A DNA stretch of 64,000 bases from Polaribacter marinus. Lineage in GTDB: Bacteria > Bacteroidota > Bacteroidia > Flavobacteriales > Flavobacteriaceae. This document shows positions 1 through 64,000 of the stretch, one piece after another. The position numbers and the translations under genes are program-made. The notes beneath the pieces were generated by a model that was not told the origin of the DNA, did not search any database, and worked only from the letters and a program-made list of their open reading frames with translations. Each line of letters starts with the position of its first letter. The first letter of the stretch is position 1. The stretch lies in contig NZ_JAKQYM010000002.1 in the NCBI RefSeq assembly GCF_022662535.1, positions 124,001 through 188,000 of the forward strand, in the 5' to 3' direction.

Positions 1-2
1 AG

Positions 3-743
3 TCTGAACAAAAAAATGCTACCGCTACTTTTTATAGAGCTGCAGAAGCGCCTAAGGTAGTTGTTGAAATGACTAACGGACAAAGTATTACAAAAGAAAC
101 TACATTAAAATATTTTGATACTACTACTACAGGTTTAGATATTGGATGGGATGCCGGGACTTATTATGATACCGACCCTACACTTTCTATAGATACCCAC
201 TTAATTAGTGATAGTGAAGGTATTAATTTTACTTTACAATGTTTGCCAAGCTCTGATTATGAATCTTCTATTGTTCCGTTATCTATTAGGGCAGCAGCCT
301 CAGAAACTTTGACTTTTAAAGCAACAGCTACAGGTTTGCCAGAAGGTATTGAAGTGTACTTAGAAGATAAAGAAAACCAAGTAATTACGAATATTAGTAC
401 AGGATCTTACGAAGTAACTACTGCAAAATCATTGCAAGGAATAGGTCGTTTTTATATTTATACAACGGGTAGTGTTTTAGCTGTAGATGATGCTGTTTTA
501 ACAAGTAGTGCAATAAATATGTATAAAACGAGTAACACCAATTTAAGAGTTACGGGTATACAAGATAAAGGTAATGCCTCTGTTATTGTGTATGCCATTG
601 ACGGGAAACAAGTATTGACGAGTTCTTTTAAAGTTGCTACTGTAAACGATGTTGCGTTGCCAAAAAACCTAACTAAAGGATTGTACTTAGTGCAATTGGT
701 AAGTAATGGAATAAAGCAAACTAAAAAAATAATTATAGATTAA
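3..743 (+). CDS. C-terminal part of a type IX-secreted protein (5' end outside window)
   Basis: The reading frame is open from the first complete codon at base 3, so the protein starts upstream of the window; the first ATG inside (base 69) is not its start. The last 75 or so residues form a type A T9SS sorting domain: a beta-rich stretch with a VYAIDGKQV core, a GLYLVQL strand and a basic KQTKKIIID tail. This domain is known to direct export through the PorSS/T9SS machine and cleavage or anchoring at the cell surface. The upstream part is beta-rich with no catalytic motif that I recognise. The gene is followed after 5 bases by a small membrane-protein gene. Confidence 0.85.
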   Translation, partial: SEQKNATATFYRAAEAPKVVVEMTNGQSITKETTLKYFDTTTTGLDIGWDAGTYYDTDPTLSIDTHLISDSEGINFTLQCLPSSDYESSIVPLSIRAAASETLTFKATATGLPEGIEVYLEDKENQVITNISTGSYEVTTAKSLQGIGRFYIYTTGSVLAVDDAVLTSSAINMYKTSNTNLRVTGIQDKGNASVIVYAIDGKQVLTSSFKVATVNDVALPKNLTKGLYLVQLVSNGIKQTKKIIID

Positions 744-748
744 ATTTA

Positions 749-1558
<810 letters not shown>

Positions 1559-1603
1559 AAATAAATAAACAACAATACAAGAATAAAAATTAAAATAACA
1601 ATT

Positions 1604-3079
1604 ATGAAAAAAATATTATTAAGTGCTGCGTTTATAGCAGTAAGTTTTACAATGACCGCACAAGTAGGTATTGGGACAACAACTGTAGAAACCTCTGCCG
1701 CATTAGAAATAAAAGCTTCAGACAAAGCCTTATTATTACCACGTGTAGCTAACACTTTGGCTATTACAACACCAGTAGATGGTATGATTGTATATGATAT
1801 ATCAACCTCATGTGTACGTTTTTATGATAAAGGAAACTGGTCACCATGTTTATCTCCAGCAGCAGCAGGAGCATCAGCAACCATAGTATTAGCACAAATA
1901 GGAGCAGAGGGCGATGACCCAAATACTGTACCTTCTATAGTAACAATAGACCAGTTAAACCAGTTAGGGTTAAATAATGTAGTAGTAGCCAACGAGGCAG
2001 CTTACCAAGCTTATATAGATGCCAACCCAGATATGTTTGCTAACCCTGCAACAAAAGCAGAAGTACAAAATATGGTAAACACTGTAAACATTGCAGCTAT
2101 TGTAGCAGCAAGTAATGACCCTGCCGATGGTACACCAAGCATTGCAGATTTAACAGCTGTAGGTGTTACAGGTATGAACCCTGCAAATATTGCACAATAT
2201 GAAGTAGCAATAAATAATGCTTCTCCTGCACCAACAACATTAGCAGAGTTACAAGCAATAATTAATATTAATGAAGACACATTAGCAGGTTTAATAGCAA
2301 GTGCAGAATACCCAGTAGCAGGTTTAACAGAAGCACAATTTACCAATGCAGGTGCTACAGGTTTGGTAACTGCAAACGTAGCAGCGTATGAGGCTTATAC
2401 AGCACAGGCAGAGCCAAAACCAACTACTTTAGCAGGTTTACAAGCTATTGTAGATGAGGTAAACACGTTTGTAAGTACCAATGCAGCAGATGTAGTAATA
2501 AGTACTACAGGTGCAATTTGGGCAAACAAAAACCTTGGGGCTAGCCAAGTGGCAACTTCTAGTACAGATGCTGCCTCTTACGGTAACCATTACCAATGGG
2601 GTAAAGCACAAGCGTTTACAAATGCGTATAGTACAGCAAATAATGTAGCAGGCCCAGTAGCTAGTGCGGCAGTAGCAGGTACAAATTTTGTTACAAATGG
2701 TACAGCACCTTATGATTGGATTACACCAGCAAACGATTTTTTATGGAACTCTGGTACAGAAGCTAACCCAACAAAAACAGCGGCAGACCCTTGCCCTACA
2801 AATTACAGAGTACCAACATATACAGAGTTAACGTATGAGAAAGCTAATTTACCAACAGCTAATGCTGCGGGTGCTTTTGCAAGCCCATTAAAGTTGCCAG
2901 TTGCTGGTGCCCGTACCAGCAGTACTGGTGCGCTTAACTACGTGGGTACCTACGGCAACTATTGGTCTAGTACAGTCAGTGGTACGACTGCTCGTACCCT
3001 GAACTTCAATAGCAGTACTGCCACCATGACCAGTACCAACCGTGCCTACGGCTTTTCAGTACGTTGCATTAAGGAGTAA
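1604..3079 (+). CDS. DGR-diversified exported protein with FISUMP-like C-terminal domain
   Basis: A 491-residue exported protein with signal peptide (residues 1-20, ending TMTAQ) and no lipobox. Residues 21-82 resemble the VGIGTT...ALEI module at the start of many Bacteroidota surface proteins. Three repeats of about 50 residues follow (roughly 109-162, 177-222, 238-287), each ending in a TLAELQAI-like helix. Residues about 297-491 form a FISUMP (Fib_succ_major)-like domain: a GxIWANKNLGA opening, a YQWG motif, DPCPTNYRVPT, then NYWSS and a final GFSVRCIKE. The VR covers codons 432-491, including the stretch that in C-type-lectin-like DGR targets forms the ligand-binding face. The protein is probably surface-exposed and binds a variable ligand; the ligand is unknown. 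Third-position GC is higher in the VR than in the rest of the gene. Confidence 0.93.
   Translation: MKKILLSAAFIAVSFTMTAQVGIGTTTVETSAALEIKASDKALLLPRVANTLAITTPVDGMIVYDISTSCVRFYDKGNWSPCLSPAAAGASATIVLAQIGAEGDDPNTVPSIVTIDQLNQLGLNNVVVANEAAYQAYIDANPDMFANPATKAEVQNMVNTVNIAAIVAASNDPADGTPSIADLTAVGVTGMNPANIAQYEVAINNASPAPTTLAELQAIININEDTLAGLIASAEYPVAGLTEAQFTNAGATGLVTANVAAYEAYTAQAEPKPTTLAGLQAIVDEVNTFVSTNAADVVISTTGAIWANKNLGASQVATSSTDAASYGNHYQWGKAQAFTNAYSTANNVAGPVASAAVAGTNFVTNGTAPYDWITPANDFLWNSGTEANPTKTAADPCPTNYRVPTYTELTYEKANLPTANAAGAFASPLKLPVAGARTSSTGALNYVGTYGNYWSSTVSGTTARTLNFNSSTATMTSTNRAYGFSVRCIKE
2897..3075 (+). repeat. DGR variable repeat (VR)
   Basis: Aligned base for base with TR at 5541-5719 (constant offset 2644), it shows 16 differences: 11 A-to-C, 3 A-to-T, 2 A-to-G, and no change at any TR C, G or T. 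Codons changed are 436, 438, 439, 441, 446, 450, 462, 465, 472, 474, 476, 478 and 482 (all Asn in TR); codons 458 and 481 change silently. The last 28 bases (3048-3075) are identical to TR even at adenines, as expected for the initiation-of-mutagenic-homing end. The first mismatch at a non-A base is the next one (G here, T at 5720). Confidence 0.97.
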
Positions 3080-3110
3080 TTACTTTGGGTTTTGTACCCT
3101 TTAAACTTAA

Positions 3111-3137
3111 ACTGGCTGTCCCGTTAGGGCAGTCAGT
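3111..3137 (+). terminator. Hairpin 3' of VR: DGR homing hairpin and/or terminator
   Basis: An 11-bp stem (arms 3111-3122 and 3127-3137, with one bulged T and a G-T pair) closes a GTTA loop and is followed by a T run (3137-3143). It lies 32 bases after the target stop codon. In studied DGRs a hairpin or cruciform shortly after VR is needed for efficient homing; the T run also makes it a good intrinsic terminator. Both uses are compatible. Confidence 0.7.
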
Positions 3138-3146
3138 TTTTTTAAT

Positions 3147-3160
3147 ACCGCGTTAGCGGT
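3147..3160 (+). other. Second short hairpin with the same GTTA loop
   Basis: ACCGC (3147-3151) pairs with GCGGT (3156-3160) around a GTTA loop, followed by TTTTTTTT (3163-3170) directly before the ATG at 3176. The loop is identical to that of the larger hairpin 10 bases upstream. Role unknown: a second terminator, part of the homing structure, or a translational control element of the next gene. Confidence 0.55.
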
Positions 3161-3175
3161 CATTTTTTTTCAAAA

Positions 3176-3649
3176 ATGAAAATACAAGAAAAAGTAAATT
3201 TAGCAGCACAACCAAATAAGCTATACCTTTTTAAAGAAGGTATGTTTTATAAAGTCTATAACCAAAACGCTATGTGGTTTGTACAACACATAAAACCTTA
3301 TAAAATAACAGTTAAATACATTAAAAATATACAGCAAGAGGTGTATAGTATTGGTTTTCCTATAACTTATTTAGCTAACATTAACTTAAAACCTTTTGCA
3401 CTACAAAATATAGCAAATACTACACCAAAGTTATTGTGTTATACCATAACACAGCAACCTATAAAACAAATAAACTATATAAATTGGTGTGCAAATTTGC
3501 CAAAGCAAAACGCACAACCAATACAACCAAACACAACCAATGCTACTATGCAAACTAACATAATTACCCAATTACAAAATTTTGAGATGGCAACCAAAAC
3601 GCCTATACAAGCTTTTGAGTTTTTAATACAGTTAAAAAAAATGATGTAG
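3176..3649 (+). CDS. MutS domain I-like DGR accessory protein (MSL type)
   Basis: A 157-residue protein with no signal peptide or membrane span. Residues about 16-75 resemble mismatch-recognition domain I of MutS: LYLFKEGMFYKVYNQNA matches the family pattern LFxxGxFYExYxxDA, including the Phe-x-x-Gly-x-Phe-Tyr core, and GFPITYLANI matches the GxPxxxLxxYL segment that follows. The rest of MutS (clamp, ATPase) is absent. MutS-like 'MSL' genes have been reported in some DGRs. Its place between VR and RT supports a role in retrohoming, perhaps nucleic-acid binding or tolerance of the mismatched cDNA; this role is inference. The C-terminal third is Asn/Gln/Thr-rich, then a helix. Confidence 0.65.
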   Translation: MKIQEKVNLAAQPNKLYLFKEGMFYKVYNQNAMWFVQHIKPYKITVKYIKNIQQEVYSIGFPITYLANINLKPFALQNIANTTPKLLCYTITQQPIKQINYINWCANLPKQNAQPIQPNTTNATMQTNIITQLQNFEMATKTPIQAFEFLIQLKKMM

Positions 3650-3654
3650 AATTT

Positions 3655-3699
3655 AGTTGGCAGTATTCAGTTGGCAGTATTCAGTTGGCAGTATTCAGT
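3655..3699 (+). repeat. Three tandem copies of AGTTGGCAGTATTC
   Basis: Perfect 14-base units at 3655-3668, 3669-3682 and 3683-3696 plus a partial AGT. They lie between the MSL-like gene and the reverse transcriptase. A related CAGTT-based tandem repeat sits at 35201, so this is probably a general intergenic repeat of the genome rather than a DGR part. Confidence 0.85.
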
Positions 3700-3789
3700 A
3701 ACCCACCCAGTTTGTCACCCTGTAAGGGTCTCACGCAACGGTAAGCCACCAAAAACCACCAACTACAAACCATTAACCAACCAAAAAAA

Positions 3790-5013
3790 TTGCAAACCCT
3801 AACAGAACAACTTTACTTCTCTTACCTAGAAGCGCGCAAAAATAAACGTAACACGCACAATCAATTGGCTTTCGAGTTAGATTTAGAACATAATTTATGC
3901 ACTTTAGCACATCAAATTTATACCAATACCTACCAACCAAAACCAGCTATTGCCTTTATAGTAAACAAACCTGTGCAAAGAGAAATCTTTGCAGCAGATT
4001 TTGCAGATCGTGTGGTACATCATTTAATTTACAGATGTTTATACCACCAACATATAGATCCCTTTTTTATAAAAGATAGTTACAGTTGCCGTAAAGGTAA
4101 AGGAACGCTATATGGTGTTAAGAGAGCAACCCATTTTATACGTTCTTGTACCCAAAACTATACACAAGATGCCTATATTTTAAAACTAGACATCTCGGGC
4201 TATTTTATGAATATGAGTCATAACATATTATACAATAAAGTAATGGCTTTTATAACCCAAAAAGAATATTTAGGCGTCTCTGCACAAACATTAATACTAC
4301 TTTTGCAGAAAACAATTTTTACAAATGTAGCTACTAATTGCCGTATAAAAGGCAATAAAAGCGAATGGGTTGGGCTACCAAGAGACAAGAGTTTGTTTAA
4401 CAAACCCAAAGGTGTGGGGTTGCCTATTGGCAATTTAACCTCGCAAGTGTTTGGTAATATTTATTTAAACCAACTAGACTATTTTGTAAAAAAAGAATTG
4501 AAAATTAAGTATTATGGCAGGTATGTAGATGATATGATATTTGTGCATAAAAATAAAACAGTTTTAAAAGAGATACTACCAAAAATACAAGCACAGTTAG
4601 ATTTGGTGGGGTTAACAATACATCCAAAAAAAATATACTTACAGCATTATACTAAAGGCGTTTTGTTTTTAGGCCATTATATAAAACCATACAGAGCATA
4701 TATAAGCAACCGTACAAAAGCAAATTTTTACAAGGTTATACCCATAATAAATCATTTAATTACTGTAAGTTTTCAAATTACGTGGGCAACAATGACAAAA
4801 GTAAGAGCCTTATTAAACTCCTATTTAGGCACATTAAGCCACGCTAAATGTTATAATTTAATAGCGAAGGCACTACAAAACCTAGATAGTAAGTTCCATT
4901 ATTTTTTTGGGTGTACAAAAAACTATTCTAAAATCTATATAAAAAAGGACTATTGGTTATGGCATTATACACAAACTTACCTGTTTACAAAACAGGGTAC
5001 GATGTTTTGTTAG
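3790..5013 (+). CDS. DGR reverse transcriptase
   Basis: A 407-residue reverse transcriptase. Visible motifs in order: KPVQREIFAADFADRVVHHL (RT1-2), LKLDISGYF with catalytic Asp about 134, GLPIGNLTSQ (about 210-219) where Gln replaces the Pro usual in group II intron enzymes and marks DGR enzymes, YVDD (245-248) with two catalytic Asp, and GVLFLGHYI (RT7). There is no maturase or endonuclease domain, so it is not a group II intron protein. A TTG at 3790 is the only plausible start near the first conserved residues. It copies the TR transcript and misincorporates opposite adenines. Its 3' end overlaps the Avd gene by 55 bases, which suggests coupled translation. Confidence 0.95.
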   Translation: MQTLTEQLYFSYLEARKNKRNTHNQLAFELDLEHNLCTLAHQIYTNTYQPKPAIAFIVNKPVQREIFAADFADRVVHHLIYRCLYHQHIDPFFIKDSYSCRKGKGTLYGVKRATHFIRSCTQNYTQDAYILKLDISGYFMNMSHNILYNKVMAFITQKEYLGVSAQTLILLLQKTIFTNVATNCRIKGNKSEWVGLPRDKSLFNKPKGVGLPIGNLTSQVFGNIYLNQLDYFVKKELKIKYYGRYVDDMIFVHKNKTVLKEILPKIQAQLDLVGLTIHPKKIYLQHYTKGVLFLGHYIKPYRAYISNRTKANFYKVIPIINHLITVSFQITWATMTKVRALLNSYLGTLSHAKCYNLIAKALQNLDSKFHYFFGCTKNYSKIYIKKDYWLWHYTQTYLFTKQGTMFC

Positions 5014-5318
5014 ACGTACACAGATATACAAACACTTTTGCTAGAGAACATAAATATACTTTAGGCGAAAAATTAAAAGAAGAAAGCATACAGTTATTAA
5101 TAGCTGTTTTTAAAGCAAATAAAACCAAACAAAATAATAGATTGTTACACATAGAAACTGCAAGAGAACATTTAGAGTTATTACGCTTGCTCTCTCGTAT
5201 AGCAAAAGATTTAGATATATTAACAGCAAGGTTATATGTAGCCTTAAATTTAAAATTAGAAGAAATATCAAAACAATTAACAGCATGGCAAAAATACACG
5301 GTCGGAGCTATTACCTAA
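4959..5318 (+). CDS. avd: Avd-type four-helix-bundle DGR accessory protein
   Basis: A 119-residue, all-helical protein starting at the ATG at 4959 (an in-frame TTG lies two codons earlier). It has the S23/bAvd-like pattern: YKTGYDVLLDVHRYTNTFAREHKYTLGEKL near the N-terminus in family form, a central LLHIETAREHLELLRLLSRIAKDL helix, and a basic surface; shown here only as family context, with key features an aromatic/basic first helix and a conserved LGEKLK turn. Avd forms a pentamer that binds the reverse transcriptase and TR RNA and is required for adenine mutagenesis in the Bordetella phage DGR. The gene overlaps the RT gene and ends 222 bases before TR. Confidence 0.88.
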   Translation: MALYTNLPVYKTGYDVLLDVHRYTNTFAREHKYTLGEKLKEESIQLLIAVFKANKTKQNNRLLHIETAREHLELLRLLSRIAKDLDILTARLYVALNLKLEEISKQLTAWQKYTVGAIT

Positions 5319-5442
5319 ATTTTTTATAAATTTACTAATAGGAGTGCTTTGTAATCCTAACACAGCCCTTATAATAAAAGTAAGGACAAGGTTAAAAAAG
5401 AGTTCCTTTTGGCAGTTCCTAAAGGTTGCTGTTAAAATTGTC

Positions 5443-5462
5443 ATTCCCGTGAAAACGAGAAT
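5443..5462 (+). repeat. ATTCCCG-type palindromic intergenic repeat
   Basis: ATTCCCGT (5443-5450) and ACGAGAAT (5455-5462) form a hairpin with one mismatch around a GAAA loop. It lies in the 222-base spacer between avd and TR, so it would be in the TR transcript. The motif resembles the short 'attcccg...cgggaat' palindromes found scattered in Flavobacterial genomes. The rest of the spacer shows no gene. Confidence 0.5.
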
Positions 5463-5540
5463 CTATAAAATGAGTTCTTTTAAAACATTTAACCTACAAA
5501 TATAGTGTAGTTTAAATTATAAGTTTGTGTTTTTATAATA

Positions 5541-5719
5541 CCAGTTGCTGGTAACCGTAACAACAGTAATGGTGCGCTTAACAACGTGGGTACCAACGGC
5601 AACTATTGGTCTAGTACAGTAAGTGGTACGAATGCTCGTAACCTGAACTTCAATAGCAGTAATGCCAACATGAACAGTAACAACCGTGCAAACGGCTTTT
5701 CAGTACGTTGCATTAAGGA
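5541..5719 (+). repeat. DGR template repeat (TR)
   Basis: An intact copy of VR with adenines kept (57 in 179 bases, mostly as AAC or AAT). Read in the VR frame, it encodes Asn at all 13 positions that differ in the target protein; AAC can change to many residues but never to a stop by A substitution. It is non-coding in practice: no start or ribosome site is seen. It lies downstream of avd and 44 bases before the next gene, within the same transcription direction, so the TR RNA could come from the RT-avd transcript. The last 28 bases match VR exactly. Confidence 0.97.
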
Positions 5720-5763
5720 TTACATTTTTGCTATGCTTTTAAAATAATAATTATAAAATAAAG

Positions 5764-7104
5764 ATGAAAAAAAAACTAATAATAATTCTAATACTATTAA
5801 ATTTTAGCACACAAGCCCAAACCATAAAAGGCACATTAACACAACAAACTGGGCAACAAGTAAGCCTAACAGGTTTTAGTAATTATACTACCCAAGAACT
5901 AGGTAAAACAGTTATAGATAGTTTGGGTTTTTTCACCCTAAACTACCCTAAAGATTACAAAGGTATGGCATTACTAAAAACACAAGATAATAGCCAACTG
6001 CCACTAGTACTTACAGAGCCAATTATTACCTTAAAAGGATTAAGTTTAGCACAAACAGAAAACCTACAATTTATAAACAGCCAAAAAAACAAAGAGTTTA
6101 ATACCATTGTACAAGGTATTACACAATATAACCAAGCTTACCAAGCGTGGCGTTATTTGCAAACCATATATACAAACCCAAAATACATACAGCCACCAAC
6201 AAAAGTATTGCAAAGCATAACCCAAGAATTACAGCGCATACAAGAAACAAACCAACAAACAATTAATGCACTGCCAAAAACAAGTTATGCACGTTGGTTT
6301 TTACCCATACGCCAATTGGTAAACGAAATGCCTAATAGCGCAAATGTATATAAAGAACGCATACCACAAAACATACAACAGTTTAGAAAGGTTAATTTTA
6401 GCAACCCTAATTTTAAAACTAGTGGTTTGTTGGCACAAGTGTTAGAAGGGCATTTTATGTTAATAGAAAAAATAGATCAACCAAAGGACAGTATGCACCT
6501 ACAAATGCAAACCAGTATAAAGTATTTGTTAAATAATTTAGAAGGTAATGATGCTTTGTTAAATAAAATAGGTACACATTTATTTAATTATTTTGAAGCA
6601 CGTAGCTTGTTTACTGCATCAGAATATTTGTCTTTACAATTATTAGAAAACAGTCAATGTACATTAGAAGATAGTTTAATAGCCAAACTAGAAGGCTACC
6701 GTAAACTAAAAGCAGGTAATACAGCGCCAGACATACAACTTACAGCAACCAAAAAATTAAGCGATATTAAAACCAATAAACTATTAGTATTTGGTGCCAG
6801 TTGGTGTCCGCATTGTAAAACAGATACTGCCGAAATTTTAAAATTATACCCAACGTGGCAAACTAAAAATACAGAAGTAATATACATAAGTATAGATACT
6901 GATAAAGAAGGATTTAATAGCTATTACGCAGATAAGCCTTGGCAAACCTATTGTGATTTTAAAGGGTATGAAACCCAAGCCGCAAAAGACTATTATATAA
7001 CAGGTACACCAAGTTACTTTTTGTTAGATGCTAATAATACAATTTTGATACGCCCAAATACTGTTTTGCATGCCAGCATTTGGATTGAGACTAAATTGCG
7101 GTAA
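5764..7104 (+). CDS. TlpA-like thioredoxin-fold protein, exported
   Basis: A 446-residue protein with signal peptide (residues 1-19, ending STQAQ). The N-terminal part (about 20-110) resembles the DUF4369 module common before TlpA domains in Bacteroidota; the middle is helical. Residues about 318-446 are a thioredoxin fold with WCPHC (active Cys 348 and 351) and the cis-Pro loop TGTPSYF (Pro about 416). It should be a periplasmic thiol-disulfide reductase or oxidase acting on exported proteins. It begins 44 bases after TR and may be read from the DGR transcript, but nothing shows it takes part in the DGR; a link to the cysteine-containing target domain is speculation. Confidence 0.85.
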   Translation: MKKKLIIILILLNFSTQAQTIKGTLTQQTGQQVSLTGFSNYTTQELGKTVIDSLGFFTLNYPKDYKGMALLKTQDNSQLPLVLTEPIITLKGLSLAQTENLQFINSQKNKEFNTIVQGITQYNQAYQAWRYLQTIYTNPKYIQPPTKVLQSITQELQRIQETNQQTINALPKTSYARWFLPIRQLVNEMPNSANVYKERIPQNIQQFRKVNFSNPNFKTSGLLAQVLEGHFMLIEKIDQPKDSMHLQMQTSIKYLLNNLEGNDALLNKIGTHLFNYFEARSLFTASEYLSLQLLENSQCTLEDSLIAKLEGYRKLKAGNTAPDIQLTATKKLSDIKTNKLLVFGASWCPHCKTDTAEILKLYPTWQTKNTEVIYISIDTDKEGFNSYYADKPWQTYCDFKGYETQAAKDYYITGTPSYFLLDANNTILIRPNTVLHASIWIETKLR

Positions 7105-7670
7105 GTGTAGTTTGTTTTTATTACTTATAAGCAAATAATGTAATGACAACATAGAATTAGAATAGGCTTGTTTTTTTTCTTGGAAGGATTAACTAGATTA
7201 AGGATATATTTATGGATTTACTAATTGGTTGTAATTAAACGATTGTTTTTATATAGCTACACTTATTCTTAAATAAGACCAGCTATTTCTTGAGCCTATA
7301 CATTTGTTTTTAATTGAGTTAATTTTGCATTTCTAAAATGATATTGCAACGGTAAAAATGATTTTAAGATTGATACTAAGAAGAATGCTAAGTCTAAATA
7401 AAAAAAAGTATCTATTGAGAGAGATGTATTGAAGTATTTAAAACAACTGTTTTTATACAAAAGGTTAAAAATGGAGTTGTTGTTGCTACTCGCTTGTTAC
7501 TTTTTAATCATAAAGTTTCTTCTTTTATTAAAAAAATCTTTATTTTTAAGAGAAAAAAGTGACACTACTTTAAAATCTTTTTTATGCAAAAATAAATATT
7601 ATTATTTTTTTTTAACATGTTCTTATGAGATATAATAATGTGTTGTAAAAAAGCTACTTAAAGTGATTTT
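7105..7670. other. Gene-poor stretch, nothing clear
   Basis: About 560 bases of very AT-rich sequence. A 68-codon frame at 7429-7635 with a TTG start encodes mainly Leu/Lys/Phe low-complexity sequence and I do not believe it. No convincing hairpin, repeat or RNA gene was seen; the promoter of the following kinase gene should lie at its end. Confidence 0.5.
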
Positions 7671-9320
7671 ATGATTTTGATTAAGAAGAATACATATCGA
7701 TTAATTGTAAAATATAGTTTCTCAGTTATACTATTTTATTGTAGTGTTTCTGGTTATACACAAACTAGTTTAAATGAGTTTTTTAAAAACTATAGAACCA
7801 CAGATCGTGTTGGTGCTTTTTTTGTAAAATTTAGAAAATCGAATAATTTTGACTCTATTGTTTTTTATACAGAAAAAGCCATTAAAGGTTTTAATGAAGA
7901 TACCCACCATTTTATAAAATTTAGTGTTTATTATAAGTTGGGGTGTGCTTTGTTAAGAAAACAAGATTATTTTAATGCAAGTATAGCTATAGATTCTAGT
8001 ATACAAATAGGTATTGCACACAATTTACGCAAACAATTGGTTGAAGCTTATAGAGTAAAAGGTGTTATTGCAAATTATAAAAATTTGTATGATGAAGCTA
8101 TTGACAATTATAAAATAGCTTTAAGCTATGCAGATGCTATAGCAGATAAAATTTCTTTAAATACCAATTTATCTTCACTATACATAGATGTAGGTAAAAC
8201 AAAGCTGGCGTTAGAATTCATAGATGAGTTTATTGATTACAATGCTAAAAATCCAGGAGTGTTAGATAGTCATACTTTAGTATATAATTATTTAAAAAAA
8301 AATAACTTTAAAAAGGCTTCTCTACAAGCACAAAAGTATATTCAATTTTTAAAAAAAGGAAAAGAGAATCTTAAAGAAGCAGCCTATATTAAATATGGTA
8401 AAAAATATCAAGCAGAAAAAAAAACACATGAATATGAGCTTTTAAAAAAAGAGAATATAATTAAAGATTTAGAAATTAAAAAACAAACAACCCGTTGTAA
8501 CTATTTAATTTTTTTTTATTTATTTGGTCTTATTTTTGTAATTTTTACATACAACCGTTTTCGATTAAAAAGAAATGTAGCCAATTCTTTAGCTAAACAG
8601 AATGAAATTCTTAAAAAGAAAAAAGTAATACTAGAAAAAAGCAACGCCAATAAACAAAAACTTTTTAGTATCATATCCCATGATTTGATAGGCCCTTTTA
8701 ATGCTGTTTTAGGTTATACAAAGTTACTAGATGAGGATTATGAAAATTTTACAGAGAAAGAACGCAAAAAATTTATACATATTATTAATACCTATGCTAA
8801 CAAAAATTATATTTTAACTAGATCTTTGCTAGATTGGGCAAAAGTACAGCAAGATAGGTTGAAGGTACGTAAATCTAAATTAAATTTTGAAGAGGTTATA
8901 GCTAGTACTATAGCCTCATACCAATTGTTGGCAGATAAAAAAAACATTAACGTTAGGGTTATAATAGGTGATAAGGTTGTTGTTGAAGCTGATAGGATTA
9001 TGATGCAGACTGTTATCGGAAATTTATTTATAAACGCCATAAAATTTAGCCACATAAATGGGACAATAATTTTTAAACTATATAAAAATAATGAAGGTAA
9101 AGAAACTCTTGAAATAAGAGACAATGGTATTGGAATGAATCAAGAAGAATTAAAGACTTTGTTTGATTTAGAGAAAGTAAATATAAAAAAAGGCACTAAT
9201 AATGAACGGGGTAATGGAATTGGGCTTGTTATGGCTAAAGAATTAATAGAACTTCAAAATGGAACACTGCAAATACTTAGTGAAAAAGGGAAGGGATCTA
9301 TAGCTATAATAACCATTTAG
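7671..9320 (+). CDS. TPR-containing membrane histidine kinase
   Basis: A 549-residue sensor kinase. A signal-anchor or signal peptide (ending VSGYTQ) is followed by tetratricopeptide-like helical repeats (about 70-230), a coiled segment, one membrane span (about 277-297) and the kinase core: H-box FSIISHDLIGPF with His about 337, N-box NLFINAIKFS (about 450), G1 DNGIGM (about 484) and G2 GNGIGLV (about 514). TPR histidine kinases of this form are common in Bacteroidota and sense unknown periplasmic cues. No response regulator is directly adjacent on this strand; a LytTR regulator lies 800 bases away, convergent. LytTR regulators more often pair with LytS-type kinases, so the pairing is uncertain. 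Confidence 0.9.
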   Translation: MILIKKNTYRLIVKYSFSVILFYCSVSGYTQTSLNEFFKNYRTTDRVGAFFVKFRKSNNFDSIVFYTEKAIKGFNEDTHHFIKFSVYYKLGCALLRKQDYFNASIAIDSSIQIGIAHNLRKQLVEAYRVKGVIANYKNLYDEAIDNYKIALSYADAIADKISLNTNLSSLYIDVGKTKLALEFIDEFIDYNAKNPGVLDSHTLVYNYLKKNNFKKASLQAQKYIQFLKKGKENLKEAAYIKYGKKYQAEKKTHEYELLKKENIIKDLEIKKQTTRCNYLIFFYLFGLIFVIFTYNRFRLKRNVANSLAKQNEILKKKKVILEKSNANKQKLFSIISHDLIGPFNAVLGYTKLLDEDYENFTEKERKKFIHIINTYANKNYILTRSLLDWAKVQQDRLKVRKSKLNFEEVIASTIASYQLLADKKNINVRVIIGDKVVVEADRIMMQTVIGNLFINAIKFSHINGTIIFKLYKNNEGKETLEIRDNGIGMNQEELKTLFDLEKVNIKKGTNNERGNGIGLVMAKELIELQNGTLQILSEKGKGSIAIITI

Positions 9321-9576
9321 TTTTAATTTGTTTTTTTCTATTGTTTTGCAGTAGTATTTTTATTGCTAATATATAAGTTATAATAGATTTTAAAAAAAAG
9401 TTAGCATTGCAAAACCTGAATAATGTTAACTTTTATTGATTGAATTGCTTTTTGTGTACTTACATTGAAAAAAAGAATACACTTATTCTAAATTTAAAGC
9501 AATTATTTATTTGTGAATTGAAGAGTGAGTTTGTTACTTTACCTTTGAAAGGGTGATAGATTACCACTAATTTTGT

Positions 9577-9667
9577 TCACAAGGAATAATTTATACTATC
9601 TTCTTAAAAGTATAATGCAGTTTTTATTTATTTCGGGGGTTATCAAATACTACTGTATTCCTTGTGA
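9577..9667. repeat. Perfect 12-bp inverted repeat flanking 67 bases
   Basis: TCACAAGGAATA (9577-9588) is exactly complementary to TATTCCTTGTGA (9656-9667). It lies in an 820-base stretch without an intact gene. It could be the stem of an untranslated RNA, or a remnant end of a small element. No coding sequence is inside. Confidence 0.75.
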
Positions 9668-9693
9668 TATTTTTAAAATATAAATTATTTTTT

Positions 9694-9752
9694 AGGCTTT
9701 GGACATTCCCCTATCATCAATATTTTTTATTGATGAGATGATTCAAAGCCTT
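9694..9752 (+). terminator. Long imperfect hairpin followed by T-rich sequence
   Basis: AGGCTTT (9694-9700) pairs with AAAGCCT (9745-9751) and, inside, CATCAAT pairs with ATTGATG around an AT-rich loop. T-rich sequence follows. It may terminate transcripts from the kinase side or be part of an RNA together with the inverted repeat just upstream. Confidence 0.45.
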
Positions 9753-9770
9753 TTATTTATATATACTAAA

Positions 9771-10064
9771 ATGATTTTAACATTTGTTTCAAGGAAAATT
9801 TTGTTTGATAAACAAACTTGGTTGGAGTGGAGAGAAAAACGAATTTAAATGATTTCTTCTATCATAGAAAGAAAACTTTAAATTGTCTTGACAAAAGGTG
9901 AAGTTTTGCAGCTTCTTGGTTTTGAATTTAACGATATTTACTCCAATAGATGGAGCTATTACATTGGAGAAAAAAGATATTTTTTTCTTCTAAACAATTT
10001 CTCTATACTTACTTTGATAGCTTTGGAAAAGTTTATAAAACAAAAAAAAAAAAAGTATTATTAA
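9771..10064 (+). pseudogene. Decayed gene of a small conserved protein
   Basis: A single frame from the ATG at 9771 to the TAA at 10062 keeps a recognisable protein pattern but is broken by two in-frame TAA codons. Readable parts are FDKQTWLEWREKRI, then MISSIIE, then LTKGEVLQLLGFEFNDIYSN followed by RWSYYIGEKR. I recall this arrangement (FDKxxW...KRxxMxxdLI...GKTKxEVxxLLG...YYIG) from small Flavobacterial proteins of unknown role. A 13-base A run near 10042-10054 may be a further frameshift site at the 3' end. This looks like a relic rather than a working gene. Confidence 0.6.
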
Positions 10065-10144
10065 TTTTTTCTAATGGTATACATTGGTAGTTTTGAAATA
10101 AGGTTTTTGTTATTTAGAACTGTTTTATAGGTATATTTCTGATA

Positions 10145-10903
10145 CTACTTGATTCTTAAAAAAATATTTAATAAATCTTGCCTTCTTTTTGCTATAGGTA
10201 TCTTTTTACCATTTTTTAACTCGCAATAATTGGTACCATTTGTTTTGTGAATGTTGGTGACCATATTTATGTTTACTAAATACCGATGATGAACTCTGAA
10301 AAACACTTTAGGATCTAGTATTTTTTGATACTCTCCTAAATTTCTACTGGCAATTTTTTCTTTGTTTTCTTCTAAATGAAAAATGGTATACTTGCCGTCT
10401 GCTTCTAAATACAAGATTGTATCTACTATTATTAATTCTATTTTGTTTAAATAAGGGATTCCAATTTTTGCAGGGTAATCTACTTTCTTAATAATAGCAT
10501 TTTGATTTGTACTTTTCTGTACTGCTGTTTTTTTGTTTTCTAAGTTGAATATGGCTTTGTTTATTACCTTTTTAAGGTCATTGATATTAATGGGCTTTAC
10601 TATAAAGCCTGTAACATTGTAATTGACTGCTTTTACCCCAAATTCTTGGTGTGAACTAATGAAAATGATTTCTCCTTCTATTTTACCAATACTGTCTATA
10701 AAACTAAAAATAGTGTCATTTCCTAAATCAATATCTAACAATAATAATTCTGGCATTGTTTTGGTAAACGCTTTAATACCATCGTTTATGTTGGTAGCCT
10801 GAGCAACCCTATTGATCACTGGAAAATATTTCTTTAAATATATATTTAAAAGATTAATACTTTCGATGTCATCGTCTATAATTAGTGCTTTGTATTTACC
10901 CAC
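10145..10903 (-). CDS. LytTR-family response regulator
   Basis: A 252-residue two-domain regulator. Residues about 4-120 are a receiver domain with acidic pocket Asp10-Asp12, phospho-acceptor Asp57 in LLLLDIDLG and the Lys of FIVKPI. Residues about 150-250 are a LytTR DNA-binding domain (IVDTILYLEADGKYTIFH, then FFRVHHRYLVN). Such proteins activate transcription after phosphorylation by a sensor kinase. It stands alone on this strand; the nearest kinase is the convergent TPR kinase at 7671-9320. The ATG at 10903 fits the receiver start exactly. Confidence 0.92.
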   Translation of the reverse strand: MGKYKALIIDDDIESINLLNIYLKKYFPVINRVAQATNINDGIKAFTKTMPELLLLDIDLGNDTIFSFIDSIGKIEGEIIFISSHQEFGVKAVNYNVTGFIVKPININDLKKVINKAIFNLENKKTAVQKSTNQNAIIKKVDYPAKIGIPYLNKIELIIVDTILYLEADGKYTIFHLEENKEKIASRNLGEYQKILDPKVFFRVHHRYLVNINMVTNIHKTNGTNYCELKNGKKIPIAKRRQDLLNIFLRIK

Positions 10904-11091
10904 AAAAAATATTTATAAGAGTTAGAAAATGTTTAAAAAATGATAAGATGACAATTTAAAAGCGATGATAAAATAGCTTTTAAATTGGCACTTAATTTAA
11001 ATATAAAAATAGAGAAAAAAACATAAAAAAACCTCACTTATACTTGTATTTATATACTTATTTATTAAGAGTTAACAAATTCGTGATTAAT

Positions 11092-11116
11092 GCTCACTTT
11101 TGTTTAAAAAGTGAGC
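11092..11116. promoter_or_regulatory. Perfect 10-bp stem-loop upstream of two small genes
   Basis: GCTCACTTTT (11092-11101) pairs perfectly with AAAAGTGAGC (11107-11116), loop GTTTA. It lies between the divergent LytTR gene and the small genes at 11195. It could be an operator, an RNA hairpin in a leader, or a terminator; on neither strand is it followed by a clean T run. The rest of the 10904-11194 stretch shows nothing clear. Confidence 0.55.
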
Positions 11117-11194
11117 TAAAATAAATAAATAAAAGTGTTTCTAATTTTTTTGATGAAATTATCTATCTGTTTATATTAAATAATACTTCATAAT

Positions 11195-11368
11195 ATGATA
11201 TGCCCTAATTGTAAAGGAAAATCGAGTTTGCAAACAAGGATTAGAAGAACTAATTTTTTAAAACTTTTTGTTTTTAGTAAGGCTTATAAATGTTATGGAT
11301 GTGAAACTAAGTATTTTATATGGTTGAATATTAAAGTACCTTATTATATTAAAAAACTAAGAAGATAA
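11195..11368 (+). CDS. 57-residue zinc-ribbon-like protein
   Basis: An ATG at 11195 opens 57 codons. Two cysteine pairs, CPNC at residues 3-6 and CYGC near residue 36-39, are spaced as in small zinc ribbons, and the sequence between and after them is basic. No longer homologue or function is recognised. It is followed after 45 bases by another small gene on the same strand. Confidence 0.6.
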   Translation: MICPNCKGKSSLQTRIRRTNFLKLFVFSKAYKCYGCETKYFIWLNIKVPYYIKKLRR

Positions 11369-11413
11369 CAGGCCGTATAAAAATGTCTGATATTTTTTAT
11401 TGATTATTATATT

Positions 11414-11665
11414 ATGGCTTTCTACGTTAAAAATTTAGGGTATTTAAAAAAAAGGAAAAAAGTATTAGTATCGGTTGATATTAAAGAGTTTGATTTGTTA
11501 TTATTAAATAAAAATGATAGTCTGAATTTTTCATTTAATAACAGTAAAAAAAATAGTAGCATCTCTGTAGAAAATTACACAAAAGAAATTGTAATCACCA
11601 ATAATGGATTTTGGCAAATAGCAATACGAAGTACTGTTGCCATTAAATGTTTAAAAATTGATTGA
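11414..11665 (+). CDS. Small hypothetical protein
   Basis: An 83-residue protein with ATG start, no signal peptide, membrane span or cysteine. It looks beta-rich (KVLVSVDIKEF, EIVITNNGFWQIAI) and basic. I do not recognise it. It follows the zinc-ribbon protein by 45 bases and ends just before the accessory region at about 11.7 kb. Confidence 0.55.
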   Translation: MAFYVKNLGYLKKRKKVLVSVDIKEFDLLLLNKNDSLNFSFNNSKKNSSISVENYTKEIVITNNGFWQIAIRSTVAIKCLKID

Positions 11666-11698
11666 GTGTTAAAAGAAATTATTGTTTGTAAATTGGGA

Positions 11699-11716
11699 TT
11701 TGTATAAGGAAATAAC
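11699..11716 (+). other. 18-bp near-copy of the mnmE 3' end, inverted
   Basis: TTTGTATAAGGAAATAAC here matches the last codons of mnmE read on its own strand (TTTGTATAGGGAAGTAAC, complement of 32706-32723) at 16 of 18 bases; both differences are G-to-A. It lies at the left border of the accessory region whose right border is mnmE. The 3' end of mnmE is a known integration target of some tyrosine-recombinase islands. The copy is in the opposite orientation, so simple insertion does not explain it. Confidence 0.35.
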
Positions 11717-11808
11717 TCTACAGGGAAAGTGAGGATTTTAAGGAAATAAGGGTTTTTAGTTTTATTTTGGATGTTATAACCTTAATTTCCTTAAAATTCT
11801 TTACCTCC

Positions 11809-13575
11809 TTATTTATCTTTTAAGTTATGTGTGTAAGCGTTTTGTTTGTCTCTATGAATTATTCCTGATTTTACAAAAGATGTGATATAGCCTTCTGCCG
11901 TTTTATTAGGAATGCCTAATTTGTTTGCTTTTTCTAGATATTCTTTTCTTGTAAATGTTTTATTGAGAGTTTCTAGAAATCTTTCTTTTCTATTCATTCT
12001 TTTTTGCGTTTTTGGTTCTAGTGGTAAATCGTTAAAAATTTTACTGCTGTGTTTTACAATTACTGTAATTATTGATAGCGCATTTTTAAAATCTTCATCT
12101 TCACAAAGTCTTACCGTATTTACATCACCATCTTCCATAATGCGAAATGCTGTAAAAATCATCATTATTCTAAATGCAATTAAACCTAGTCTTCTTATGG
12201 TTGCAATGTATTCTTCTGGTTGTACGTTTAGGTATTTGGTTTGTAGGGATTCAAAAAAGGTATTGAATTGGTCTTGCTGTGTTGTAGAAAGTTGAATTTC
12301 AATTTCTGTATTGTTCTTTAACGTTTTATATAATTCTAAAAATTGAAGCCCTAGATTGTTATAATAATCGTCTAAATTTATTTTGTTACTATTATTGAAA
12401 ACGTTTTTCCAAATAGGTTTTATGTTCATATAGTAAAACATAAATCTACTAAACAATCCGTTTTCGGCATTAGGAATTAATGTTGCAACTTGTTTTGGAG
12501 TACCAGATAAAATTGTTGATAAACAAGGTTTTTCTATATCTACATATTCACTATCAGTTCTTCTGTAGTAACTAATTGTTTCGTGATGAAAGGCTTTTCT
12601 GAAACCATCAGAATAATTACCATAATCGCTTTTAAAGGCTTGTGCTAAAGTATCTCCCTCGGTTTCAAAAATTAAACCTTTACCATCATTATCAGCTATT
12701 AGTTGATACACACCTGTTACGCTATTGTTAGCAGGGATAAATAACATTTGTTGAGGAGGTTTAGCAGGTTTTTCTATTTTTTCGTTTTTCCCTTTATGCA
12801 AATTGTATATATTCATTTCTGAATCGTATTGTTGCTTTAAAACTTTTGCTTGCTCTCTTTTTAATTTGTGAACAGGATTTACTAAGTTTTTGATTTTATT
12901 TAGTCTTCCTTTACCTGCAGAAGCGGGAGCAGTAACAAATAAATACAAGTTGCTATACACTTTGTTTTGGTCGTAAATGCCAAATAATTTGGGTAAACAT
13001 GCACTAAAGGCTGTAACCGCACCTAATAATAAAATATCTTTTTCTTCTGCACTAGATGCAGGTTTTACTACTAGTTTTAAAAACTCTGGAATTGATTGAT
13101 ATACATTCTCTGAAAATGTTGGTAATGTATCTTTAATGATTTCATTTTGTGTTGAATTATCTGTTTCATTCACAGTTGTAAATCCGTTGCTTACGTGTTG
13201 CTCTGATATTCTGATTCCAGCTTGATGTATGTGGTGGTACAAAGTAGCTATCGTAATTCCGTGTCCTTTTGAGTTGATACATTTGGAATATTGTTCATCG
13301 CAATCTTTATAATTATAACTAGAATGAAATTTACTTAGTCTGTGAAAATATTCTCTACCCGATTCTCCATATTCATCAGCAATTGCAAAACCAATATTTC
13401 TCCAGTTGGCATAGTTTGTAGTAATATCTATTTTATTTTTTTCAATTTCATTTATATAGGATTCTAATTTGTTGGTAGTAGGTTTAACAACCCTTGTTGC
13501 TGTTTTGCTGCTAGTTGTTGCTAACTTCTTAATAGGTTTATTTAACCATTCTTTAGGTTGGAACTTTTTATTCAT
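11809..13575 (-). CDS. DUF3987-type primase/helicase-like protein
   Basis: A 588-residue protein. Residues about 50-110 form a primase C-terminal 2 (PriCT-2)-like domain (WRNIGFAIADEYGESG). From about 160 to 500 it matches the DUF3987 family found in mobile-element replication genes, with a P-loop-like segment TAPASAGKGR near 215 and a YAxxxR-like region further on. It probably helps replication of the excised element. Its ATG overlaps the stop of the upstream gene by four bases (ATGA), so the two are translationally coupled. Confidence 0.85.
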   Translation of the reverse strand: MNKKFQPKEWLNKPIKKLATTSSKTATRVVKPTTNKLESYINEIEKNKIDITTNYANWRNIGFAIADEYGESGREYFHRLSKFHSSYNYKDCDEQYSKCINSKGHGITIATLYHHIHQAGIRISEQHVSNGFTTVNETDNSTQNEIIKDTLPTFSENVYQSIPEFLKLVVKPASSAEEKDILLLGAVTAFSACLPKLFGIYDQNKVYSNLYLFVTAPASAGKGRLNKIKNLVNPVHKLKREQAKVLKQQYDSEMNIYNLHKGKNEKIEKPAKPPQQMLFIPANNSVTGVYQLIADNDGKGLIFETEGDTLAQAFKSDYGNYSDGFRKAFHHETISYYRRTDSEYVDIEKPCLSTILSGTPKQVATLIPNAENGLFSRFMFYYMNIKPIWKNVFNNSNKINLDDYYNNLGLQFLELYKTLKNNTEIEIQLSTTQQDQFNTFFESLQTKYLNVQPEEYIATIRRLGLIAFRIMMIFTAFRIMEDGDVNTVRLCEDEDFKNALSIITVIVKHSSKIFNDLPLEPKTQKRMNRKERFLETLNKTFTRKEYLEKANKLGIPNKTAEGYITSFVKSGIIHRDKQNAYTHNLKDK

Positions 13576-14483
13576 ACTATTTGATGTCTTTTATTTATAA
13601 AAGCAGTAGGATCATAAGATAAAAAACAAGCTCTGGAAACGTCTTTACCTGATTGGTCTACTTCTATATTATAGGTGAAACTTAAATAATTGGCAACTGC
13701 CTTAAAATATTCTGAATGCGTTATCTCAGAAATATCTATTTTAATAATCCATTTTAAACCTTTACCAGAAGGAGAGGTAAATAATAGTTCAGTATCAAAA
13801 TAATCATCATTTAATAAAAGTTTTTTTAGTTCAATGATATTTTCTAAATGATCGAAATCTAAGGTTAACAAATTTGAATGTTTGATTAATTCTTTGTCAT
13901 TTCTTTTCTTAAAGATTCCTGAAAAAGTTACATAGTCGAAATTGTTTGCTTTGAACTTTCGAGCTTCTTTTGTGTTGGTTATTTTTCTGTAATTTTCTGT
14001 AACGCTTTTATATTTATAGCTTGTGATTAAGCTATGTATTTGATGAAGCCATAAAGTATTAGTAGGAAAAACATTTCTAATTGGAGCTTTGAAAAAGCTA
14101 CATTTTGCTATCCAAGTATTTTCTGCAATGTGCAAGAAATTATCTTTTTCTTCTTTAGGTTTCGATTTTAAGTTTAAATGTAAGGCTTCATTTATTTTTA
14201 TAAGTAGCTGCTTAGAATTGTTTGCCTTAAAATGCAATTGTGCAAAATTGAAAACATCTCCTTTAAAATTATTTAATTCGGTATCTACGTGAACAGCCCT
14301 ATTATTTACAATCTTAATTTTTAAAGTTTCTTTATCTTTATTAAAGGGGTTCTTGGTTAATTTACAGTTCCTTCCTACTAAGGAAAGAACTGTTTGATTA
14401 GAATAATACTGTTTTAATACATAAGCATAAATATTGATGCCATAATGTGATTTGTTGAGTATTGCAGCTTTACTTAATTCCAT
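13572..14483 (-). CDS. BT4734/VirE-N-like mobile-element primase protein
   Basis: A 303-residue protein. The N-terminal 90 residues resemble a degenerate CHC2-like zinc-binding region of element primases (NPFNKDKETLKI, GDVFNFAQL). The C-terminal half (about 165-300) is a BT4734-like domain with THR-like hallmarks NLLTLDFDHL and TSPSGKGLKWII and a final VSRACFLSYDP. In many elements this domain is fused or adjacent to DUF3987, as here. It overlaps both neighbours (14 bases with the HTH gene, 4 with DUF3987). Confidence 0.8.
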   Translation of the reverse strand: MELSKAAILNKSHYGINIYAYVLKQYYSNQTVLSLVGRNCKLTKNPFNKDKETLKIKIVNNRAVHVDTELNNFKGDVFNFAQLHFKANNSKQLLIKINEALHLNLKSKPKEEKDNFLHIAENTWIAKCSFFKAPIRNVFPTNTLWLHQIHSLITSYKYKSVTENYRKITNTKEARKFKANNFDYVTFSGIFKKRNDKELIKHSNLLTLDFDHLENIIELKKLLLNDDYFDTELLFTSPSGKGLKWIIKIDISEITHSEYFKAVANYLSFTYNIEVDQSGKDVSRACFLSYDPTAFINKRHQIV

Positions 14484-14766
14484 CTTTTCTAAAATTATGG
14501 TTGTAGTAATTGTCTTGCAGAATTTGTTCTATATCCGATACTTTATAGTAAAATTTACCTTGAATTTTACTATAAGGTATTGTGCCATTTGTTCTTAAAG
14601 TTTGTAATGTTCTTTTACTTATGTGTAAGGTTTGCATTACCTCTTGATTGTCTAACCAATTATCTTTAAGCCTTTCAACTTTTTGATATTTGATTAATTT
14701 TATACGAGCTTTAATGTCTTTTATATCTTGTGACATTGCGAGTATTAAATCGATTATTTCAGTCAT
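14470..14766 (-). CDS. Excisionase-like helix-turn-helix protein (1)
   Basis: A 98-residue protein with an N-terminal coiled helix and a MerR/excisionase-type winged helix at about 35-90: LDNQEVMQTLHISKRTLQTL followed by an RTNGTIPYSKIQGK wing. Proteins like this bend att DNA during excision or regulate element genes. It is the second of two similar HTH genes in tandem, overlapping the first by ATGA. Confidence 0.85.
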   Translation of the reverse strand: MTEIIDLILAMSQDIKDIKARIKLIKYQKVERLKDNWLDNQEVMQTLHISKRTLQTLRTNGTIPYSKIQGKFYYKVSDIEQILQDNYYNHNFRKDGIK

Positions 14767-15065
14767 AACTTTATTTTTCCTTTAGAGATTAAAAAATTAG
14801 CTGCTTGTTGTTCGATTTCGTCTTTCGATTCAATTTTATTACGTAATAACCATTGGTCTAATTCTGGTCTATTGAAATAGATTTTTTTACCATTTGGTTT
14901 GTAATGGGGAATTGCTCCTGTACTGGTTAATTTGTATAAGTGAGATTGAGATAACTCTAAATACTTACACGTTTCGTTAAAATTTAATACTTTTTTTTGC
15001 ATTGTTTGATGCTCTACTATGAGTTTTTCAATGCTGTTTAATTTTTCGATAATATTTGTGTCCAT
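14763..15065 (-). CDS. Excisionase-like helix-turn-helix protein (2)
   Basis: A 100-residue protein with the same layout as its neighbour: short helix, then a winged helix (LNFNETCKYLELSQSHLYKL, then GAIPHYKPNGKKIYFN). The family is helix_turn_helix 17 / excisionase. It resembles the 94-residue HTH protein of module 2 (30307-30591), which shares LYKL and HSKPGGKCIYF. It starts 157 bases after the 321-aa gene. Confidence 0.87.
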   Translation of the reverse strand: MDTNIIEKLNSIEKLIVEHQTMQKKVLNFNETCKYLELSQSHLYKLTSTGAIPHYKPNGKKIYFNRPELDQWLLRNKIESKDEIEQQAANFLISKGKIKL

Positions 15066-15221
15066 CTTTAAATTGATTTAAAATAAATTAGGACATTTGG
15101 CCAAATGTCATTCTTGGTTTTCAAGAACGATACAAAGGTTTAAAAAGAAAGATTTATAAAGTGTGAGAGTTTTAGGTGCGTGTGAGATAACAATGAGATT
15201 TCTAATAAATCTCATTGTTTT

Positions 15222-16187
15222 TTATTGTATTTGTTTGAAGATATTGTCTATGCTTTCTTTTTTTAACGGATTGTTATTTTTAGAATATAGATTTTGAGCA
15301 GTTAAAGGTTTTCCTGATTTGGTATAAAATAGACCTGTAGCTTCTATTATTGTAGGGTTTAAGTTTTTAAAATGTCTTTTTAATTTATTTACGACGTACT
15401 TAAATTCAGTTGTTTTACAATCTAAATATATTTTCTTTTCAATTTGATTAAAATTGTGAGTCAATAATAATTTATGTAAATCTTCTACATCTGTTGAAGT
15501 GTCTAGTAAGTCAATGGTAAACTGTAACCTTTTTAGAATTTTTAAAAGCCAATTTTTATCTTCTTTTAAATAACCGAATGAAACTTTTTTATTTAATTTC
15601 TTGGTAGTTTTTGTATTTGAGTTTGATTTTACTCTATTTGAAGTTGTGAGGTAGTTTTTAATAATATCATATTCATTTAATACTTCATTAAAAAAATATT
15701 TATAAATTTCCTTAATTGTAAGTATGTTTTCATCACCATATTTAGCAAATCGTTCTTGTAATTCTAAATACAATAAGATCATATTTGCTTTTAAATATTG
15801 AATTATAAATGTGTCTTCATTTTGTATAGTATCTCTATCATAATTATACTTTTTGATATAATTGTTTATATCTATTAAATTTTGTTTGAATTGATTAAAG
15901 ATTATTTGATAATTGAAAATATGTTCGTGTTCTATTGTATTTTCAGGAAAGCTATCAATTAATTTATTAAACTTATTGCAAGTTTCATTATCGATAAGCT
16001 TTTTGTAATATTTTCGTTTATCACCAAAATCTTTTTCAGAAAAATTTATTGTAAATAGAGGCGGGGTTTTATATGCAATATTATTTTTTAATTTATTATT
16101 TAGTTCTTTATAATCGCGTTCGTTTTTTGTGTCTTTATGGATTCCCTTTGTTATTGAAATTAAGGAAGCGTAAATATCTTTTATCAT
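15222..16187 (-). CDS. Element-borne 321-residue protein, possibly RteC-like
   Basis: A Lys/Asn-rich, mainly helical protein with no signal or membrane span. Its position right after the integrase (stop and start share a base, TAATG) and its C-terminal layout (a helical KHFKNLNP segment, then FYTKSGKPLTAQNLYS) recall RteC-type regulators of Bacteroidota conjugative elements. The match is weak and I would not name it. An alternative is a DNA-binding helper of the integrase. Confidence 0.6.
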   Translation of the reverse strand: MIKDIYASLISITKGIHKDTKNERDYKELNNKLKNNIAYKTPPLFTINFSEKDFGDKRKYYKKLIDNETCNKFNKLIDSFPENTIEHEHIFNYQIIFNQFKQNLIDINNYIKKYNYDRDTIQNEDTFIIQYLKANMILLYLELQERFAKYGDENILTIKEIYKYFFNEVLNEYDIIKNYLTTSNRVKSNSNTKTTKKLNKKVSFGYLKEDKNWLLKILKRLQFTIDLLDTSTDVEDLHKLLLTHNFNQIEKKIYLDCKTTEFKYVVNKLKRHFKNLNPTIIEATGLFYTKSGKPLTAQNLYSKNNNPLKKESIDNIFKQIQ

Positions 16188-17281
16188 TATAGATTTAAAT
16201 TTATTTTGTTAGCAGCTTCTCTTTTTTTGTCATCAATAACTTTGGCATAAATTTGAGTTGTTCTTAGTTCTTTATGACCTAGTAATTTTGAAACGGTATA
16301 TATATCTGTACCTAAAGTTAATTGTAGGGTAGCGTAAGTGTGACGAGCGCAATGGAATGTAATTGTTTTTTTAATTCCTGCTTTCATCATCCATTGTTGT
16401 AGTTTTAAATTTGACCAAGCATTATATTTTAGATCTTTAAATATTATATCTTCTTTATTCTTTTCATCACCTAATAAATTTCTTGCTTGTTCTGAAATAG
16501 GTAGGGTTTCTACTCCTTTAGTTTTCTTTTGTGTGAATCTTATATAATATCCCATTTCTTTAGAATATTGCATTTCTGACCATTTTAATTTTACAATATC
16601 TGACCATCTTAAACCTGTTAAGCAAGAAAATATAAAAGCTGTTTTTAAAATAGGAATTTCGCATTCTGTTTTTACTGCTGCTTGTAATTCATCTAAAGTT
16701 AGAAATTCACGTTGAGGTTCTCCTTGTTTAAAATGCTTTACATTTTGTCCAGGATTCACTTTTAGAATATTGTCTTTAACGGCTTGTTTAAGTGCTGCCA
16801 TAAATTTACCAAAATAAGAATGTTTTGAGTTTTGAGAAAGTTTTTTACCTGCTCTACCAATGGCCTCTTTATCTAAATAGTTTCTGAAATTCTCAACAAA
16901 CGTTTTATCAACATCTTTAAAGCTAATGTCATTTGGACAAAATTTATCAAGGTGTTTTAGCATGCTATTCCAGTTTCCAAAGTTTCCAATGCTATTGTTT
17001 TTGGTTTCTGCTAATGTTTTTACATAACTTTTAAAACTTCCTTTTAACTTTTCGATATCTTGAAATCCATAAATGTCATTTTGCATTTCTATTTGTCTTT
17101 GGGCACAAATAGTTTGAGCTAACTGTTTAGTTTTTTTATTAAGATCTCTTTCTGTTTGATTTTTGGGACAAGGATTTAGGTAAAGTCTGAGATATTCTGT
17201 TTTCCTTTTTCCTTTATGATAGTAGTCTAAATATAGACTAATATTTTTATTTTTCTTTCTTTGTCTTAACGTTACTTTCAT
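16187..17281 (-). CDS. Tyrosine site-specific integrase (module 1)
   Basis: A 364-residue tyrosine recombinase. N-terminal arm-binding region, SAM-like core-binding domain (about 80-185), catalytic domain (about 190-364) with Arg225 (TGLRWSDI), Lys near 253, His310 and Arg313 (FHCARHTYA), His336 (LLGHKELRTT) and nucleophile Tyr345. It integrates and excises the element. It is clearly related to the module 2 integrase at 31393-32535 along its length, though they are not near-identical. It is preceded by 3 bases by a zinc-finger HTH gene. Confidence 0.95.
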   Translation of the reverse strand: MKVTLRQRKKNKNISLYLDYYHKGKRKTEYLRLYLNPCPKNQTERDLNKKTKQLAQTICAQRQIEMQNDIYGFQDIEKLKGSFKSYVKTLAETKNNSIGNFGNWNSMLKHLDKFCPNDISFKDVDKTFVENFRNYLDKEAIGRAGKKLSQNSKHSYFGKFMAALKQAVKDNILKVNPGQNVKHFKQGEPQREFLTLDELQAAVKTECEIPILKTAFIFSCLTGLRWSDIVKLKWSEMQYSKEMGYYIRFTQKKTKGVETLPISEQARNLLGDEKNKEDIIFKDLKYNAWSNLKLQQWMMKAGIKKTITFHCARHTYATLQLTLGTDIYTVSKLLGHKELRTTQIYAKVIDDKKREAANKINLNL

Positions 17282-17284
17282 AAC

Positions 17285-17650
17285 TTATTCATTAAAAAGG
17301 TTTTCTATTTGTTTCTTAGATAATATTCTTTTTCTACCAAAAGGGACAGCTTTTAATCGTCCATTTTGAACCATTCTTTGTATGGTCCATCTGCTAACGC
17401 CAATAAGTTGAGATACTTCTGTAATACTTAAGTATTCTTTATTTGTATTAAGAACTGTATTCGTATTATTGTTAGTTTTATTTATTCTTTCAGTTTCAGA
17501 AATAGCAGCATTTATTTTTTCTTCTCTTTTTCTTAATTTCCATGCTTTTTTAGCACAAGAATTACTACAGTATTTTGTGACCGTTGTTCTTGCAGTAAAA
17601 GGTTTGTTGCACTGCTGACAATTTTTTAAAAGATATATGTTACTACTCAT
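17285..17650 (-). CDS. Zinc-finger plus helix-turn-helix regulator
   Basis: A 121-residue protein. Residues 10-35 hold a four-Cys zinc finger (CQQC...YCSNSC), then a basic linker, then a MerR/excisionase winged helix at about 70-120 (LSITEVSQLIGVSRWTIQRM, wing VPFGRKRIL). It heads the integrase operon with 3 bases to the next gene, so it probably controls integrase expression or assists recombination. Confidence 0.83.
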   Translation of the reverse strand: MSSNIYLLKNCQQCNKPFTARTTVTKYCSNSCAKKAWKLRKREEKINAAISETERINKTNNNTNTVLNTNKEYLSITEVSQLIGVSRWTIQRMVQNGRLKAVPFGRKRILSKKQIENLFNE

Positions 17651-17929
17651 ACATATGGTGCGTTAAGTAGCCTTATGGGGCAATAGGTAGCATTATGGTG
17701 CATAATATTTCCTGTAAAAATTTATTTATCTATTTGGGCAACAAATAATGAAATAAGGCAACGATTATACAACGAATTTAATCAAAAAAGAGTTAATAAG
17801 CAACAAATAAAGGAAGGTGTTTTTAGTTAAGTTAAAGAAAAACAGTTAGTTACGTAATAAAAGAAAGGTGGTTATTTTCCAATACAATATGTAATATTGC
17901 TATATTTTAAAGGGATTTCCGCAGTTTAG

Positions 17930-17948
17930 GTGTACTAAAGCTGTACAC
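17930..17948. promoter_or_regulatory. Inverted repeat GTGTAC-N7-GTACAC upstream of integrase operon 1
   Basis: Perfect 6-bp arms. A similar GTAC-rich region with TGTACAG and TGTAGCTGTAC lies upstream of integrase 2 (about 32540-32605). It may bind the element's HTH proteins or the integrase arm domain. The stretch 17651-18339 contains no gene that I can support. Confidence 0.4.
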
Positions 17949-18238
17949 TTTATCTTTCTTTTGGCTGTTGTTTAGTGGATAAATGTACAACTATTTTTTA
18001 AGTGATTATATTTAGCTACATTTTCTTACTAATAAAACTACTTTAGAGTAATTTCGTTATTTGTGTTTTATAAAATTATACAATTTTGTTTAATTGTGTA
18101 TGAGTAAAAGTCTGATTTTGATTTTTTTTGAATAAATTACAATGAGGAATTATTTACTATTTGAATCCTTTATTCTGCATAAATAATAATATAATTATGA
18201 GGCTTTTATTTTTATAGGTGCTTTTAATTTAGCTTTTT

Positions 18239-18308
18239 TAAAACCCTCTATTTACTATAATTTATCAATATAGATTTAATTTTATTCCGTTAGTGGTAGA
18301 GGGTTTTA
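18239..18308 (+). terminator. Long stem flanked by ATATTTTTTT
   Basis: TAAAACCCTCTA (18239-18250) pairs exactly with TAGAGGGTTTTA (18297-18308), followed by TATTTTTTT. It lies just downstream of the 416-aa gene that is read toward it on the minus strand. It works as a terminator on the plus strand by its T run, and on the minus strand it is flanked by AT-rich sequence only. Confidence 0.55.
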
Positions 18309-18339
18309 TATTTTTTTATGATAATATAAAGTGATTATT

Positions 18340-19563
18340 TTACTTCCTATTTACTAAAGCATCATATATAACATACCTCAAATACTCTTTAGCGTCAATT
18401 TCTAAACCATCTAATAACATCAACTTATTAAATGATTCCAGAAGTTGAGTAGTGTTTTTAATATCTTTTAAAAGAACTTTTTTCAAATCCTCTTTAGATT
18501 TTTTGATTGACTCTGTATTTGAATTTTCTATTTTAGACCTTACTAAATGTATAATTTGATTATGCTCCTTAATACTTGCTACAGATTTAATCTCCTCACA
18601 TAAACTTTCAAATATGTCTTTCGATTTAACGAATTTTTCTAAACTTTCGAATGCAAGGTCTGGGCCTGTTCCGTGAGAAATTGATAAAACCTTATTTTTT
18701 ATATCTTTTGGCTTTATGAATAGTCGCTCAGTTTTATCATTTGCTGTTTTAAAATTAATACTACATATAGTTGAGAAACGTAGAGCTTCTCTTTTAATCT
18801 CATCATTTGAAACTAAAAGCATATTTTGAAGATGACCAACACCTTTTAATTCTTTCATTTCCGACGTTCTAAAGTAAAGTCTTAAATATGATTCATTATA
18901 CTCAGAAAATGAAAGGTAATATTCTACTCCAGATGCTTGCTTTTCATAATGCAATTTTAATAACGCAATTACGAAAGTTAAATTATTGTCATAATTAAAA
19001 TAACGATCCTCTGATATTATCGCTCTTAAAAAGAATTTATTATCCTCAACACTATGAAGCAATCGATAACGCTTGACATAGTCTTCTTTTGATTTTAATA
19101 ACTCCAAGTTTTGATTGAGAATATCTCTATGCCCTCTATTAATTAGTTGTCTGGCATATTTATCCATATCAAAAAGATTTGTAAAAAAATCTCTTTCCCC
19201 TGAATGAATCGGTAAAGCAGCTAATTCGTTAATTTCAATATTATTAAAATACGTATTAGTCATAGTATTCAAAAACTCAATTTTGAACTCGTCATCATCG
19301 TAATTGAAGTAAATGTCATTGAGATTACTAAGTAAATCCACCTTTTTATATTTCTTAGATATTGAATTCAAAACGGCAAACATAGTCATTGAACCAGGAA
19401 TTTCAATTAGAGTTTCATCATTCACATCTAATTTAAAATAATCAATAATATTTTGATAATATTCACTACTCTCTATCAAGGTTAAGAGCTTATTTATTTT
19501 TATACCGTTGTCATCTTCAAAATAATTTTTTTCTGACAACTCACTTTTTTTAAATTTATTCAT
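18340..19563 (-). CDS. Unrecognised 407-residue protein in accessory island
   Basis: I prefer the ATG at 19563; the frame extends nine codons further to a TTG at 19590. The protein is soluble, mainly helical, acidic and Asn-rich, with no signal peptide, membrane span, nucleotide-binding or nuclease motif that I can see. A segment LSISHGTGPDLAFESLEKFV near residue 300 stands out as Gly-rich. It follows two very small ORFs on the same strand and lies between an integrase module and an XRE/ImmA plus restriction-modification block, which suggests a defence or element-maintenance role by context only. Confidence 0.75.
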   Translation of the reverse strand: MNKFKKSELSEKNYFEDDNGIKINKLLTLIESSEYYQNIIDYFKLDVNDETLIEIPGSMTMFAVLNSISKKYKKVDLLSNLNDIYFNYDDDEFKIEFLNTMTNTYFNNIEINELAALPIHSGERDFFTNLFDMDKYARQLINRGHRDILNQNLELLKSKEDYVKRYRLLHSVEDNKFFLRAIISEDRYFNYDNNLTFVIALLKLHYEKQASGVEYYLSFSEYNESYLRLYFRTSEMKELKGVGHLQNMLLVSNDEIKREALRFSTICSINFKTANDKTERLFIKPKDIKNKVLSISHGTGPDLAFESLEKFVKSKDIFESLCEEIKSVASIKEHNQIIHLVRSKIENSNTESIKKSKEDLKKVLLKDIKNTTQLLESFNKLMLLDGLEIDAKEYLRYVIYDALVNRK

Positions 19564-19614
19564 TTTTAATTTTATTAAAACGACAGTCAATTAAACTGCC
19601 GTTTGATTCTACTT

Positions 19615-19773
19615 CTAATTTGATGAATTGAGGAATGACGAAATACCTGCCACAACAACAACTGCTGCAAATGTGAATGTCAAAAATTTAGCGACATCGC
19701 CATTAACGTCAACACAGTTATTCTTGTGACATATTTTTACTTTTCCGTTTGAGATTGATATATTACTTATAAT
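19615..19773 (-). CDS. Possible 52-codon membrane ORF without standard start
   Basis: The frame encodes a small protein with two Cys (ICHKNNCVDV) followed by a hydrophobic span (FLTFTFAAVVVVAGI) and ends TAG at 19615. It looks like a real protein, but no ATG, GTG or TTG precedes the conserved-looking part; only ATT/ATA codons are available near 19773. It lies between the 42-aa gene and the 407-aa gene on the same strand. It may start at a rare codon or be slightly damaged. Confidence 0.4.
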   Translation of the reverse strand: MISNISISNGKVKICHKNNCVDVNGDVAKFLTFTFAAVVVVAGISSFLNSSN

Positions 19774-19826
19774 TTAAAGTTTTAAATGATTAAACAATCC
19801 TCATTTTAGAGTAGAGGCTTCACTCT

Positions 19827-19955
19827 TTATTTTTTACCTGAACTATCTTTGCGATTACTCCTAATATGTTCTTTAACAATTATTGTTTTCCCGTTTACTT
19901 TTTTAGTATGTTCAGGTATTCTGTTAAATTTTTTACCATTTGAATCTTTAGCCAT
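19827..19955 (-). CDS. 42-residue basic small protein
   Basis: ATG at 19955, stop TAA at 19827. The protein is strongly basic and lacks cysteine: MAKDSNGKKFNRIPEHTKKV, then NGKTIIVKEHIRSN. I recall small proteins with the pattern PxHT+xVNGKxVxVKxHxRS next to accessory genes in many bacteria, with no known function. It is divergent from the XRE gene at 20069 and heads the minus-strand group that ends with the 407-aa protein. Confidence 0.6.
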   Translation of the reverse strand: MAKDSNGKKFNRIPEHTKKVNGKTIIVKEHIRSNRKDSSGKK

Positions 19956-19983
19956 AATAAAGTGTATTATATGTTGTACGTTT

Positions 19984-20040
19984 GTTTCGTCAAAGAAACG
20001 TTAAAAATTTTGTTCGACCAAAGAAACATTTGTATATTTG
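19984..20040 (+). promoter_or_regulatory. Promoter and repeated operators of the XRE/ImmA pair
   Basis: TTTG (20009-20012) and TATATTTG (20033-20040), 20 bases apart, match the Bacteroidota promoter form TTTG/TAnnTTTG. Two similar sites overlap it: GTTTCGTCAAAGAAAC (19984-19999) and GTTCGACCAAAGAAAC (20012-20027), spaced 28 bases, with a third half site GAAACG at 20043. This layout fits autorepression by the XRE protein. Confidence 0.65.
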
Positions 20041-20068
20041 CTGAAACGTTATTAACAGGTTATTCACA

Positions 20069-20398
20069 ATGAGCTCATCTTTAGACACAAAAAAGTTTGC
20101 AGATATGATTAAATCTAAGCGTGGTAAGACAGGTCTTAGAACATTGGCAAACGAGATTGGTATAAGTGCTTCAACATTATCTCGTATTGAACAAGGTAAT
20201 TTACCAGATATTGACACCTATTTAAAACTTTGCCAATGGTTAGAAGTATCTTCTGAATATTTTAATACAGGTGCAGTAGATACAAATTCACACACAGGCG
20301 TTGTTGCCCATTTGAGAGCAGACAAAACTCTACCACCCAATACCGCAGAAGCTCTTATACAAATGATAAATCTTGCTTATGCCTCTGCCAAAAAGTAA
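20069..20398 (+). CDS. XRE-family transcriptional repressor
   Basis: A 109-residue protein. Residues 8-65 are a helix-turn-helix of the XRE/Cro type (TLANEIGISASTLSRIEQGN). The C-terminal part is helical. It overlaps the following ImmA/IrrE-type peptidase gene by 20 bases. Such pairs are known in mobile elements (repressor plus anti-repressor protease, as ImmR/ImmA of ICEBs1). Operator-like repeats lie just upstream. Confidence 0.9.
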   Translation: MSSSLDTKKFADMIKSKRGKTGLRTLANEIGISASTLSRIEQGNLPDIDTYLKLCQWLEVSSEYFNTGAVDTNSHTGVVAHLRADKTLPPNTAEALIQMINLAYASAKK

Positions 20399-20978
20399 GA
20401 AAAAAAAATATTCATACGGTTTCAAAAAATGGTCTGACGATAAATCAATATCGATTAGACAGGAAATGAGTTTATATGCATCGCAACCCCTTTGCGCATT
20501 TAAATTATGTGATTATTTAAAGATTCCTATTCTTACACCTAAAGACATTCCTAATATTCCTGAAAGCATACTTACGGAATTATTGGAAACAGGACAACGA
20601 AATTGGTCTGCTGCTTCTATACCGATTAATGATAATGACAGTATCATTGTTCACAACCCAACCCATTCTGATGCTAGACAACAAAGTAATATTATGCACG
20701 AGCTTGCGCATATTATTTGTGGTCACAAAGTGGATAAAGGTATACTAGCAAATGGTCTATCTGGGTTTCTTAGAAATTATGATGAAGTACAAGAGAATGA
20801 AGCAGAATGGTTTGGTGCTTGTTTACAATTGCCTAGACCAGCATTACTTTATAGTCTTAAAAATAATTTAAGTGAAGACGATATCGCTTTAAAGTATAAT
20901 GCTAGTATTGAAATGGTTAGATATAGAATTAATATAACTGCTGTTAAAAAACAGTTACACTATTCTAAAAAGAAATAA
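20379..20978 (+). CDS. ImmA/IrrE-family metallopeptidase
   Basis: A 199-residue protein from the ATG at 20379 (an in-frame TTG lies two codons earlier). The zinc motif HELAH (107-111) and downstream ENEAEWFG (third ligand Glu) mark the COG2856 family. It probably cleaves the partner XRE repressor under some signal. The N-terminus is Lys-rich. The overlap with the XRE gene implies co-expression. Confidence 0.9.
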   Translation: MPLPKSKKKKYSYGFKKWSDDKSISIRQEMSLYASQPLCAFKLCDYLKIPILTPKDIPNIPESILTELLETGQRNWSAASIPINDNDSIIVHNPTHSDARQQSNIMHELAHIICGHKVDKGILANGLSGFLRNYDEVQENEAEWFGACLQLPRPALLYSLKNNLSEDDIALKYNASIEMVRYRINITAVKKQLHYSKKK

Positions 20979-21048
20979 GTTTCATTAATTGAATAATTCT
21001 CACTTTTTAAGGAGTAATCATCTGTTATTCTTATAATACTTTCTGAAT

Positions 21049-22668
21049 TTAAACTTTGTCTTTTTTACTTCTATTTAATCTCCGTTTTGATAATTTTTGC
21101 CATATTCCATCTGCTAATTCAATTTCAGAATCTGTTAAACCAAAATTTTCTTTTAGTATTTTTTCATTCGTGATTTTAAGTAATTCAGAAATATCTTTTT
21201 TCTCTCGAATCATCTTGTCAATGATTGGTAATAATTCAGCATTATTTTCATTGTATGGCAAAAGAATTCTTTCCACTTCATTAGGCATTAATTCTAAAAC
21301 TCCACCTCCGTGACTTCTTCCACAAATTTCTGCAAAAGCAAATGAGAGAGAATTGTAATAACTTGCAGTTAATGCTTTAATTTCTATATTTTCTTTTATA
21401 GTTACTCTGTGCATTGTATCCGTTGTAAACGCTTTTGCTTCATTTATTATGAACTTTGGATACTTATTGTTTCTACGGATAAAAAGTGCATCTGAAATGC
21501 GTTGAGAAGGAACTATTTGCCATTCATCTCTAATTCTACATTTATAACCTTTATTAATTTCTTCTTCCTCTCCTAAAGAAATATAATTTCTTGCTCCAAG
21601 TGAACCATTTAAGTCTTTCATTTTGGGAAAAGATAGGAAATGAGTACGTGCTTCTGAATTTCTATTTTTTATCCAATCCTTTTTTGTGAATATAGCACTT
21701 GGAACTTGTACGCTTCTACCAACTAATGGCTTAGCATATTTCTCTAAATTATATTGTTCTACTGTTGAAAGAGGTACAGTAAAAAAAGGATTTGAACCAG
21801 TCGTAATACCGACTTCAACTTTTGCAAACTCACCTAATTTGGAGATTATTTTTTTTGACTGTAGACGCTCTAAAAAATCAATTTCTTTTTGATTTAGGAA
21901 ATAGAATGTCCATTTATTTGATTTAAAATCAATTTTCTTCTTTGGGCTTTTAAGTTTTGATACATCTAATTTTTGTAATTCTTCTGCATCTTTTAATTCT
22001 AAATGCTCAATTAAATGTGTTTTAGTTTTATTTTTCTCACACAATAACAATACTACTTCTTGTTGAATATCAGGAAATACCAACTTCTCAAAAGATACAA
22101 TGTTTATTTTATTGTAGAATTGCCCTAAAAACTCCCTTAAAGGTTGTGCATAAGAAACTTGTAGTATTTCAGCAGGAAGTACAAACCCTATTTTCCCCTG
22201 TTCTTTTAAGAGTAGGGAAGAGCCGACAACAAAAGAAACCCAAGCATTAGTAAGTTTAGAGTATTTTAAATTTGCTTTTTCAAATATTTCAGAAGCAAAT
22301 TCCTGTTGTTCTCTGTCAAAGTATTGAAAACGAATATATGGAGGGTTTCCAATAATTAAATCAAATTTTTGTTTTGTGTTAATACAAAACTCGTGAAAGT
22401 CAGAATTGATAATATTACTTTTATCTAATCCTATTTTTCTAGATTTAATTGCTTCAATTTCATCAAATTCAATTGCAGTTACAAAATTGTATTCATAGTT
22501 TCCTTTTTGAATTTCTTCTAAAAAAACTCCATCTCCACAACTTGGTTCAAGAATATCTAATTCTTTATTGCCATTAAAAGCCCATTTTAGAATAAATGAT
22601 GCAATAGGTTCAGGTGTATAAAAACCTCCCCTTAATTTTTCCTTAGATGCGTTTTTAATTAGTTGCAT
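21049..22668 (-). CDS. N6-adenine DNA methyltransferase, Eco57I-like
   Basis: A 539-residue methyltransferase. Motif I EPSCGDGVFL (about 41-50) binds S-adenosylmethionine; the catalytic motif IV NPPY is at 108-111. The C-terminal half (about 230-520) resembles a target-recognition domain (IKNRNSEARTHFLSF, HGGGVLELMPNEVE). It lacks a nuclease motif. It overlaps the upstream restriction-methylase gene by 14 bases. It probably protects one strand of the recognition site or provides additional methylation for the fused enzyme. Confidence 0.88.
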   Translation of the reverse strand: MQLIKNASKEKLRGGFYTPEPIASFILKWAFNGNKELDILEPSCGDGVFLEEIQKGNYEYNFVTAIEFDEIEAIKSRKIGLDKSNIINSDFHEFCINTKQKFDLIIGNPPYIRFQYFDREQQEFASEIFEKANLKYSKLTNAWVSFVVGSSLLLKEQGKIGFVLPAEILQVSYAQPLREFLGQFYNKINIVSFEKLVFPDIQQEVVLLLCEKNKTKTHLIEHLELKDAEELQKLDVSKLKSPKKKIDFKSNKWTFYFLNQKEIDFLERLQSKKIISKLGEFAKVEVGITTGSNPFFTVPLSTVEQYNLEKYAKPLVGRSVQVPSAIFTKKDWIKNRNSEARTHFLSFPKMKDLNGSLGARNYISLGEEEEINKGYKCRIRDEWQIVPSQRISDALFIRRNNKYPKFIINEAKAFTTDTMHRVTIKENIEIKALTASYYNSLSFAFAEICGRSHGGGVLELMPNEVERILLPYNENNAELLPIIDKMIREKKDISELLKITNEKILKENFGLTDSEIELADGIWQKLSKRRLNRSKKDKV

Positions 22669-25630
22669 ATATCTCTGAAATTAAAGGAATAAGACTATCA
22701 CTTTCTCCTAGGTTATACAATATTTTTAATGTCTGTTCTAATTCTTTCTTTTGGATTTCAAATTGACGTTGTAAAGGAATCAACTTTCTGTTATTAGTCC
22801 TGTTTTTATCTATTTTTTCTTGAATATTAATGAGTTCCTCTTGAATAGTGGCAATTTTATCGTGTTTTAATTTTTCTTCTTTTGAGTTAAAATCAATAGT
22901 CTTAATAGGTAGTTTCTTTAAAACTTTAGTTCCTCTTGCAATATATCCACCTCTAAAAACTTCTCCTATTAGTGCAGAAAACCATTCTAAATATTTAGAA
23001 TTTAAAAGTGCTTGAATGTAATAGATTGAATATGGGAAATTGTTAGGTAAAGTTATCATACAATAACCTGCTGTTCCACCTGATGAAATTAATGTTCCAA
23101 AATAGTCAATAGCATATTTATTACCTTTAGCCAAAACACCAACTATAATTTTGGCTGGAACATCACATTTCTCTAGACTTTGATGTCTTCCGTATCTATA
23201 CCATTCGTTTTCTGTTTCTGGTGTTGGCTTTATATCTCTTTTTGAATTGTCTAATTTGTTTTTGTAATGATTTAGAAAAGCAAACAGATTTGGATAATTG
23301 GTTTCTAATTTATCAATTTCAACAAATTGAATTCCTTTTTTTGTTTTTAAATATGGATAAATTACAAAAGTATTTGGACTAAATGGTCGATAAGTATTTA
23401 AGTTATCTTCTCCATTTGAAGTTTTATAATATGGTCTTGTTAGTTCTTTTTCAACTTTCCAATCTATGTTGTCTTTTGAAAAATAATAATATTTTATGTC
23501 TTCTTTGGTTTTTGAATGGATGTAAATATTATTAGCACTTGTTTGAATTCCATTATATATATTGTCAGAACCAATTAAGTTTTCTAAAGTTTCTGATTGT
23601 TTACTTATACTATTATACGCAGATTTTAAAATATTTGGAACAAGAACCCAATCGTTTTTTTCTAATTCATCAAAACTAACAGAATCAAAATGGTCATCTT
23701 TAATTTTTCTAGTCTTCCAGTCTTTTAAAGAATCAACTTCTAAATAATTTATTTTTTTTTGTTTTTCATTTTTCAGAATAAGCAAACATGTATAAGTTGA
23801 TTTATTATGAAAAACTTGATTTGCTCCGAACGAAATAATTTGTTCTACAGATTTTTTTGATGTAAGTAATTCTCTTAATTTCTTTCCTGCACCAACTTTC
23901 ATAAATTTACTTGGTACAATATATCCAAAAAAGCCTTTTGGTTTTAATAAATTTAAACCTCTTTCAATAAACAGAAAGTATTTATCAAATTGTTTGTATG
24001 ACGATTCGAAATGTTTCTTATACAAAGGCAATTCTAAAGGTGTAAATTGCTTCATATGTTCTGTTGCCATATAAGGAGGATTTCCCACAATTACGTCAAA
24101 TGTTGTTTTTCCAAAATCAAAGGGATTTATCTCGTTTTGGTCTTTAGAAGTCGTTAAAGAATTTCCAATTAAACTATTTCCAAAATGCATATTTTGAAGG
24201 TTTGGTAATGCAGGTGTTGAAATGGTTGAATTATCTTCATTTTCAAGAAGCTTCAGAAGTAAACCAAATTTACAGGCTTGAACAGCATTATAATCTTTGT
24301 CAATTCCGTAAATGCAATTTTCTAAAATTTTCTTTTTAATCTCAAATGGAAGTTTGAAAGTTTTTATTGATGTTTGGATTAGTTTTTTAATGTCATTTTC
24401 CAAATAATAATCAACTAAAATATCTTGTATTAATTGATAAGATTCTAATAAAAAAGCACCTGAACCACAAGCAATATCTGCAAAAGAAGAACTTAAAATT
24501 TCCTTATCTGTTTTGTGTTTACAATGCTTTACAATTGTTTGACGTAAAATATCTTGTATTATAAAGGTTGGAGTTGTGACAATGTCTCTGTCAATATTTT
24601 CAGGCTTCTTTTTTATTGAAACCTGTGAATTCTTAATTATTAATTGTTCTCCAAGAAATATTTCATATATATTACCTAAAATATCTGAAGAGAAAACAGA
24701 AAATGAGTAACTACTTTCAGGGAAATATAGGTGCTCGATAATTGTCCAAAAAGCAGAACTGTTATTTGATATTATTTCATCAGTTAATGGATGATTGAAT
24801 AAACCAGCATTATACTTTTTATCTGCTTTTTTAAACTGTTTAATTAATGAAGTGAAGTCATTTTTACCAACAAAGTTTAAAAGTGTTTTGTAGACTTCTA
24901 AATTCCTATCTTCACAAACTCGCAAAAATATAATACTATTTATGTAAGATTGAACAATGTCATTTAATTCTTCTGTTAATATTGCAGTTTTGTGAGAGTA
25001 AATTTCTTTACCAAGAATAATTCGCCATTCATTTATTTGAGAAAGGAAAAGACTATCTACACTTGATAGTTTAAGTTGCTCTTCAATGTCTTTCCAAGTT
25101 TCATCAAAATCTCCATTATAAACTACTTTGTGGCTTAATTGTGTTTTGATTTCTTCAAATGCAGATTCATAATCTGTATAATGATAAATGTTTATTCGAG
25201 AATTAGTTACAGAATCTTCTTTCTCAACTTTTTGAGAACAATCGTAGATTGCTAAATATTCAAAGTTTGATAAAACTGATATTTTAAGTTTTGCTGTAAA
25301 ACCATATCTACGCACCTGCTTTGCAGGTTCGTTGTCTTTTTCAATTTTTACATTTGGTTTTTTTGCTTCTAAAAAGAATTTTCGTTCCGAAAAAAGTCTA
25401 AAAGTATAATCAGGCTTTTTTGTGTTTGCAGTTGCATCTGCCTTCAATCCTTCTTCAACTAAAACTTCACGTTCATTGGTTGGTTTTCCTTCTGAATTTT
25501 TAATATCCCAGCCTAAAAGTTCAAAAAATGGGTCTAAGAAATCTGTTCTGAGTTGCGTTTCGTTATAATTCGCTTTCAAGTAAGTCTCTCTATTGGAATG
25601 ATATTTTTTAACAAGGTCTTTAATAGCCAT
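22655..25630 (-). CDS. Type IIG-like restriction enzyme with fused methyltransferase
   Basis: A 991-residue protein. The N-terminus carries a PD-(D/E)xK nuclease pattern: Asp74 (KPDYTFRLF), Glu88 and Lys90 (FFLEAKKP). A helical region follows, then an N6-adenine methyltransferase with motif I DIACGSGAFLL (about 385) and motif IV GNPPYMATEH (about 516), then a TaqI-like specificity domain and a C-terminal coiled coil (about 930-980). This order (R-M-S in one chain) is that of Eco57I-type type IIG enzymes. It lies 2 bases after an XRE controller gene and overlaps a second methylase. Confidence 0.9.
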   Translation of the reverse strand: MAIKDLVKKYHSNRETYLKANYNETQLRTDFLDPFFELLGWDIKNSEGKPTNEREVLVEEGLKADATANTKKPDYTFRLFSERKFFLEAKKPNVKIEKDNEPAKQVRRYGFTAKLKISVLSNFEYLAIYDCSQKVEKEDSVTNSRINIYHYTDYESAFEEIKTQLSHKVVYNGDFDETWKDIEEQLKLSSVDSLFLSQINEWRIILGKEIYSHKTAILTEELNDIVQSYINSIIFLRVCEDRNLEVYKTLLNFVGKNDFTSLIKQFKKADKKYNAGLFNHPLTDEIISNNSSAFWTIIEHLYFPESSYSFSVFSSDILGNIYEIFLGEQLIIKNSQVSIKKKPENIDRDIVTTPTFIIQDILRQTIVKHCKHKTDKEILSSSFADIACGSGAFLLESYQLIQDILVDYYLENDIKKLIQTSIKTFKLPFEIKKKILENCIYGIDKDYNAVQACKFGLLLKLLENEDNSTISTPALPNLQNMHFGNSLIGNSLTTSKDQNEINPFDFGKTTFDVIVGNPPYMATEHMKQFTPLELPLYKKHFESSYKQFDKYFLFIERGLNLLKPKGFFGYIVPSKFMKVGAGKKLRELLTSKKSVEQIISFGANQVFHNKSTYTCLLILKNEKQKKINYLEVDSLKDWKTRKIKDDHFDSVSFDELEKNDWVLVPNILKSAYNSISKQSETLENLIGSDNIYNGIQTSANNIYIHSKTKEDIKYYYFSKDNIDWKVEKELTRPYYKTSNGEDNLNTYRPFSPNTFVIYPYLKTKKGIQFVEIDKLETNYPNLFAFLNHYKNKLDNSKRDIKPTPETENEWYRYGRHQSLEKCDVPAKIIVGVLAKGNKYAIDYFGTLISSGGTAGYCMITLPNNFPYSIYYIQALLNSKYLEWFSALIGEVFRGGYIARGTKVLKKLPIKTIDFNSKEEKLKHDKIATIQEELINIQEKIDKNRTNNRKLIPLQRQFEIQKKELEQTLKILYNLGESDSLIPLISEIYATN

Positions 25631-25632
25631 AA

Positions 25633-25968
25633 TTACTTTAGGTCAAATGAACCTTGTTTAAGATTCTTATTTTTTAAATATTGGATTTTTTCTTCTGCTA
25701 CTTTCAGTATTTCGTTATGATTTTCTTCGTCGATAATCTGATAAGCTACTTTGTCGCTAAAAAGTATAAGTCCAAGAGTTTTTTCTTCAATTCCGAACAA
25801 TTCTGCCAATATTGGAAGCATTTCTTTATTGGCATTTCTCTCTCCACGTTCAATTTTTCCTAATGTTGATGGGTCAATATCCAGTTTTGATGCAACTTTT
25901 CTTATCGGAAGATTTTGGTCTTCCCTTAATTTCCGCAAGTACTCTCCAAACGATAGTTTCGTGTTCAT
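25633..25968 (-). CDS. XRE-family controller (C-protein-like) of the R-M system
   Basis: A 111-residue protein with an N-terminal HTH (VASKLDIDPSTLGKIERGER, about 22-42) and a helical C-terminus. It is the first gene of the operon, 2 bases before the restriction gene. C proteins time restriction so that methylation comes first. A perfect 15-bp palindrome lies directly upstream as its likely operator. Confidence 0.87.
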   Translation of the reverse strand: MNTKLSFGEYLRKLREDQNLPIRKVASKLDIDPSTLGKIERGERNANKEMLPILAELFGIEEKTLGLILFSDKVAYQIIDEENHNEILKVAEEKIQYLKNKNLKQGSFDLK

Positions 25969-25981
25969 TTTTAGTGTTTCT

Positions 25982-26012
25982 CCTGAAAATAAATTCAGGA
26001 CAATAATTGTCC
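25982..26012. promoter_or_regulatory. Operator palindromes upstream of the controller gene
   Basis: Two inverted repeats abut: CCTGAA-N6-TTCAGG (25982-25999) and GGACAAT-A-ATTGTCC (25998-26012), both perfect. On the minus strand the 15-bp palindrome falls between a TTTG and a TATTTTCA element about 20 bases apart, so a bound protein would block the promoter. This fits autoregulation by the controller protein. Confidence 0.65.
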
Positions 26013-26226
26013 AAATGTAAACAAAGTTTTAGTTATGGACTATTTGTATTTAAAAAATGTTGTTGTTGGTTATTTACTTTTAATTTTTCCGTTTTAAAAA
26101 TGATTTGATTTTTCTCTTCATAGCAATGCTTAAAAAATCAGATTGTTTTTAAAATGAGCCTTAGCGGCAGGCGATAAGTAGAGTTTGTATATTTATATAA
26201 AAGTAAAAGTGTATAAAAATATAAAA

Positions 26227-26553
26227 TTATTTTTCGCCTAAAACTAAATCTCTAAATTCTATTAGCTTTTGCTTTATTATATGGAATTTCAATTTTTCAA
26301 CTGTACAATTAAGTCTTACGGCTGTAATATCTGCGGATAAAATATTAGCTCCATTTATTTTATACCATTTAGAGTTAGAACTTAAATCTTCTATTCCGTT
26401 AAGGATTAATTCCTCTTCAAATCCAGAAACATCTAATTCAACTACAAAGAAAAAATTATCAAATACTTTAAATCCTTCTGAATGATAAAAAGTGTTTTTT
26501 CTAATCATATTTTTTAGTAAACCAACAATAATATTATCGCTTTTTAGATACAT
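26227..26553 (-). CDS. Hypothetical 108-residue cytoplasmic protein
   Basis: A small protein with no signal peptide, span or known motif. It has alternating beta-like and helical segments (FKVFDNFFFVVELDVSGF). It lies 23 bases after a lipoprotein gene on the same strand, so the two may be co-transcribed. I do not recognise it. Confidence 0.6.
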   Translation of the reverse strand: MYLKSDNIIVGLLKNMIRKNTFYHSEGFKVFDNFFFVVELDVSGFEEELILNGIEDLSSNSKWYKINGANILSADITAVRLNCTVEKLKFHIIKQKLIEFRDLVLGEK

Positions 26554-26576
26554 ATTTTCGCTCTTTTAAGTTGATA

Positions 26577-27149
26577 TTAATTACAAAGTTTCCAACCATC
26601 ATTGGTTTTTTTATACTTAACTTGTTTAAATACTTCTTTAGGATTCGACTTCTCGTGTGTCTCTTTAAAAAAAGGAGTTTCATTAATTCGGATAAACTTC
26701 AATTTTACATTTGCAATATTTTCTGCTGGTATTTCGTGAATTTCTTCTACACTCTCAAACGTGTATTCACATATTTTAAACTTTCCTGTTATTCTACCTT
26801 TAGCATCTTTTTTAGAGCTAATTAAAAGTTTTTCAGCTTTAGGTGTTAAGCTAATTTCATATCTTTCTTTCATCCCTAAAACACCTTTTACACGTTGCAG
26901 TTCGCCCATATTGTAAAGACCCTTCTCTTCTAGTTTTTTATACGATTCTAAAAAAACGGTATTTTTCTTTTTAAACCTATCCCATTGCTCTAAAACCCCA
27001 TAAGAAGAAGTAGTTGTTTTTACAAGGTTTTTATTTCCTTGGCATTCAATAGCCATTGATTCGGCTTTACTAGTAGTTAGTTCATCTGAACTACAAGATA
27101 TTAATAATGTAAAAAGTAAAATTGGTAGGATTGTTGTTTTGAATTTCAT
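26577..27149 (-). CDS. Putative lipoprotein
   Basis: A 190-residue protein with a type II signal peptide: a hydrophobic core followed by LLISC, so Cys19 would be lipidated. The mature part is basic and mixed alpha/beta with a further pair of Cys near residue 129 and at the penultimate position. I know no function. It sits in the accessory island between the R-M operon and the MobC-like gene, where a relaxase would usually be. Confidence 0.72.
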   Translation of the reverse strand: MKFKTTILPILLFTLLISCSSDELTTSKAESMAIECQGNKNLVKTTTSSYGVLEQWDRFKKKNTVFLESYKKLEEKGLYNMGELQRVKGVLGMKERYEISLTPKAEKLLISSKKDAKGRITGKFKICEYTFESVEEIHEIPAENIANVKLKFIRINETPFFKETHEKSNPKEVFKQVKYKKTNDGWKLCN

Positions 27150-27232
27150 AAACTTATTGTTGATTAATTATATATGTTCTTTAATTTTTAGGCACAAAAA
27201 AACGTGGAACTGAATCTTATTGATATAGAGGT

Positions 27233-27322
27233 CTCGCCAGAAACCCTTTCCCCAAATAAGAACAGCCCACGCAGAACGTGGGCGTCTTAACTTTGAAATT
27301 GGGGAAATTTAAAACTGGCGAG
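27233..27322. repeat. Three-tier nested inverted repeat (large cruciform)
   Basis: Three perfect arm pairs nest around one centre: CTCGCCAG/CTGGCGAG (27233-27240, 27315-27322), TTTCCCCAA/TTGGGGAAA (27247-27255, 27299-27307) and GCCCACG/CGTGGGC (27265-27271, 27277-27283, loop CAGAA). It is far more GC-rich than its surroundings. It lies in a gene-free stretch between a lipoprotein gene and the MobC-like gene. Candidates are a transfer or single-strand replication origin of the element, or a structured RNA. Confidence 0.85.
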
Positions 27323-27479
27323 TTTCTATTACCAAATCAAAAGCTATTACGCTTTATATGTATATATTATAATTGTGTTTTTTTCTTATATTTTTTTATT
27401 TGTTTCAAATTTAAGCAAACTTTTAGAATGCTAAAACTTTGAGTTGTTATATTTAGTTTTTAATTTTCATCCAACTTTA

Positions 27480-27839
27480 CTAACTATGTAAAATTTTGAA
27501 AACTTTAATTATCCTTTTATTTTGTTCATCAACTATTGTTTTATACTCTCCTAATAATTCTAAAAATTGAAACATTTGACTTTCATTTAAGCCTTTAGAA
27601 ATATTTATATTTCTTGAAATTTGGTTAATATTATTTTCAACCTTTCTTCTGTCATTACCCATTTGGTTAAATAAATTTTCAATATGTTTTATCTCATTTA
27701 TAGGTCTATTACCTTCAATTTTATTAACTATAAAATCTGTTAAAGTAGCTAATTCTTTATTAGCTTCTATCTTCCATTTACTTTTTAATTCATAGGTTAT
27801 TCTAATTCCAATTCTTGTTTTTTTATCTAATTTTTCCAT
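27480..27839 (-). CDS. MobC-like ribbon-helix-helix mobilization protein
   Basis: A 119-residue protein. The N-terminal 45 residues (RIGIRITYELKSKWKIEANK) form a ribbon-helix-helix-like DNA-binding unit; the rest is helical with a conserved-looking INQISRNIN segment typical of relaxosome accessory proteins (MobC/MbeC type). Such proteins bind oriT and help a relaxase. The relaxase gene expected directly downstream is missing. The next upstream gene, toprim, is on the same strand. Confidence 0.72.
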   Translation of the reverse strand: MEKLDKKTRIGIRITYELKSKWKIEANKELATLTDFIVNKIEGNRPINEIKHIENLFNQMGNDRRKVENNINQISRNINISKGLNESQMFQFLELLGEYKTIVDEQNKRIIKVFKILHS

Positions 27840-27871
27840 ATTTTAGGTTTTTGAGTTCCGAAAAAAGCACT

Positions 27872-27930
27872 CTTACGGAGTAAGCAAATTTTGTGTTTTT
27901 AGTGAATTTGTTAAAATTTGTACGTACAAA
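27872..27930. promoter_or_regulatory. Palindromes upstream of the MobC-like gene; oriT candidate
   Basis: CTTAC-GGA-GTAAG (27872-27884) and the perfect 14-bp palindrome TTTGTACGTACAAA (27917-27930) lie 33-91 bases before the MobC-like start. Origins of transfer often sit in this position with short inverted repeats next to the nick site. They could instead be operators of the gene. The rest of 27931-28150 is AT-rich without a gene. Confidence 0.45.
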
Positions 27931-28151
27931 CACACATCTTGCACTCTATATTTTGATATAAATATTTACAGAAAACCACCAAATATGATTTATGATAATT
28001 TTCTAGAAATAGTCAATCACGGATAAAATTAATTTTTTAAGCAACTTGTAACAATTCTCTAAAAATATATTGTTATAAAATTATAATAACACATTTGTAT
28101 AAAAGTATTTAGATATAATGCTATAAAAATATAATTGTATAAAGGTGTATG

Positions 28152-28199
28152 AGAAATAATAAAGCAAGTTGTATTTTAAGCTTGCTTTATTATTTCTCG
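28152..28199 (-). terminator. 18-bp perfect stem-loop after the toprim gene
   Basis: GAGAAATAATAAAGCAAG (28152-28169) pairs with CTTGCTTTATTATTTCTC (28182-28199) around a 12-base loop. It lies 24 bases beyond the stop codon of the toprim gene and probably ends that transcript, although the T-rich part is inside the stem. Confidence 0.7.
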
Positions 28200-28222
28200 T
28201 AAAACCAATTTTATTAAAAAAT

Positions 28223-29026
28223 TCAAGGTTTAATTTTGATTAAATAATCATTGAAATCTTTATAATTATTATAAATTTTTCTCTTATCGATAGACTTATC
28301 TGGAAATAGTTCTAAAATTACATTAGTTGTTCTATTACCCTCTACATCATTATCTAGGAAGCAATAAATTGTCTTATGTTTTTTTAAAAAATCAATTCCT
28401 TTTTTTAGTTGAGAAGTAGAGTTTAAAATCAAAAAGTTCATTTCTGTCACTTCTGGGTAAAGTGTTTTGAAAGATAAAAAATCTATAAACCCTTCAAAAA
28501 CGCAAACACTTTTTACATTTTTTTTGTAAAATGTTGTTATGTTTTTGTTTAGTAGAGTACCTTTAAATTTTGGGTGATTACTTCCGTTATAGTTCAACTC
28601 ATAACCATCAGTATCATTAATAAAACCTACAGCTTTTCGTGGGTATTTTTCATAATATCCATAATCAACTTCAAGACAATATTTTTCCATTATTTTTTTT
28701 GAAATACCTCTTTTTATTAAATAATTTAATAAATGAAAATCTGTTAATTTTTGAGTATTCCAAATACAATTTTTAAGATTTACGCTTATAGTTTTTGATT
28801 TTCTGATAGCATTTGTTTTAACATTTGTCAAAAGACGACTTAGAACAGTTATATTTCCGCCTTTTCCAGAGCCATAATCAATAAATAAGTCTTTTTGGTA
28901 ATCTACCTTGAAAGAAGCATTTTTTTCATCTCTTAATGGCGATAAATACATTCCATATGTACCGTAATTTTTAGTTGGGTGTATATTTTTTGTAGCCAAA
29001 TAATCTTTTATATTGTTGTGAGACAT
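28223..29026 (-). CDS. Toprim-domain primase-like protein
   Basis: A 267-residue protein. The first 70 residues look like a CHC2-type region that has lost its cysteines (SPLRDEKNASFKV, DYGSGKGGNI). The toprim fold follows: VCVFEGFIDF with catalytic Glu, and YCFLDNDVEGNRT with the DxD-like acid pair. Such short primase-like proteins are common in Bacteroidota plasmids and mobilizable elements and probably prime replication. One iteron (29020-29039) overlaps its start codon, so initiator binding may repress it. Confidence 0.83.
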   Translation of the reverse strand: MSHNNIKDYLATKNIHPTKNYGTYGMYLSPLRDEKNASFKVDYQKDLFIDYGSGKGGNITVLSRLLTNVKTNAIRKSKTISVNLKNCIWNTQKLTDFHLLNYLIKRGISKKIMEKYCLEVDYGYYEKYPRKAVGFINDTDGYELNYNGSNHPKFKGTLLNKNITTFYKKNVKSVCVFEGFIDFLSFKTLYPEVTEMNFLILNSTSQLKKGIDFLKKHKTIYCFLDNDVEGNRTTNVILELFPDKSIDKRKIYNNYKDFNDYLIKIKP

Positions 29027-29349
29027 TTTTACGAAGTTTAAAATGATGATTTATAAATTTTGAGACGTTTTTACGAAGTTTCAAAAAAATGCTAGTATTT
29101 TTTTAAAATTTTTCATTTTTAATTAATTTGTAAACTACTGATAATCAGTGATTTTTTTTCTTTCATTTTGTCTAAATACTAGGTTAATTGTTTTTTCTTA
29201 ATAGGTTAACCTATTGTATGGTGTTTTTTAAACCCTCTAACTGCCTGAATTTTAGTTTTTTAAAAATTTTAGACAAGACGTTTTTACGAAGTTTTCCACT
29301 CAATTTTGAGATGTTTTTACGAGCTTATCGGGACGTTTTTACGAACTCT
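29020..29349. repeat. Five iterons around an AT-rich core: replication origin
   Basis: A 20-base repeat close to GAGACGTTTTTACGAAGTTT occurs five times in the same orientation: 29020-29039, 29062-29081, 29275-29294, 29308-29327 and 29330-29349. The core GTTTTTACGA is kept in four; the first has ATTTTTACGA. A very AT-rich 190-base stretch separates the two clusters. With the Rep_3 initiator gene ending inside the last iteron, this is a typical iteron-controlled plasmid origin. Confidence 0.88.
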
Positions 29350-30307
29350 TATTTATTTTGACTTTATATTCTGGAAGAATAGTCGAAATCAGTAAGTTAG
29401 TAACATCATTTTTAGTTTTTTTCGAATTATTTGTTGAAAGTTCGTTTTTTAGTCTTTTAACTCGATTATAGAATTGTTCTGAATTTCCGCTGTCAATAAT
29501 TTGTTCTGTTATCAACTGTGGTTGATTAGAATCATTAGAAGATAAAAAGACCTTTAAAAAATTAAAGATGAACATATCTCGATTACCTCTAATTTTGTTT
29601 TGATAATTTCTTTCTAATGCAACTGAATTATTGGTGTTAATAATTTTAAAGGATAAGTAGCAGTTAGTTTTTTGTTTGTTGATTTTGTAGTTAAATTCAA
29701 CTTCACACTTATTTTTTAGCTCTTTATTTACAAGATTTATTTTTTTTCTTAAATCTGAAGTTCGTAGATATTTATTTTCAATTCCTATTATCTTTCTGAA
29801 TTTAGACTCACTTATATTAAAACCACCTTTGTCACTAAATTGAATAAGTAGTTTATAGATTCTTTTAGAATAGATGCTTTTTAAGGAAATAAAATGTTTA
29901 AAATCTAATTTACTGTAACCGCCTTTTAAATAGGTTAAGAATTCAACTGTAAAGCCAGGGATTTCAATAATTACTTCTCTTTTGTTTTCTGTTTTTCTAT
30001 ACCCAGAAATGAAGTTCGTTATTGTTCTCTCAATTTTTTCGTGTTTAGGTATATTTTTTGAATAATCAATACTAGTATTTGAAAGTTTTTTTAAAGTGCT
30101 TTCAATAGATTTATAGTTTCTATTGATGTTTAAATACTTGAATTTGAGTTGTATTTTCTCTGATTTATATTCTTTGAACTCTTCAAAATGATTTATATGT
30201 TTAATTTGGTTAAGAATATGAAAAATAATATTTTCATCAAGACTTGTAAGTTCCTTATTAAAGGATGCGTAAATTATATGATTAGGATGATTTATGATTG
30301 TCTTCAT
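29339..30307 (-). CDS. Rep_3-family (RepB/RepE-like) replication initiator
   Basis: A 322-residue protein with the two winged-helix layout of Rep_3 initiators: residues about 10-130, then 131-230 with FISLKSIYSKRIYKLLIQF and FRKIIGIENKYLRTSDLRKK, family hallmarks of the second winged helix. It should bind the adjacent iterons and start replication of the circular form. Its start overlaps the stop of the upstream HTH gene by one base (TAATG). Presence of a plasmid-type initiator with an integrase suggests an element that can both integrate and replicate. Confidence 0.87.
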   Translation of the reverse strand: MKTIINHPNHIIYASFNKELTSLDENIIFHILNQIKHINHFEEFKEYKSEKIQLKFKYLNINRNYKSIESTLKKLSNTSIDYSKNIPKHEKIERTITNFISGYRKTENKREVIIEIPGFTVEFLTYLKGGYSKLDFKHFISLKSIYSKRIYKLLIQFSDKGGFNISESKFRKIIGIENKYLRTSDLRKKINLVNKELKNKCEVEFNYKINKQKTNCYLSFKIINTNNSVALERNYQNKIRGNRDMFIFNFLKVFLSSNDSNQPQLITEQIIDSGNSEQFYNRVKRLKNELSTNNSKKTKNDVTNLLISTILPEYKVKINKSS

Positions 30308-30591
30308 TATCTCCTATTTTTATTTGTGTATGATAATGCAACTTTACTTAAATAGGCAGGTGCTAATTTCTTATTACTTAATAAATAAGTATTTAAATCA
30401 TCAATGTCAAAATAAATACATTTTCCACCGGGTTTTGAATGCGTTATTTTTCCTGCTGATACAAGTTTGTATAAATAGCTTTCAGCAATCCCCGAATAAA
30501 TAGATGCTTCGGGAATTGTTAAAACTCTTTTCTGTGATAATAGTAATTCTTCAATGTTATTTAATCTCTGGTCTAATGTTAAAACGTCCAT
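30307..30591 (-). CDS. Excisionase-like helix-turn-helix protein (module 2)
   Basis: A 94-residue protein with a short N-terminal helix and a winged helix (LTIPEASIYSGIAESYLYKL, wing HSKPGGKCIYF). It resembles the HTH protein at 14763-15065 of module 1. It is coupled to the initiator gene by TAATG. Likely excision factor or operon regulator. Confidence 0.87.
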   Translation of the reverse strand: MDVLTLDQRLNNIEELLLSQKRVLTIPEASIYSGIAESYLYKLVSAGKITHSKPGGKCIYFDIDDLNTYLLSNKKLAPAYLSKVALSYTNKNRR

Positions 30592-30618
30592 ATTTTAATT
30601 CGTTTAAAATTAATAATG

Positions 30619-30634
30619 AACAAGTGCACTTGTT
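30619..30634. promoter_or_regulatory. Perfect 16-bp palindrome AACAAGTGCACTTGTT
   Basis: It lies 28-43 bases upstream of the HTH/initiator operon start (30591), where an operator is expected. A dimeric regulator, perhaps the HTH protein itself, is the likely binder. No other feature is seen in 30635-30735. Confidence 0.7.
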
Positions 30635-30735
30635 TTCTTTTGTTGTTATCGATACAGCGAAAATCCAACAAAGGCAACTAAACCAAGGGGAAAAACATAA
30701 AAAACATATTTTACAGACCTTAATAATTACTAATT

Positions 30736-31389
30736 TTAATGTAGTTTTAGAAGCTTTTTATAAATAGGTGAATCTAATTTGGCTTTTGGAAATTTGGATT
30801 TGGCGGTACTAAATTCAGAAGCTTCTATTTTTTGACCATCATTATCAGAATATAAATGAGAAGAATATAAGGGTCTTAAGCTCTCATCCTTATTATTAAA
30901 GATACTTGTTTGTATGTATAGAAGTGTATTGCTGATTTGAATTTTACTATTAAAGCTAAAATAAAATTTTTCATCAAGACCTAATTTGTATAATTCATTA
31001 TTGCTCATTTTTACCAATAGATAGATTAATGTTGATGTCGATTTAGATTTATTAAAATATCCAGATAATATAGATTCTAGTTTTTTAATTAATTCTTCAT
31101 TTTCATAATGTGTAAAAATTTCTACTGTAGATTTATATTTTTTTACATTTAATCTCCTTTTTTGTTCTAAAACGGCTAGCTTAATAAATAAACATAGAAA
31201 ATATATGATTATAAGTGAAAGAATAAGAAATCCCCATTTAAAAAGAGTGTATTCAGGCGATAGAAATAAAACAATATTGATGAAAATTAATATTAGTATT
31301 ACTATTGAATTAAAGATAATAGGAAGTATAAGATACTTTTCAGATATGAATATTAATTTATCAGCTAGTTTATAATATTTTTTTTTCAT
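30736..31389 (-). CDS. Element-borne membrane protein
   Basis: A 217-residue protein with two membrane spans (about residues 20-42 and 50-72) and a basic, mainly helical cytoplasmic part. It occupies the same position after the integrase as the 321-aa protein of module 1 but has no visible similarity to it. I do not recognise it. Confidence 0.7.
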   Translation of the reverse strand: MKKKYYKLADKLIFISEKYLILPIIFNSIVILILIFINIVLFLSPEYTLFKWGFLILSLIIIYFLCLFIKLAVLEQKRRLNVKKYKSTVEIFTHYENEELIKKLESILSGYFNKSKSTSTLIYLLVKMSNNELYKLGLDEKFYFSFNSKIQISNTLLYIQTSIFNNKDESLRPLYSSHLYSDNDGQKIEASEFSTAKSKFPKAKLDSPIYKKLLKLH

Positions 31390-31392
31390 AGT

Positions 31393-32535
31393 TTAAAATT
31401 TTAATATTGGTATTAAGTTAGCAGCTTCTTTCATTTTCTTATCAATAATTTTGGCGTATATCTCTGTGGTGCGTATTGCTTTATGTCCCAATCTTTTTGA
31501 AACCGTATAAATATCTGCTCCATTTTCCAATAATAAAACAGCATTGGTATGACGTGCCGAATGAAAAGTTATGTGCTTCGTAATTCCTGCATACATACAC
31601 CATCTTAATAAGATGAAATTCATATGTGCGCTATAATGTAAATTAACAAAAACTCTTTCATTTTTACCTTTTCTTTCTCCAAGTAAATCTCTTGCTTGTT
31701 TAGAAATATATAAATATTCTACACCGTTTGTTTTCTTTTGAGCAAAAACCATTCTATAAATTTCGTTACCTTCTTTGTCTATTCCCTCATCTCTAATTTC
31801 ACTCCAAATAAGTTTATTAATGTCACTCCATCTAGCTCCTGTTAAAATAGAAAACAAAAAAGCAGTTTTTAAAACAGGGATTCTACATTCTGTTTTGAAT
31901 AAATCGGAAACTTCATCTAAAGTTAAATATTCTCTATGAGTTTCACCCATAGGAATGCTTTTAACCTTTCTTACAATGTTTTCTTTTAAATATCCTTCTT
32001 CAAATGCTGCTGATAAACAAGCTTTAAATTTATTGTAGTAAGTATGTTTTGTATTTTGAGAAAGGGGGTAACCAGACTTTGCAATCGCTTTTGTGTGTAG
32101 GAATTTTTGAAAATTTTTAACAAAATCAATATCTATTTCGTCAAATGTAATGTTAGTAGGACAAAATTTTTCGATATGTTTTTGAGCAGCTTCCCAATTA
32201 TCATAATTTTTATCAGATTGATAACGTTCTTCTTTTTTAAGAATATAAAATTGAAGGAATTGCAGTTTGCTTTTACTTCTATCTTGAATTTTAAATTTAC
32301 CTTGAAGGTATTCAGCTTTTCTAATACTAAAAATATTTTCTGCTAATTCAAGATTTTCTTTATTTTCTTTTTTCTCTTTTGAAGTAGAAGGAGCAAGGTG
32401 TAAGTATATTTTTAAATATTCCTGTCTTCTATTGTGGATTCTCTTTCCTTCAGTATTAATTGAACTTCCATTATAGTACTCAATAAATAAACTGATGTTG
32501 TCTTTTAATTTTTTTTGCTTTAATGTGATTTTCAT
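31393..32535 (-). CDS. Tyrosine site-specific integrase (module 2)
   Basis: A 380-residue tyrosine recombinase. I chose the ATG at 32535 because MKITLKQKKLKDNISLF matches the first residues of integrase 1 (MKVTLRQRKKNKNISLY); the open frame extends 26 codons further upstream without family similarity. Catalytic residues: Arg235 (TGARWSDI), His325 and Arg328 (FHSARHTNA), His351 and Tyr360. It begins 171 bases from the end of mnmE, the usual place for an integrase whose att site is the mnmE 3' end. Confidence 0.94.
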   Translation of the reverse strand: MKITLKQKKLKDNISLFIEYYNGSSINTEGKRIHNRRQEYLKIYLHLAPSTSKEKKENKENLELAENIFSIRKAEYLQGKFKIQDRSKSKLQFLQFYILKKEERYQSDKNYDNWEAAQKHIEKFCPTNITFDEIDIDFVKNFQKFLHTKAIAKSGYPLSQNTKHTYYNKFKACLSAAFEEGYLKENIVRKVKSIPMGETHREYLTLDEVSDLFKTECRIPVLKTAFLFSILTGARWSDINKLIWSEIRDEGIDKEGNEIYRMVFAQKKTNGVEYLYISKQARDLLGERKGKNERVFVNLHYSAHMNFILLRWCMYAGITKHITFHSARHTNAVLLLENGADIYTVSKRLGHKAIRTTEIYAKIIDKKMKEAANLIPILKF

Positions 32536-32706
32536 AATAGGTGTACATTTGTACAGCTTTGTGAAAAATAAAATAGTGTAGCTGTACTTTAGGAGTACCA
32601 AAACTACTAACAAAGTGTTTCGAAAGGAAAGAAAATAAAATTACTTTTTATAAAAAGGCTGTTTGTCAGCTCTTTATAGTCTTTTGCTTTCCTTTGTTAT
32701 CCCTCG

Positions 32707-34101
32707 TTACTTCCCTATACAAAAATTTCCAAAAATATGCCCTAATATATCTTTATCAACATCATATTCACCGGTAATATTACCTAGGTGACGTAAACAT
32801 TCGCGAATATCAATAGAAAATAAGTCGGTAGAAATATCCAAATCGATACCTTCTTGTACAGAATTAATAGCGATTAAAGCATTGTTTAAAGCTTCAAAAT
32901 GGCGGGAATTGGTTACAATCGTTTCATTATTGCTTAATGCACCAATATTTACCAAAGAAGTTAACTCATTTTTAAGTTCTTCAATTCCTGTTTTGTTTTT
33001 AGCAGAAAGTAGAATTAAATTCTCAATTTCAGATTGTAAAATAGACGAATCATGACAAGATAAGGTATCAATTTTATTGGCAATCACTAATAAACGTTTG
33101 TTTGGGAAACGAGTTTTTATGGTCTCTATTTCATGCAGAAACTCTTCACTAGCATAGGCATATTTATTAGAATCGATTAAGAAAATGATCAACTGTGCAT
33201 TTTCCGCTTTCTCATATGCTTTTTTAATACCGATACTTTCTACTACATCTTCCGTTTCTCTAATTCCGGCAGTATCTATAAAACGGAAAGCAACACCATC
33301 AATAATCATTTCGTCCTCAATAGCATCTCTGGTAGTCCCTGCAATATCCGAAACAATGGCTTTCTCTTCATTTAAAAGTGTATTTAATAAAGTAGATTTT
33401 CCCACATTAGGTTCTCCAATAATGGCAACCGGAATTCCATGTTTCATAGCATTTCCAAAAGAAAAAGAATCAATCAAACGTTTTAAAACAAAGGTAATTT
33501 TAGAAACCAATTCTTTAAACTTGGTTCTGTCTGCAAATTCTACATCTTCACCAGAAAAATCTAGTTCTAACTCTATTAAGGCAGCAAAATCTAATAATTG
33601 AGCTCTTAGCTCTTTTAATTCATTGGTAATTCCACCACGCATTTGTTGTATGGCCATTTGATGACTCGCTGCAGAATTAGAAGCAATAACATCTGCTACT
33701 GCTTCTGCTTGACTTAAATCCATTTTTCCATTTAAAAAAGCGCGCATGGTAAATTCACCATTATCAGCCATTCTACAACCATTTTGTAAAAAAAGTTGAA
33801 TAATTTCTTGTTGTATAAAACTAGAACCATGGCAAGAGATTTCTACAACATTTTCTCCTGTGTAGGAGCGAGGGTTCTTAAAAATTGAGACCAAAACTTC
33901 ATCTATAATAATATCATTATAAATAATATGTCCTAAATGAATGGTATGTGTTTTCTGCTTTTTTAATGATTTTCCTGTTTTAATCGATTTAAAAAAAGCA
34001 GCAACAATATCAATAGACTTTTCTCCAGAAAGTCTAATTACAGAAATTGCGCCAACACCAGAAGGTGTTGCTAAAGCAATAATAGTATCATTTTGTATCA
34101 T
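32707..34101 (-). CDS. mnmE: tRNA modification GTPase MnmE
   Basis: About 464 residues from the ATG at 34101 (MIQNDTIIALATPSG, the conserved start; a second ATG lies five codons upstream). It has an N-terminal tetrahydrofolate-binding domain, a helical domain and an inserted G domain with GEPNVGKST (G1), DTAG (G3) and NKID (G4), and the invariant C-terminal CIGK whose Cys is catalytic. With MnmG it adds the carboxymethylaminomethyl group at U34 of certain tRNAs. The C-terminus is intact even though an element lies directly at its stop codon. Confidence 0.97.
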   Translation of the reverse strand: MIQNDTIIALATPSGVGAISVIRLSGEKSIDIVAAFFKSIKTGKSLKKQKTHTIHLGHIIYNDIIIDEVLVSIFKNPRSYTGENVVEISCHGSSFIQQEIIQLFLQNGCRMADNGEFTMRAFLNGKMDLSQAEAVADVIASNSAASHQMAIQQMRGGITNELKELRAQLLDFAALIELELDFSGEDVEFADRTKFKELVSKITFVLKRLIDSFSFGNAMKHGIPVAIIGEPNVGKSTLLNTLLNEEKAIVSDIAGTTRDAIEDEMIIDGVAFRFIDTAGIRETEDVVESIGIKKAYEKAENAQLIIFLIDSNKYAYASEEFLHEIETIKTRFPNKRLLVIANKIDTLSCHDSSILQSEIENLILLSAKNKTGIEELKNELTSLVNIGALSNNETIVTNSRHFEALNNALIAINSVQEGIDLDISTDLFSIDIRECLRHLGNITGEYDVDKDILGHIFGNFCIGK

Positions 34102-34197
34102 ACTGCAAATATACATCGCTTAATTAAGTTGTATAAATCTTTTGTAACAAAACAAGAAATTCTGCGTCAAATTAGTAATAACTAACAAAAAAAAGTG

Positions 34198-34536
34198 ATG
34201 AAAGAAGACAAACAATTATTAGTATTAACACATTTAAGTCAATTATTAGATTTTGTAACCGGTATTGGTGGTTTTATTGTGCCTTTAGTTTTGTGGTTAA
34301 CTAAAAAGGATGAGATTTATGATATGGATATGCATGGAAAAGCAATTATAAATTTTAGAATTTCAATGTTTCTTTATATTCTAATTTGTATTCCGTTAAT
34401 TTTATTTTTAGGATTAGGAGTTTTAGGATTAATTATAATTGGATTTTTCTACCTAATTTTTCCGATTATAAATGCCATAAAAGCAAGTAATAATGAAGAA
34501 CCTAATTATCCTTTTAGTATAACTTTTATAAAATAG
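34198..34536 (+). CDS. DUF4870-family membrane protein
   Basis: A 112-residue protein from the ATG at 34198 (a GTG lies one codon earlier). Three hydrophobic segments and the pattern LTHLSQLLDF...FIVPLVLWL...HGKAIINF are those of DUF4870 (Tic20-like) proteins, whose role is unknown. It is divergent from mnmE and is followed by a clear terminator at 34556. Confidence 0.88.
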   Translation: MKEDKQLLVLTHLSQLLDFVTGIGGFIVPLVLWLTKKDEIYDMDMHGKAIINFRISMFLYILICIPLILFLGLGVLGLIIIGFFYLIFPIINAIKASNNEEPNYPFSITFIK

Positions 34537-34555
34537 AAAAAGAAGAAAGTTTAGT

Positions 34556-34580
34556 AAAATCGCTCTTTTAGGGCGATTTT
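34556..34580 (+). terminator. Intrinsic terminator after the DUF4870 gene
   Basis: AAAATCGCTC (34556-34565) pairs with GGGCGATTTT (34571-34580) with one mismatch around TTTTA, followed by TTTG. It is 20 bases after the stop codon. The remaining 34581-34763 holds no gene. Confidence 0.85.
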
Positions 34581-34763
34581 TTTGTTTTGAAGAATTAAAA
34601 AAGCAGCAACTTTATCTGGGAGTTCCTTTTAGGTCAGATTTTTTGCGTTCGCTTTTTTTTGTTCCTCAAAAAAAGAGTGTAGTGTTACGATTTAAAGTAC
34701 ATATTAAAATATGGGTAATCTTTGACGAGAGTAGGAATAAGTTTTATAAATTATCAGTTAGTT

Positions 34764-35195
34764 TTAAATATTTTTGATCATATCTTCATATTCATAAAAG
34801 AAAAGTTCAAATTTAGGCATCGTTTCAACAAAAAACTCAAAACAATCTCTCCAAGTGTTTTTGTTATGAATGCTAAACTTTCCTTCAAAAGGAACATAAA
34901 TTCTATGAATTAATTTTCCATTATCTAATTCAAAAGAGTCATCAAAGATAACTTCTGGTAATTCTGTTTCTAATAATACCTTTAAAGATAACATTTGATC
35001 ATAATAAAGCAAGTTGACCAATTCATCTGGATTTTCTATGTCTAAACAAACGGCTGCTTTTTTTCTATCTGCTAAAAATTTAAAAGCAAAACCTTTTATT
35101 TTTGTGTTATATAACAACCATTTCCTGGGAAAAGATTTTCCAAAACTTGTCCAAAATTCTTTTCGTAATTGTGCTGCTTCTTCTTTAGAGAACAT
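34764..35195 (-). CDS. DUF4268-domain protein
   Basis: A 143-residue soluble protein. It begins with a helix (FSKEEAAQLRKEFWTSFGKS) and continues beta-rich (CLDIENPDELVNLLYY), as in DUF4268 proteins, which are related to a nuclease-associated fold; standalone forms occur in many Flavobacteria with no known role. It is monocistronic, with tandem repeats just upstream. Confidence 0.82.
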   Translation of the reverse strand: MFSKEEAAQLRKEFWTSFGKSFPRKWLLYNTKIKGFAFKFLADRKKAAVCLDIENPDELVNLLYYDQMLSLKVLLETELPEVIFDDSFELDNGKLIHRIYVPFEGKFSIHNKNTWRDCFEFFVETMPKFELFFYEYEDMIKNI

Positions 35196-35200
35196 TTTTT

Positions 35201-35242
35201 AGTTATCAGTTATCAGTTATCAGTTATCAGTTATCAGTTGTC
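35201..35242. repeat. Heptanucleotide tandem repeat AGTTATC
   Basis: Four perfect AGTTATC units followed by AGTTGTC and AGTTTTC. It fills the gap between the DUF4268 and MiaE-like genes. Similar CAGTT-rich repeats lie at 3655. Confidence 0.85.
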
Positions 35243-35274
35243 AGTTTTCAGTTGGTGATTGTTAAAGGTTAATT

Positions 35275-35856
35275 TTACCCATGAATTTTAGCAGAATTAC
35301 CACGTTCTTTCATCATTTCTGCTTCAAAAGCTAACAAAGCATTCCATTTTTTATCTACAATTTCTCGGTCTTGATATTCACGTGCAAATTGTAAAAAAGT
35401 TGAGTAGTGGTTTGCTTCAGAAATCATTAAATTTTTATAAAATTTAGACAACTCTTCATCTTCCATATTTTCAGAAAAAACCTTAAAACGTTCGCAACTT
35501 CTAGCTTCAATTAACGCAGCAACAAGTAAACGCTGAATTAGCGCATCTGTTCTGTCTTTTGTTTTATGAAAGAATTTTTGTAAACGAACAGCATAATCAT
35601 TTTTTTGCTCTCTTCCTAAAACCATACCGCGTTTAACCATTAATAAATGAACCATTTTGAAATGTTGCATTTCTTCAATGGCAATATTGCTCATTTCTTT
35701 AACTAGTTCTGTTTCTTCAGAATAATTTATAATAATAGACACTGCATTAGAAGCTGCTTTTTGCTCTAAGAACGCATGGTCTGTAAGTATTTGTTGTAAA
35801 TTATCTTTGGCAATTTCTGCCCAAGAAGTTTCGGTTTCGAATTGTAATCCTAACAT
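35275..35856 (-). CDS. miaE: tRNA 2-methylthio-N6-isopentenyladenosine hydroxylase (MiaE-like)
   Basis: A 193-residue protein from the ATG at 35856 (MLGLQFETETSWAEIAKDNL); the open frame runs 49 codons further upstream but that part is not protein-like. It is a ferritin-like four-helix di-iron protein: EQKAASNA, EEMQHFKMVH and EARSCERF with ESNHY-like EANHYSTF provide the Glu/His ligands. It hydroxylates the isopentenyl group of a tRNA base at position 37. Confidence 0.9.
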   Translation of the reverse strand: MLGLQFETETSWAEIAKDNLQQILTDHAFLEQKAASNAVSIIINYSEETELVKEMSNIAIEEMQHFKMVHLLMVKRGMVLGREQKNDYAVRLQKFFHKTKDRTDALIQRLLVAALIEARSCERFKVFSENMEDEELSKFYKNLMISEANHYSTFLQFAREYQDREIVDKKWNALLAFEAEMMKERGNSAKIHG

Positions 35857-35979
35857 TGTTTTGGTTTGAAAATGCAAAAGTAAAAAATATAAAGTCTTTA
35901 TTGATAAAAGACTAACTATCTTTGACAAATATTTGAGTTTCAATAAAGAATAAAATATAGGTTTATAGTTAAAAAAAGC

Positions 35980-37293
35980 ATGGCAAATAATATAAAAGAT
36001 CAAGAAGACATTTTAGCAAAATTGAATATCTACGAATTAAACGAAATGCAAAATGAAGCAATTTCAGTTGTAGATAGTAATAGCAATACTATTATTCTTT
36101 CTCCAACAGGAACAGGGAAAACCTTGGCTTTTTTATTGCCAACACTTAAATTGATAGATCCAGAAAATAAAGATATTCAGGTACTAATTTTAGTTCCGTC
36201 TAGAGAATTGGCTATCCAAATAGAACAAGTAATCAGAGAAATGGGAACAGGGTTTAAGGTAAATGCTGTTTACGGTGGGCGCTCTATGGCTAAAGATAAA
36301 ATAGAAATAAAGCATACACCTAGTATTTTAATAGGTACACCTGGAAGAATATCGGATCATTTTGCAAACGATCGTTTTTCTAAAGAGAGTATTAAAACAT
36401 TAATTTTAGATGAATTTGACAAATCATTAGAAGTTGGTTTTGAGTATGAGATGAGAGGAATTATAAATCAGTTACCAAATATTAACAAACGTATTTTAAC
36501 ATCTGCAACACAAGATGCTGATGTTCCTGATTTTGTGAGGTTAAATAATCCTAAAATATTAAACTACTTAACGGGTAAAAAATCTAAAAAATTAGATATT
36601 AAAACCGTAGTTTCTCCAAATAAAAATAAGAATCAAACTTTATTAGACTTATTGCATAATATTGGTAATGAACCAGGAATTATTTTTTGTAATTTAAAAG
36701 ATAGCATACAGCAAGTAAGTGATTTTTTAACGAAGAATAAAATAGCACATAGTTGTTTTTCTGGAGGGATGGAACAAAGAGATCGAGAACGTTCTTTAAT
36801 AAAATTTAGAAATGGCTCTAGTCAAGTTTTAGTGGCAACAGATTTAGCCGCAAGAGGAATTGATATTCCAGAAATGAAATACATCATTCATTATGAGCTA
36901 CCACAAAGAGAAGAAGAGTTTACTCATAGAAATGGTAGAACGGCTAGAGTAAATGCAAAAGGAACTGCTTATGTTTTAAAATGGCAAAAAGAACATTTAC
37001 CAGATTTTATTAAAAATACTATTAATGCAGATGTTTCTAATAAACAGAAATTAAAACCTGTTTTTTGGGAAACCTTATTTATTTCTGGAGGGAGAAAAGA
37101 TAAAATTTCTAAAGGAGATATTGCAGGTTTATTCTTTAAAAAAGGAAATTTAACCAAAGATCAATTAGGTATTATAGAATTAAAACAAGATTGTGCTTTT
37201 ATTGCAGTACCTGTTTTGGAAGCGAAGCAATTAGTAGAAAACTTAAACAACACACGTTTAAAGAATAAAAAAGTAAGAATTTTTATTATATAA
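35980..37293 (+). CDS. DEAD-box-type RNA helicase
   Basis: A 437-residue helicase. Motifs: Q-like LNEMQNEA, Walker A SPTGTGKT (about 41-48), Ib TPGRI, motif II DEFD (a variant of DEAD), SAT (motif III), and C-terminal ARGIDIPE and HRNGRTAR (IV-VI). The tail (about 350-437) is a short RNA-binding-like domain as in DbpA. It unwinds RNA duplexes, probably in ribosome assembly. A TATCTTTG -7 element at 35917 may be its promoter. Confidence 0.92.
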   Translation: MANNIKDQEDILAKLNIYELNEMQNEAISVVDSNSNTIILSPTGTGKTLAFLLPTLKLIDPENKDIQVLILVPSRELAIQIEQVIREMGTGFKVNAVYGGRSMAKDKIEIKHTPSILIGTPGRISDHFANDRFSKESIKTLILDEFDKSLEVGFEYEMRGIINQLPNINKRILTSATQDADVPDFVRLNNPKILNYLTGKKSKKLDIKTVVSPNKNKNQTLLDLLHNIGNEPGIIFCNLKDSIQQVSDFLTKNKIAHSCFSGGMEQRDRERSLIKFRNGSSQVLVATDLAARGIDIPEMKYIIHYELPQREEEFTHRNGRTARVNAKGTAYVLKWQKEHLPDFIKNTINADVSNKQKLKPVFWETLFISGGRKDKISKGDIAGLFFKKGNLTKDQLGIIELKQDCAFIAVPVLEAKQLVENLNNTRLKNKKVRIFII

Positions 37294-37311
37294 AGTTTTT
37301 TATGAAATAGA

Positions 37312-39504
37312 TTAGTCTATAATTTTCTTTAAATTTATTCCGAAAAAAGAAAGAGCTTTTATTTCTTTTACACTTGCTAACCTTTCATTTCCAAGAACTA
37401 AAAGACCAACATTTGTTGCTTCTATGTGATATTGTTTGTTACTTTCAAAGAATAATACAAGCTCATCTGTAAAGAAGTTTCTAATTTTTTCTTCGTTTTT
37501 TCCTGATAAATAAAAACGTTTGCTAAAATCAGGATGAGCTTTGATATCAATGTCTTTATAACCTGCAAAATGATAGATGTATTCAAAAATACCTTCTCTA
37601 TCTAAAGTGAAATCAGGAAGATCTATTTGGGTATGAATAAGCAACATCGTTGCTTTAATTACTTGTTTTGCAATCATTTCTCCTTCAGATAATTGTACAT
37701 CAAAAATAATACAGTTATCATTAGAAAGTACATTAGAAACTTTGTTTATTTTTCTGTTTTTAAAATACCCAAAATTGGGTAAAACGTTAATTTTATCAGC
37801 ATAAAAAGCATCATATTTCCAATGCATTTCGTTGCTTATTTTTTGTATTGAATTTTGCCTTTTGGTTAAAACTCCTTTTTTAGGAATAATTTGTTTCGGA
37901 ATAATTTTACGTAAAGCAAAAGGATGATCACTCACTGATTTTGAATCATCTAAGCCAATAATTTCAAAATGACCTCCTTTTCTTTCAAAAGTTTCTGTAT
38001 AATTATTCATGTTTTCCATTACAGAATCATCTACAAAATCACATAAAGAAAAATCGATAATGGCTTCTTGATTTTCGGGTATTTGATCTAATTTGGTTTT
38101 TAGTTTAATATAGTTTAAAAAACTAGAAAAATTTTTGACACTAACATAGTATTTGTCATCTTCTTTAAACATTAAAACATTTGGTTTTAATACGTTTTTA
38201 AAAAATAATGATGCATTTTTAGTGATAATTATATGTATGATAAACGTGATAATTATTCCTGTTAAAATACCTATTATTAAGCTTGTTGCAATTGTGGTGA
38301 ATAAAGTAATTAAGAAAATTATTAATTGTTCTTTACCTACTTTAAATACTTTACGGATATTTTCTGGAGACGCTAATTTATAACCTGTGTACACTAAAAT
38401 TGCAGCCAAAGCTGGAAGTGGAATTTTACGTAATTCTGTAGCAAATAGTAAAATAAATAGCACTATAAACCCTGCATGAAAAAAGTTTGAAGATCTATTG
38501 GTACCATTATTATTAACATTAACAGAACTTCTAGCAATAACAGCTACAACATTTAATCCTCCTAAAAAACCACTTATAACTGTTGCTATTCCTAAAGCTT
38601 TAATATCCTTATTAATATTAGAGCGTCTTTTTAAAGGATCTAACTTATCAACGGCTTTAATACTTAAAAGGCTTTCTATACTTGCTATTAAGGTTATTGC
38701 AATTACAGCATTTATAAATTCCATTTCATACGATTTACTAAAATCAGGAAAGGCAAAATTTGATAAAACATCGTTGGGTAAAGAAATTAATAAACTTTTA
38801 TCGATAGGGTAGTTTGCTGCTGAAATTAAATCGTAATAATAATACATACCAACACTTATAACAACAATCCACATAGGAGCAGGAATTAATTGGAAATATC
38901 GATTTCTAATTTTGCTGTAAAAGATCATTATTAGTAAACTTCCTATTCCAACTAAACCAGCATAAAATATGCTTGAATTGTCTGTGTTAAAGAGATTTAT
39001 AATTCCTTCGGGTGCATCTAAAAGCAACTCAATAATACTTCCTTTTGCATCAGTATCTCCTAGCATTACATGAATTTGTTTGGCAAAAATACCAATACCA
39101 ATTGCAGCTAACATTCCTTGAATTGCTGAAGAAGGAAAAAAATCTCCCAATGATCCCATTCTTAGAAAACCAAGAATAATTAATAAGACTCCAGAAATAA
39201 CAATTGCCGCAAGTGTGTATAAAAAACCTTGTTGCATATCTCCATTTCCTAGTGTAGTAATTGCGGCTAGAATTACAACTACTAAACCATTTCCTGGTCC
39301 TGTAATTGTAACATTAGAGCCACCAATAATAGAAACAATAAATCCGCCAACAATTGCAGAAATTACTCCAGAAATTGGAGGTGCACCAGAAGCTAAAGCC
39401 AATCCTAATCCTAAAGGAAGTGCAATTAAAGAAACAACAAAACCCGCAAAAAGGTTTTTAGGGACTTCGTTTAAAAATGTTTTGTAAGGGGATTTTTTTA
39501 CCAT
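37312..39504 (-). CDS. SulP-family anion transporter
   Basis: A 730-residue SLC26/SulP protein. About 10-12 membrane spans fill residues 15-430 with the family signature region LALPLGLGLALASGAPPISG and SNVTITGPGNGL near the N-terminus. A STAS-like domain follows (about 450-560) and an additional C-terminal region (about 600-730) that is not typical of short SulP proteins. Substrates are bicarbonate or sulfate by family. It is 3 bases from a universal stress protein gene on the same strand, so the two form an operon. Confidence 0.92.
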   Translation of the reverse strand: MVKKSPYKTFLNEVPKNLFAGFVVSLIALPLGLGLALASGAPPISGVISAIVGGFIVSIIGGSNVTITGPGNGLVVVILAAITTLGNGDMQQGFLYTLAAIVISGVLLIILGFLRMGSLGDFFPSSAIQGMLAAIGIGIFAKQIHVMLGDTDAKGSIIELLLDAPEGIINLFNTDNSSIFYAGLVGIGSLLIMIFYSKIRNRYFQLIPAPMWIVVISVGMYYYYDLISAANYPIDKSLLISLPNDVLSNFAFPDFSKSYEMEFINAVIAITLIASIESLLSIKAVDKLDPLKRRSNINKDIKALGIATVISGFLGGLNVVAVIARSSVNVNNNGTNRSSNFFHAGFIVLFILLFATELRKIPLPALAAILVYTGYKLASPENIRKVFKVGKEQLIIFLITLFTTIATSLIIGILTGIIITFIIHIIITKNASLFFKNVLKPNVLMFKEDDKYYVSVKNFSSFLNYIKLKTKLDQIPENQEAIIDFSLCDFVDDSVMENMNNYTETFERKGGHFEIIGLDDSKSVSDHPFALRKIIPKQIIPKKGVLTKRQNSIQKISNEMHWKYDAFYADKINVLPNFGYFKNRKINKVSNVLSNDNCIIFDVQLSEGEMIAKQVIKATMLLIHTQIDLPDFTLDREGIFEYIYHFAGYKDIDIKAHPDFSKRFYLSGKNEEKIRNFFTDELVLFFESNKQYHIEATNVGLLVLGNERLASVKEIKALSFFGINLKKIID

Positions 39505-39507
39505 TTG

Positions 39508-40341
39508 CTATTTTACAATTAAAACATCGGTTGGTAATCCAGATAAAATATATTCGATATCATGTGGGAAAATTCTGTCTAATAAATTTGATTTTTTTGG
39601 AGCATTCATAACTAATAAATCGGCTCTTTTAATTTTTGCATAATGACCTATAGAATATCCTCTTTTCCCAAAAATACTTTGAATTTTTACTGTTAAACTG
39701 TTACAATCAATTTCTTTTAAGATGTTTTGTACACGAGTATCTTCTCTCTTTTTTATACGATCTTTTGCAATATTTGCTTTTCGTAAACTTAAATCATCAT
39801 TAACTTTAATTTGAATTTCTGCTTGACTGATTTCTTCTACAATCGTAATTTTATTACAATTTAAACTTTTAGAAACCATAAAAGCAGACTTGATAGTTTC
39901 TTCAGTTCTATCATCTTTTAAACCATTAACAACAATGTGTTTACATGGAACTCTTTTTACCGAAGGCTTTATTAAAAGTAAAACGGAACAAGGAGCATTT
40001 CTTGTAATTTTTCTAGCAATAGAACCTACATAATATTTATAGAGATTTTCTTTTTGTAAAGCACCTAAAATTAATAAGTCAATTGTTTCTTTACTACAAG
40101 TTTGTAAAATAACATTTACAGGTTTACCCTCTTGCCAAATTGTTTTTAAAGGTTTTTTTAAATCATCTGTTTCAGATAAAAGTAAATTTAGTTTAGAAGT
40201 TTTTTCTTCTGTTTTTTTTCCTACATGAACCCCAACTAACTCAGCATTAAACATATTAGCTAATCTTATAGCTTCAAATAAGTTTGGTTTTAAGTTTTGA
40301 GAAAATGCAATACCTATTAAAATTTTATTAACTTTTAGCAA
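39508..40341 (-). CDS. Tandem universal stress protein
   Basis: A 277-residue protein with two UspA-type domains (about 4-130 and 150-277). Both keep the start VNKILIGIAFS and VNGLK strand and the end of the ATP-binding pattern (GSIARKITRNAPCSVLLL; SGLPTDVLIV), with degenerate GxxG segments. UspA-like proteins bind nucleotides and often accompany transporters in Bacteroidota. It is transcribed first in the operon with the SulP gene. Confidence 0.9.
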   Translation of the reverse strand: MLKVNKILIGIAFSQNLKPNLFEAIRLANMFNAELVGVHVGKKTEEKTSKLNLLLSETDDLKKPLKTIWQEGKPVNVILQTCSKETIDLLILGALQKENLYKYYVGSIARKITRNAPCSVLLLIKPSVKRVPCKHIVVNGLKDDRTEETIKSAFMVSKSLNCNKITIVEEISQAEIQIKVNDDLSLRKANIAKDRIKKREDTRVQNILKEIDCNSLTVKIQSIFGKRGYSIGHYAKIKRADLLVMNAPKKSNLLDRIFPHDIEYILSGLPTDVLIVK

Positions 40342-40468
40342 GAAACCTTTTATATTTGAGTTATAGGCACAAGGTAAGGAACTTTAGAAGAAAGAAAAAA
40401 ACTATAAAATTATTTTTCTGAAACAAAAACATCCTTAAATTTACTTTTAATATAGTTTAATATATTTT

Positions 40469-42283
40469 ATGTTAGAATTAGCAGGAATTATCATTTTAGG
40501 AATATTAGCACAATGGGTTGCATGGAAATTTAAAATTCCTGCTATTTTACCCTTAATCTTAATCGGACTATTAGTAGGCCCCATAGCAGCAGAGTTTTTA
40601 AGTGAAGATGGAACAAAGTGGATTGAACCGATTTGGAATGGTCAAAAAGGACTTTTTCCTGGAGATGCACTGTATTATTTTGTTTCATTAGCAATTAGTA
40701 TTATTCTTTTTGAAGGAGGATTGACCTTAAAAAGAAATGAAATTAAAAATGTTGGCCCTGTTATTACAAAATTAATAACCCTTGGTTCTGCCATTACCTT
40801 TTTTGGAGCAGGAATTGTAGCTCACTATGTTTTTAATTTAGGATGGGAACTTTCTTTTCTTTTTTCAGGATTAATTATAGTTACGGGACCAACTGTTATA
40901 ACTCCAATTTTAAGAAATATTCCCTTAAAAAAAGACGTCTCAACAGTTTTAAAATGGGAAGGTATTTTAATTGATCCAATAGGAGCTTTAGTAGCTGTTT
41001 TGGTCTTTGAGTTTATAAGTGTTGATGGTGGAAGTGGTTTTACAAAAACGGCTTTAATGGAGTTTGGTAAAATTTTACTTTTTGGAGCTTCTTTTGGTTT
41101 TACTTTTGCACATGCTTTGGCTTATGCTATTAATAAAAAATTAATTCCTCATTACTTATTAAATGTTGTTTCATTATCAGCAGTCCTATTGGTTTTTGTT
41201 CTTTCAGAAATGTTTGCACATGAGTCTGGTTTATTAGCTGTTGTAGTAATGGGAATGGTTTTAGGAAATGGAAAATTAGCAAACTTAAAAGAGTTATTAT
41301 ATTTTAAAGAATCTTTAAGCGTACTGTTAATATCTATTTTATTTATTTTACTTTCTGCAAATATTAATATAGAAGATTTACTATTATTATATACTTGGAA
41401 AACGGCAGCACTTTTTGCAATTGTAGTTTTTATAATTAGACCTTTAGCCGTTTTTGCTAGTACAAGAAATTCTAACTTAAAATTAAATGAAAAATTATTT
41501 ATAAGTTGGGTAGGACCTCGAGGTATAGTTGCAGCAGGTATTGCTTCTTTATTTGGTAGTAAATTAATAAAACAAGGAGTAGAAGGGGCAGAGTATATTA
41601 CTCCGTTAGTATTTATGATTGTTTTAGGAACAGTACTTTTAAATGCTACCACAGCAAGATTGTTTGCTAAAATGGTAGGTGTTTTTCTAAAAAGTTCTAA
41701 TGCTATTTTAATTATAGGAGCTTCTAACCCTGCAAGAATAATTGCTAATTATTTAAAAGAGAAAGGTAAAAGAGTTGTATTAATAGATTCTAATAAAAAG
41801 TTTATAGAAACAGCTTTAGAAAATGGTTTAGAAGCTTTTACAGTTAATATTTATGATGATGATTTAACCGATAATATAGAGTTAAATGATGTTGGATATT
41901 TGTTAGCAATGACAGGAAGTGAAGCCGTAAATGAATATGCTATTAATAGTTTTTCTAAATCTTTTGGAGAACATGGAGCATATAGATTAGCTACTTCTAA
42001 AGAAATAAGAAGTACAGATTCAGTTAATAATAATCACTTATTTACACCTAAAGATGACTATATAAACTTAAGTGAAGCTTTTAGAGATAGTCCTAAAATT
42101 TACGAGGTTGAAATAGCTAATGAAGAAGAATATAATAAAATGTTTTCTAAGTTGTTTAATGAATTAAAATCGGTTCCTTTATTTGTTAAAAAAGACGAAG
42201 AACTATATTTTATTTCAGAATTTGAAAAAAGTGAGAAAACCAAGGAGAATTGTAAGCTAATTTATTTAGGGAAAAATATATAA
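40469..42283 (+). CDS. Monovalent cation/proton antiporter with TrkA-N domain
   Basis: A 604-residue CPA1-type antiporter. Twelve or so spans occupy residues 1-400, with family signatures SGLIIVTGPTVITPIL and WVGPRGIVAAGIASLF (a conserved Asp-poor but Arg-containing segment). A Rossmann-like RCK/TrkA-N domain (ILIIGASNPARIIANYL, about 415-520) would bind nucleotide and gate transport. It exchanges Na+ or K+ for H+. It is divergent from the USP/SulP operon. Confidence 0.92.
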   Translation: MLELAGIIILGILAQWVAWKFKIPAILPLILIGLLVGPIAAEFLSEDGTKWIEPIWNGQKGLFPGDALYYFVSLAISIILFEGGLTLKRNEIKNVGPVITKLITLGSAITFFGAGIVAHYVFNLGWELSFLFSGLIIVTGPTVITPILRNIPLKKDVSTVLKWEGILIDPIGALVAVLVFEFISVDGGSGFTKTALMEFGKILLFGASFGFTFAHALAYAINKKLIPHYLLNVVSLSAVLLVFVLSEMFAHESGLLAVVVMGMVLGNGKLANLKELLYFKESLSVLLISILFILLSANINIEDLLLLYTWKTAALFAIVVFIIRPLAVFASTRNSNLKLNEKLFISWVGPRGIVAAGIASLFGSKLIKQGVEGAEYITPLVFMIVLGTVLLNATTARLFAKMVGVFLKSSNAILIIGASNPARIIANYLKEKGKRVVLIDSNKKFIETALENGLEAFTVNIYDDDLTDNIELNDVGYLLAMTGSEAVNEYAINSFSKSFGEHGAYRLATSKEIRSTDSVNNNHLFTPKDDYINLSEAFRDSPKIYEVEIANEEEYNKMFSKLFNELKSVPLFVKKDEELYFISEFEKSEKTKENCKLIYLGKNI

Positions 42284-42288
42284 GGAAA

Positions 42289-43977
42289 TTATAATTCGAG
42301 TTCAAAAGTTTGACATAATTTTTCTAAAAGCGGATTTTTCTTAACCAATAACTTGTATTTTCCTGTATTTCCGTATGCTTTTTTTACTTCAATTGTTTCG
42401 TCAATTTTAATTGAAACACTAACAGCATAATTGTTTAAAGATTCTCTAAGAAAGGTTAAAAATTTATGTTTCCCTTCATTAAAATGATCTTCAATCAAAG
42501 TACTGGGTAAATTTAATAGAACGGTAAAGTTATTTCCTAATCTTGGAGTACTAACTCCTAAGGCAGTTGCCATATTGTTTTCACCTTTCTTAATCATTTT
42601 TTGATGATATTCTTTCCAGAATTTTAATAATTCTTTTTCTGTAAAAACAGTTTTAGGATGATTGTCATAATTCTCTTCTAATACAACTTTCTTGGTTTCT
42701 TTTTTTTGCTGAAGACTTTTTAGAGAAAGTGTAGAACGGCGCTTTTCTGCAAATTTTAAAATGGGCTTTGCTAGTTTCGGTTTTTCTAAAACAGGAGTGT
42801 TTTTTATAGGAGCTTTTTTTTGTATTTGTACAGGTTTTATTATTTGTTTTGCAACCGGAGAAAGTGCTTGGAAAAAAGTAGCAGGAATTATGTAGTTAGC
42901 TGACTTTTTTTTTTCTCCATCAAAAGTGATAGAGGCAATTTGCATTAATGATAATTCCACCAGCAATCGTTGATTTTTACTAGCTCTGTAATTTAAATCG
43001 CAATCATTGGCTTTGTTAATGGCCTGCATTAAGAATGGAATACTTGCTTTACTAGCTTGCTCTAAATATTTCTTTTTAGCAGCATCACCAACTTCTAATA
43101 ATTCTAAAGTAGCTTTGTCTTTGGCTACTAATAAGTCTCTAAAATGACTTGCAAGACCATTTATAAAATGATGACCTTCAAACCCTTTTCCTAAAACAGT
43201 GTTAAAGGCATTTAGTACATCTGGAATTTTGTTGTTTAACAACAAATCAGTCATATTAAAATACGTTTCATAATCTAAAACGTTTAAGTTTTCAGTTACC
43301 GCTTCTCTTGTTAAATTTTTTCCAGAAAAACTAACCACTCTGTCAAAAATAGATAAAGCATCACGCATCGCTCCATCAGCTTTTTGAGCAATTATGTGCA
43401 AAGCATCATCTTCCGCAGTTATATTCTCTTTTTCGCAAATTACTTTTAAGTAATTTTTTGCATCTAAAACACCTATTCTTTTAAAATCAAAAATTTGACA
43501 ACGAGATAAAATTGTTGGAATAATTTTATGCTTTTCTGTAGTTGCTAAAATAAAAATAGCATGAGCAGGCGGTTCTTCTAATGTTTTTAAAAAGGCATTA
43601 AAAGCAGCTTGAGATAACATGTGAACCTCATCTATAATGTATACTTTGTATTTTCCTGTTTGTGGCGGAATACGAACTTGATCAGTTAAACTTCTAATAT
43701 CATCTACAGAGTTGTTAGAAGCAGCATCTAGTTCAAAAATATTAAAAGCAAAATCTTCATCTTCGGAAAGTTCTGCATCTTGCTGATTAATTTTTTTTGC
43801 TAAAATTCTTGCACAAGATGTTTTACCAACACCACGCGGTCCTGTAAATAATAAGGCCTGTGCCAAATGGTTGTTTTTAATAGCATTTTCTAACGTATTT
43901 GTAATGGCTTGTTGCCCAACGACATCCTCGAAATTATGAGGACGGTATTTACGTGCAGAAACTATAAAATGCTCCAT
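42289..43977 (-). CDS. dnaX: DNA polymerase III subunit gamma/tau
   Basis: A 562-residue clamp-loader ATPase. Walker A GPRGVGKTSCARILAKK (about 44), Walker B DEVHMLS, sensor 1 ATTEKHKI and SRC (arginine finger). The four cysteines that bind zinc in E. coli DnaX are absent; the region reads DEDFAFNIFELDAASNNS, as I recall for other Flavobacteria. The C-terminal part (about 360-562) is a lineage-specific tau-like tail. It loads the sliding clamp at the replication fork. Confidence 0.96.
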   Translation of the reverse strand: MEHFIVSARKYRPHNFEDVVGQQAITNTLENAIKNNHLAQALLFTGPRGVGKTSCARILAKKINQQDAELSEDEDFAFNIFELDAASNNSVDDIRSLTDQVRIPPQTGKYKVYIIDEVHMLSQAAFNAFLKTLEEPPAHAIFILATTEKHKIIPTILSRCQIFDFKRIGVLDAKNYLKVICEKENITAEDDALHIIAQKADGAMRDALSIFDRVVSFSGKNLTREAVTENLNVLDYETYFNMTDLLLNNKIPDVLNAFNTVLGKGFEGHHFINGLASHFRDLLVAKDKATLELLEVGDAAKKKYLEQASKASIPFLMQAINKANDCDLNYRASKNQRLLVELSLMQIASITFDGEKKKSANYIIPATFFQALSPVAKQIIKPVQIQKKAPIKNTPVLEKPKLAKPILKFAEKRRSTLSLKSLQQKKETKKVVLEENYDNHPKTVFTEKELLKFWKEYHQKMIKKGENNMATALGVSTPRLGNNFTVLLNLPSTLIEDHFNEGKHKFLTFLRESLNNYAVSVSIKIDETIEVKKAYGNTGKYKLLVKKNPLLEKLCQTFELEL

Positions 43978-44116
43978 TTAATTGTTTAAATTTAAATAAC
44001 AAAAGTAAGTATCTAAGTAAGATTTTACAACTTTCATTCTTAACAAAAAGCTAAAGTTGTAAACAATTGTAGGGTTATTATTATTGTTCCGACCAAATAA
44101 AAAATAAAATTTTAGA

Positions 44117-44767
44117 ATGAAAGTATATAAAGGAGTTTTATCAATAGTATTTATAATAGTTTTAGTAGCTAGTTTTGGTTTTTCGGAAAAAGAAAATTCA
44201 ATTATAAGAATTACTAACCCTACTCAAAAAGAAATTGAAATCGCTTATTTTGCTAGTGGTTGCTTTTGGTGTGTAGAAGCTATTTTTGAAAGCGTAAAAG
44301 GGGTTGACGAAGCTGTTTCTGGTTATGCTGGTGGTCATACATTGAATCCAACTTATGAAACAATTGGAACTGGGAAAACTGGACATGCAGAAACTGTTGC
44401 TGTGTACTACAATCCTAAAAAATTGAGTTTTAAAACTTTAGTAGATGTGTATTATGGATCTCATAATCCAACAACTGTAAATGGACAGCATCCAGATTAT
44501 GGAAGCCAATATAGATCGATTGTGTTTTATCAAACAGCAGATGAAAAGAAAATTATTGAGCAAACTATTGCAAAACTAAATAAAGAAAAATACAATGGTA
44601 AAATTGCAACAGAAGTAACCGAGTTTACGAAGTTTTATAAAGCAGAAAATTATCATCAAGATTTTGAACGTAGAAATCCAAATCAAGGTTATGTAAAAGC
44701 TGTTTCTATACCGAGATTAAATAAGTTTAAAAAGCAATTTCCAGAATTATTAAAAAAAGAAAAGTAA
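44117..44767 (+). CDS. msrA: Peptide methionine sulfoxide reductase A, exported or membrane-anchored
   Basis: A 216-residue protein. An N-terminal hydrophobic segment (residues 8-22) is a signal peptide or anchor. The MsrA fold follows with GCFWCVEA (active Cys49), GYAGG, TVNGQHPDYGSQYRS and YHQDF. It reduces methionine-S-sulfoxide in proteins, here probably in the periplasm. Convergent with mutS2; the two stop codons are adjacent. Confidence 0.95.
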   Translation: MKVYKGVLSIVFIIVLVASFGFSEKENSIIRITNPTQKEIEIAYFASGCFWCVEAIFESVKGVDEAVSGYAGGHTLNPTYETIGTGKTGHAETVAVYYNPKKLSFKTLVDVYYGSHNPTTVNGQHPDYGSQYRSIVFYQTADEKKIIEQTIAKLNKEKYNGKIATEVTEFTKFYKAENYHQDFERRNPNQGYVKAVSIPRLNKFKKQFPELLKKEK

Positions 44768-46996
44768 TTATTTTGCTTTTTCTACCAGTTCTAATTTTGC
44801 TACAGAAGTTTTTGTAGTGAAAATTCCGTAGTTTATAGTAACACTTTTTTTATCTATTTTATCAATAGTACCTACAGTTGTAGAATCGATTATGCGGACT
44901 CTATCATTTAGTTGATAAACATATTCAGATTTTTCTTTTGCAATTTTTGCAGCTACAATTTTCTTTTCTTTTCTAACTTCTACTACTTTTTTTAAAACTT
45001 CTTTTTCTACTTCTTTAATAATTTTTTGTTGTTGTTGCTCTACAATTTTTGCTTTCTGTTTTTGTCCTTTAGTTTTAGGGAGTATAGGATTTTTTTTAGC
45101 TTGTTTTACTTTTAAATCTGCTACCCATTTATTAAAATTAGTATTTAATTCTTTTTTATTATTGGTTTGAAAATACTTGTTAAGTAACTCATTTGTTTTT
45201 CTACCTAAAGAAAGCATTTTTTGATTTTGATCATAAAGTTCTTGAAAACCTGCTAATTTTTCTTGAATTTTATTTTCTTTTTCTTGTAAACTCTCTATAT
45301 GTTCTTGACCTTTAGAATGCTGGTTTTCTAGATTATCAGATTTTTTTTGTAATCGATTTCGCTCTTTTTGTAGTTTCGATATTGTTTTATCTAGTCTTAC
45401 TTTTTCCGTTTCTACTCGTTTTTTTGCTTTATTGATGATGCTAAATGGAATTCCATTTTTCTGAGCAACTTCAAATGTAAAAGAGCTACCAGCTTGCCCT
45501 ATAAACAATCGGTATAAAGGTTCTAAAGAACGCTCATCAAATTGCATGTTTGCATTGGTAACGTTTTCTAATTCATTGGCCAAAACTTTTAAATTAGAGT
45601 AGTGGGTAGTTATAATTCCAAAAGCTTTTTTATAATAAAATTCTTCTAAGAAAATTTCTGCCAAGGCACCTCCTAATTCGGGATCAGAACCAGTTCCAAA
45701 CTCATCAATTAAGAACAATGTGTTTTCGTTGCATTTTCGTAAAAAATTACGCATATTTTTTAAACGATAACTATAAGTACTTAGTTGATTTTCAATAGAT
45801 TGATTATCTCCTATGTCTGTTAGAATACTATCAAAAATATAGGTTTCACTGCGTTCATCAACAGGAATTAAAATACCACATTGCAACATTAACTGTAGTA
45901 AACCAATGGTTTTTAAGGTAATACTTTTTCCACCTGCATTTGGTCCAGAAATTACTATAATTTGTTGTTTTTCGTTTAACTCTATTGTTTGAGCAACAGT
46001 TTTAATTTTTTGCTGCTGATTTTTTTTCCATAGAATAGGATGAACAGCATTTTTAAAATAAATCTTTTTTGTATTAGATATTTTAGGTAAAACAGCATTT
46101 ATTTCTTTGGCGTATTTTGCTTTTGCTCCAAGAGAATCTACATGTGTTAAAAAGGTAATGTAAGTTTTTAAAAGTGGAACAAAAGGTCTAATTGTTTCTG
46201 CTAAAGTTCTTAAAATTTTTACAATTTCTTGTTTTTCTTCGTACACTAAATTCTGAAACTCTCTACTGTAAGAAAGTGTTGCTTGTGGTGCAATATAAAC
46301 GATATTTCCAGATTTAGAAGCACCTAATAAACTACCTGCTACTTTTTTTCGATACATGGCCGAAACAGCTAAAACACGCTGGTTATCAACAACTGTTTCT
46401 TTAATGTCATCTAAATACCCAGAAGATATAGCTTTAGATAAAGCACTTGAAAAACTAGCGCCAATTTTACCACGTATATTGTTAATGTCTTGTCTTATTT
46501 GTTTTAAAACGGATGATGCGTTGTTTTTTACTTCTCCAGAAATATCTATAATTTTCTTTATTTCGTCATCAACAAAAGTGGTGTACTCAATTTGTTGTGA
46601 AAGTTCGTAAAATGTAGGGAATTGAGTTTTGAATTTTTTAAAAAACTTCATCAATTCATTAACAGTGAGTGATGTAGTTGCTATTTTTAAAAAAGCCTCT
46701 GTTTCTAAAAAAGAGTTTTCTATAGCCAAACGTTTTACACTCTCTGTAACATTATCAAAGCCATGATTAGGGATTCTATTTTCGCTTAAAAAGGATGAGA
46801 GGTATTCATTAACCAAATTTAATTCGATAAATAGCTGCTCCTTATCTACAATTGGTTGAATTTGAGCAACATTTTCTTTACCTAAACCCGATATACAATG
46901 TTCTGCAACATGTTGTAAAACTGTTGAAAACTCTAAATCTTGTAATGTTTTGGTTGATATGTTATGGTTCAAAAATATAGATTTTATTGCGAGCAC
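44768..46996 (-). CDS. mutS2: MutS2-family protein without Smr nuclease domain
   Basis: A 742-residue protein. It has the MutS2 helical lever region, an ABC-type ATPase core with Walker A GPNAGGKSITL (about 335-345), DEFGTGSDP (Walker B and signature) and TTHYSNLK, then a long coiled coil (about 510-640). The C-terminus ends in a KOW-like beta domain (LNDRVRIIDSTTVGTIDKID) without the usual C-terminal Smr nuclease. The ATG at 46996 overlaps the response-regulator gene by 13 bases; a TTG at 46972 is an alternative start closer to the conserved STKTLQDLEF. It probably acts on branched DNA or stalled ribosomes. Confidence 0.9.
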   Translation of the reverse strand: MLAIKSIFLNHNISTKTLQDLEFSTVLQHVAEHCISGLGKENVAQIQPIVDKEQLFIELNLVNEYLSSFLSENRIPNHGFDNVTESVKRLAIENSFLETEAFLKIATTSLTVNELMKFFKKFKTQFPTFYELSQQIEYTTFVDDEIKKIIDISGEVKNNASSVLKQIRQDINNIRGKIGASFSSALSKAISSGYLDDIKETVVDNQRVLAVSAMYRKKVAGSLLGASKSGNIVYIAPQATLSYSREFQNLVYEEKQEIVKILRTLAETIRPFVPLLKTYITFLTHVDSLGAKAKYAKEINAVLPKISNTKKIYFKNAVHPILWKKNQQQKIKTVAQTIELNEKQQIIVISGPNAGGKSITLKTIGLLQLMLQCGILIPVDERSETYIFDSILTDIGDNQSIENQLSTYSYRLKNMRNFLRKCNENTLFLIDEFGTGSDPELGGALAEIFLEEFYYKKAFGIITTHYSNLKVLANELENVTNANMQFDERSLEPLYRLFIGQAGSSFTFEVAQKNGIPFSIINKAKKRVETEKVRLDKTISKLQKERNRLQKKSDNLENQHSKGQEHIESLQEKENKIQEKLAGFQELYDQNQKMLSLGRKTNELLNKYFQTNNKKELNTNFNKWVADLKVKQAKKNPILPKTKGQKQKAKIVEQQQQKIIKEVEKEVLKKVVEVRKEKKIVAAKIAKEKSEYVYQLNDRVRIIDSTTVGTIDKIDKKSVTINYGIFTTKTSVAKLELVEKAK

Positions 46997-47727
46997 AAAT
47001 CTATAAATTCTTTTCGTTTGGTTTTAGAAACTGGAACTCTTTTTTTATTTTCTAAAATAATATATCCTTCATTCTCAAAATGACGTACTTTTTCTAAATT
47101 AATAATATGAGATTTATGACATTTGTAGAATAGTTTACTCATCATTTTTTCATATTTACCAATATTATAAGAGCTTACAATTTCTGTTTTATCTATTAGG
47201 TGAATCTTCGTATAACCATCGAATCCTTCTACATGAATAACTTCTTTTTGTGGGATAAAAGAAACACCTTTTATTGTTGGTATAATTAGTTTATTGGCAT
47301 TAGAATTAGCTTCTAAAATAAACTGTAGTAGGTTTACGTTTTTTTTATTTTCTAGTTTCAATTCTATATTTTCTTTTGCTTTGTGTACAGCTTTTATAAG
47401 ATCATCATCATCTATAGGTTTTAAAATATATCCCACAGCACATTTTTTAAAAGCTTCTATAGCATATTCACTAAAAGCAGTAACAAAAATTACTTGAAAA
47501 TTAATGTTTCTTAATTTTGAGAGTAATTCAAAACCATCTATCCTTGGCATTTCTACATCTAGAAATAAAATATCGGGTTGTTTTTTTTCGATATCTAAAA
47601 TGGCTTCTTCTGGTTTTTGATGGGTTGCAATTATGTTTATTTCTGGAAACAAATTAGCCATCTTTTTTTGCAAACCTTTTAAGTTTGAAATTTCATCATC
47701 AACAATAATTGCTGTAATTGGATTCAT
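46984..47727 (-). CDS. LytTR-family response regulator of a two-component pair
   Basis: A 247-residue regulator. The receiver (4-120) has Asp10-Asp11 and phospho-acceptor Asp57 in FLDVEMPRIDG. The LytTR domain (about 150-245) binds DNA (FYKCHKSHIINLEKV). It is 1 base after the sensor kinase gene and is its obvious partner. Confidence 0.95.
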   Translation of the reverse strand: MNPITAIIVDDEISNLKGLQKKMANLFPEINIIATHQKPEEAILDIEKKQPDILFLDVEMPRIDGFELLSKLRNINFQVIFVTAFSEYAIEAFKKCAVGYILKPIDDDDLIKAVHKAKENIELKLENKKNVNLLQFILEANSNANKLIIPTIKGVSFIPQKEVIHVEGFDGYTKIHLIDKTEIVSSYNIGKYEKMMSKLFYKCHKSHIINLEKVRHFENEGYIILENKKRVPVSKTKRKEFIDLCSQ

Positions 47728-47728
47728 A

Positions 47729-50572
47729 TTATTTATTTTTAATGATAAAGGTTGATTTGTTTCCTCGTTCGTCTTTTTCTGGATATAATTCTTCTGTAAA
47801 ATACTCTATCTCCCATTCTTTTGAAGTATTTAAATAAGATAAACGTTGTTGTAATACACGAGAAGATTTTATTTTTTTATTTTTAGATTGAGTATTTACA
47901 AAGCCTACTCCGTCATCAATAATTAAAACTTGATACGTTTTATCATCTATTTTAATGAAGTTTATTGTAACTTTTCCTGTATCAAATTTATTAAAAATTC
48001 CGTGGTTAACGGCATTTTCTACAATGGGTTGTAACAGCATTGTTGGAATTTTAGTTTTTTCGAAACCAACTTTATCTTCTATGTTAATTTTAAATTCTAA
48101 TTTTTCTTTGAAGCGTAATTTTTCTATTTCTAAATAGTTAGTAAGTAATTCTATTTCTTCTTTTAGAGTAATTGTAGTTTCTTTTGAGAGTTCAAAAAAA
48201 CGTCTTATTAATTTTGAGAATTTTACAAGGTATTTTTCTGAATCTTCAAAATTATTTTCATTTATAAAATATTGTATGGCAGCTAATGAATTAAATACAA
48301 AATGCGGATTCATTTGAGAGCGCAGTGCTTTTAACTGAATTTCTGAAAGCTGTTTTTCCTGTAATATTTTTTTACTTTTTTGTACTTGCTTTCTTTTACT
48401 CAAATACCAAACAGTTCTAAAAAATAAACTGATTAAAATTAAAAGAACAGTGGCTTTAAACCATAATGTTTGATACCATAAAGGCAAAATTGTAAACTCA
48501 ATCTTCTTTTGAAAATTATGGGTTTTAATATTAAAAATGTACTTGTTTGCTTGTAAATCGTTAAAGTTAATATTTGTAGTTTCAGTAGTTTTCCAATTAG
48601 TTTGAAGTGGTTCTAATTTGTACTGATAGGATAAATTTTGGTTTCCTTCCGAAAAATCGATGCTAGAAACAGAAATGTTGATATTATTATTAGCTATATA
48701 TTTAAATGTACTGTTGTTTGGTTTTATAAGATGATTATTATAGCTTAATTTATCGATATAAATATCTAATAAATCATTACTTTTTTTTTGATTTTTAGGT
48801 AAAATGGCAATACCATTATTTGTACTCACAATTACATCATCTTTTAAAACAAAAACATCATTAACTTGTAAAGAGGGGAGGCCATTGGCTAATAGCAATT
48901 TTTTTTCGAGACGGTAATGATTTTTATGTAAAAAGTATTTGTAAACTCCAGAATTGGTTGCCAGCCAAATATTTTTATTTTCTATAAACGCATTATTAAC
49001 AATTAAATAATCAGAATTTGGTAATTGATATATATCGTTTAAATCGGTTACAAAAGAACCAAAACCATCTGTATTTAATAATAAATGTGTTTCAGATATT
49101 TTATTGATACTTAATATCGATTTCGTAAATCGAATTCCTTTAAATGTTACTTCTTTTATTTCTTGGTTTTTAAATTGCTTTAATCCGTTTGTGGTGGCAA
49201 TTAGAAATTGGTTATTAAACGTAATTAAATTGTTGATTCCTCTTTGATTGTAATATTTGATAATCTCTAGATTCTTCGAATCAATTTTATTGATACCACC
49301 CGTAAAATCTCCGTATAAATAATTATTATAATAGACTAATTTTCTTGCAGTTTCATTCGTGTAAAAAGGAAATTTGGTAAAATCAAATACTTTTGTTTTT
49401 GTTGAACTTTTCTTAACTTTAATTTTATTTTTTGAAATATAGAATTCAGTTTCTAAAGAATCTATATATGTTGCACTAAACAGGTATTCATTTTCTTTAA
49501 TATAAGGAGAGAATTTTTTTTGATCTGCATTGTATTTAAAAAAACCATGATTATAAATGTTAGCTATAATCTCTCCTTTAATAGCATTAGTTTTTGAAAC
49601 GTTTTCATGCTCAAATGAATATTTAATATTTGTTTTTGTTTTAGAAAGTTGATAAGCACCATTTAAAAAAGTAGCAATCCACAGTGTTTCATTTTTATCA
49701 ATCATTGCAAAATGTGCATCCAATTTTGAAGGAATTAATACCGATTTTGTAATATGGAAATTAGCATCTAAAATACCCACAAATCCTTTTCCTGTAATTT
49801 GAATTTGATTGTTAATGAGGTTTATTCTAGTGTATTTTGATTTTTCTAATCCAATTTCATCTTTATAATTACGGCTATAAATTTTGGAAGTATTTAAATT
49901 TAAAATAGTATATTTTTTTTCTCCAACCCAATAAAATATACTATCTGTTATTTGTCCTCTATTAATCGGGTTTTTAATATTACCTAAACCTGTGAGAACC
50001 TTTGTTTTTCCATTTTGATAAATGATTTTCACAGTATCTAAGTTTGTTGAACTGTCTAGGAAAGCAATATTTGGGTGCTTAATATATATTTTAGGCTTAT
50101 TTTTAAGTAAATTATTGCTTAATAATAATTTCCACTTACCGTTTATTAAATGATGAGATCGGCTATTACTTGTTAAGATAATTTTATTACCAATTTGACT
50201 GGTATAATTAGGAGCAAATATTTCATCTTTAATTTCACTTTCAAAAGCATAAACACTGTCATTTTTAATATAACCTAATTTTGAAGTTTTAGATAAATAC
50301 CATACTTTTCCGTCTGTTGTTGCGTGTAGCCCCCAAACATCATTGGAAGATAAACCATTTCTAGTGGTAAAAGTTTTCATAGAATTACCATTATATTTTA
50401 CCAAACCTTTATCGGTAGCAAACCAAATAAACCCATTTGTATCTTGTATTATTTTGTATACATGATTGCTTGGTAAACCTTCTTTAACAGTAATTTTTGT
50501 GTATTGTTGAGAGTAGGAAAAACTCCATATTAATATGAAAACTAAAGTGATATGAATTTTTAAGAATTTCAA
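47729..50572 (-). CDS. Propeller-type LytS-like sensor histidine kinase
   Basis: A 947-residue membrane sensor. A signal peptide (ending FSYSQ) is followed by a periplasmic two-component propeller (Reg_prop repeats, for example DTNGFIWFATDKGLVKYN) to about 600, a Y_Y_Y domain (about 620-690), one membrane span (about 695-715) and a LytS/YehU-type kinase with SQMNPHFVFNSLAAIQYF (phospho-His) and ATPase box DDGVGF. It signals to the LytTR regulator 1 base downstream. Unlike hybrid sensors it carries no receiver or AraC domain. A TATCTTTG -7-like element lies at 50590-50597 on the same strand. Confidence 0.94.
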   Translation of the reverse strand: MKFLKIHITLVFILIWSFSYSQQYTKITVKEGLPSNHVYKIIQDTNGFIWFATDKGLVKYNGNSMKTFTTRNGLSSNDVWGLHATTDGKVWYLSKTSKLGYIKNDSVYAFESEIKDEIFAPNYTSQIGNKIILTSNSRSHHLINGKWKLLLSNNLLKNKPKIYIKHPNIAFLDSSTNLDTVKIIYQNGKTKVLTGLGNIKNPINRGQITDSIFYWVGEKKYTILNLNTSKIYSRNYKDEIGLEKSKYTRINLINNQIQITGKGFVGILDANFHITKSVLIPSKLDAHFAMIDKNETLWIATFLNGAYQLSKTKTNIKYSFEHENVSKTNAIKGEIIANIYNHGFFKYNADQKKFSPYIKENEYLFSATYIDSLETEFYISKNKIKVKKSSTKTKVFDFTKFPFYTNETARKLVYYNNYLYGDFTGGINKIDSKNLEIIKYYNQRGINNLITFNNQFLIATTNGLKQFKNQEIKEVTFKGIRFTKSILSINKISETHLLLNTDGFGSFVTDLNDIYQLPNSDYLIVNNAFIENKNIWLATNSGVYKYFLHKNHYRLEKKLLLANGLPSLQVNDVFVLKDDVIVSTNNGIAILPKNQKKSNDLLDIYIDKLSYNNHLIKPNNSTFKYIANNNINISVSSIDFSEGNQNLSYQYKLEPLQTNWKTTETTNINFNDLQANKYIFNIKTHNFQKKIEFTILPLWYQTLWFKATVLLILISLFFRTVWYLSKRKQVQKSKKILQEKQLSEIQLKALRSQMNPHFVFNSLAAIQYFINENNFEDSEKYLVKFSKLIRRFFELSKETTITLKEEIELLTNYLEIEKLRFKEKLEFKINIEDKVGFEKTKIPTMLLQPIVENAVNHGIFNKFDTGKVTINFIKIDDKTYQVLIIDDGVGFVNTQSKNKKIKSSRVLQQRLSYLNTSKEWEIEYFTEELYPEKDERGNKSTFIIKNK

Positions 50573-50680
50573 GGTTTATTTTTGTTTTTCAAAGATACTA
50601 TTATCCTATTAGTTATTTAATTACTGTTTTATAAAGGAATATTTATTTTGATTATGCTATTTTTTAAAGTTAGAATAGGT

Positions 50681-51610
50681 TTAAAAAAAACTATCAATTT
50701 TTTGAAATATGGCCATTGCATCCATTAAAAATGCCACACCCATATGAATAACGATTCCGCCTATTATAGATTTACTATACATAGAAATTACGCCTAATAC
50801 ATAACCACCGAAAGCAGATCCTATAATTTCTCCTGTAGGTTTGCCAATATGAAAAAAAACATATAAAGCTACCATTGGTAGAATTGCTTTAGATCCTAAA
50901 CTTTTTATCATTCCTAGTATTAAAAAGCCTCTAAAAAACCATTCAATAGAAATAAAATCTAATAAATATGTCGGCTCGTAAATTACTAGAGCAAGCCATT
51001 TATTTATAAAGGTTCCTGTATAGCCAATTGAAGGATATTGTCTTAAAAAACTTGGTTGATAAGAAGCAAATAAAATAAAAGGAAAAGCAATTAATAGTAA
51101 CAATAAATATAGTTTCCATTTCACATCTTTAATTGAAAAACCATAAAAATTTTTATTATGTTTTTCAATCAATTTATAGAAAACTAAAATTCCGATTGAA
51201 AATATTATAAAGCGAATACTTCTGGCAATTACCTTTGTATAAAACTCTACTTTTTCAGGTGCTATATTTTCTTGAATCCAACTGTAATGATTTAAAAATC
51301 CAAATCGAATACTAACCAATAGAATTGCAAATAAACTTGTAAGCCAAAAAGATAACTTTTTAAGAAAACTAAAATCGGACTTTGTGGTAGCAATTATTAT
51401 AATTGTTGAATAGTATGCAAAACCAAAAAATAAAAAGTAGTACCCATATATATAAGGTGAATCTTGATGCTGTCTAAAAAATAATGTAGGAATATTTGTT
51501 GTATGATTTAGAAAAATAAGAATTCCTATAAATAAAAAAAACAGCAAATAGGTAGTAATTTTATAATCTTCAGAAAAATGTTTTTTTAGATAAGTTAGTA
51601 TGGTTGCCAT
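50681..51610 (-). CDS. CPBP-family intramembrane protease
   Basis: A 309-residue protein with about eight spans. The last third has the CPBP/Abi motifs SIEWFFRGFL (ExxxR; the second Glu of the usual EE pair is replaced by Ile before it), FxxxH-like YVFFHIGKP and a final IHMGVAFLMD. It is an intramembrane protease family that processes prenylated or bacteriocin-type peptides; the substrate is unknown. It lies 60 bases from a lipoprotein gene on the same strand. Confidence 0.85.
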   Translation of the reverse strand: MATILTYLKKHFSEDYKITTYLLFFLFIGILIFLNHTTNIPTLFFRQHQDSPYIYGYYFLFFGFAYYSTIIIIATTKSDFSFLKKLSFWLTSLFAILLVSIRFGFLNHYSWIQENIAPEKVEFYTKVIARSIRFIIFSIGILVFYKLIEKHNKNFYGFSIKDVKWKLYLLLLLIAFPFILFASYQPSFLRQYPSIGYTGTFINKWLALVIYEPTYLLDFISIEWFFRGFLILGMIKSLGSKAILPMVALYVFFHIGKPTGEIIGSAFGGYVLGVISMYSKSIIGGIVIHMGVAFLMDAMAIFQKIDSFF

Positions 51611-51671
51611 TTAGGGTAGTATTAAAAAATGAGTGTTAAAACTAACACTCATTTATTTAATTGTAAAAAAA

Positions 51672-52259
51672 TTAGTCCGTAGTAAATGTGAAATAAATTT
51701 TAGGAATACCATTATTAGCAACAGGACCACCACCATTGCTATCACTATCTACAAAATTTGAACTTACAAAAGTAAAATTGCTACTAGTATAAGGAAATGT
51801 AGCAGCGGCTGTGTAACCATTAGAAGTATTTAAACCATCGCCTCCAGTTCTTCTAATTGTATAATTTACACCTGGTACTATTGCAAAAGGTGTACTAAGA
51901 GAAATATATTCTATGTTAGAGTTAGAAAATGTACTATTAATGGTTGGTCCCCCTACAATTTCTATTTCATAGCTCACAGCACTATTATCTATTGCGTATG
52001 GAGTAGTTTGTGCAAAACTTTGATAGCCGATAGCACAAATATTACCTGGTTCACTCGTTGTAAATACATATTCATGCACCTGTAAATCCATAGAACTATT
52101 GTTTAAACTAGATAATGCAGTCTCTATTGAAGTGTCGGCGTTATCACAAACATCACCTGAAGGTGTGGGTGAAAGTCCATCTCCACAACTAGCACCAATG
52201 ATAAATATAGCACTAATTAACAATAGAAAAGGTAATGTGTTTTTTAATAAATTTTTCAT
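51672..52259 (-). CDS. Putative lipoprotein, beta-rich
   Basis: A 195-residue protein. The signal peptide ends in IIGASC, so Cys25 would be lipidated. The mature part is Ser/Asn/Gly-rich and beta-rich with few charged residues, resembling carbohydrate- or surface-binding beta sandwiches; no family is recognised. It starts 10 bases after the Lgt-like gene, and the two are probably co-transcribed. Confidence 0.78.
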   Translation of the reverse strand: MKNLLKNTLPFLLLISAIFIIGASCGDGLSPTPSGDVCDNADTSIETALSSLNNSSMDLQVHEYVFTTSEPGNICAIGYQSFAQTTPYAIDNSAVSYEIEIVGGPTINSTFSNSNIEYISLSTPFAIVPGVNYTIRRTGGDGLNTSNGYTAAATFPYTSSNFTFVSSNFVDSDSNGGGPVANNGIPKIYFTFTTD

Positions 52260-52269
52260 GATTTTAGTT

Positions 52270-53019
52270 TTAAAGGGTTATTTTTTTTGATTTTAATTTG
52301 ATATATAAATAAGTTGTTATGCTTATAAAAATAAATGCAATAAATTGAGAATGTGATATATAGTTTTGAATAATATAACCTCTTTGATCTCCTCTAAATA
52401 TTTCTAATACAGTTCTTGCAATTGCATATAGAATTACATAAGAAATAAATACTTGTCCGTCAAAACTTTTGTTTTTTCTGATGACAAAAAGCAAACTCAT
52501 AATTATTAAAATGGAGCCTACTTCATATAATTGAGTTGGATGTACTGCTACAGAATGAGTATTTGGAAAATGAACTCCGAAAATAGAATTAGTTGGCTTG
52601 CCGTAACAACATCCTGCAAAAAAACAACCCATTCTACCAATTGCATGAACAATAGTTGTAGTAATAGCTAAGATATCTATTAAAGGTAAAATGGCTATTT
52701 TATGCTTTCTTAAGTACCCAATTATAAATACGATTATACAGGTAAAAGAACCATAAAAAACAAATCCCCCTGAAAAAATATTGAATATACTTTTTGGGCT
52801 TTGTAAATAATATATGGGTTTTTCAAAAAATAAAAATAGCTTTCCCCCTAAAAATCCAGTTATAAATATTAAATAGAAAAATGTATTTGGTAAAACTAGA
52901 TTTAATGTTTTTTTAGTTTGCCATTTTGTATATAAAACAGCTAATAAAGTACCTAAAACAATACAAAATGCATATGTGTAAATCGTAATGTTTTCGTATT
53001 CTAATAGTTTTGGATACAT
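52270..53019 (-). CDS. Lgt-family prolipoprotein diacylglyceryl transferase, Cys-rich variant
   Basis: A 249-residue membrane protein with about seven spans. The Lgt signature region reads HAIGRMGCFFAGCCYG, with the conserved HxxGRxG but Cys residues where the canonical enzyme has GNFxNxELYG. This matches a divergent Lgt-like subfamily, shorter than main Lgt. It should transfer diacylglycerol to the lipobox cysteine of prelipoproteins, and the next gene encodes such a lipoprotein. It may be a dedicated second enzyme; the main lgt would lie elsewhere. Confidence 0.85.
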   Translation of the reverse strand: MYPKLLEYENITIYTYAFCIVLGTLLAVLYTKWQTKKTLNLVLPNTFFYLIFITGFLGGKLFLFFEKPIYYLQSPKSIFNIFSGGFVFYGSFTCIIVFIIGYLRKHKIAILPLIDILAITTTIVHAIGRMGCFFAGCCYGKPTNSIFGVHFPNTHSVAVHPTQLYEVGSILIIMSLLFVIRKNKSFDGQVFISYVILYAIARTVLEIFRGDQRGYIIQNYISHSQFIAFIFISITTYLYIKLKSKKITL

Positions 53020-53304
53020 ATTGTTAGTTTTAATAATTAGTAATTTTTATTGAATTTTTTACTAAGATTAAATCAATTTATTGTTTATATATTTTGAAGA
53101 TATTTCTATTTAGACCATTTATAAGTAGTCATATATAGAAATATTAGGTTCATTAAAGGAATATGACTTTTGATTAAAGGAAAGAAAATTCAATTTCACC
53201 AAATTGTAAGTAGAATGACTTTCTCTTATAGAAGCAATGTTGATTTTATAAGAGGAGTAGTTCTGTTGATAAATTGAATATCTTTGAAAAAAAAATGATC
53301 TAAA

Positions 53305-53970
53305 ATGCAAGAAAATTTCCCAAAATCTTGGTCAACTCTTTTACAATCAGAATTTGATAAAACGTATTTTAAAGAACTTACAAAGTTTGTATCGTCAGAA
53401 TATAAAAATCACCAATGTTTTCCAAAGCAAGAAGATATTTTTGCAGCTTTTGATTTTTGTTCTTTTGAAGATGTAAAAGTGGTCATAATAGGACAAGATC
53501 CTTATCATGGAGAAAATCAGGCAAATGGATTGTGTTTTTCTGTAAAAGACGGAATTAAACATCCTCCATCTTTGATTAACATTTTTAAAGAAATTACTAC
53601 AGATTTAGGTGTTGAGTATCCACGTAGTGGAAATTTAGAAAAGTGGGCAAAACAAGGGGTATTACTATTAAATGCAACTTTAACAGTAAGAGCACACGAA
53701 GCTGGAAGTCATCAAAAGAAAGGTTGGGAAACTTTTACAGATGCAATTATCAAACAAATTTCAAATCAAAAAAGTAATGTGGTCTTTCTGCTTTGGGGAG
53801 GTTTTGCTAAGAAAAAATCTAAATTGATAGATAAGAATAAACATTCAATCTTAGAATCAGGACACCCATCTCCATTAAGTGCTAATAGAGGTTATTGGTT
53901 TGGAAATCAGCATTTTTCTATGACTAATGAAATTTTAAAAAGCAAACAAAAAACTAAGATAGAATGGTAG
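53305..53970 (+). CDS. ung: Uracil-DNA glycosylase
   Basis: A 221-residue family 1 UDG. Water-activating loop GQDPYHGENQANGL with catalytic Asp65, and the minor-groove loop GHPSPLSANRG with catalytic His. It removes uracil from DNA. Its 3' end overlaps the convergent glycosyltransferase gene by 17 bases. The upstream gap (53020-53304) has no gene that I believe. Confidence 0.97.
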   Translation: MQENFPKSWSTLLQSEFDKTYFKELTKFVSSEYKNHQCFPKQEDIFAAFDFCSFEDVKVVIIGQDPYHGENQANGLCFSVKDGIKHPPSLINIFKEITTDLGVEYPRSGNLEKWAKQGVLLLNATLTVRAHEAGSHQKKGWETFTDAIIKQISNQKSNVVFLLWGGFAKKKSKLIDKNKHSILESGHPSPLSANRGYWFGNQHFSMTNEILKSKQKTKIEW

Positions 53971-54967
53971 GCAATATTGGTTGCTTGTAATAGGGTAATA
54001 AAAGAGCTTCTAAAATTTCTTCTGTTGTATTTGGATATTCAACTTCAATTGTATTTTGAATATGAATCCATTTTGCAATTTTTAGAATTTGTTTTTTACT
54101 CAGTTTTTTTATTACATTAACACCCATTTCTTTTAGAGCCAAAGCATTGCATTGTTGTTCGTATTGGTTTTTCATTGGAATTACCATCAGTTTCTTCTTC
54201 AAAAACAAGGCTTCAGAAGGTGTTTCAAATCCTGCTCCACAAAGAACACCTGCAGAAGAAGCCATACTTTTAATAAAATCAAATTCATTAATCGGATAAA
54301 TTGTAATATTCTTTTTAAAAATTAAACTGTTGGTTTCTTTAGAAAATACGTGCCATTTTACCATAGGAACTAATGATAAAACTTTTGATATTTTTTCTAT
54401 GCTATATGAGGGGAGATATACAGTAAAATGCCCCTTGTTACTTGTTTTTGTTGTTCTAACTATTCTTCTGATAATTGGAGTAAAGGTTTCGGAGCTGTAG
54501 GTTTTAAAGTGAAAACCAAAACGGAATTTAGCAGGAGCATAGTATTTTAATATCAATTTTTCTATTTTATACTTTCCATATTTAGGAGATGCAGCATCTA
54601 ATACTGCATTTTGATGACTTAAAGAAATAACTTTTACATTATTTAATTTTGCAGCCCAAGCAGAAATAGGTTCAAAATCATTAACGATTAAATCGTAGTT
54701 TTTTATTGGTAGATTCTTTATTTCTCTATAGAAATGAGATAATTTCATCTTTTTAAAGCTTGTCCAAAAATCGATACCACCCTTTTTTCCAAAAGTAAAA
54801 TTTAATCCTTTTAAGTTGTATTTTATTTCGAAACCTAAATCTAAGTTATTTTCATTCCCGCTTACTAAAATATCCAATTCTCCTTTTTGTTGTAATACAG
54901 GAATAATTTCTTTAGCTCTAGTTAAATGACCGTTTCCTGTACCCTGTATTGCGTATAGTATTTTCAT
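53954..54967 (-). CDS. MurG-like (GT28-type) glycosyltransferase
   Basis: A 337-residue GT-B fold protein. N-terminal MKILYAIQGTGNGHLTRAKE has the glycine loop of MurG/GT28 enzymes; GAGFETPSEALFLKKKL near 240-255 is the donor-binding motif. No signal peptide. I cannot tell the sugar or acceptor. It follows the metallophosphoesterase gene by 5 bases; together they suggest a lipid or polysaccharide pathway. Confidence 0.85.
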   Translation of the reverse strand: MKILYAIQGTGNGHLTRAKEIIPVLQQKGELDILVSGNENNLDLGFEIKYNLKGLNFTFGKKGGIDFWTSFKKMKLSHFYREIKNLPIKNYDLIVNDFEPISAWAAKLNNVKVISLSHQNAVLDAASPKYGKYKIEKLILKYYAPAKFRFGFHFKTYSSETFTPIIRRIVRTTKTSNKGHFTVYLPSYSIEKISKVLSLVPMVKWHVFSKETNSLIFKKNITIYPINEFDFIKSMASSAGVLCGAGFETPSEALFLKKKLMVIPMKNQYEQQCNALALKEMGVNVIKKLSKKQILKIAKWIHIQNTIEVEYPNTTEEILEALLLPYYKQPILPTILS

Positions 54968-54972
54968 AAATA

Positions 54973-55851
54973 TTATTTTAGAGGTTTTTGAATATCGAAC
55001 TCTTTTAATAATTCGTCAAACAGAAAGTTGTTATTATGTTTTTTGTTTACAGTTTTCAATTCTTTTTTACTTAATTTTTTTTCTAAATTTTTAGCAATCT
55101 CATCTTTGGAATATTCGTACAGATTCCATTGTTTGTTATTGAATTCTAAGGCTGTTAAATTTTCTATCCAATCGCCAGAATTTAGATAGATTGTTTTTCC
55201 TTTTTGAGTTTCAATTTCTCTAATTTCTGGTTGATGTATGTGTCCACAGATTACATAATCATAGGCATTTTCAATAGCAATTTCAGCGGCAGTTATTTCA
55301 AAATTATTGATGAATTTTACAGCACTTTTTACACTATTTTTTATTTTTTTAGAAAGCGATAACTTTCCATACCCTAAAAGATTGCTTATCCAATTTATAA
55401 ATGTGTTTATTAAAATTAAAAAATCGTACCCTTTCCCTCCTAATTTGGCAAGCCATTTAGAGTGTTGCATAGTGATGTCAAAAACATCTCCATGAAAAAT
55501 CCATGCTTTTTTATCATCAATATTTAAAACTAGTTTGTTTAAGATTTTAAAATTTCCTAATCTAAATCCTTTAAATTTTCGTAACATTTCATCATGATTC
55601 CCTGTTATGTAATAGACTTCTGTTCCTTTAGATAGGAGTGAGGTTATATGTTTGATAACACTCATGTGTGACTTTGGAAAATAACGTTTGTTAAATTGCC
55701 ATATATCTATGATATCTCCATTTAATATCAATACTTTTGGTTCTATAGTTTTTAAGTAATTTAAAAGCTCTTTGGCTTTACAGCCGTATGTTCCTAGATG
55801 TACATCAGAAATAACAACATAATCTAACTTTCGTTTTTTTGTTTTTTTCAT
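54973..55851 (-). CDS. UDP-2,3-diacylglucosamine hydrolase-like metallophosphoesterase
   Basis: A 292-residue calcineurin-like phosphoesterase. Metal ligands are visible in SDVHLG, NGDIIDIW, GNHDE, HGD and GHIHQPE. The family includes LpxH-like enzymes of lipid A synthesis; the length (about 290) and C-terminal helical tail match the Bacteroidota form. It is the first gene of a two-gene operon with a glycosyltransferase. Confidence 0.9.
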   Translation of the reverse strand: MKKTKKRKLDYVVISDVHLGTYGCKAKELLNYLKTIEPKVLILNGDIIDIWQFNKRYFPKSHMSVIKHITSLLSKGTEVYYITGNHDEMLRKFKGFRLGNFKILNKLVLNIDDKKAWIFHGDVFDITMQHSKWLAKLGGKGYDFLILINTFINWISNLLGYGKLSLSKKIKNSVKSAVKFINNFEITAAEIAIENAYDYVICGHIHQPEIREIETQKGKTIYLNSGDWIENLTALEFNNKQWNLYEYSKDEIAKNLEKKLSKKELKTVNKKHNNNFLFDELLKEFDIQKPLK

Positions 55852-56102
55852 TTTTATTTAAGTAATAAAATATAGTTTTTGAGTTTTAATTACAGAAAGT
55901 CTTTTTAAGAACCCGTAGAAGAATTGTAATTTTAAGAATAGTGAAAACAAATGCATTACTATTATAGTTTATCAAACTTACAAGCTTAATGTTTTGTTAT
56001 TGTAAAATAAAAATGAAAATAACGTAAGTTAAATCTTACTAAAATGTTATATAGAAGTTATGTTAATGTTTTGATTATTAGTAGATTGTTTTGTAAAAAA
56101 AA

Positions 56103-56123
56103 AATCCGCTTTTAAAGCGGATT
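56103..56123 (-). terminator. Intrinsic terminator of the 48-aa lipoprotein gene
   Basis: AATCCGCT and AGCGGATT (56103-56110, 56116-56123) form the stem; on the minus strand a run of nine T follows. It lies 35 bases after the stop of the small lipoprotein gene. The rest of 55852-56102 contains no gene. Confidence 0.88.
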
Positions 56124-56157
56124 CATTGAATTTGAAGTTAAGAAACAAACAGATTTT

Positions 56158-56304
56158 TTAAATTATATCTGCTTGCTTTAATGTTGTTTGAATAGTTGTT
56201 GTTGTGTTATTATCTGCTAAACCACAAGAAGATTTTGAGCTTCTACATGAAGAAAAGCTGATCAATCCTAAAACACAAATTCCAATAAATATTATCTTTT
56301 TCAT
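56158..56304 (-). CDS. 48-residue small lipoprotein
   Basis: ATG at 56304, TAA at 56158. A short signal peptide with lipobox ISFSSC gives lipidated Cys20, followed by a short Ser/Thr-rich tail with one more Cys. It has its own terminator. Such tiny lipoproteins are common in Bacteroidota; function unknown. It is 20 bases after the substrate-binding gene and on the same strand. Confidence 0.7.
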   Translation of the reverse strand: MKKIIFIGICVLGLISFSSCRSSKSSCGLADNNTTTTIQTTLKQADII

Positions 56305-56324
56305 TATAAATGTTTTTTCAAGGG

Positions 56325-57185
56325 TTAAATGTACATATTTTTTACAAAATTGCCCGAATTTTTCTTTTCTTTGATAACGTTAAAACGAATCATTTTATTT
56401 TGTATACGTGTGATTAAATTTTTAGTAATTGGTTTTCCTGTGTTCCAATGTGTGATTTTTAACCAATCTTTAATGTCTTTTAGCTGTTGTTGATACCTGT
56501 CTGCTAGAATAGTGTCAATATTTTCAATATCTTTAAAACCATTAGTTTTGTTATTAATAATTTCTAAAACTTGTTTTACCTCGCTAAAATTATTTTCTAA
56601 AACTTCGTTTCTAACAGCAATAACAAAACAAGGCCAAGGAGTAGGGCAGTCATCAACTCTTCTAAAAGTACCGTTGTCTACTAAAGGTTTTGTTGTAAAA
56701 TGTTCCCACATAAAATAATCTGCATCTCCATTTGTCAAAGCTTCAATACCACCTTCTAAATTACCAACAACTTTAAATTTTAGTTTGTCTATATTCCAAC
56801 CTTGGTTATAAGCGTTAACAATTGCCATCAAGTGAGAACCAGAACCAAACCTACTAATAGCAATAGTAGCTTTTTCTAAATCTTCAATTTTCTTAAAGGT
56901 CGATTTTGCGGCAACATGAATTCCCCACACTAAAGGAGACTGTACGAATGTTTGTACAATTTTAGATGGATTTCCATCAGAAATATCTTTTATAATGCCT
57001 TCAGTTAAAACAATAGCAATATCAACTTCGCCATTTCTTAAAGCTTTACACATTTGTCCTGTACCACCATGATAATCTTTCCAACGAAGATTAATGTTTT
57101 TTTGTGTAAATTCTTTATTTTTTAACGTTAAATACCAAGGATAATTAAAGTGTTCTGGAACTCCGCCAACTTTTAAGTTAGTCAT
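56325..57185 (-). CDS. Type 2 periplasmic-binding-fold protein lacking a signal peptide
   Basis: A 286-residue protein of the NMT1/substrate-binding fold: KVGGVPEHFNYPWYLTLKNK start, GGTGQMCKALRNGEVDIAIV and ISRFGSGSHLMA segments match the two-lobe core. It has no signal peptide or lipobox, so it would be cytoplasmic unless exported differently. It is 0 bases from the phosphorylase gene and so in one operon with it and the DUF1835 gene. A small-molecule sensor or carrier is possible. Confidence 0.82.
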   Translation of the reverse strand: MTNLKVGGVPEHFNYPWYLTLKNKEFTQKNINLRWKDYHGGTGQMCKALRNGEVDIAIVLTEGIIKDISDGNPSKIVQTFVQSPLVWGIHVAAKSTFKKIEDLEKATIAISRFGSGSHLMAIVNAYNQGWNIDKLKFKVVGNLEGGIEALTNGDADYFMWEHFTTKPLVDNGTFRRVDDCPTPWPCFVIAVRNEVLENNFSEVKQVLEIINNKTNGFKDIENIDTILADRYQQQLKDIKDWLKITHWNTGKPITKNLITRIQNKMIRFNVIKEKKNSGNFVKNMYI

Positions 57186-58055
57186 TTATCCAGCTAATTT
57201 ATCTAATGTATACTCTATTAAATTGGCAACTACTTTACCTGGATTTTCACTAAAAGAACCGTTTGCTCTATTTGCAATAATTGCATTCATAGAAAGTGCA
57301 TTATGACCTAATAGTTTCGACAAACCGTAAATAGCTGAAGTTTCCATTTCTAAGTTAGAAATTCTATTTCCATTAAAATTAAAACTATCAATTTTACTGT
57401 TTAAGTTATCGTCTTGTAAACCTAAACGTAAAATTCTTCCTTGTGGACCGTAAAAACCTCCTGCAGTAGCAGTAATACCTTTAAAAGTTTTGTTAGAAAA
57501 TAATTTAATTTCTAATTCATTACTATTTTCTATAATAATAGGATATGATTTTTTAGAACTCCAATTGGTGTGTTTTACAAAAGCATCTTCTATATCAGTA
57601 TTTGAAATTTCATCTATTTGATAAGAATGAAGCATTCCATTTAGATCTAATCCATGAGAACTCATTACAAAAGAGTCTACCGGAATATCATTTTGTAAAG
57701 AACCCGACGTACCAACTCTAACAATGTTTAAAGATGTAAGTTGTGTTTTAGGTTGTCTTGTTTCTAGATCGATATTAACCAATGCATCTAATTCATTTAA
57801 AACAATATCTATATTATCGGGTCCAATTCCTGTTGAAATAACAGAAATTCGTTTGTTTTTATATACACCTGTTGTTGTTTTAAATTCTCTTTTTTGAGTT
57901 GTAAACTCTATAGAATCAAAATGTTGTGTAACTTTTTCTACTCTGTTTTGATCTCCAACAAAAATTATGTCGGTAGCAATGTTTTCCGGTCTTAAATTTA
58001 AATGGTAAATACTTCCATCAGGGTTTAAGATAAGTTCAGAATTTTGTATAGGCAT
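57186..58055 (-). CDS. Uridine phosphorylase-like nucleoside phosphorylase
   Basis: A 289-residue PNP/UDP-family enzyme. The phosphate-binding start DIIFVGDQNRVEKV and VSTGIGPDN plus the substrate region RVGTSGSLQ and SNLEMETSAIYG (with the MET/E base- and ribose-binding signature) are visible. It cleaves nucleosides with phosphate. It is packed between the DUF1835 gene and the binding-protein gene without gaps. Confidence 0.92.
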   Translation of the reverse strand: MPIQNSELILNPDGSIYHLNLRPENIATDIIFVGDQNRVEKVTQHFDSIEFTTQKREFKTTTGVYKNKRISVISTGIGPDNIDIVLNELDALVNIDLETRQPKTQLTSLNIVRVGTSGSLQNDIPVDSFVMSSHGLDLNGMLHSYQIDEISNTDIEDAFVKHTNWSSKKSYPIIIENSNELEIKLFSNKTFKGITATAGGFYGPQGRILRLGLQDDNLNSKIDSFNFNGNRISNLEMETSAIYGLSKLLGHNALSMNAIIANRANGSFSENPGKVVANLIEYTLDKLAG

Positions 58056-59000
58056 TTATGATGTAATTTGTAAGAGTTTTTTAGATTCGTTATGAAACAA
58101 AAAACTGTATTTTTTAGAGCCGCCAAGATACGAAATATCATTACGTAATTGACCGTAAAAATTAATTTGATTTTCTAAAACTTGTTTTCCTTTTTTAGAG
58201 AGCTTAACTGGATTGAAAGAAGCAAATAATTTTTGCAGTTCTTCTATTTTATGTTCGTATTGCAAATCACTAAAACCATATATTTTTTGATCTTTCAAAA
58301 GTTGATGAACAAGTTGTTCTTTAGAGTTAAACTGATGTGTATTAACTGTTTTAATAATATTATTTTCTACAACATTTAAACCATTTTTTATAGATGGAAA
58401 ACGTTGTAAATGTGCTTCTAAAGCAGCTGCTAAATATTTAAAAGGAGACATTGGGTTGAATTTGTAGACAGTTTCTAAGCGTAATGGACTGTCTGAACAA
58501 TATAATTGCCAAATATAATCGGCATATTCAATATCATCTTGAGTTAATTCTATTCTGGTTTTATAACTGCTATTTATTTGTTCTTCAGAAAGTTCTGGGA
58601 ACGATAACATTTTTTTTACTCCTTTAATTTTTTCACTACTAACTAAAGAAATATGGTAGCCTTTTCTATAGCGTTTTAACCAGCTTAAAACTGCGATCAT
58701 ATTAATTTGACAAAATAAGTCGTGATCAAACCAAAGAACAATTTCTTTTTGTTCTTTTTTATTACAAAGATTTCTGTATTCTTTTACAGTATAATTTATA
58801 AACTTTTGTTTGCTAACTTTGTAAGAAGTTTTAAAAAATTCGAATCTGTTTTTCCAGAAAGTTTCGCTTCCTACGTCTGTTGTAGTTTTACCTTCGCATA
58901 ACATTTCTCGCCAAGTGATAAATTCTCCCGGAAAACGTAATTTTTGAAGATAATTTGTGGTGCTATCTCCGTTGGTAATGTGTAATGTTGAACCCCCCAT
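58056..59000 (-). CDS. DUF1835-domain protein
   Basis: A 314-residue protein. The start GGSTLHITNGDSTTNYLQKL and the WREMLCEG segment are DUF1835 marks; the middle LWFDHDLFCQINMIAVLSWL is the second conserved block. Function unknown. It starts the operon with the nucleoside phosphorylase and binding protein. Confidence 0.88.
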   Translation of the reverse strand: MGGSTLHITNGDSTTNYLQKLRFPGEFITWREMLCEGKTTTDVGSETFWKNRFEFFKTSYKVSKQKFINYTVKEYRNLCNKKEQKEIVLWFDHDLFCQINMIAVLSWLKRYRKGYHISLVSSEKIKGVKKMLSFPELSEEQINSSYKTRIELTQDDIEYADYIWQLYCSDSPLRLETVYKFNPMSPFKYLAAALEAHLQRFPSIKNGLNVVENNIIKTVNTHQFNSKEQLVHQLLKDQKIYGFSDLQYEHKIEELQKLFASFNPVKLSKKGKQVLENQINFYGQLRNDISYLGGSKKYSFLFHNESKKLLQITS

Positions 59001-59050
59001 AATTTAAAAACAACGTCTGTTGTGATGTTTTATTGTGTTAATTAAAAAAA

Positions 59051-59374
59051 TTATCCGCCTACGCGTTTTACTTTGAATCCTTTTTCTTTTAACATAGCCA
59101 TTATTTTATCTCTATAATCACCTTGAATAATTATTTTGTCGTCTTTAAAACTTCCGCCAACAGAGAGTTTTGTTTTAATTTCTTTGGCAAGAATTTTAAA
59201 GTCTGATGTGGCACCAGTATAACCTTCTAAAATAGTGATTGGTTTTCCTTTTCTTTTTTCGTATTTACAAATAATAGGATCTTCTTGCATCCATATAGTT
59301 GATTTTTCTTTTACAATGTCTTTCGTTTCTTGATGATCTGGAAACAAGTTTTTCAGCTGGTCTTTAAAATCCAT
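59051..59374 (-). CDS. SUI1/YciH-family translation initiation factor
   Basis: A 107-residue protein. The C-terminal SUI1 fold (about 35-107) has RKGKPITILEGYTGATSDFK and LSVGGSFKDDKIIIQGD, matching bacterial YciH (eIF1-like). It is thought to adjust start-site selection. It stands 50 bases from its neighbours. Confidence 0.94.
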   Translation of the reverse strand: MDFKDQLKNLFPDHQETKDIVKEKSTIWMQEDPIICKYEKRKGKPITILEGYTGATSDFKILAKEIKTKLSVGGSFKDDKIIIQGDYRDKIMAMLKEKGFKVKRVGG

Positions 59375-59445
59375 ATTTTTTAGTTAACAGTGTTTAGTTG
59401 CAGTTTTAGTGAGTTTGCTACTACAAACTGCAACTGTAGACTGAT

Positions 59446-60393
59446 TTACTTTTTTAATCCAAGTTCTTTTAAACGTTGATCTAAAAACTCTCCTGCCGTA
59501 ATATCTTCGAATTTTTTAGGATTATTTTCATCAATACATTTTTCTAAAACATTTAATTTCATATCAGAAACAGGATGCATAAAAAAAGGAATTGAATAAC
59601 GAGAAGTTCCCCACATTTCTTTTGGAGGGTTTGTAACTCTATGAATTGTAGATTTTAATTTGTTGTTACTATGTCTAGATAACATATCTCCAACATTAAT
59701 CATTAATTCGTCTGGTGCTGCCATAGCATCGATCCAATCTCCTTTATGATTTTGAACCTGTAAGCCTTTTCCTTGTGCTCCCATTAATAAAGTAATTAGA
59801 TTAATGTCTCCATGTGCAGCAGCTCTTTCTGCTCCTTTTGGTTCTGTTTTAATTGGTGGATAATGTATTGGACGTAAAATACTATTTCCGTTTTTAATGT
59901 AATTATCAAAATAAGTTTCTTCTAAACCTAAATGCAATGCCAATGAACGTAGTACATATTTTGCTGTTTTTTCTAACATTTTGTAAGTTTGTTTTCCAAC
60001 TTCGTTAAATTTAGGAAGCTCTTCTACTTCTACATTTTCTGGATATTCTTGTGCATATTTAGAGTCTTTATCTACATATTGACCAAAATGCCAAAATTCT
60101 TTTAAGTCTCCTTCTTTTTTTCCCTTAGCAGATTCTTTACCAAAAGAAACATAACCTCTTTGTCCTCCAATTCCTGGAATTTCGTATTTTTCTTTTACAT
60201 CTATCGGTAAGTCAAAAAAGTTTTTGATTTCAGAATATAAATCATCAACTAATTTATCATCTAAAAAATGACCTTTTAATGCTACGAACCCTATATTTTC
60301 ATATGCGTGACCAATTTCTGCAATAAACTTTTGTTTTCTGCTTTCATCATTTGATAAAAAATCGGATAAATCTACACTTGGTATTTTATTCAT
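59446..60393 (-). CDS. Isopenicillin N synthase-like 2-oxoglutarate/Fe(II) oxygenase
   Basis: A 315-residue dioxygenase. N-terminal DIOX_N region (PSVDLSDFLS, GFVALKGHFL) and catalytic jelly roll with the HxD...H triad (AAHGDIN and STIHRV) and RYSIPFF (2OG-binding Arg/Ser). Substrate unknown. It is monocistronic with respect to its neighbours. Confidence 0.92.
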   Translation of the reverse strand: MNKIPSVDLSDFLSNDESRKQKFIAEIGHAYENIGFVALKGHFLDDKLVDDLYSEIKNFFDLPIDVKEKYEIPGIGGQRGYVSFGKESAKGKKEGDLKEFWHFGQYVDKDSKYAQEYPENVEVEELPKFNEVGKQTYKMLEKTAKYVLRSLALHLGLEETYFDNYIKNGNSILRPIHYPPIKTEPKGAERAAAHGDINLITLLMGAQGKGLQVQNHKGDWIDAMAAPDELMINVGDMLSRHSNNKLKSTIHRVTNPPKEMWGTSRYSIPFFMHPVSDMKLNVLEKCIDENNPKKFEDITAGEFLDQRLKELGLKK

Positions 60394-60458
60394 GTTAAAT
60401 AGTTTTATATAAAAAGGCTATAAATTTACTAAAAAATAAATAGCAATTCTTTTAATTT

Positions 60459-61166
60459 TTATTTTTTTGTAAATGGAATTAAATAGGATAGTGTATAGTT
60501 AAAACCAAAACCGGTGTTACTTTCAAAAATCCTGTTGAATCCAGGTGCATATAAAGTTTTAAAATTTTCAGGATCTTTTATACTCATTAAAACTTTATAA
60601 GAAACGCTAAAACTAATAAAGAAGTTTTTAAATGTTTCTGCTTTTATGCCAACAACAAACTCAGACCAATGTGCATTTAAATTAGAATCTGTTATTGGTG
60701 TGGTAATTGTATTTGCAGGAAAATAGATTCCAGTTTCTGGGTTTGTAACGTTTGGAGTGTAGCTGTTTAATGTTTGATCAAACATGCTAAAACCATATCT
60801 GTAACCTAATAAAATTTCGTTGTTCATATCTAGCCAATTTTCGAATGCATTATAGTTAAAACCTAGTCTTGCATAACTCCCCTTGGCAGTTGAGTTTGTA
60901 TAATCTTCTGCTGTTGTTTCTTTTTCATAGCCAATTTCTGCAGCTATAAAAAAGCGTTTAGATATTCTATAGTCACCTATAATTTCAAAACCACTATAAG
61001 TACCATCTATTGTAGATTTTATAGGCTTACTAATGTCAACTCCTAATCGTAATCCATAAGGAGATTTGTATACAATTGTATCTTTTTCTTTTTTGTCTTG
61101 TGAAAATCCATCAACAAAAACAAAAAGAAAGCAAACGCTAATGAAATATTTGAACATGTGCTGCAT
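60459..61166 (-). CDS. DUF6048-family outer-membrane protein
   Basis: A 235-residue protein with a signal peptide (FKYFISVCFLFVFVDGFSQ). The mature part is a beta-barrel-like sequence ending in LSYLIPFTKK. It overlaps the DUF6452 gene by 29 bases; the two families are neighbours in many Flavobacteria. An ATG three codons downstream of the given start (61157) is equally possible. Confidence 0.85.
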   Translation of the reverse strand: MQHMFKYFISVCFLFVFVDGFSQDKKEKDTIVYKSPYGLRLGVDISKPIKSTIDGTYSGFEIIGDYRISKRFFIAAEIGYEKETTAEDYTNSTAKGSYARLGFNYNAFENWLDMNNEILLGYRYGFSMFDQTLNSYTPNVTNPETGIYFPANTITTPITDSNLNAHWSEFVVGIKAETFKNFFISFSVSYKVLMSIKDPENFKTLYAPGFNRIFESNTGFGFNYTLSYLIPFTKK

Positions 61167-61620
61167 TTTGATTGTTTATTGTTGTTAATGTATTTGGTGT
61201 AAAATCTTGAATCCAAGAGCTATTTGAAGAAAAAGAGACATTATTAAAAATAACTCTAAATCCGCAGGAGCGAGAAATATATTCTTCTTCTGTGGTGTAT
61301 TGTATGGTAAAAGTTGCTACTTGATTATTTGTAGTTACTCCATCAATATTATTCATTTTTAATGTGTAAATAGTTTCTGTAGTTAAAGAATTTAACGGTA
61401 TTGCAATACTATCTGTAGTTTGGTTTGTGTAAAGGCTATCTGTATTTCCTTGCGCAATGATAGAAAAACGTTCTACTTCTTTAAGAGTAGTTCTATCTGT
61501 ATTATCATAAAAGCGTAAAACTAAATTGGGAGTTACAGGATTTTGTGTACAGAAATCATCTTTTTCGCAAGCAGAAACTATAGTAATTAGGACTAAAAGA
61601 TTTAAAATTTGTTTTTTCAT
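61138..61620 (-). CDS. DUF6452-family lipoprotein
   Basis: A 160-residue lipoprotein (lipobox TIVSAC, Cys18). The mature part has a conserved Cys pair (FCTQNP and SRSCGFRVIF) and is beta-rich. It is co-transcribed and overlapping with the DUF6048 outer-membrane gene, implying a joint role in the outer membrane. Confidence 0.86.
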   Translation of the reverse strand: MKKQILNLLVLITIVSACEKDDFCTQNPVTPNLVLRFYDNTDRTTLKEVERFSIIAQGNTDSLYTNQTTDSIAIPLNSLTTETIYTLKMNNIDGVTTNNQVATFTIQYTTEEEYISRSCGFRVIFNNVSFSSNSSWIQDFTPNTLTTINNQNAAHVQIFH

Positions 61621-61621
61621 A

Positions 61622-61912
61622 TTATTCTTCTACTTCAACAATTCTATTAATAGCTTCTGCTAATTTAAAATCTAATTCAGTTACACCTTGTGCATCATGT
61701 GTTTTTAGAGTGATGTCTAATGTATTGTATATGTTTGTCCATTCTGGATGATGATTTAATGCTTCGCATTCAAAAGCAATTCTATTCATAGCAGACATAC
61801 AATCTTTAAAATTATCGAACTCAAAGTCTGTGTGAATTGCGTCATCGTAAAAATCCCAATCTTCTAAAGATTCTAATTTTTTTTCTATTTCGAAATCGGT
61901 AAGTTTTTTCAT
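61622..61912 (-). CDS. phhB: 4a-hydroxytetrahydrobiopterin dehydratase
   Basis: A 96-residue pterin-4a-carbinolamine dehydratase. The family motif ALNHHPEWTNIYN with the catalytic His pair is intact, and length fits. It recycles the pterin cofactor of aromatic amino-acid hydroxylases. It lies 1 base before the DUF6452 gene. The upstream hairpin at 61955 may regulate it. Confidence 0.95.
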   Translation of the reverse strand: MKKLTDFEIEKKLESLEDWDFYDDAIHTDFEFDNFKDCMSAMNRIAFECEALNHHPEWTNIYNTLDITLKTHDAQGVTELDFKLAEAINRIVEVEE

Positions 61913-61954
61913 TGCTCGATTATTTAACTATTAATTTCTTACAAAGAAACTAAA

Positions 61955-61974
61955 AATACCTAATTATAGGTATT
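61955..61974. promoter_or_regulatory. Perfect 8-bp inverted repeat between divergent genes
   Basis: AATACCTA (61955-61962) and TAGGTATT (61967-61974) around ATTA. It lies 43 bases from the dehydratase start and 50 bases from the divergent lipoprotein gene, so it may be an operator for either. Confidence 0.5.
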
Positions 61975-62023
61975 TCATAGAAGGTTTTTTAATGTTAATT
62001 TTATTGCCATCAAAATTTAATTT

Positions 62024-62368
62024 ATGAAAACAATTAAAAAAACAGTTTTGTTATTTAGTTTTTTAGCTTTTTATAATTGTGCTGAAGTGAGTTCTGCGCT
62101 ATCAAATTATAATAAAAGTAATGGTGGGCAGTGCGCTACATACGAAGTTTTATATTATGTATATAATAAAAATACTAGTAAGTATGAATCTGGTAAAATT
62201 TATATAAAAGATAGTAAAGGGAATAATATTAAGTATCAAGAAGAGAGGTGGAGAGATCGATTAGGTCAAACTTATTTAAATAAAGGTGTGTTTACAGCCT
62301 ACTACAAAACAAGCCCATATTCTGGAGGAGAATATAAGTTTGTTGTGCATTGTACTAGATGGCATTAA
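62024..62368 (+). CDS. Small putative lipoprotein
   Basis: A 114-residue protein with a type II signal peptide (AFYNC, Cys19). The mature part has a Cys near residue 37 and a final Cys-containing strand (YKFVVHCTRWH), and is beta-rich. I do not recognise the family. It is transcribed alone, convergent with rlmD. Confidence 0.7.
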   Translation: MKTIKKTVLLFSFLAFYNCAEVSSALSNYNKSNGGQCATYEVLYYVYNKNTSKYESGKIYIKDSKGNNIKYQEERWRDRLGQTYLNKGVFTAYYKTSPYSGGEYKFVVHCTRWH

Positions 62369-62376
62369 ATTATTTT

Positions 62377-63837
62377 TTAGGAAACTATTTTTTCAAATAA
62401 AACAACAGTTTCTATATGTGATGTATGTGGAAATTGATCTACCAAACTAATTTTCTTTATAAAATAACCTGCTTCTCTTAATAATTCGGTGTCTCTAGCT
62501 TGTGTTGCCGGATTACAAGAAACATACACCATTCTATCTGCATTTAAATTGATGATTTTTTGCAAGGTTTTTGGGGCAATTCCTGCTCTAGCAGGATCTA
62601 AAATAATAGTCTTAATTTTATCTTGATATTCAGGATGTGCAATTAAAAATTTTCCTACATCTGCAGCATAAAATTGCAAACCTTTAATATTATTTCTTTT
62701 AGCATTCTTTTTTGCATCTTCAATCGCAGAGGCAACAATATCTACCCCTACAATTTTGGCATTTTTACTTTTAGAAGCAACTATTTGTCCTATGGTTCCG
62801 GTTCCGCAGAATAAATCCATTACCACTGTATTGTCTACTTTTGTTTTGTCTTCTAAGACATATTCAACAACTTTAGCATATAATTTTTCTGCACATTTAG
62901 GGTTGGTTTGAAAAAAGCTTTTCATGCTAATTTCAAAGTTTAAGCCTAACAATTCTTCTACAATTTTATCTTTTCCGTGAACTAAATCTAAACTACCAGC
63001 AGTAGCAATAGTTCTGTCTCCAGTTTCATCATTAATGGTGTGTAGTAAACCAGCTAAACGATCTCCAAAAATATCTTTTAGAAAGTTTGCGAATTTTTGC
63101 AAATCAAAATTTCCCAATTCAGGAGAAGTAGTTACCAAATTACATAATAACTCATCTGTTTTAAATGATTTTCTTACGACAAAATAACGAAAGAAACCTG
63201 TTTTTTTCGGTCCGTGCCATGGTTCTAAGCCTGTTTCTATACAATATTGTCTAATGTTTTTTAGGTTGTCTTCCATTTGTTTGTCAAACAAACCAGAATC
63301 TTTTTCTAAATTATCACCCATCCACCAAACACCACGTCTTTTAAAACCTAGCGTAAATTCGTCTTTATCTGTTTTATTAATTCTATCGTAACCAATAGCA
63401 GAAAAACCGTATTCCATTTTATTTCTGTAATGAAATACATTTGGAGAAGTTACAAATTCGTCAAAAAGATCTTCAATATTTTCTACTTTACCAATTCTTT
63501 TAAAAAGAGATAAAGTACTTTCTTTTTTATATTGATGTTGTAAATCAATAGGTAATTGAATGTATGGCGCACCAGGAATGTCTTGAAAAGGTACTTCTAC
63601 TTCATCTTCTGAAGGTTTTAAAACATCGATTAATTTAGCTTCTGCGTAATTTTTACTTGATTTGCTAATTTGTGCTTTAACCAATTGACCAGGTAAAGTG
63701 TTAGGAACAAAAATGACAAAACTTCCTTCTTCAGATTTTATTCTAGCAATTCCTTTCCCTCCAAAAGCGTAATCTTCAATTTTTAATTCTAAAACTTGAT
63801 TCTTCTTTACAAATTTGTTTCGTTCTCTACGTGGCAT
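62377..63837 (-). CDS. rlmD: 23S rRNA (uracil-C5)-methyltransferase RlmD/RumA-type
   Basis: A 486-residue methyltransferase. N-terminal TRAM RNA-binding domain (KIEDYAFGGKGIARI), central linker domain, and Rossmann domain with DLFCGTGTIGQI (SAM binding), LDPARAGI and SCNPATQARD (catalytic Cys). It methylates a uridine of 23S rRNA. A TAATTTTG element at 63858-63865 on the same strand is a likely -7 box. Confidence 0.95.
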   Translation of the reverse strand: MPRRERNKFVKKNQVLELKIEDYAFGGKGIARIKSEEGSFVIFVPNTLPGQLVKAQISKSSKNYAEAKLIDVLKPSEDEVEVPFQDIPGAPYIQLPIDLQHQYKKESTLSLFKRIGKVENIEDLFDEFVTSPNVFHYRNKMEYGFSAIGYDRINKTDKDEFTLGFKRRGVWWMGDNLEKDSGLFDKQMEDNLKNIRQYCIETGLEPWHGPKKTGFFRYFVVRKSFKTDELLCNLVTTSPELGNFDLQKFANFLKDIFGDRLAGLLHTINDETGDRTIATAGSLDLVHGKDKIVEELLGLNFEISMKSFFQTNPKCAEKLYAKVVEYVLEDKTKVDNTVVMDLFCGTGTIGQIVASKSKNAKIVGVDIVASAIEDAKKNAKRNNIKGLQFYAADVGKFLIAHPEYQDKIKTIILDPARAGIAPKTLQKIINLNADRMVYVSCNPATQARDTELLREAGYFIKKISLVDQFPHTSHIETVVLFEKIVS

Positions 63838-63923
63838 TTTTCAATTATTTTGGTTTGCAAAATTAACGAAATTATTACCATTGTTTTATAAAATGATTTG
63901 ATTTAATAAATGAATTATTTTAT

Positions 63924-63985
63924 TACTTTTGTACAACTTCGAGGATGATTTCTTTCCCACGCTGAATTTTCAGTTTATACTGAAA
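63924..63985 (+). promoter_or_regulatory. Possible promoter and structured leader at window edge
   Basis: TACTTTTG (63924-63931) matches the Bacteroidota -7 element; a TTTG lies 23 bases upstream, slightly too far. Downstream TTTCAGT and ACTGAAA (63968-63974, 63979-63985) form a perfect stem. The segment looks like the start of a structured leader, but the gene is outside the window. Confidence 0.3.
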
Positions 63986-64000
63986 GAATAAAGGTAGAAC

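Follow-up and report, generated by a model that had tools for sequence, protein, structure and literature searches.

We find that the window, a stretch of 64,000 nucleotides of Polaribacter marinus DNA, carries at positions 1604..5719 what our analysis confirms as a complete, intact-looking diversity-generating retroelement (DGR). In this cassette a leader RNA upstream of TR probably pairs with the 3′ end of TR so that TR forms a closed loop, from which a reverse transcriptase (RT) and Avd would copy mutated cDNA. The DGR itself is solid; what is new is the architecture of the template RNA and the anatomy of the accessory protein MSL. Every element named in the original prediction was found, namely a DGR-type RT, Avd, an adenine-directed TR/VR pair and a target gene with VR at its 3′ end, and a hairpin follows VR (Table 1). 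The genes run target-MSL-RT-Avd-TR, with TR at the end, and all four cassette reading frames are open in the ORF listing.

Table 1. Features of the cassette, with their positions in the window, strand and basis
Feature	Position	Strand	Basis
Target gene; signal-peptide-like start, FISUMP-like C-terminal domain, VR at end	1604..3079	+	ORF and family scans
VR	2897..3075	+	Direct repeat; 16/16 differences at TR adenines
Hairpin, also terminator-like (T run)	3109..3139	+	DNA fold z −3.97
MSL, mini-MutS (predicted)	3176..3649	+	Family scan, fold and profile comparison
Reverse transcriptase with YVDD and a C-terminal tail peculiar to the clade; start listed as TTG	3790..5013	+	
Avd; 55-nt overlap with RT	4959..5318	+	ORF and family scans
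Leader RNA region, Avd to TR	5319..5540	+	Conserved ends in clade and compensatory changes
Predicted helix P0, leader strand	5350..5358	+	Pairing analysis
Predicted closing stem P1, 5′ strand	5359..5366	+	Alignment-based structure
Predicted closing stem P1, 3′ strand	5524..5531	+	8th (last) pair unformed in window
TR	5541..5719	+	Direct repeat; genome search
Predicted helix P0, TR-3′ strand, crosses TR boundary	5716..5724	+	Pairing analysis

TR and VR lie within a direct repeat of 182 nt (2897-3078 and 5541-5722, 91% identity), and over the 179 aligned bases VR departs from TR at 16 positions, each of them an adenine in TR (11 A>C, 3 A>T and 2 A>G), as had been predicted; with adenine at 57 of the 179 TR positions, the hypergeometric chance of 16/16 is 2.2e-9. 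Thirteen codons changed in VR encode Asn in TR, two of the 16 substitutions are silent third-position changes, and the final 28 bases of VR are identical to TR. The first base past the aligned stretch of VR, position 3076, differs by T>G. With every difference on a TR adenine, both the DGR class and adenine-specific mutagenic retrohoming, the mechanism originally proposed, are well supported by the sequence.

The proteins fit this assignment. The RT has intact GLPIGNLTSQ and YVDD motifs, including the residues picked out beforehand, and matches RVT_1 (E 1e-19) and the PHROG reverse transcriptase family (E 2.7e-88). The Avd-like protein overlapping it passes the bAvd cut-off (57.8 bits against 40), matches PHROG Avd at E 6.4e-20 and scores 53.4 bits against NCBIfam Avd, below the cut-off of 80; its ATG is at 4959, and the listed ORF starts earlier, at a TTG at 4953. 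The target gene, of 491 codons, does end in VR as claimed, the position that VR has in the C-type-lectin-like targets of DGRs. It matches the FISUMP domain at E 2.2e-6 (28.5 bits, below the curated cut-off of 33.9) and its N terminus looks, by eye, like a signal peptide; from this start and the FISUMP-like end we infer that the cassette may vary a surface-displayed binding protein.

Several features lie around these genes. Upstream of the target are the C-terminal part of a T9SS-sorted protein (TIGR04183; 69-743) and a barrel-type outer-membrane gene (961-1558) in two frames, with a break near 1146 that is either a frameshift or an assembly error; two relatives of the barrel gene in the sister species, G036, have a single frame throughout. 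That genome (locus L027) holds two copies of a block comprising a T9SS-type protein, a barrel protein and a FISUMP-like target, one of which adjoins its decayed DGR. Between MSL and RT is a 14-bp tandem repeat in three copies (3648-3699). Directly 3′ of TR lies a TlpA/thioredoxin-like gene (5764-7104). A relative of it adjoins the cassette in G036 and L016, sits 1.5 kb away in L014 and gives weak matches in L137 and L140; L013 and L017 have none, and the contigs of L015 and L136 end too early to tell. It is a possible cassette passenger.

The original prediction suggested a search for further VRs matching TR elsewhere in the genome, and this came back empty: in the 3.39-Mb assembly (99.86% complete, 50 contigs), TR matches of more than 22 bases are TR itself and this VR alone, the next-best match is 15 bases (E 1.84), and a genome search with FISUMP returns the target and TR only. 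Three canonical-order loci (L042, L045 and L049) carry one or two extra VR-like copies several kb from their TR. A single VR is what might be expected if the cassette were a relic, in one piece but inactive like that of G036. The sister species has this cassette too, but there RT and MSL carry frameshifts and TR has lost part of its length, and over the 75 bases of TR that match VR, 12 of 16 differences are at TR adenines; on these features it is a decayed copy. The frameshifted barrel gene next door in the window would also suit a relic. The window, however, has four open frames and intact RT motifs, and has accrued zero non-adenine differences over 179 bases, and we regard a relic as very improbable.

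The position of TR at the end of the cassette had been singled out as notable. This is right as far as it goes, but the order is not unique: it is the rule within one RT clade, and RT-Avd-TR occurs once more outside it. Moreover, because 122 cassette patterns are recorded among 948 DGRs in the covered text of PMC6642488, gene order alone is no novelty. RT matches were found in 3 of 97 near genomes at 1e-20, 3 of 397 family genomes at 1e-60 and 11 of 395 phylum genomes (own genome included in each), the other ten of the last set belonging to one genus; a scan of genome contigs gave 13 RT relatives. An MSL profile matched 5 of 395 class genomes (own included), one of which, G997 (locus L136), has the same gene order as the window, and a wider draw of 396 genomes returned identical MSL matches. 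Two records, titled Bifidobacterium and Thioalkalivibrio, are apparently misbinned contigs.

All eight loci of the clade (the window, G036, L013-L017 and L136) have RT-Avd-TR with MSL upstream, and in six the target is also on the contig, those of L013 and L016 being cut short; L025, with target and MSL and only an RT fragment, was left out. Among the 18 other RT-bearing loci, which include two near-copies (L021, L029) and one broken locus (L048), 17 read Avd-TR-RT and L018 lacks Avd and TR; a more distant DGR in G041 (L028) has this canonical order. In an RT tree of 35 rows, built without G036, the seven TR-last rows all fall on one side of a branch with support 100/100, a grouping for which 0 of 500 shuffles scored as low. 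The TR-last rows also share W.WH within their last 45 RT residues, a motif absent from the last 45 of the other rows. On viral contig L053 (2344-5120) the order is RT-Avd-TR-VR, with no MSL and an RT outside the clade, so a TR placed after RT has more than one origin. MSL is also found in other arrangements (VR-MSL-Avd-TR-RT in L050, VR-MSL-TR-Avd-RT in L138, and incomplete in L137, L139 and L140). The hairpin after VR, described as required in the covered text of PMC3240598, begins in the window 33 bases past VR and was equalled by 0 of 200 shuffles; it is strong in three of six folded clade loci (the window, L015 and G036) and not in L014, L017 and L136. A phage or plasmid origin, judged on relatives of RT and MSL, was considered and rejected: phage and plasmid RT relatives are all less than 60% identical, and two MSL scans found no relatives in viral contigs. 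One viral contig, L050, which was picked up through its RT, does show a match to MSL, though a weak one (23%, E 1e-11).

In this clade the gap between Avd and TR measures 117-222 nt and is conserved at both ends. RNAalifold, applied to the six more distant loci, folds this leader into a closing stem and two hairpins. The 28 pairs of the structure, derived from the same alignment used to count them, are formed in 97.0% of cells with nine both-side changes; of 500 shuffles, none reaches the paired percentage, the both-side changes or the covariation score, 16 equal it in how many pairs changed on both sides and 9 in how many pair types occur, and slid versions of the structure are at most 53% paired. 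Over eight loci the closing stem, P1, is paired in 96.9% of cells. The window and G036 have T-A to C-G and T-A to G-U changes in common there, and for P1 the two count measures are reached by 95 and 335 of 500 shuffles. A second helix, P0, of 8 bp, runs from the leader to the TR 3′ boundary and is paired in 93.8% of cells (eight loci). One of its pairs appears as A-U, U-A and G-C, with three of the eight loci lacking that pair. Five measures for P0 are reached by 0, 50, 0, 21 and 0 of 500 shuffles; a first version of six pairs was reached by 50 of 500, and the two flanking pairs were added after viewing the sequences. In the leader, the strands of P0 and P1 lie directly next to each other, so the two helices would keep the ends of TR side by side.

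Our prediction for the clade is a conserved folded leader RNA, bearing compensatory changes and able to pair with the TR 3′ end. Taken alone, the window's own 9-bp P0 helix is only marginal, with 186 of 400 shuffles doing equally well (21 of 400 when taken over the end of TR) and 13 other leaders outscoring its own in the 57-leader test below. The idea that P0 tells TR from VR was set aside; it is possible in the window and not in L136 and L014, where VR has largely the same letters. Rfam has no family for the leader, the sole match being suhB at 3075-3150 (23.4 bits against a cut-off of 41).

An ordinary DGR of the kind found in Bordetella phage BPP-1 would instead keep its RT-binding and priming RNA on the 3′ side of TR. 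In the window that RNA would fall in the short gap before the TlpA-like gene and in the first part of that gene, and the leader would be no more than the untranslated end of the Avd message. BPP-1 itself gives the precedent, since its spacer 3′ of TR recruits RT-Avd and primes cDNA (covered text of PMC12875486), and the 3′-flank letters are partly common to L013, L014, L015 and L016, with ATTTTTGCTATGC shared by the window and G036. Yet only 44 bases separate TR from the next ATG in the window, the 3′ flank is unalignable over the clade whereas the leader's two ends align, L136 has a long hairpin immediately after TR, and the compensatory changes lie in the leader. We consider this arrangement unlikely, and favour the leader as the partner of TR.

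Pairing between leader and TR 3′ flank is visible by eye in canonical relatives with unrelated letters (for example L028, L040, L019 and L022), and we measured it across DGRs. From 108 loci entered, 88 automatic TR calls and four clade loci called by hand gave 92 loci in 56 clusters, each represented by one locus, and 200-nt leaders were scanned against 24-nt segments along TR and its flank. Pairing peaks at +5 to +35 past the TR end (mean z −0.64 to −1.0), over a background of −0.3 to +0.7 from −130 to −5 and −0.3 to 0 from +45 on. At −10..+40, own leaders pair 4.03 kcal/mol better than swapped ones (56 clusters; p 1e-4, the smallest value obtainable from 10,000 permutations), and the own leader ranks first in 8 clusters and in the top three in 15. 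Swapped-leader controls gave p 0.40 and 0.93 for two TR-interior segments and p 0.016 for +50..+100. With BPP-1 added (57 leaders), p was 5e-4 at the TR end (−12..+12) and 1e-4 at +12..+36, and 0.23 at −36..−12, 0.41 at −60..−36 and 0.08 at +60..+84; the pairing thus sits on the boundary of TR in certain lineages and farther 3′ in others. A hand-picked subset of 17 clusters (p 2e-4) is excluded as independent evidence. The end of BPP-1 avd can form a 16-nt helix with the spacer, which is not decisive as a positive control because its energy ranks fourth of the 57 leaders. The enrichment over 56 clusters indicates that pairing of leader and TR 3′ flank may be general among DGRs.

The same helix could serve a different purpose, controlling transcription or RNA end formation outside cDNA synthesis, by acting as a terminator or by shielding the end of the RNA. 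Terminator-like hairpins stand right after TR in several canonical loci, and own leaders outdo swapped ones most clearly at +12..+36, both of which this would explain. The TR end itself shows the signal too, however, the signal is specific to the own leader, and P0 sits at the TR boundary in the aligned clade loci. We give such a control element a low probability, and read the pairing as part of template set-up. The leader helix is unreported in the titles and abstract openings searched, and the covered text of PMC8144416 has no match to RNA-structure or order terms.

MSL is the second distinctive part of the cassette. At 157 residues, it scores 16.7 bits against MutS_I, below the cut-off of 20.6, and we uphold the identity because fold and profile comparison agree. 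Its N and C termini match the corresponding termini of MutS better than any of 150 column shuffles, and neither Pfam nor profile comparison finds a match to the MutS middle or ATPase domain; with this length and no ATPase domain, MSL is therefore MutS-derived and not a MutS. The FYE of MutS is FYK in MSL, with the Lys invariant, and a Foldseek search found no PDB match below E 0.001. MSL thus looks like a mini-MutS, with a predicted mismatch-binding domain and a MutS-like C-terminal helix pair in common with bacterial MutS and without the ATPase core. MSL (PF01624) and HRDC are known DGR accessory genes in the covered text of PMC10053308, which likewise places an N-terminal MutS domain I beside DGR genes; the C-terminal helix pair and the change from FYE to FYK are what we add to that description. 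The MutS tail of MSL is unreported in the titles and abstract openings searched.

Together these features suggest the following course of events. Template RNA would be made in leader-TR form, and the leader would hold TR as a closed loop through its pairing with the TR 3′ end. In this clade RT-Avd would recognise the leader and not a trailing spacer as in BPP-1, and P0 would set the start of cDNA by presenting the TR end to RT. Adenine-mutated cDNA copied from the loop would likely replace VR in the target, the presumed displayed binder, and MSL would shield the mismatched cDNA/VR duplex from host MutS. More tentatively, DGR RNAs may share a leader-closed TR loop, with the Bacteroidota clade dispensing with the trailing spacer and MSL masking the heteroduplex from mismatch repair; we hold this broader picture to be possible and less likely than not to survive whole.

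Comparison with known DGRs marks out what is shared. BPP-1 has RT, Avd, an adenine-directed TR/VR pair, a VR at the target end and a post-VR hairpin, as here. Its annotated order is mtd-avd-TR-brt, whereas in the window both RT and Avd precede TR; it has a 144-base spacer between TR and brt, and the window has conserved RNA in the Avd-TR gap; and the window adds MSL and an RT only 27% identical to that of BPP-1. The trailing RNA of DGRs is predicted to be structured in the covered text of PMC8867640. Canonical Bacteroidota DGRs (L019, L023, L028 and L040-L049) have related RTs (43 to 52% identical) and Avd, the same adjacency of Avd and TR, and, in several, leader/TR-3′-flank complementarity; they differ in the order Avd-TR-RT and in lacking the RT tail of the TR-last clade, and tblastn found no MSL beside them.

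These findings open several avenues. In the literature covered, RNA recognised by a DGR RT is described for one phage, BPP-1, and a leader helix that recurs across lineages with different letters would make it possible to test directly how other DGRs arrange cDNA synthesis. The compact TR-last cassette could suit directed protein diversification. Finally, MSL provides a way to examine how a system that mutates its own gene evades host mismatch repair: if the masking proposed here is true, it would let adenine changes survive that repair.
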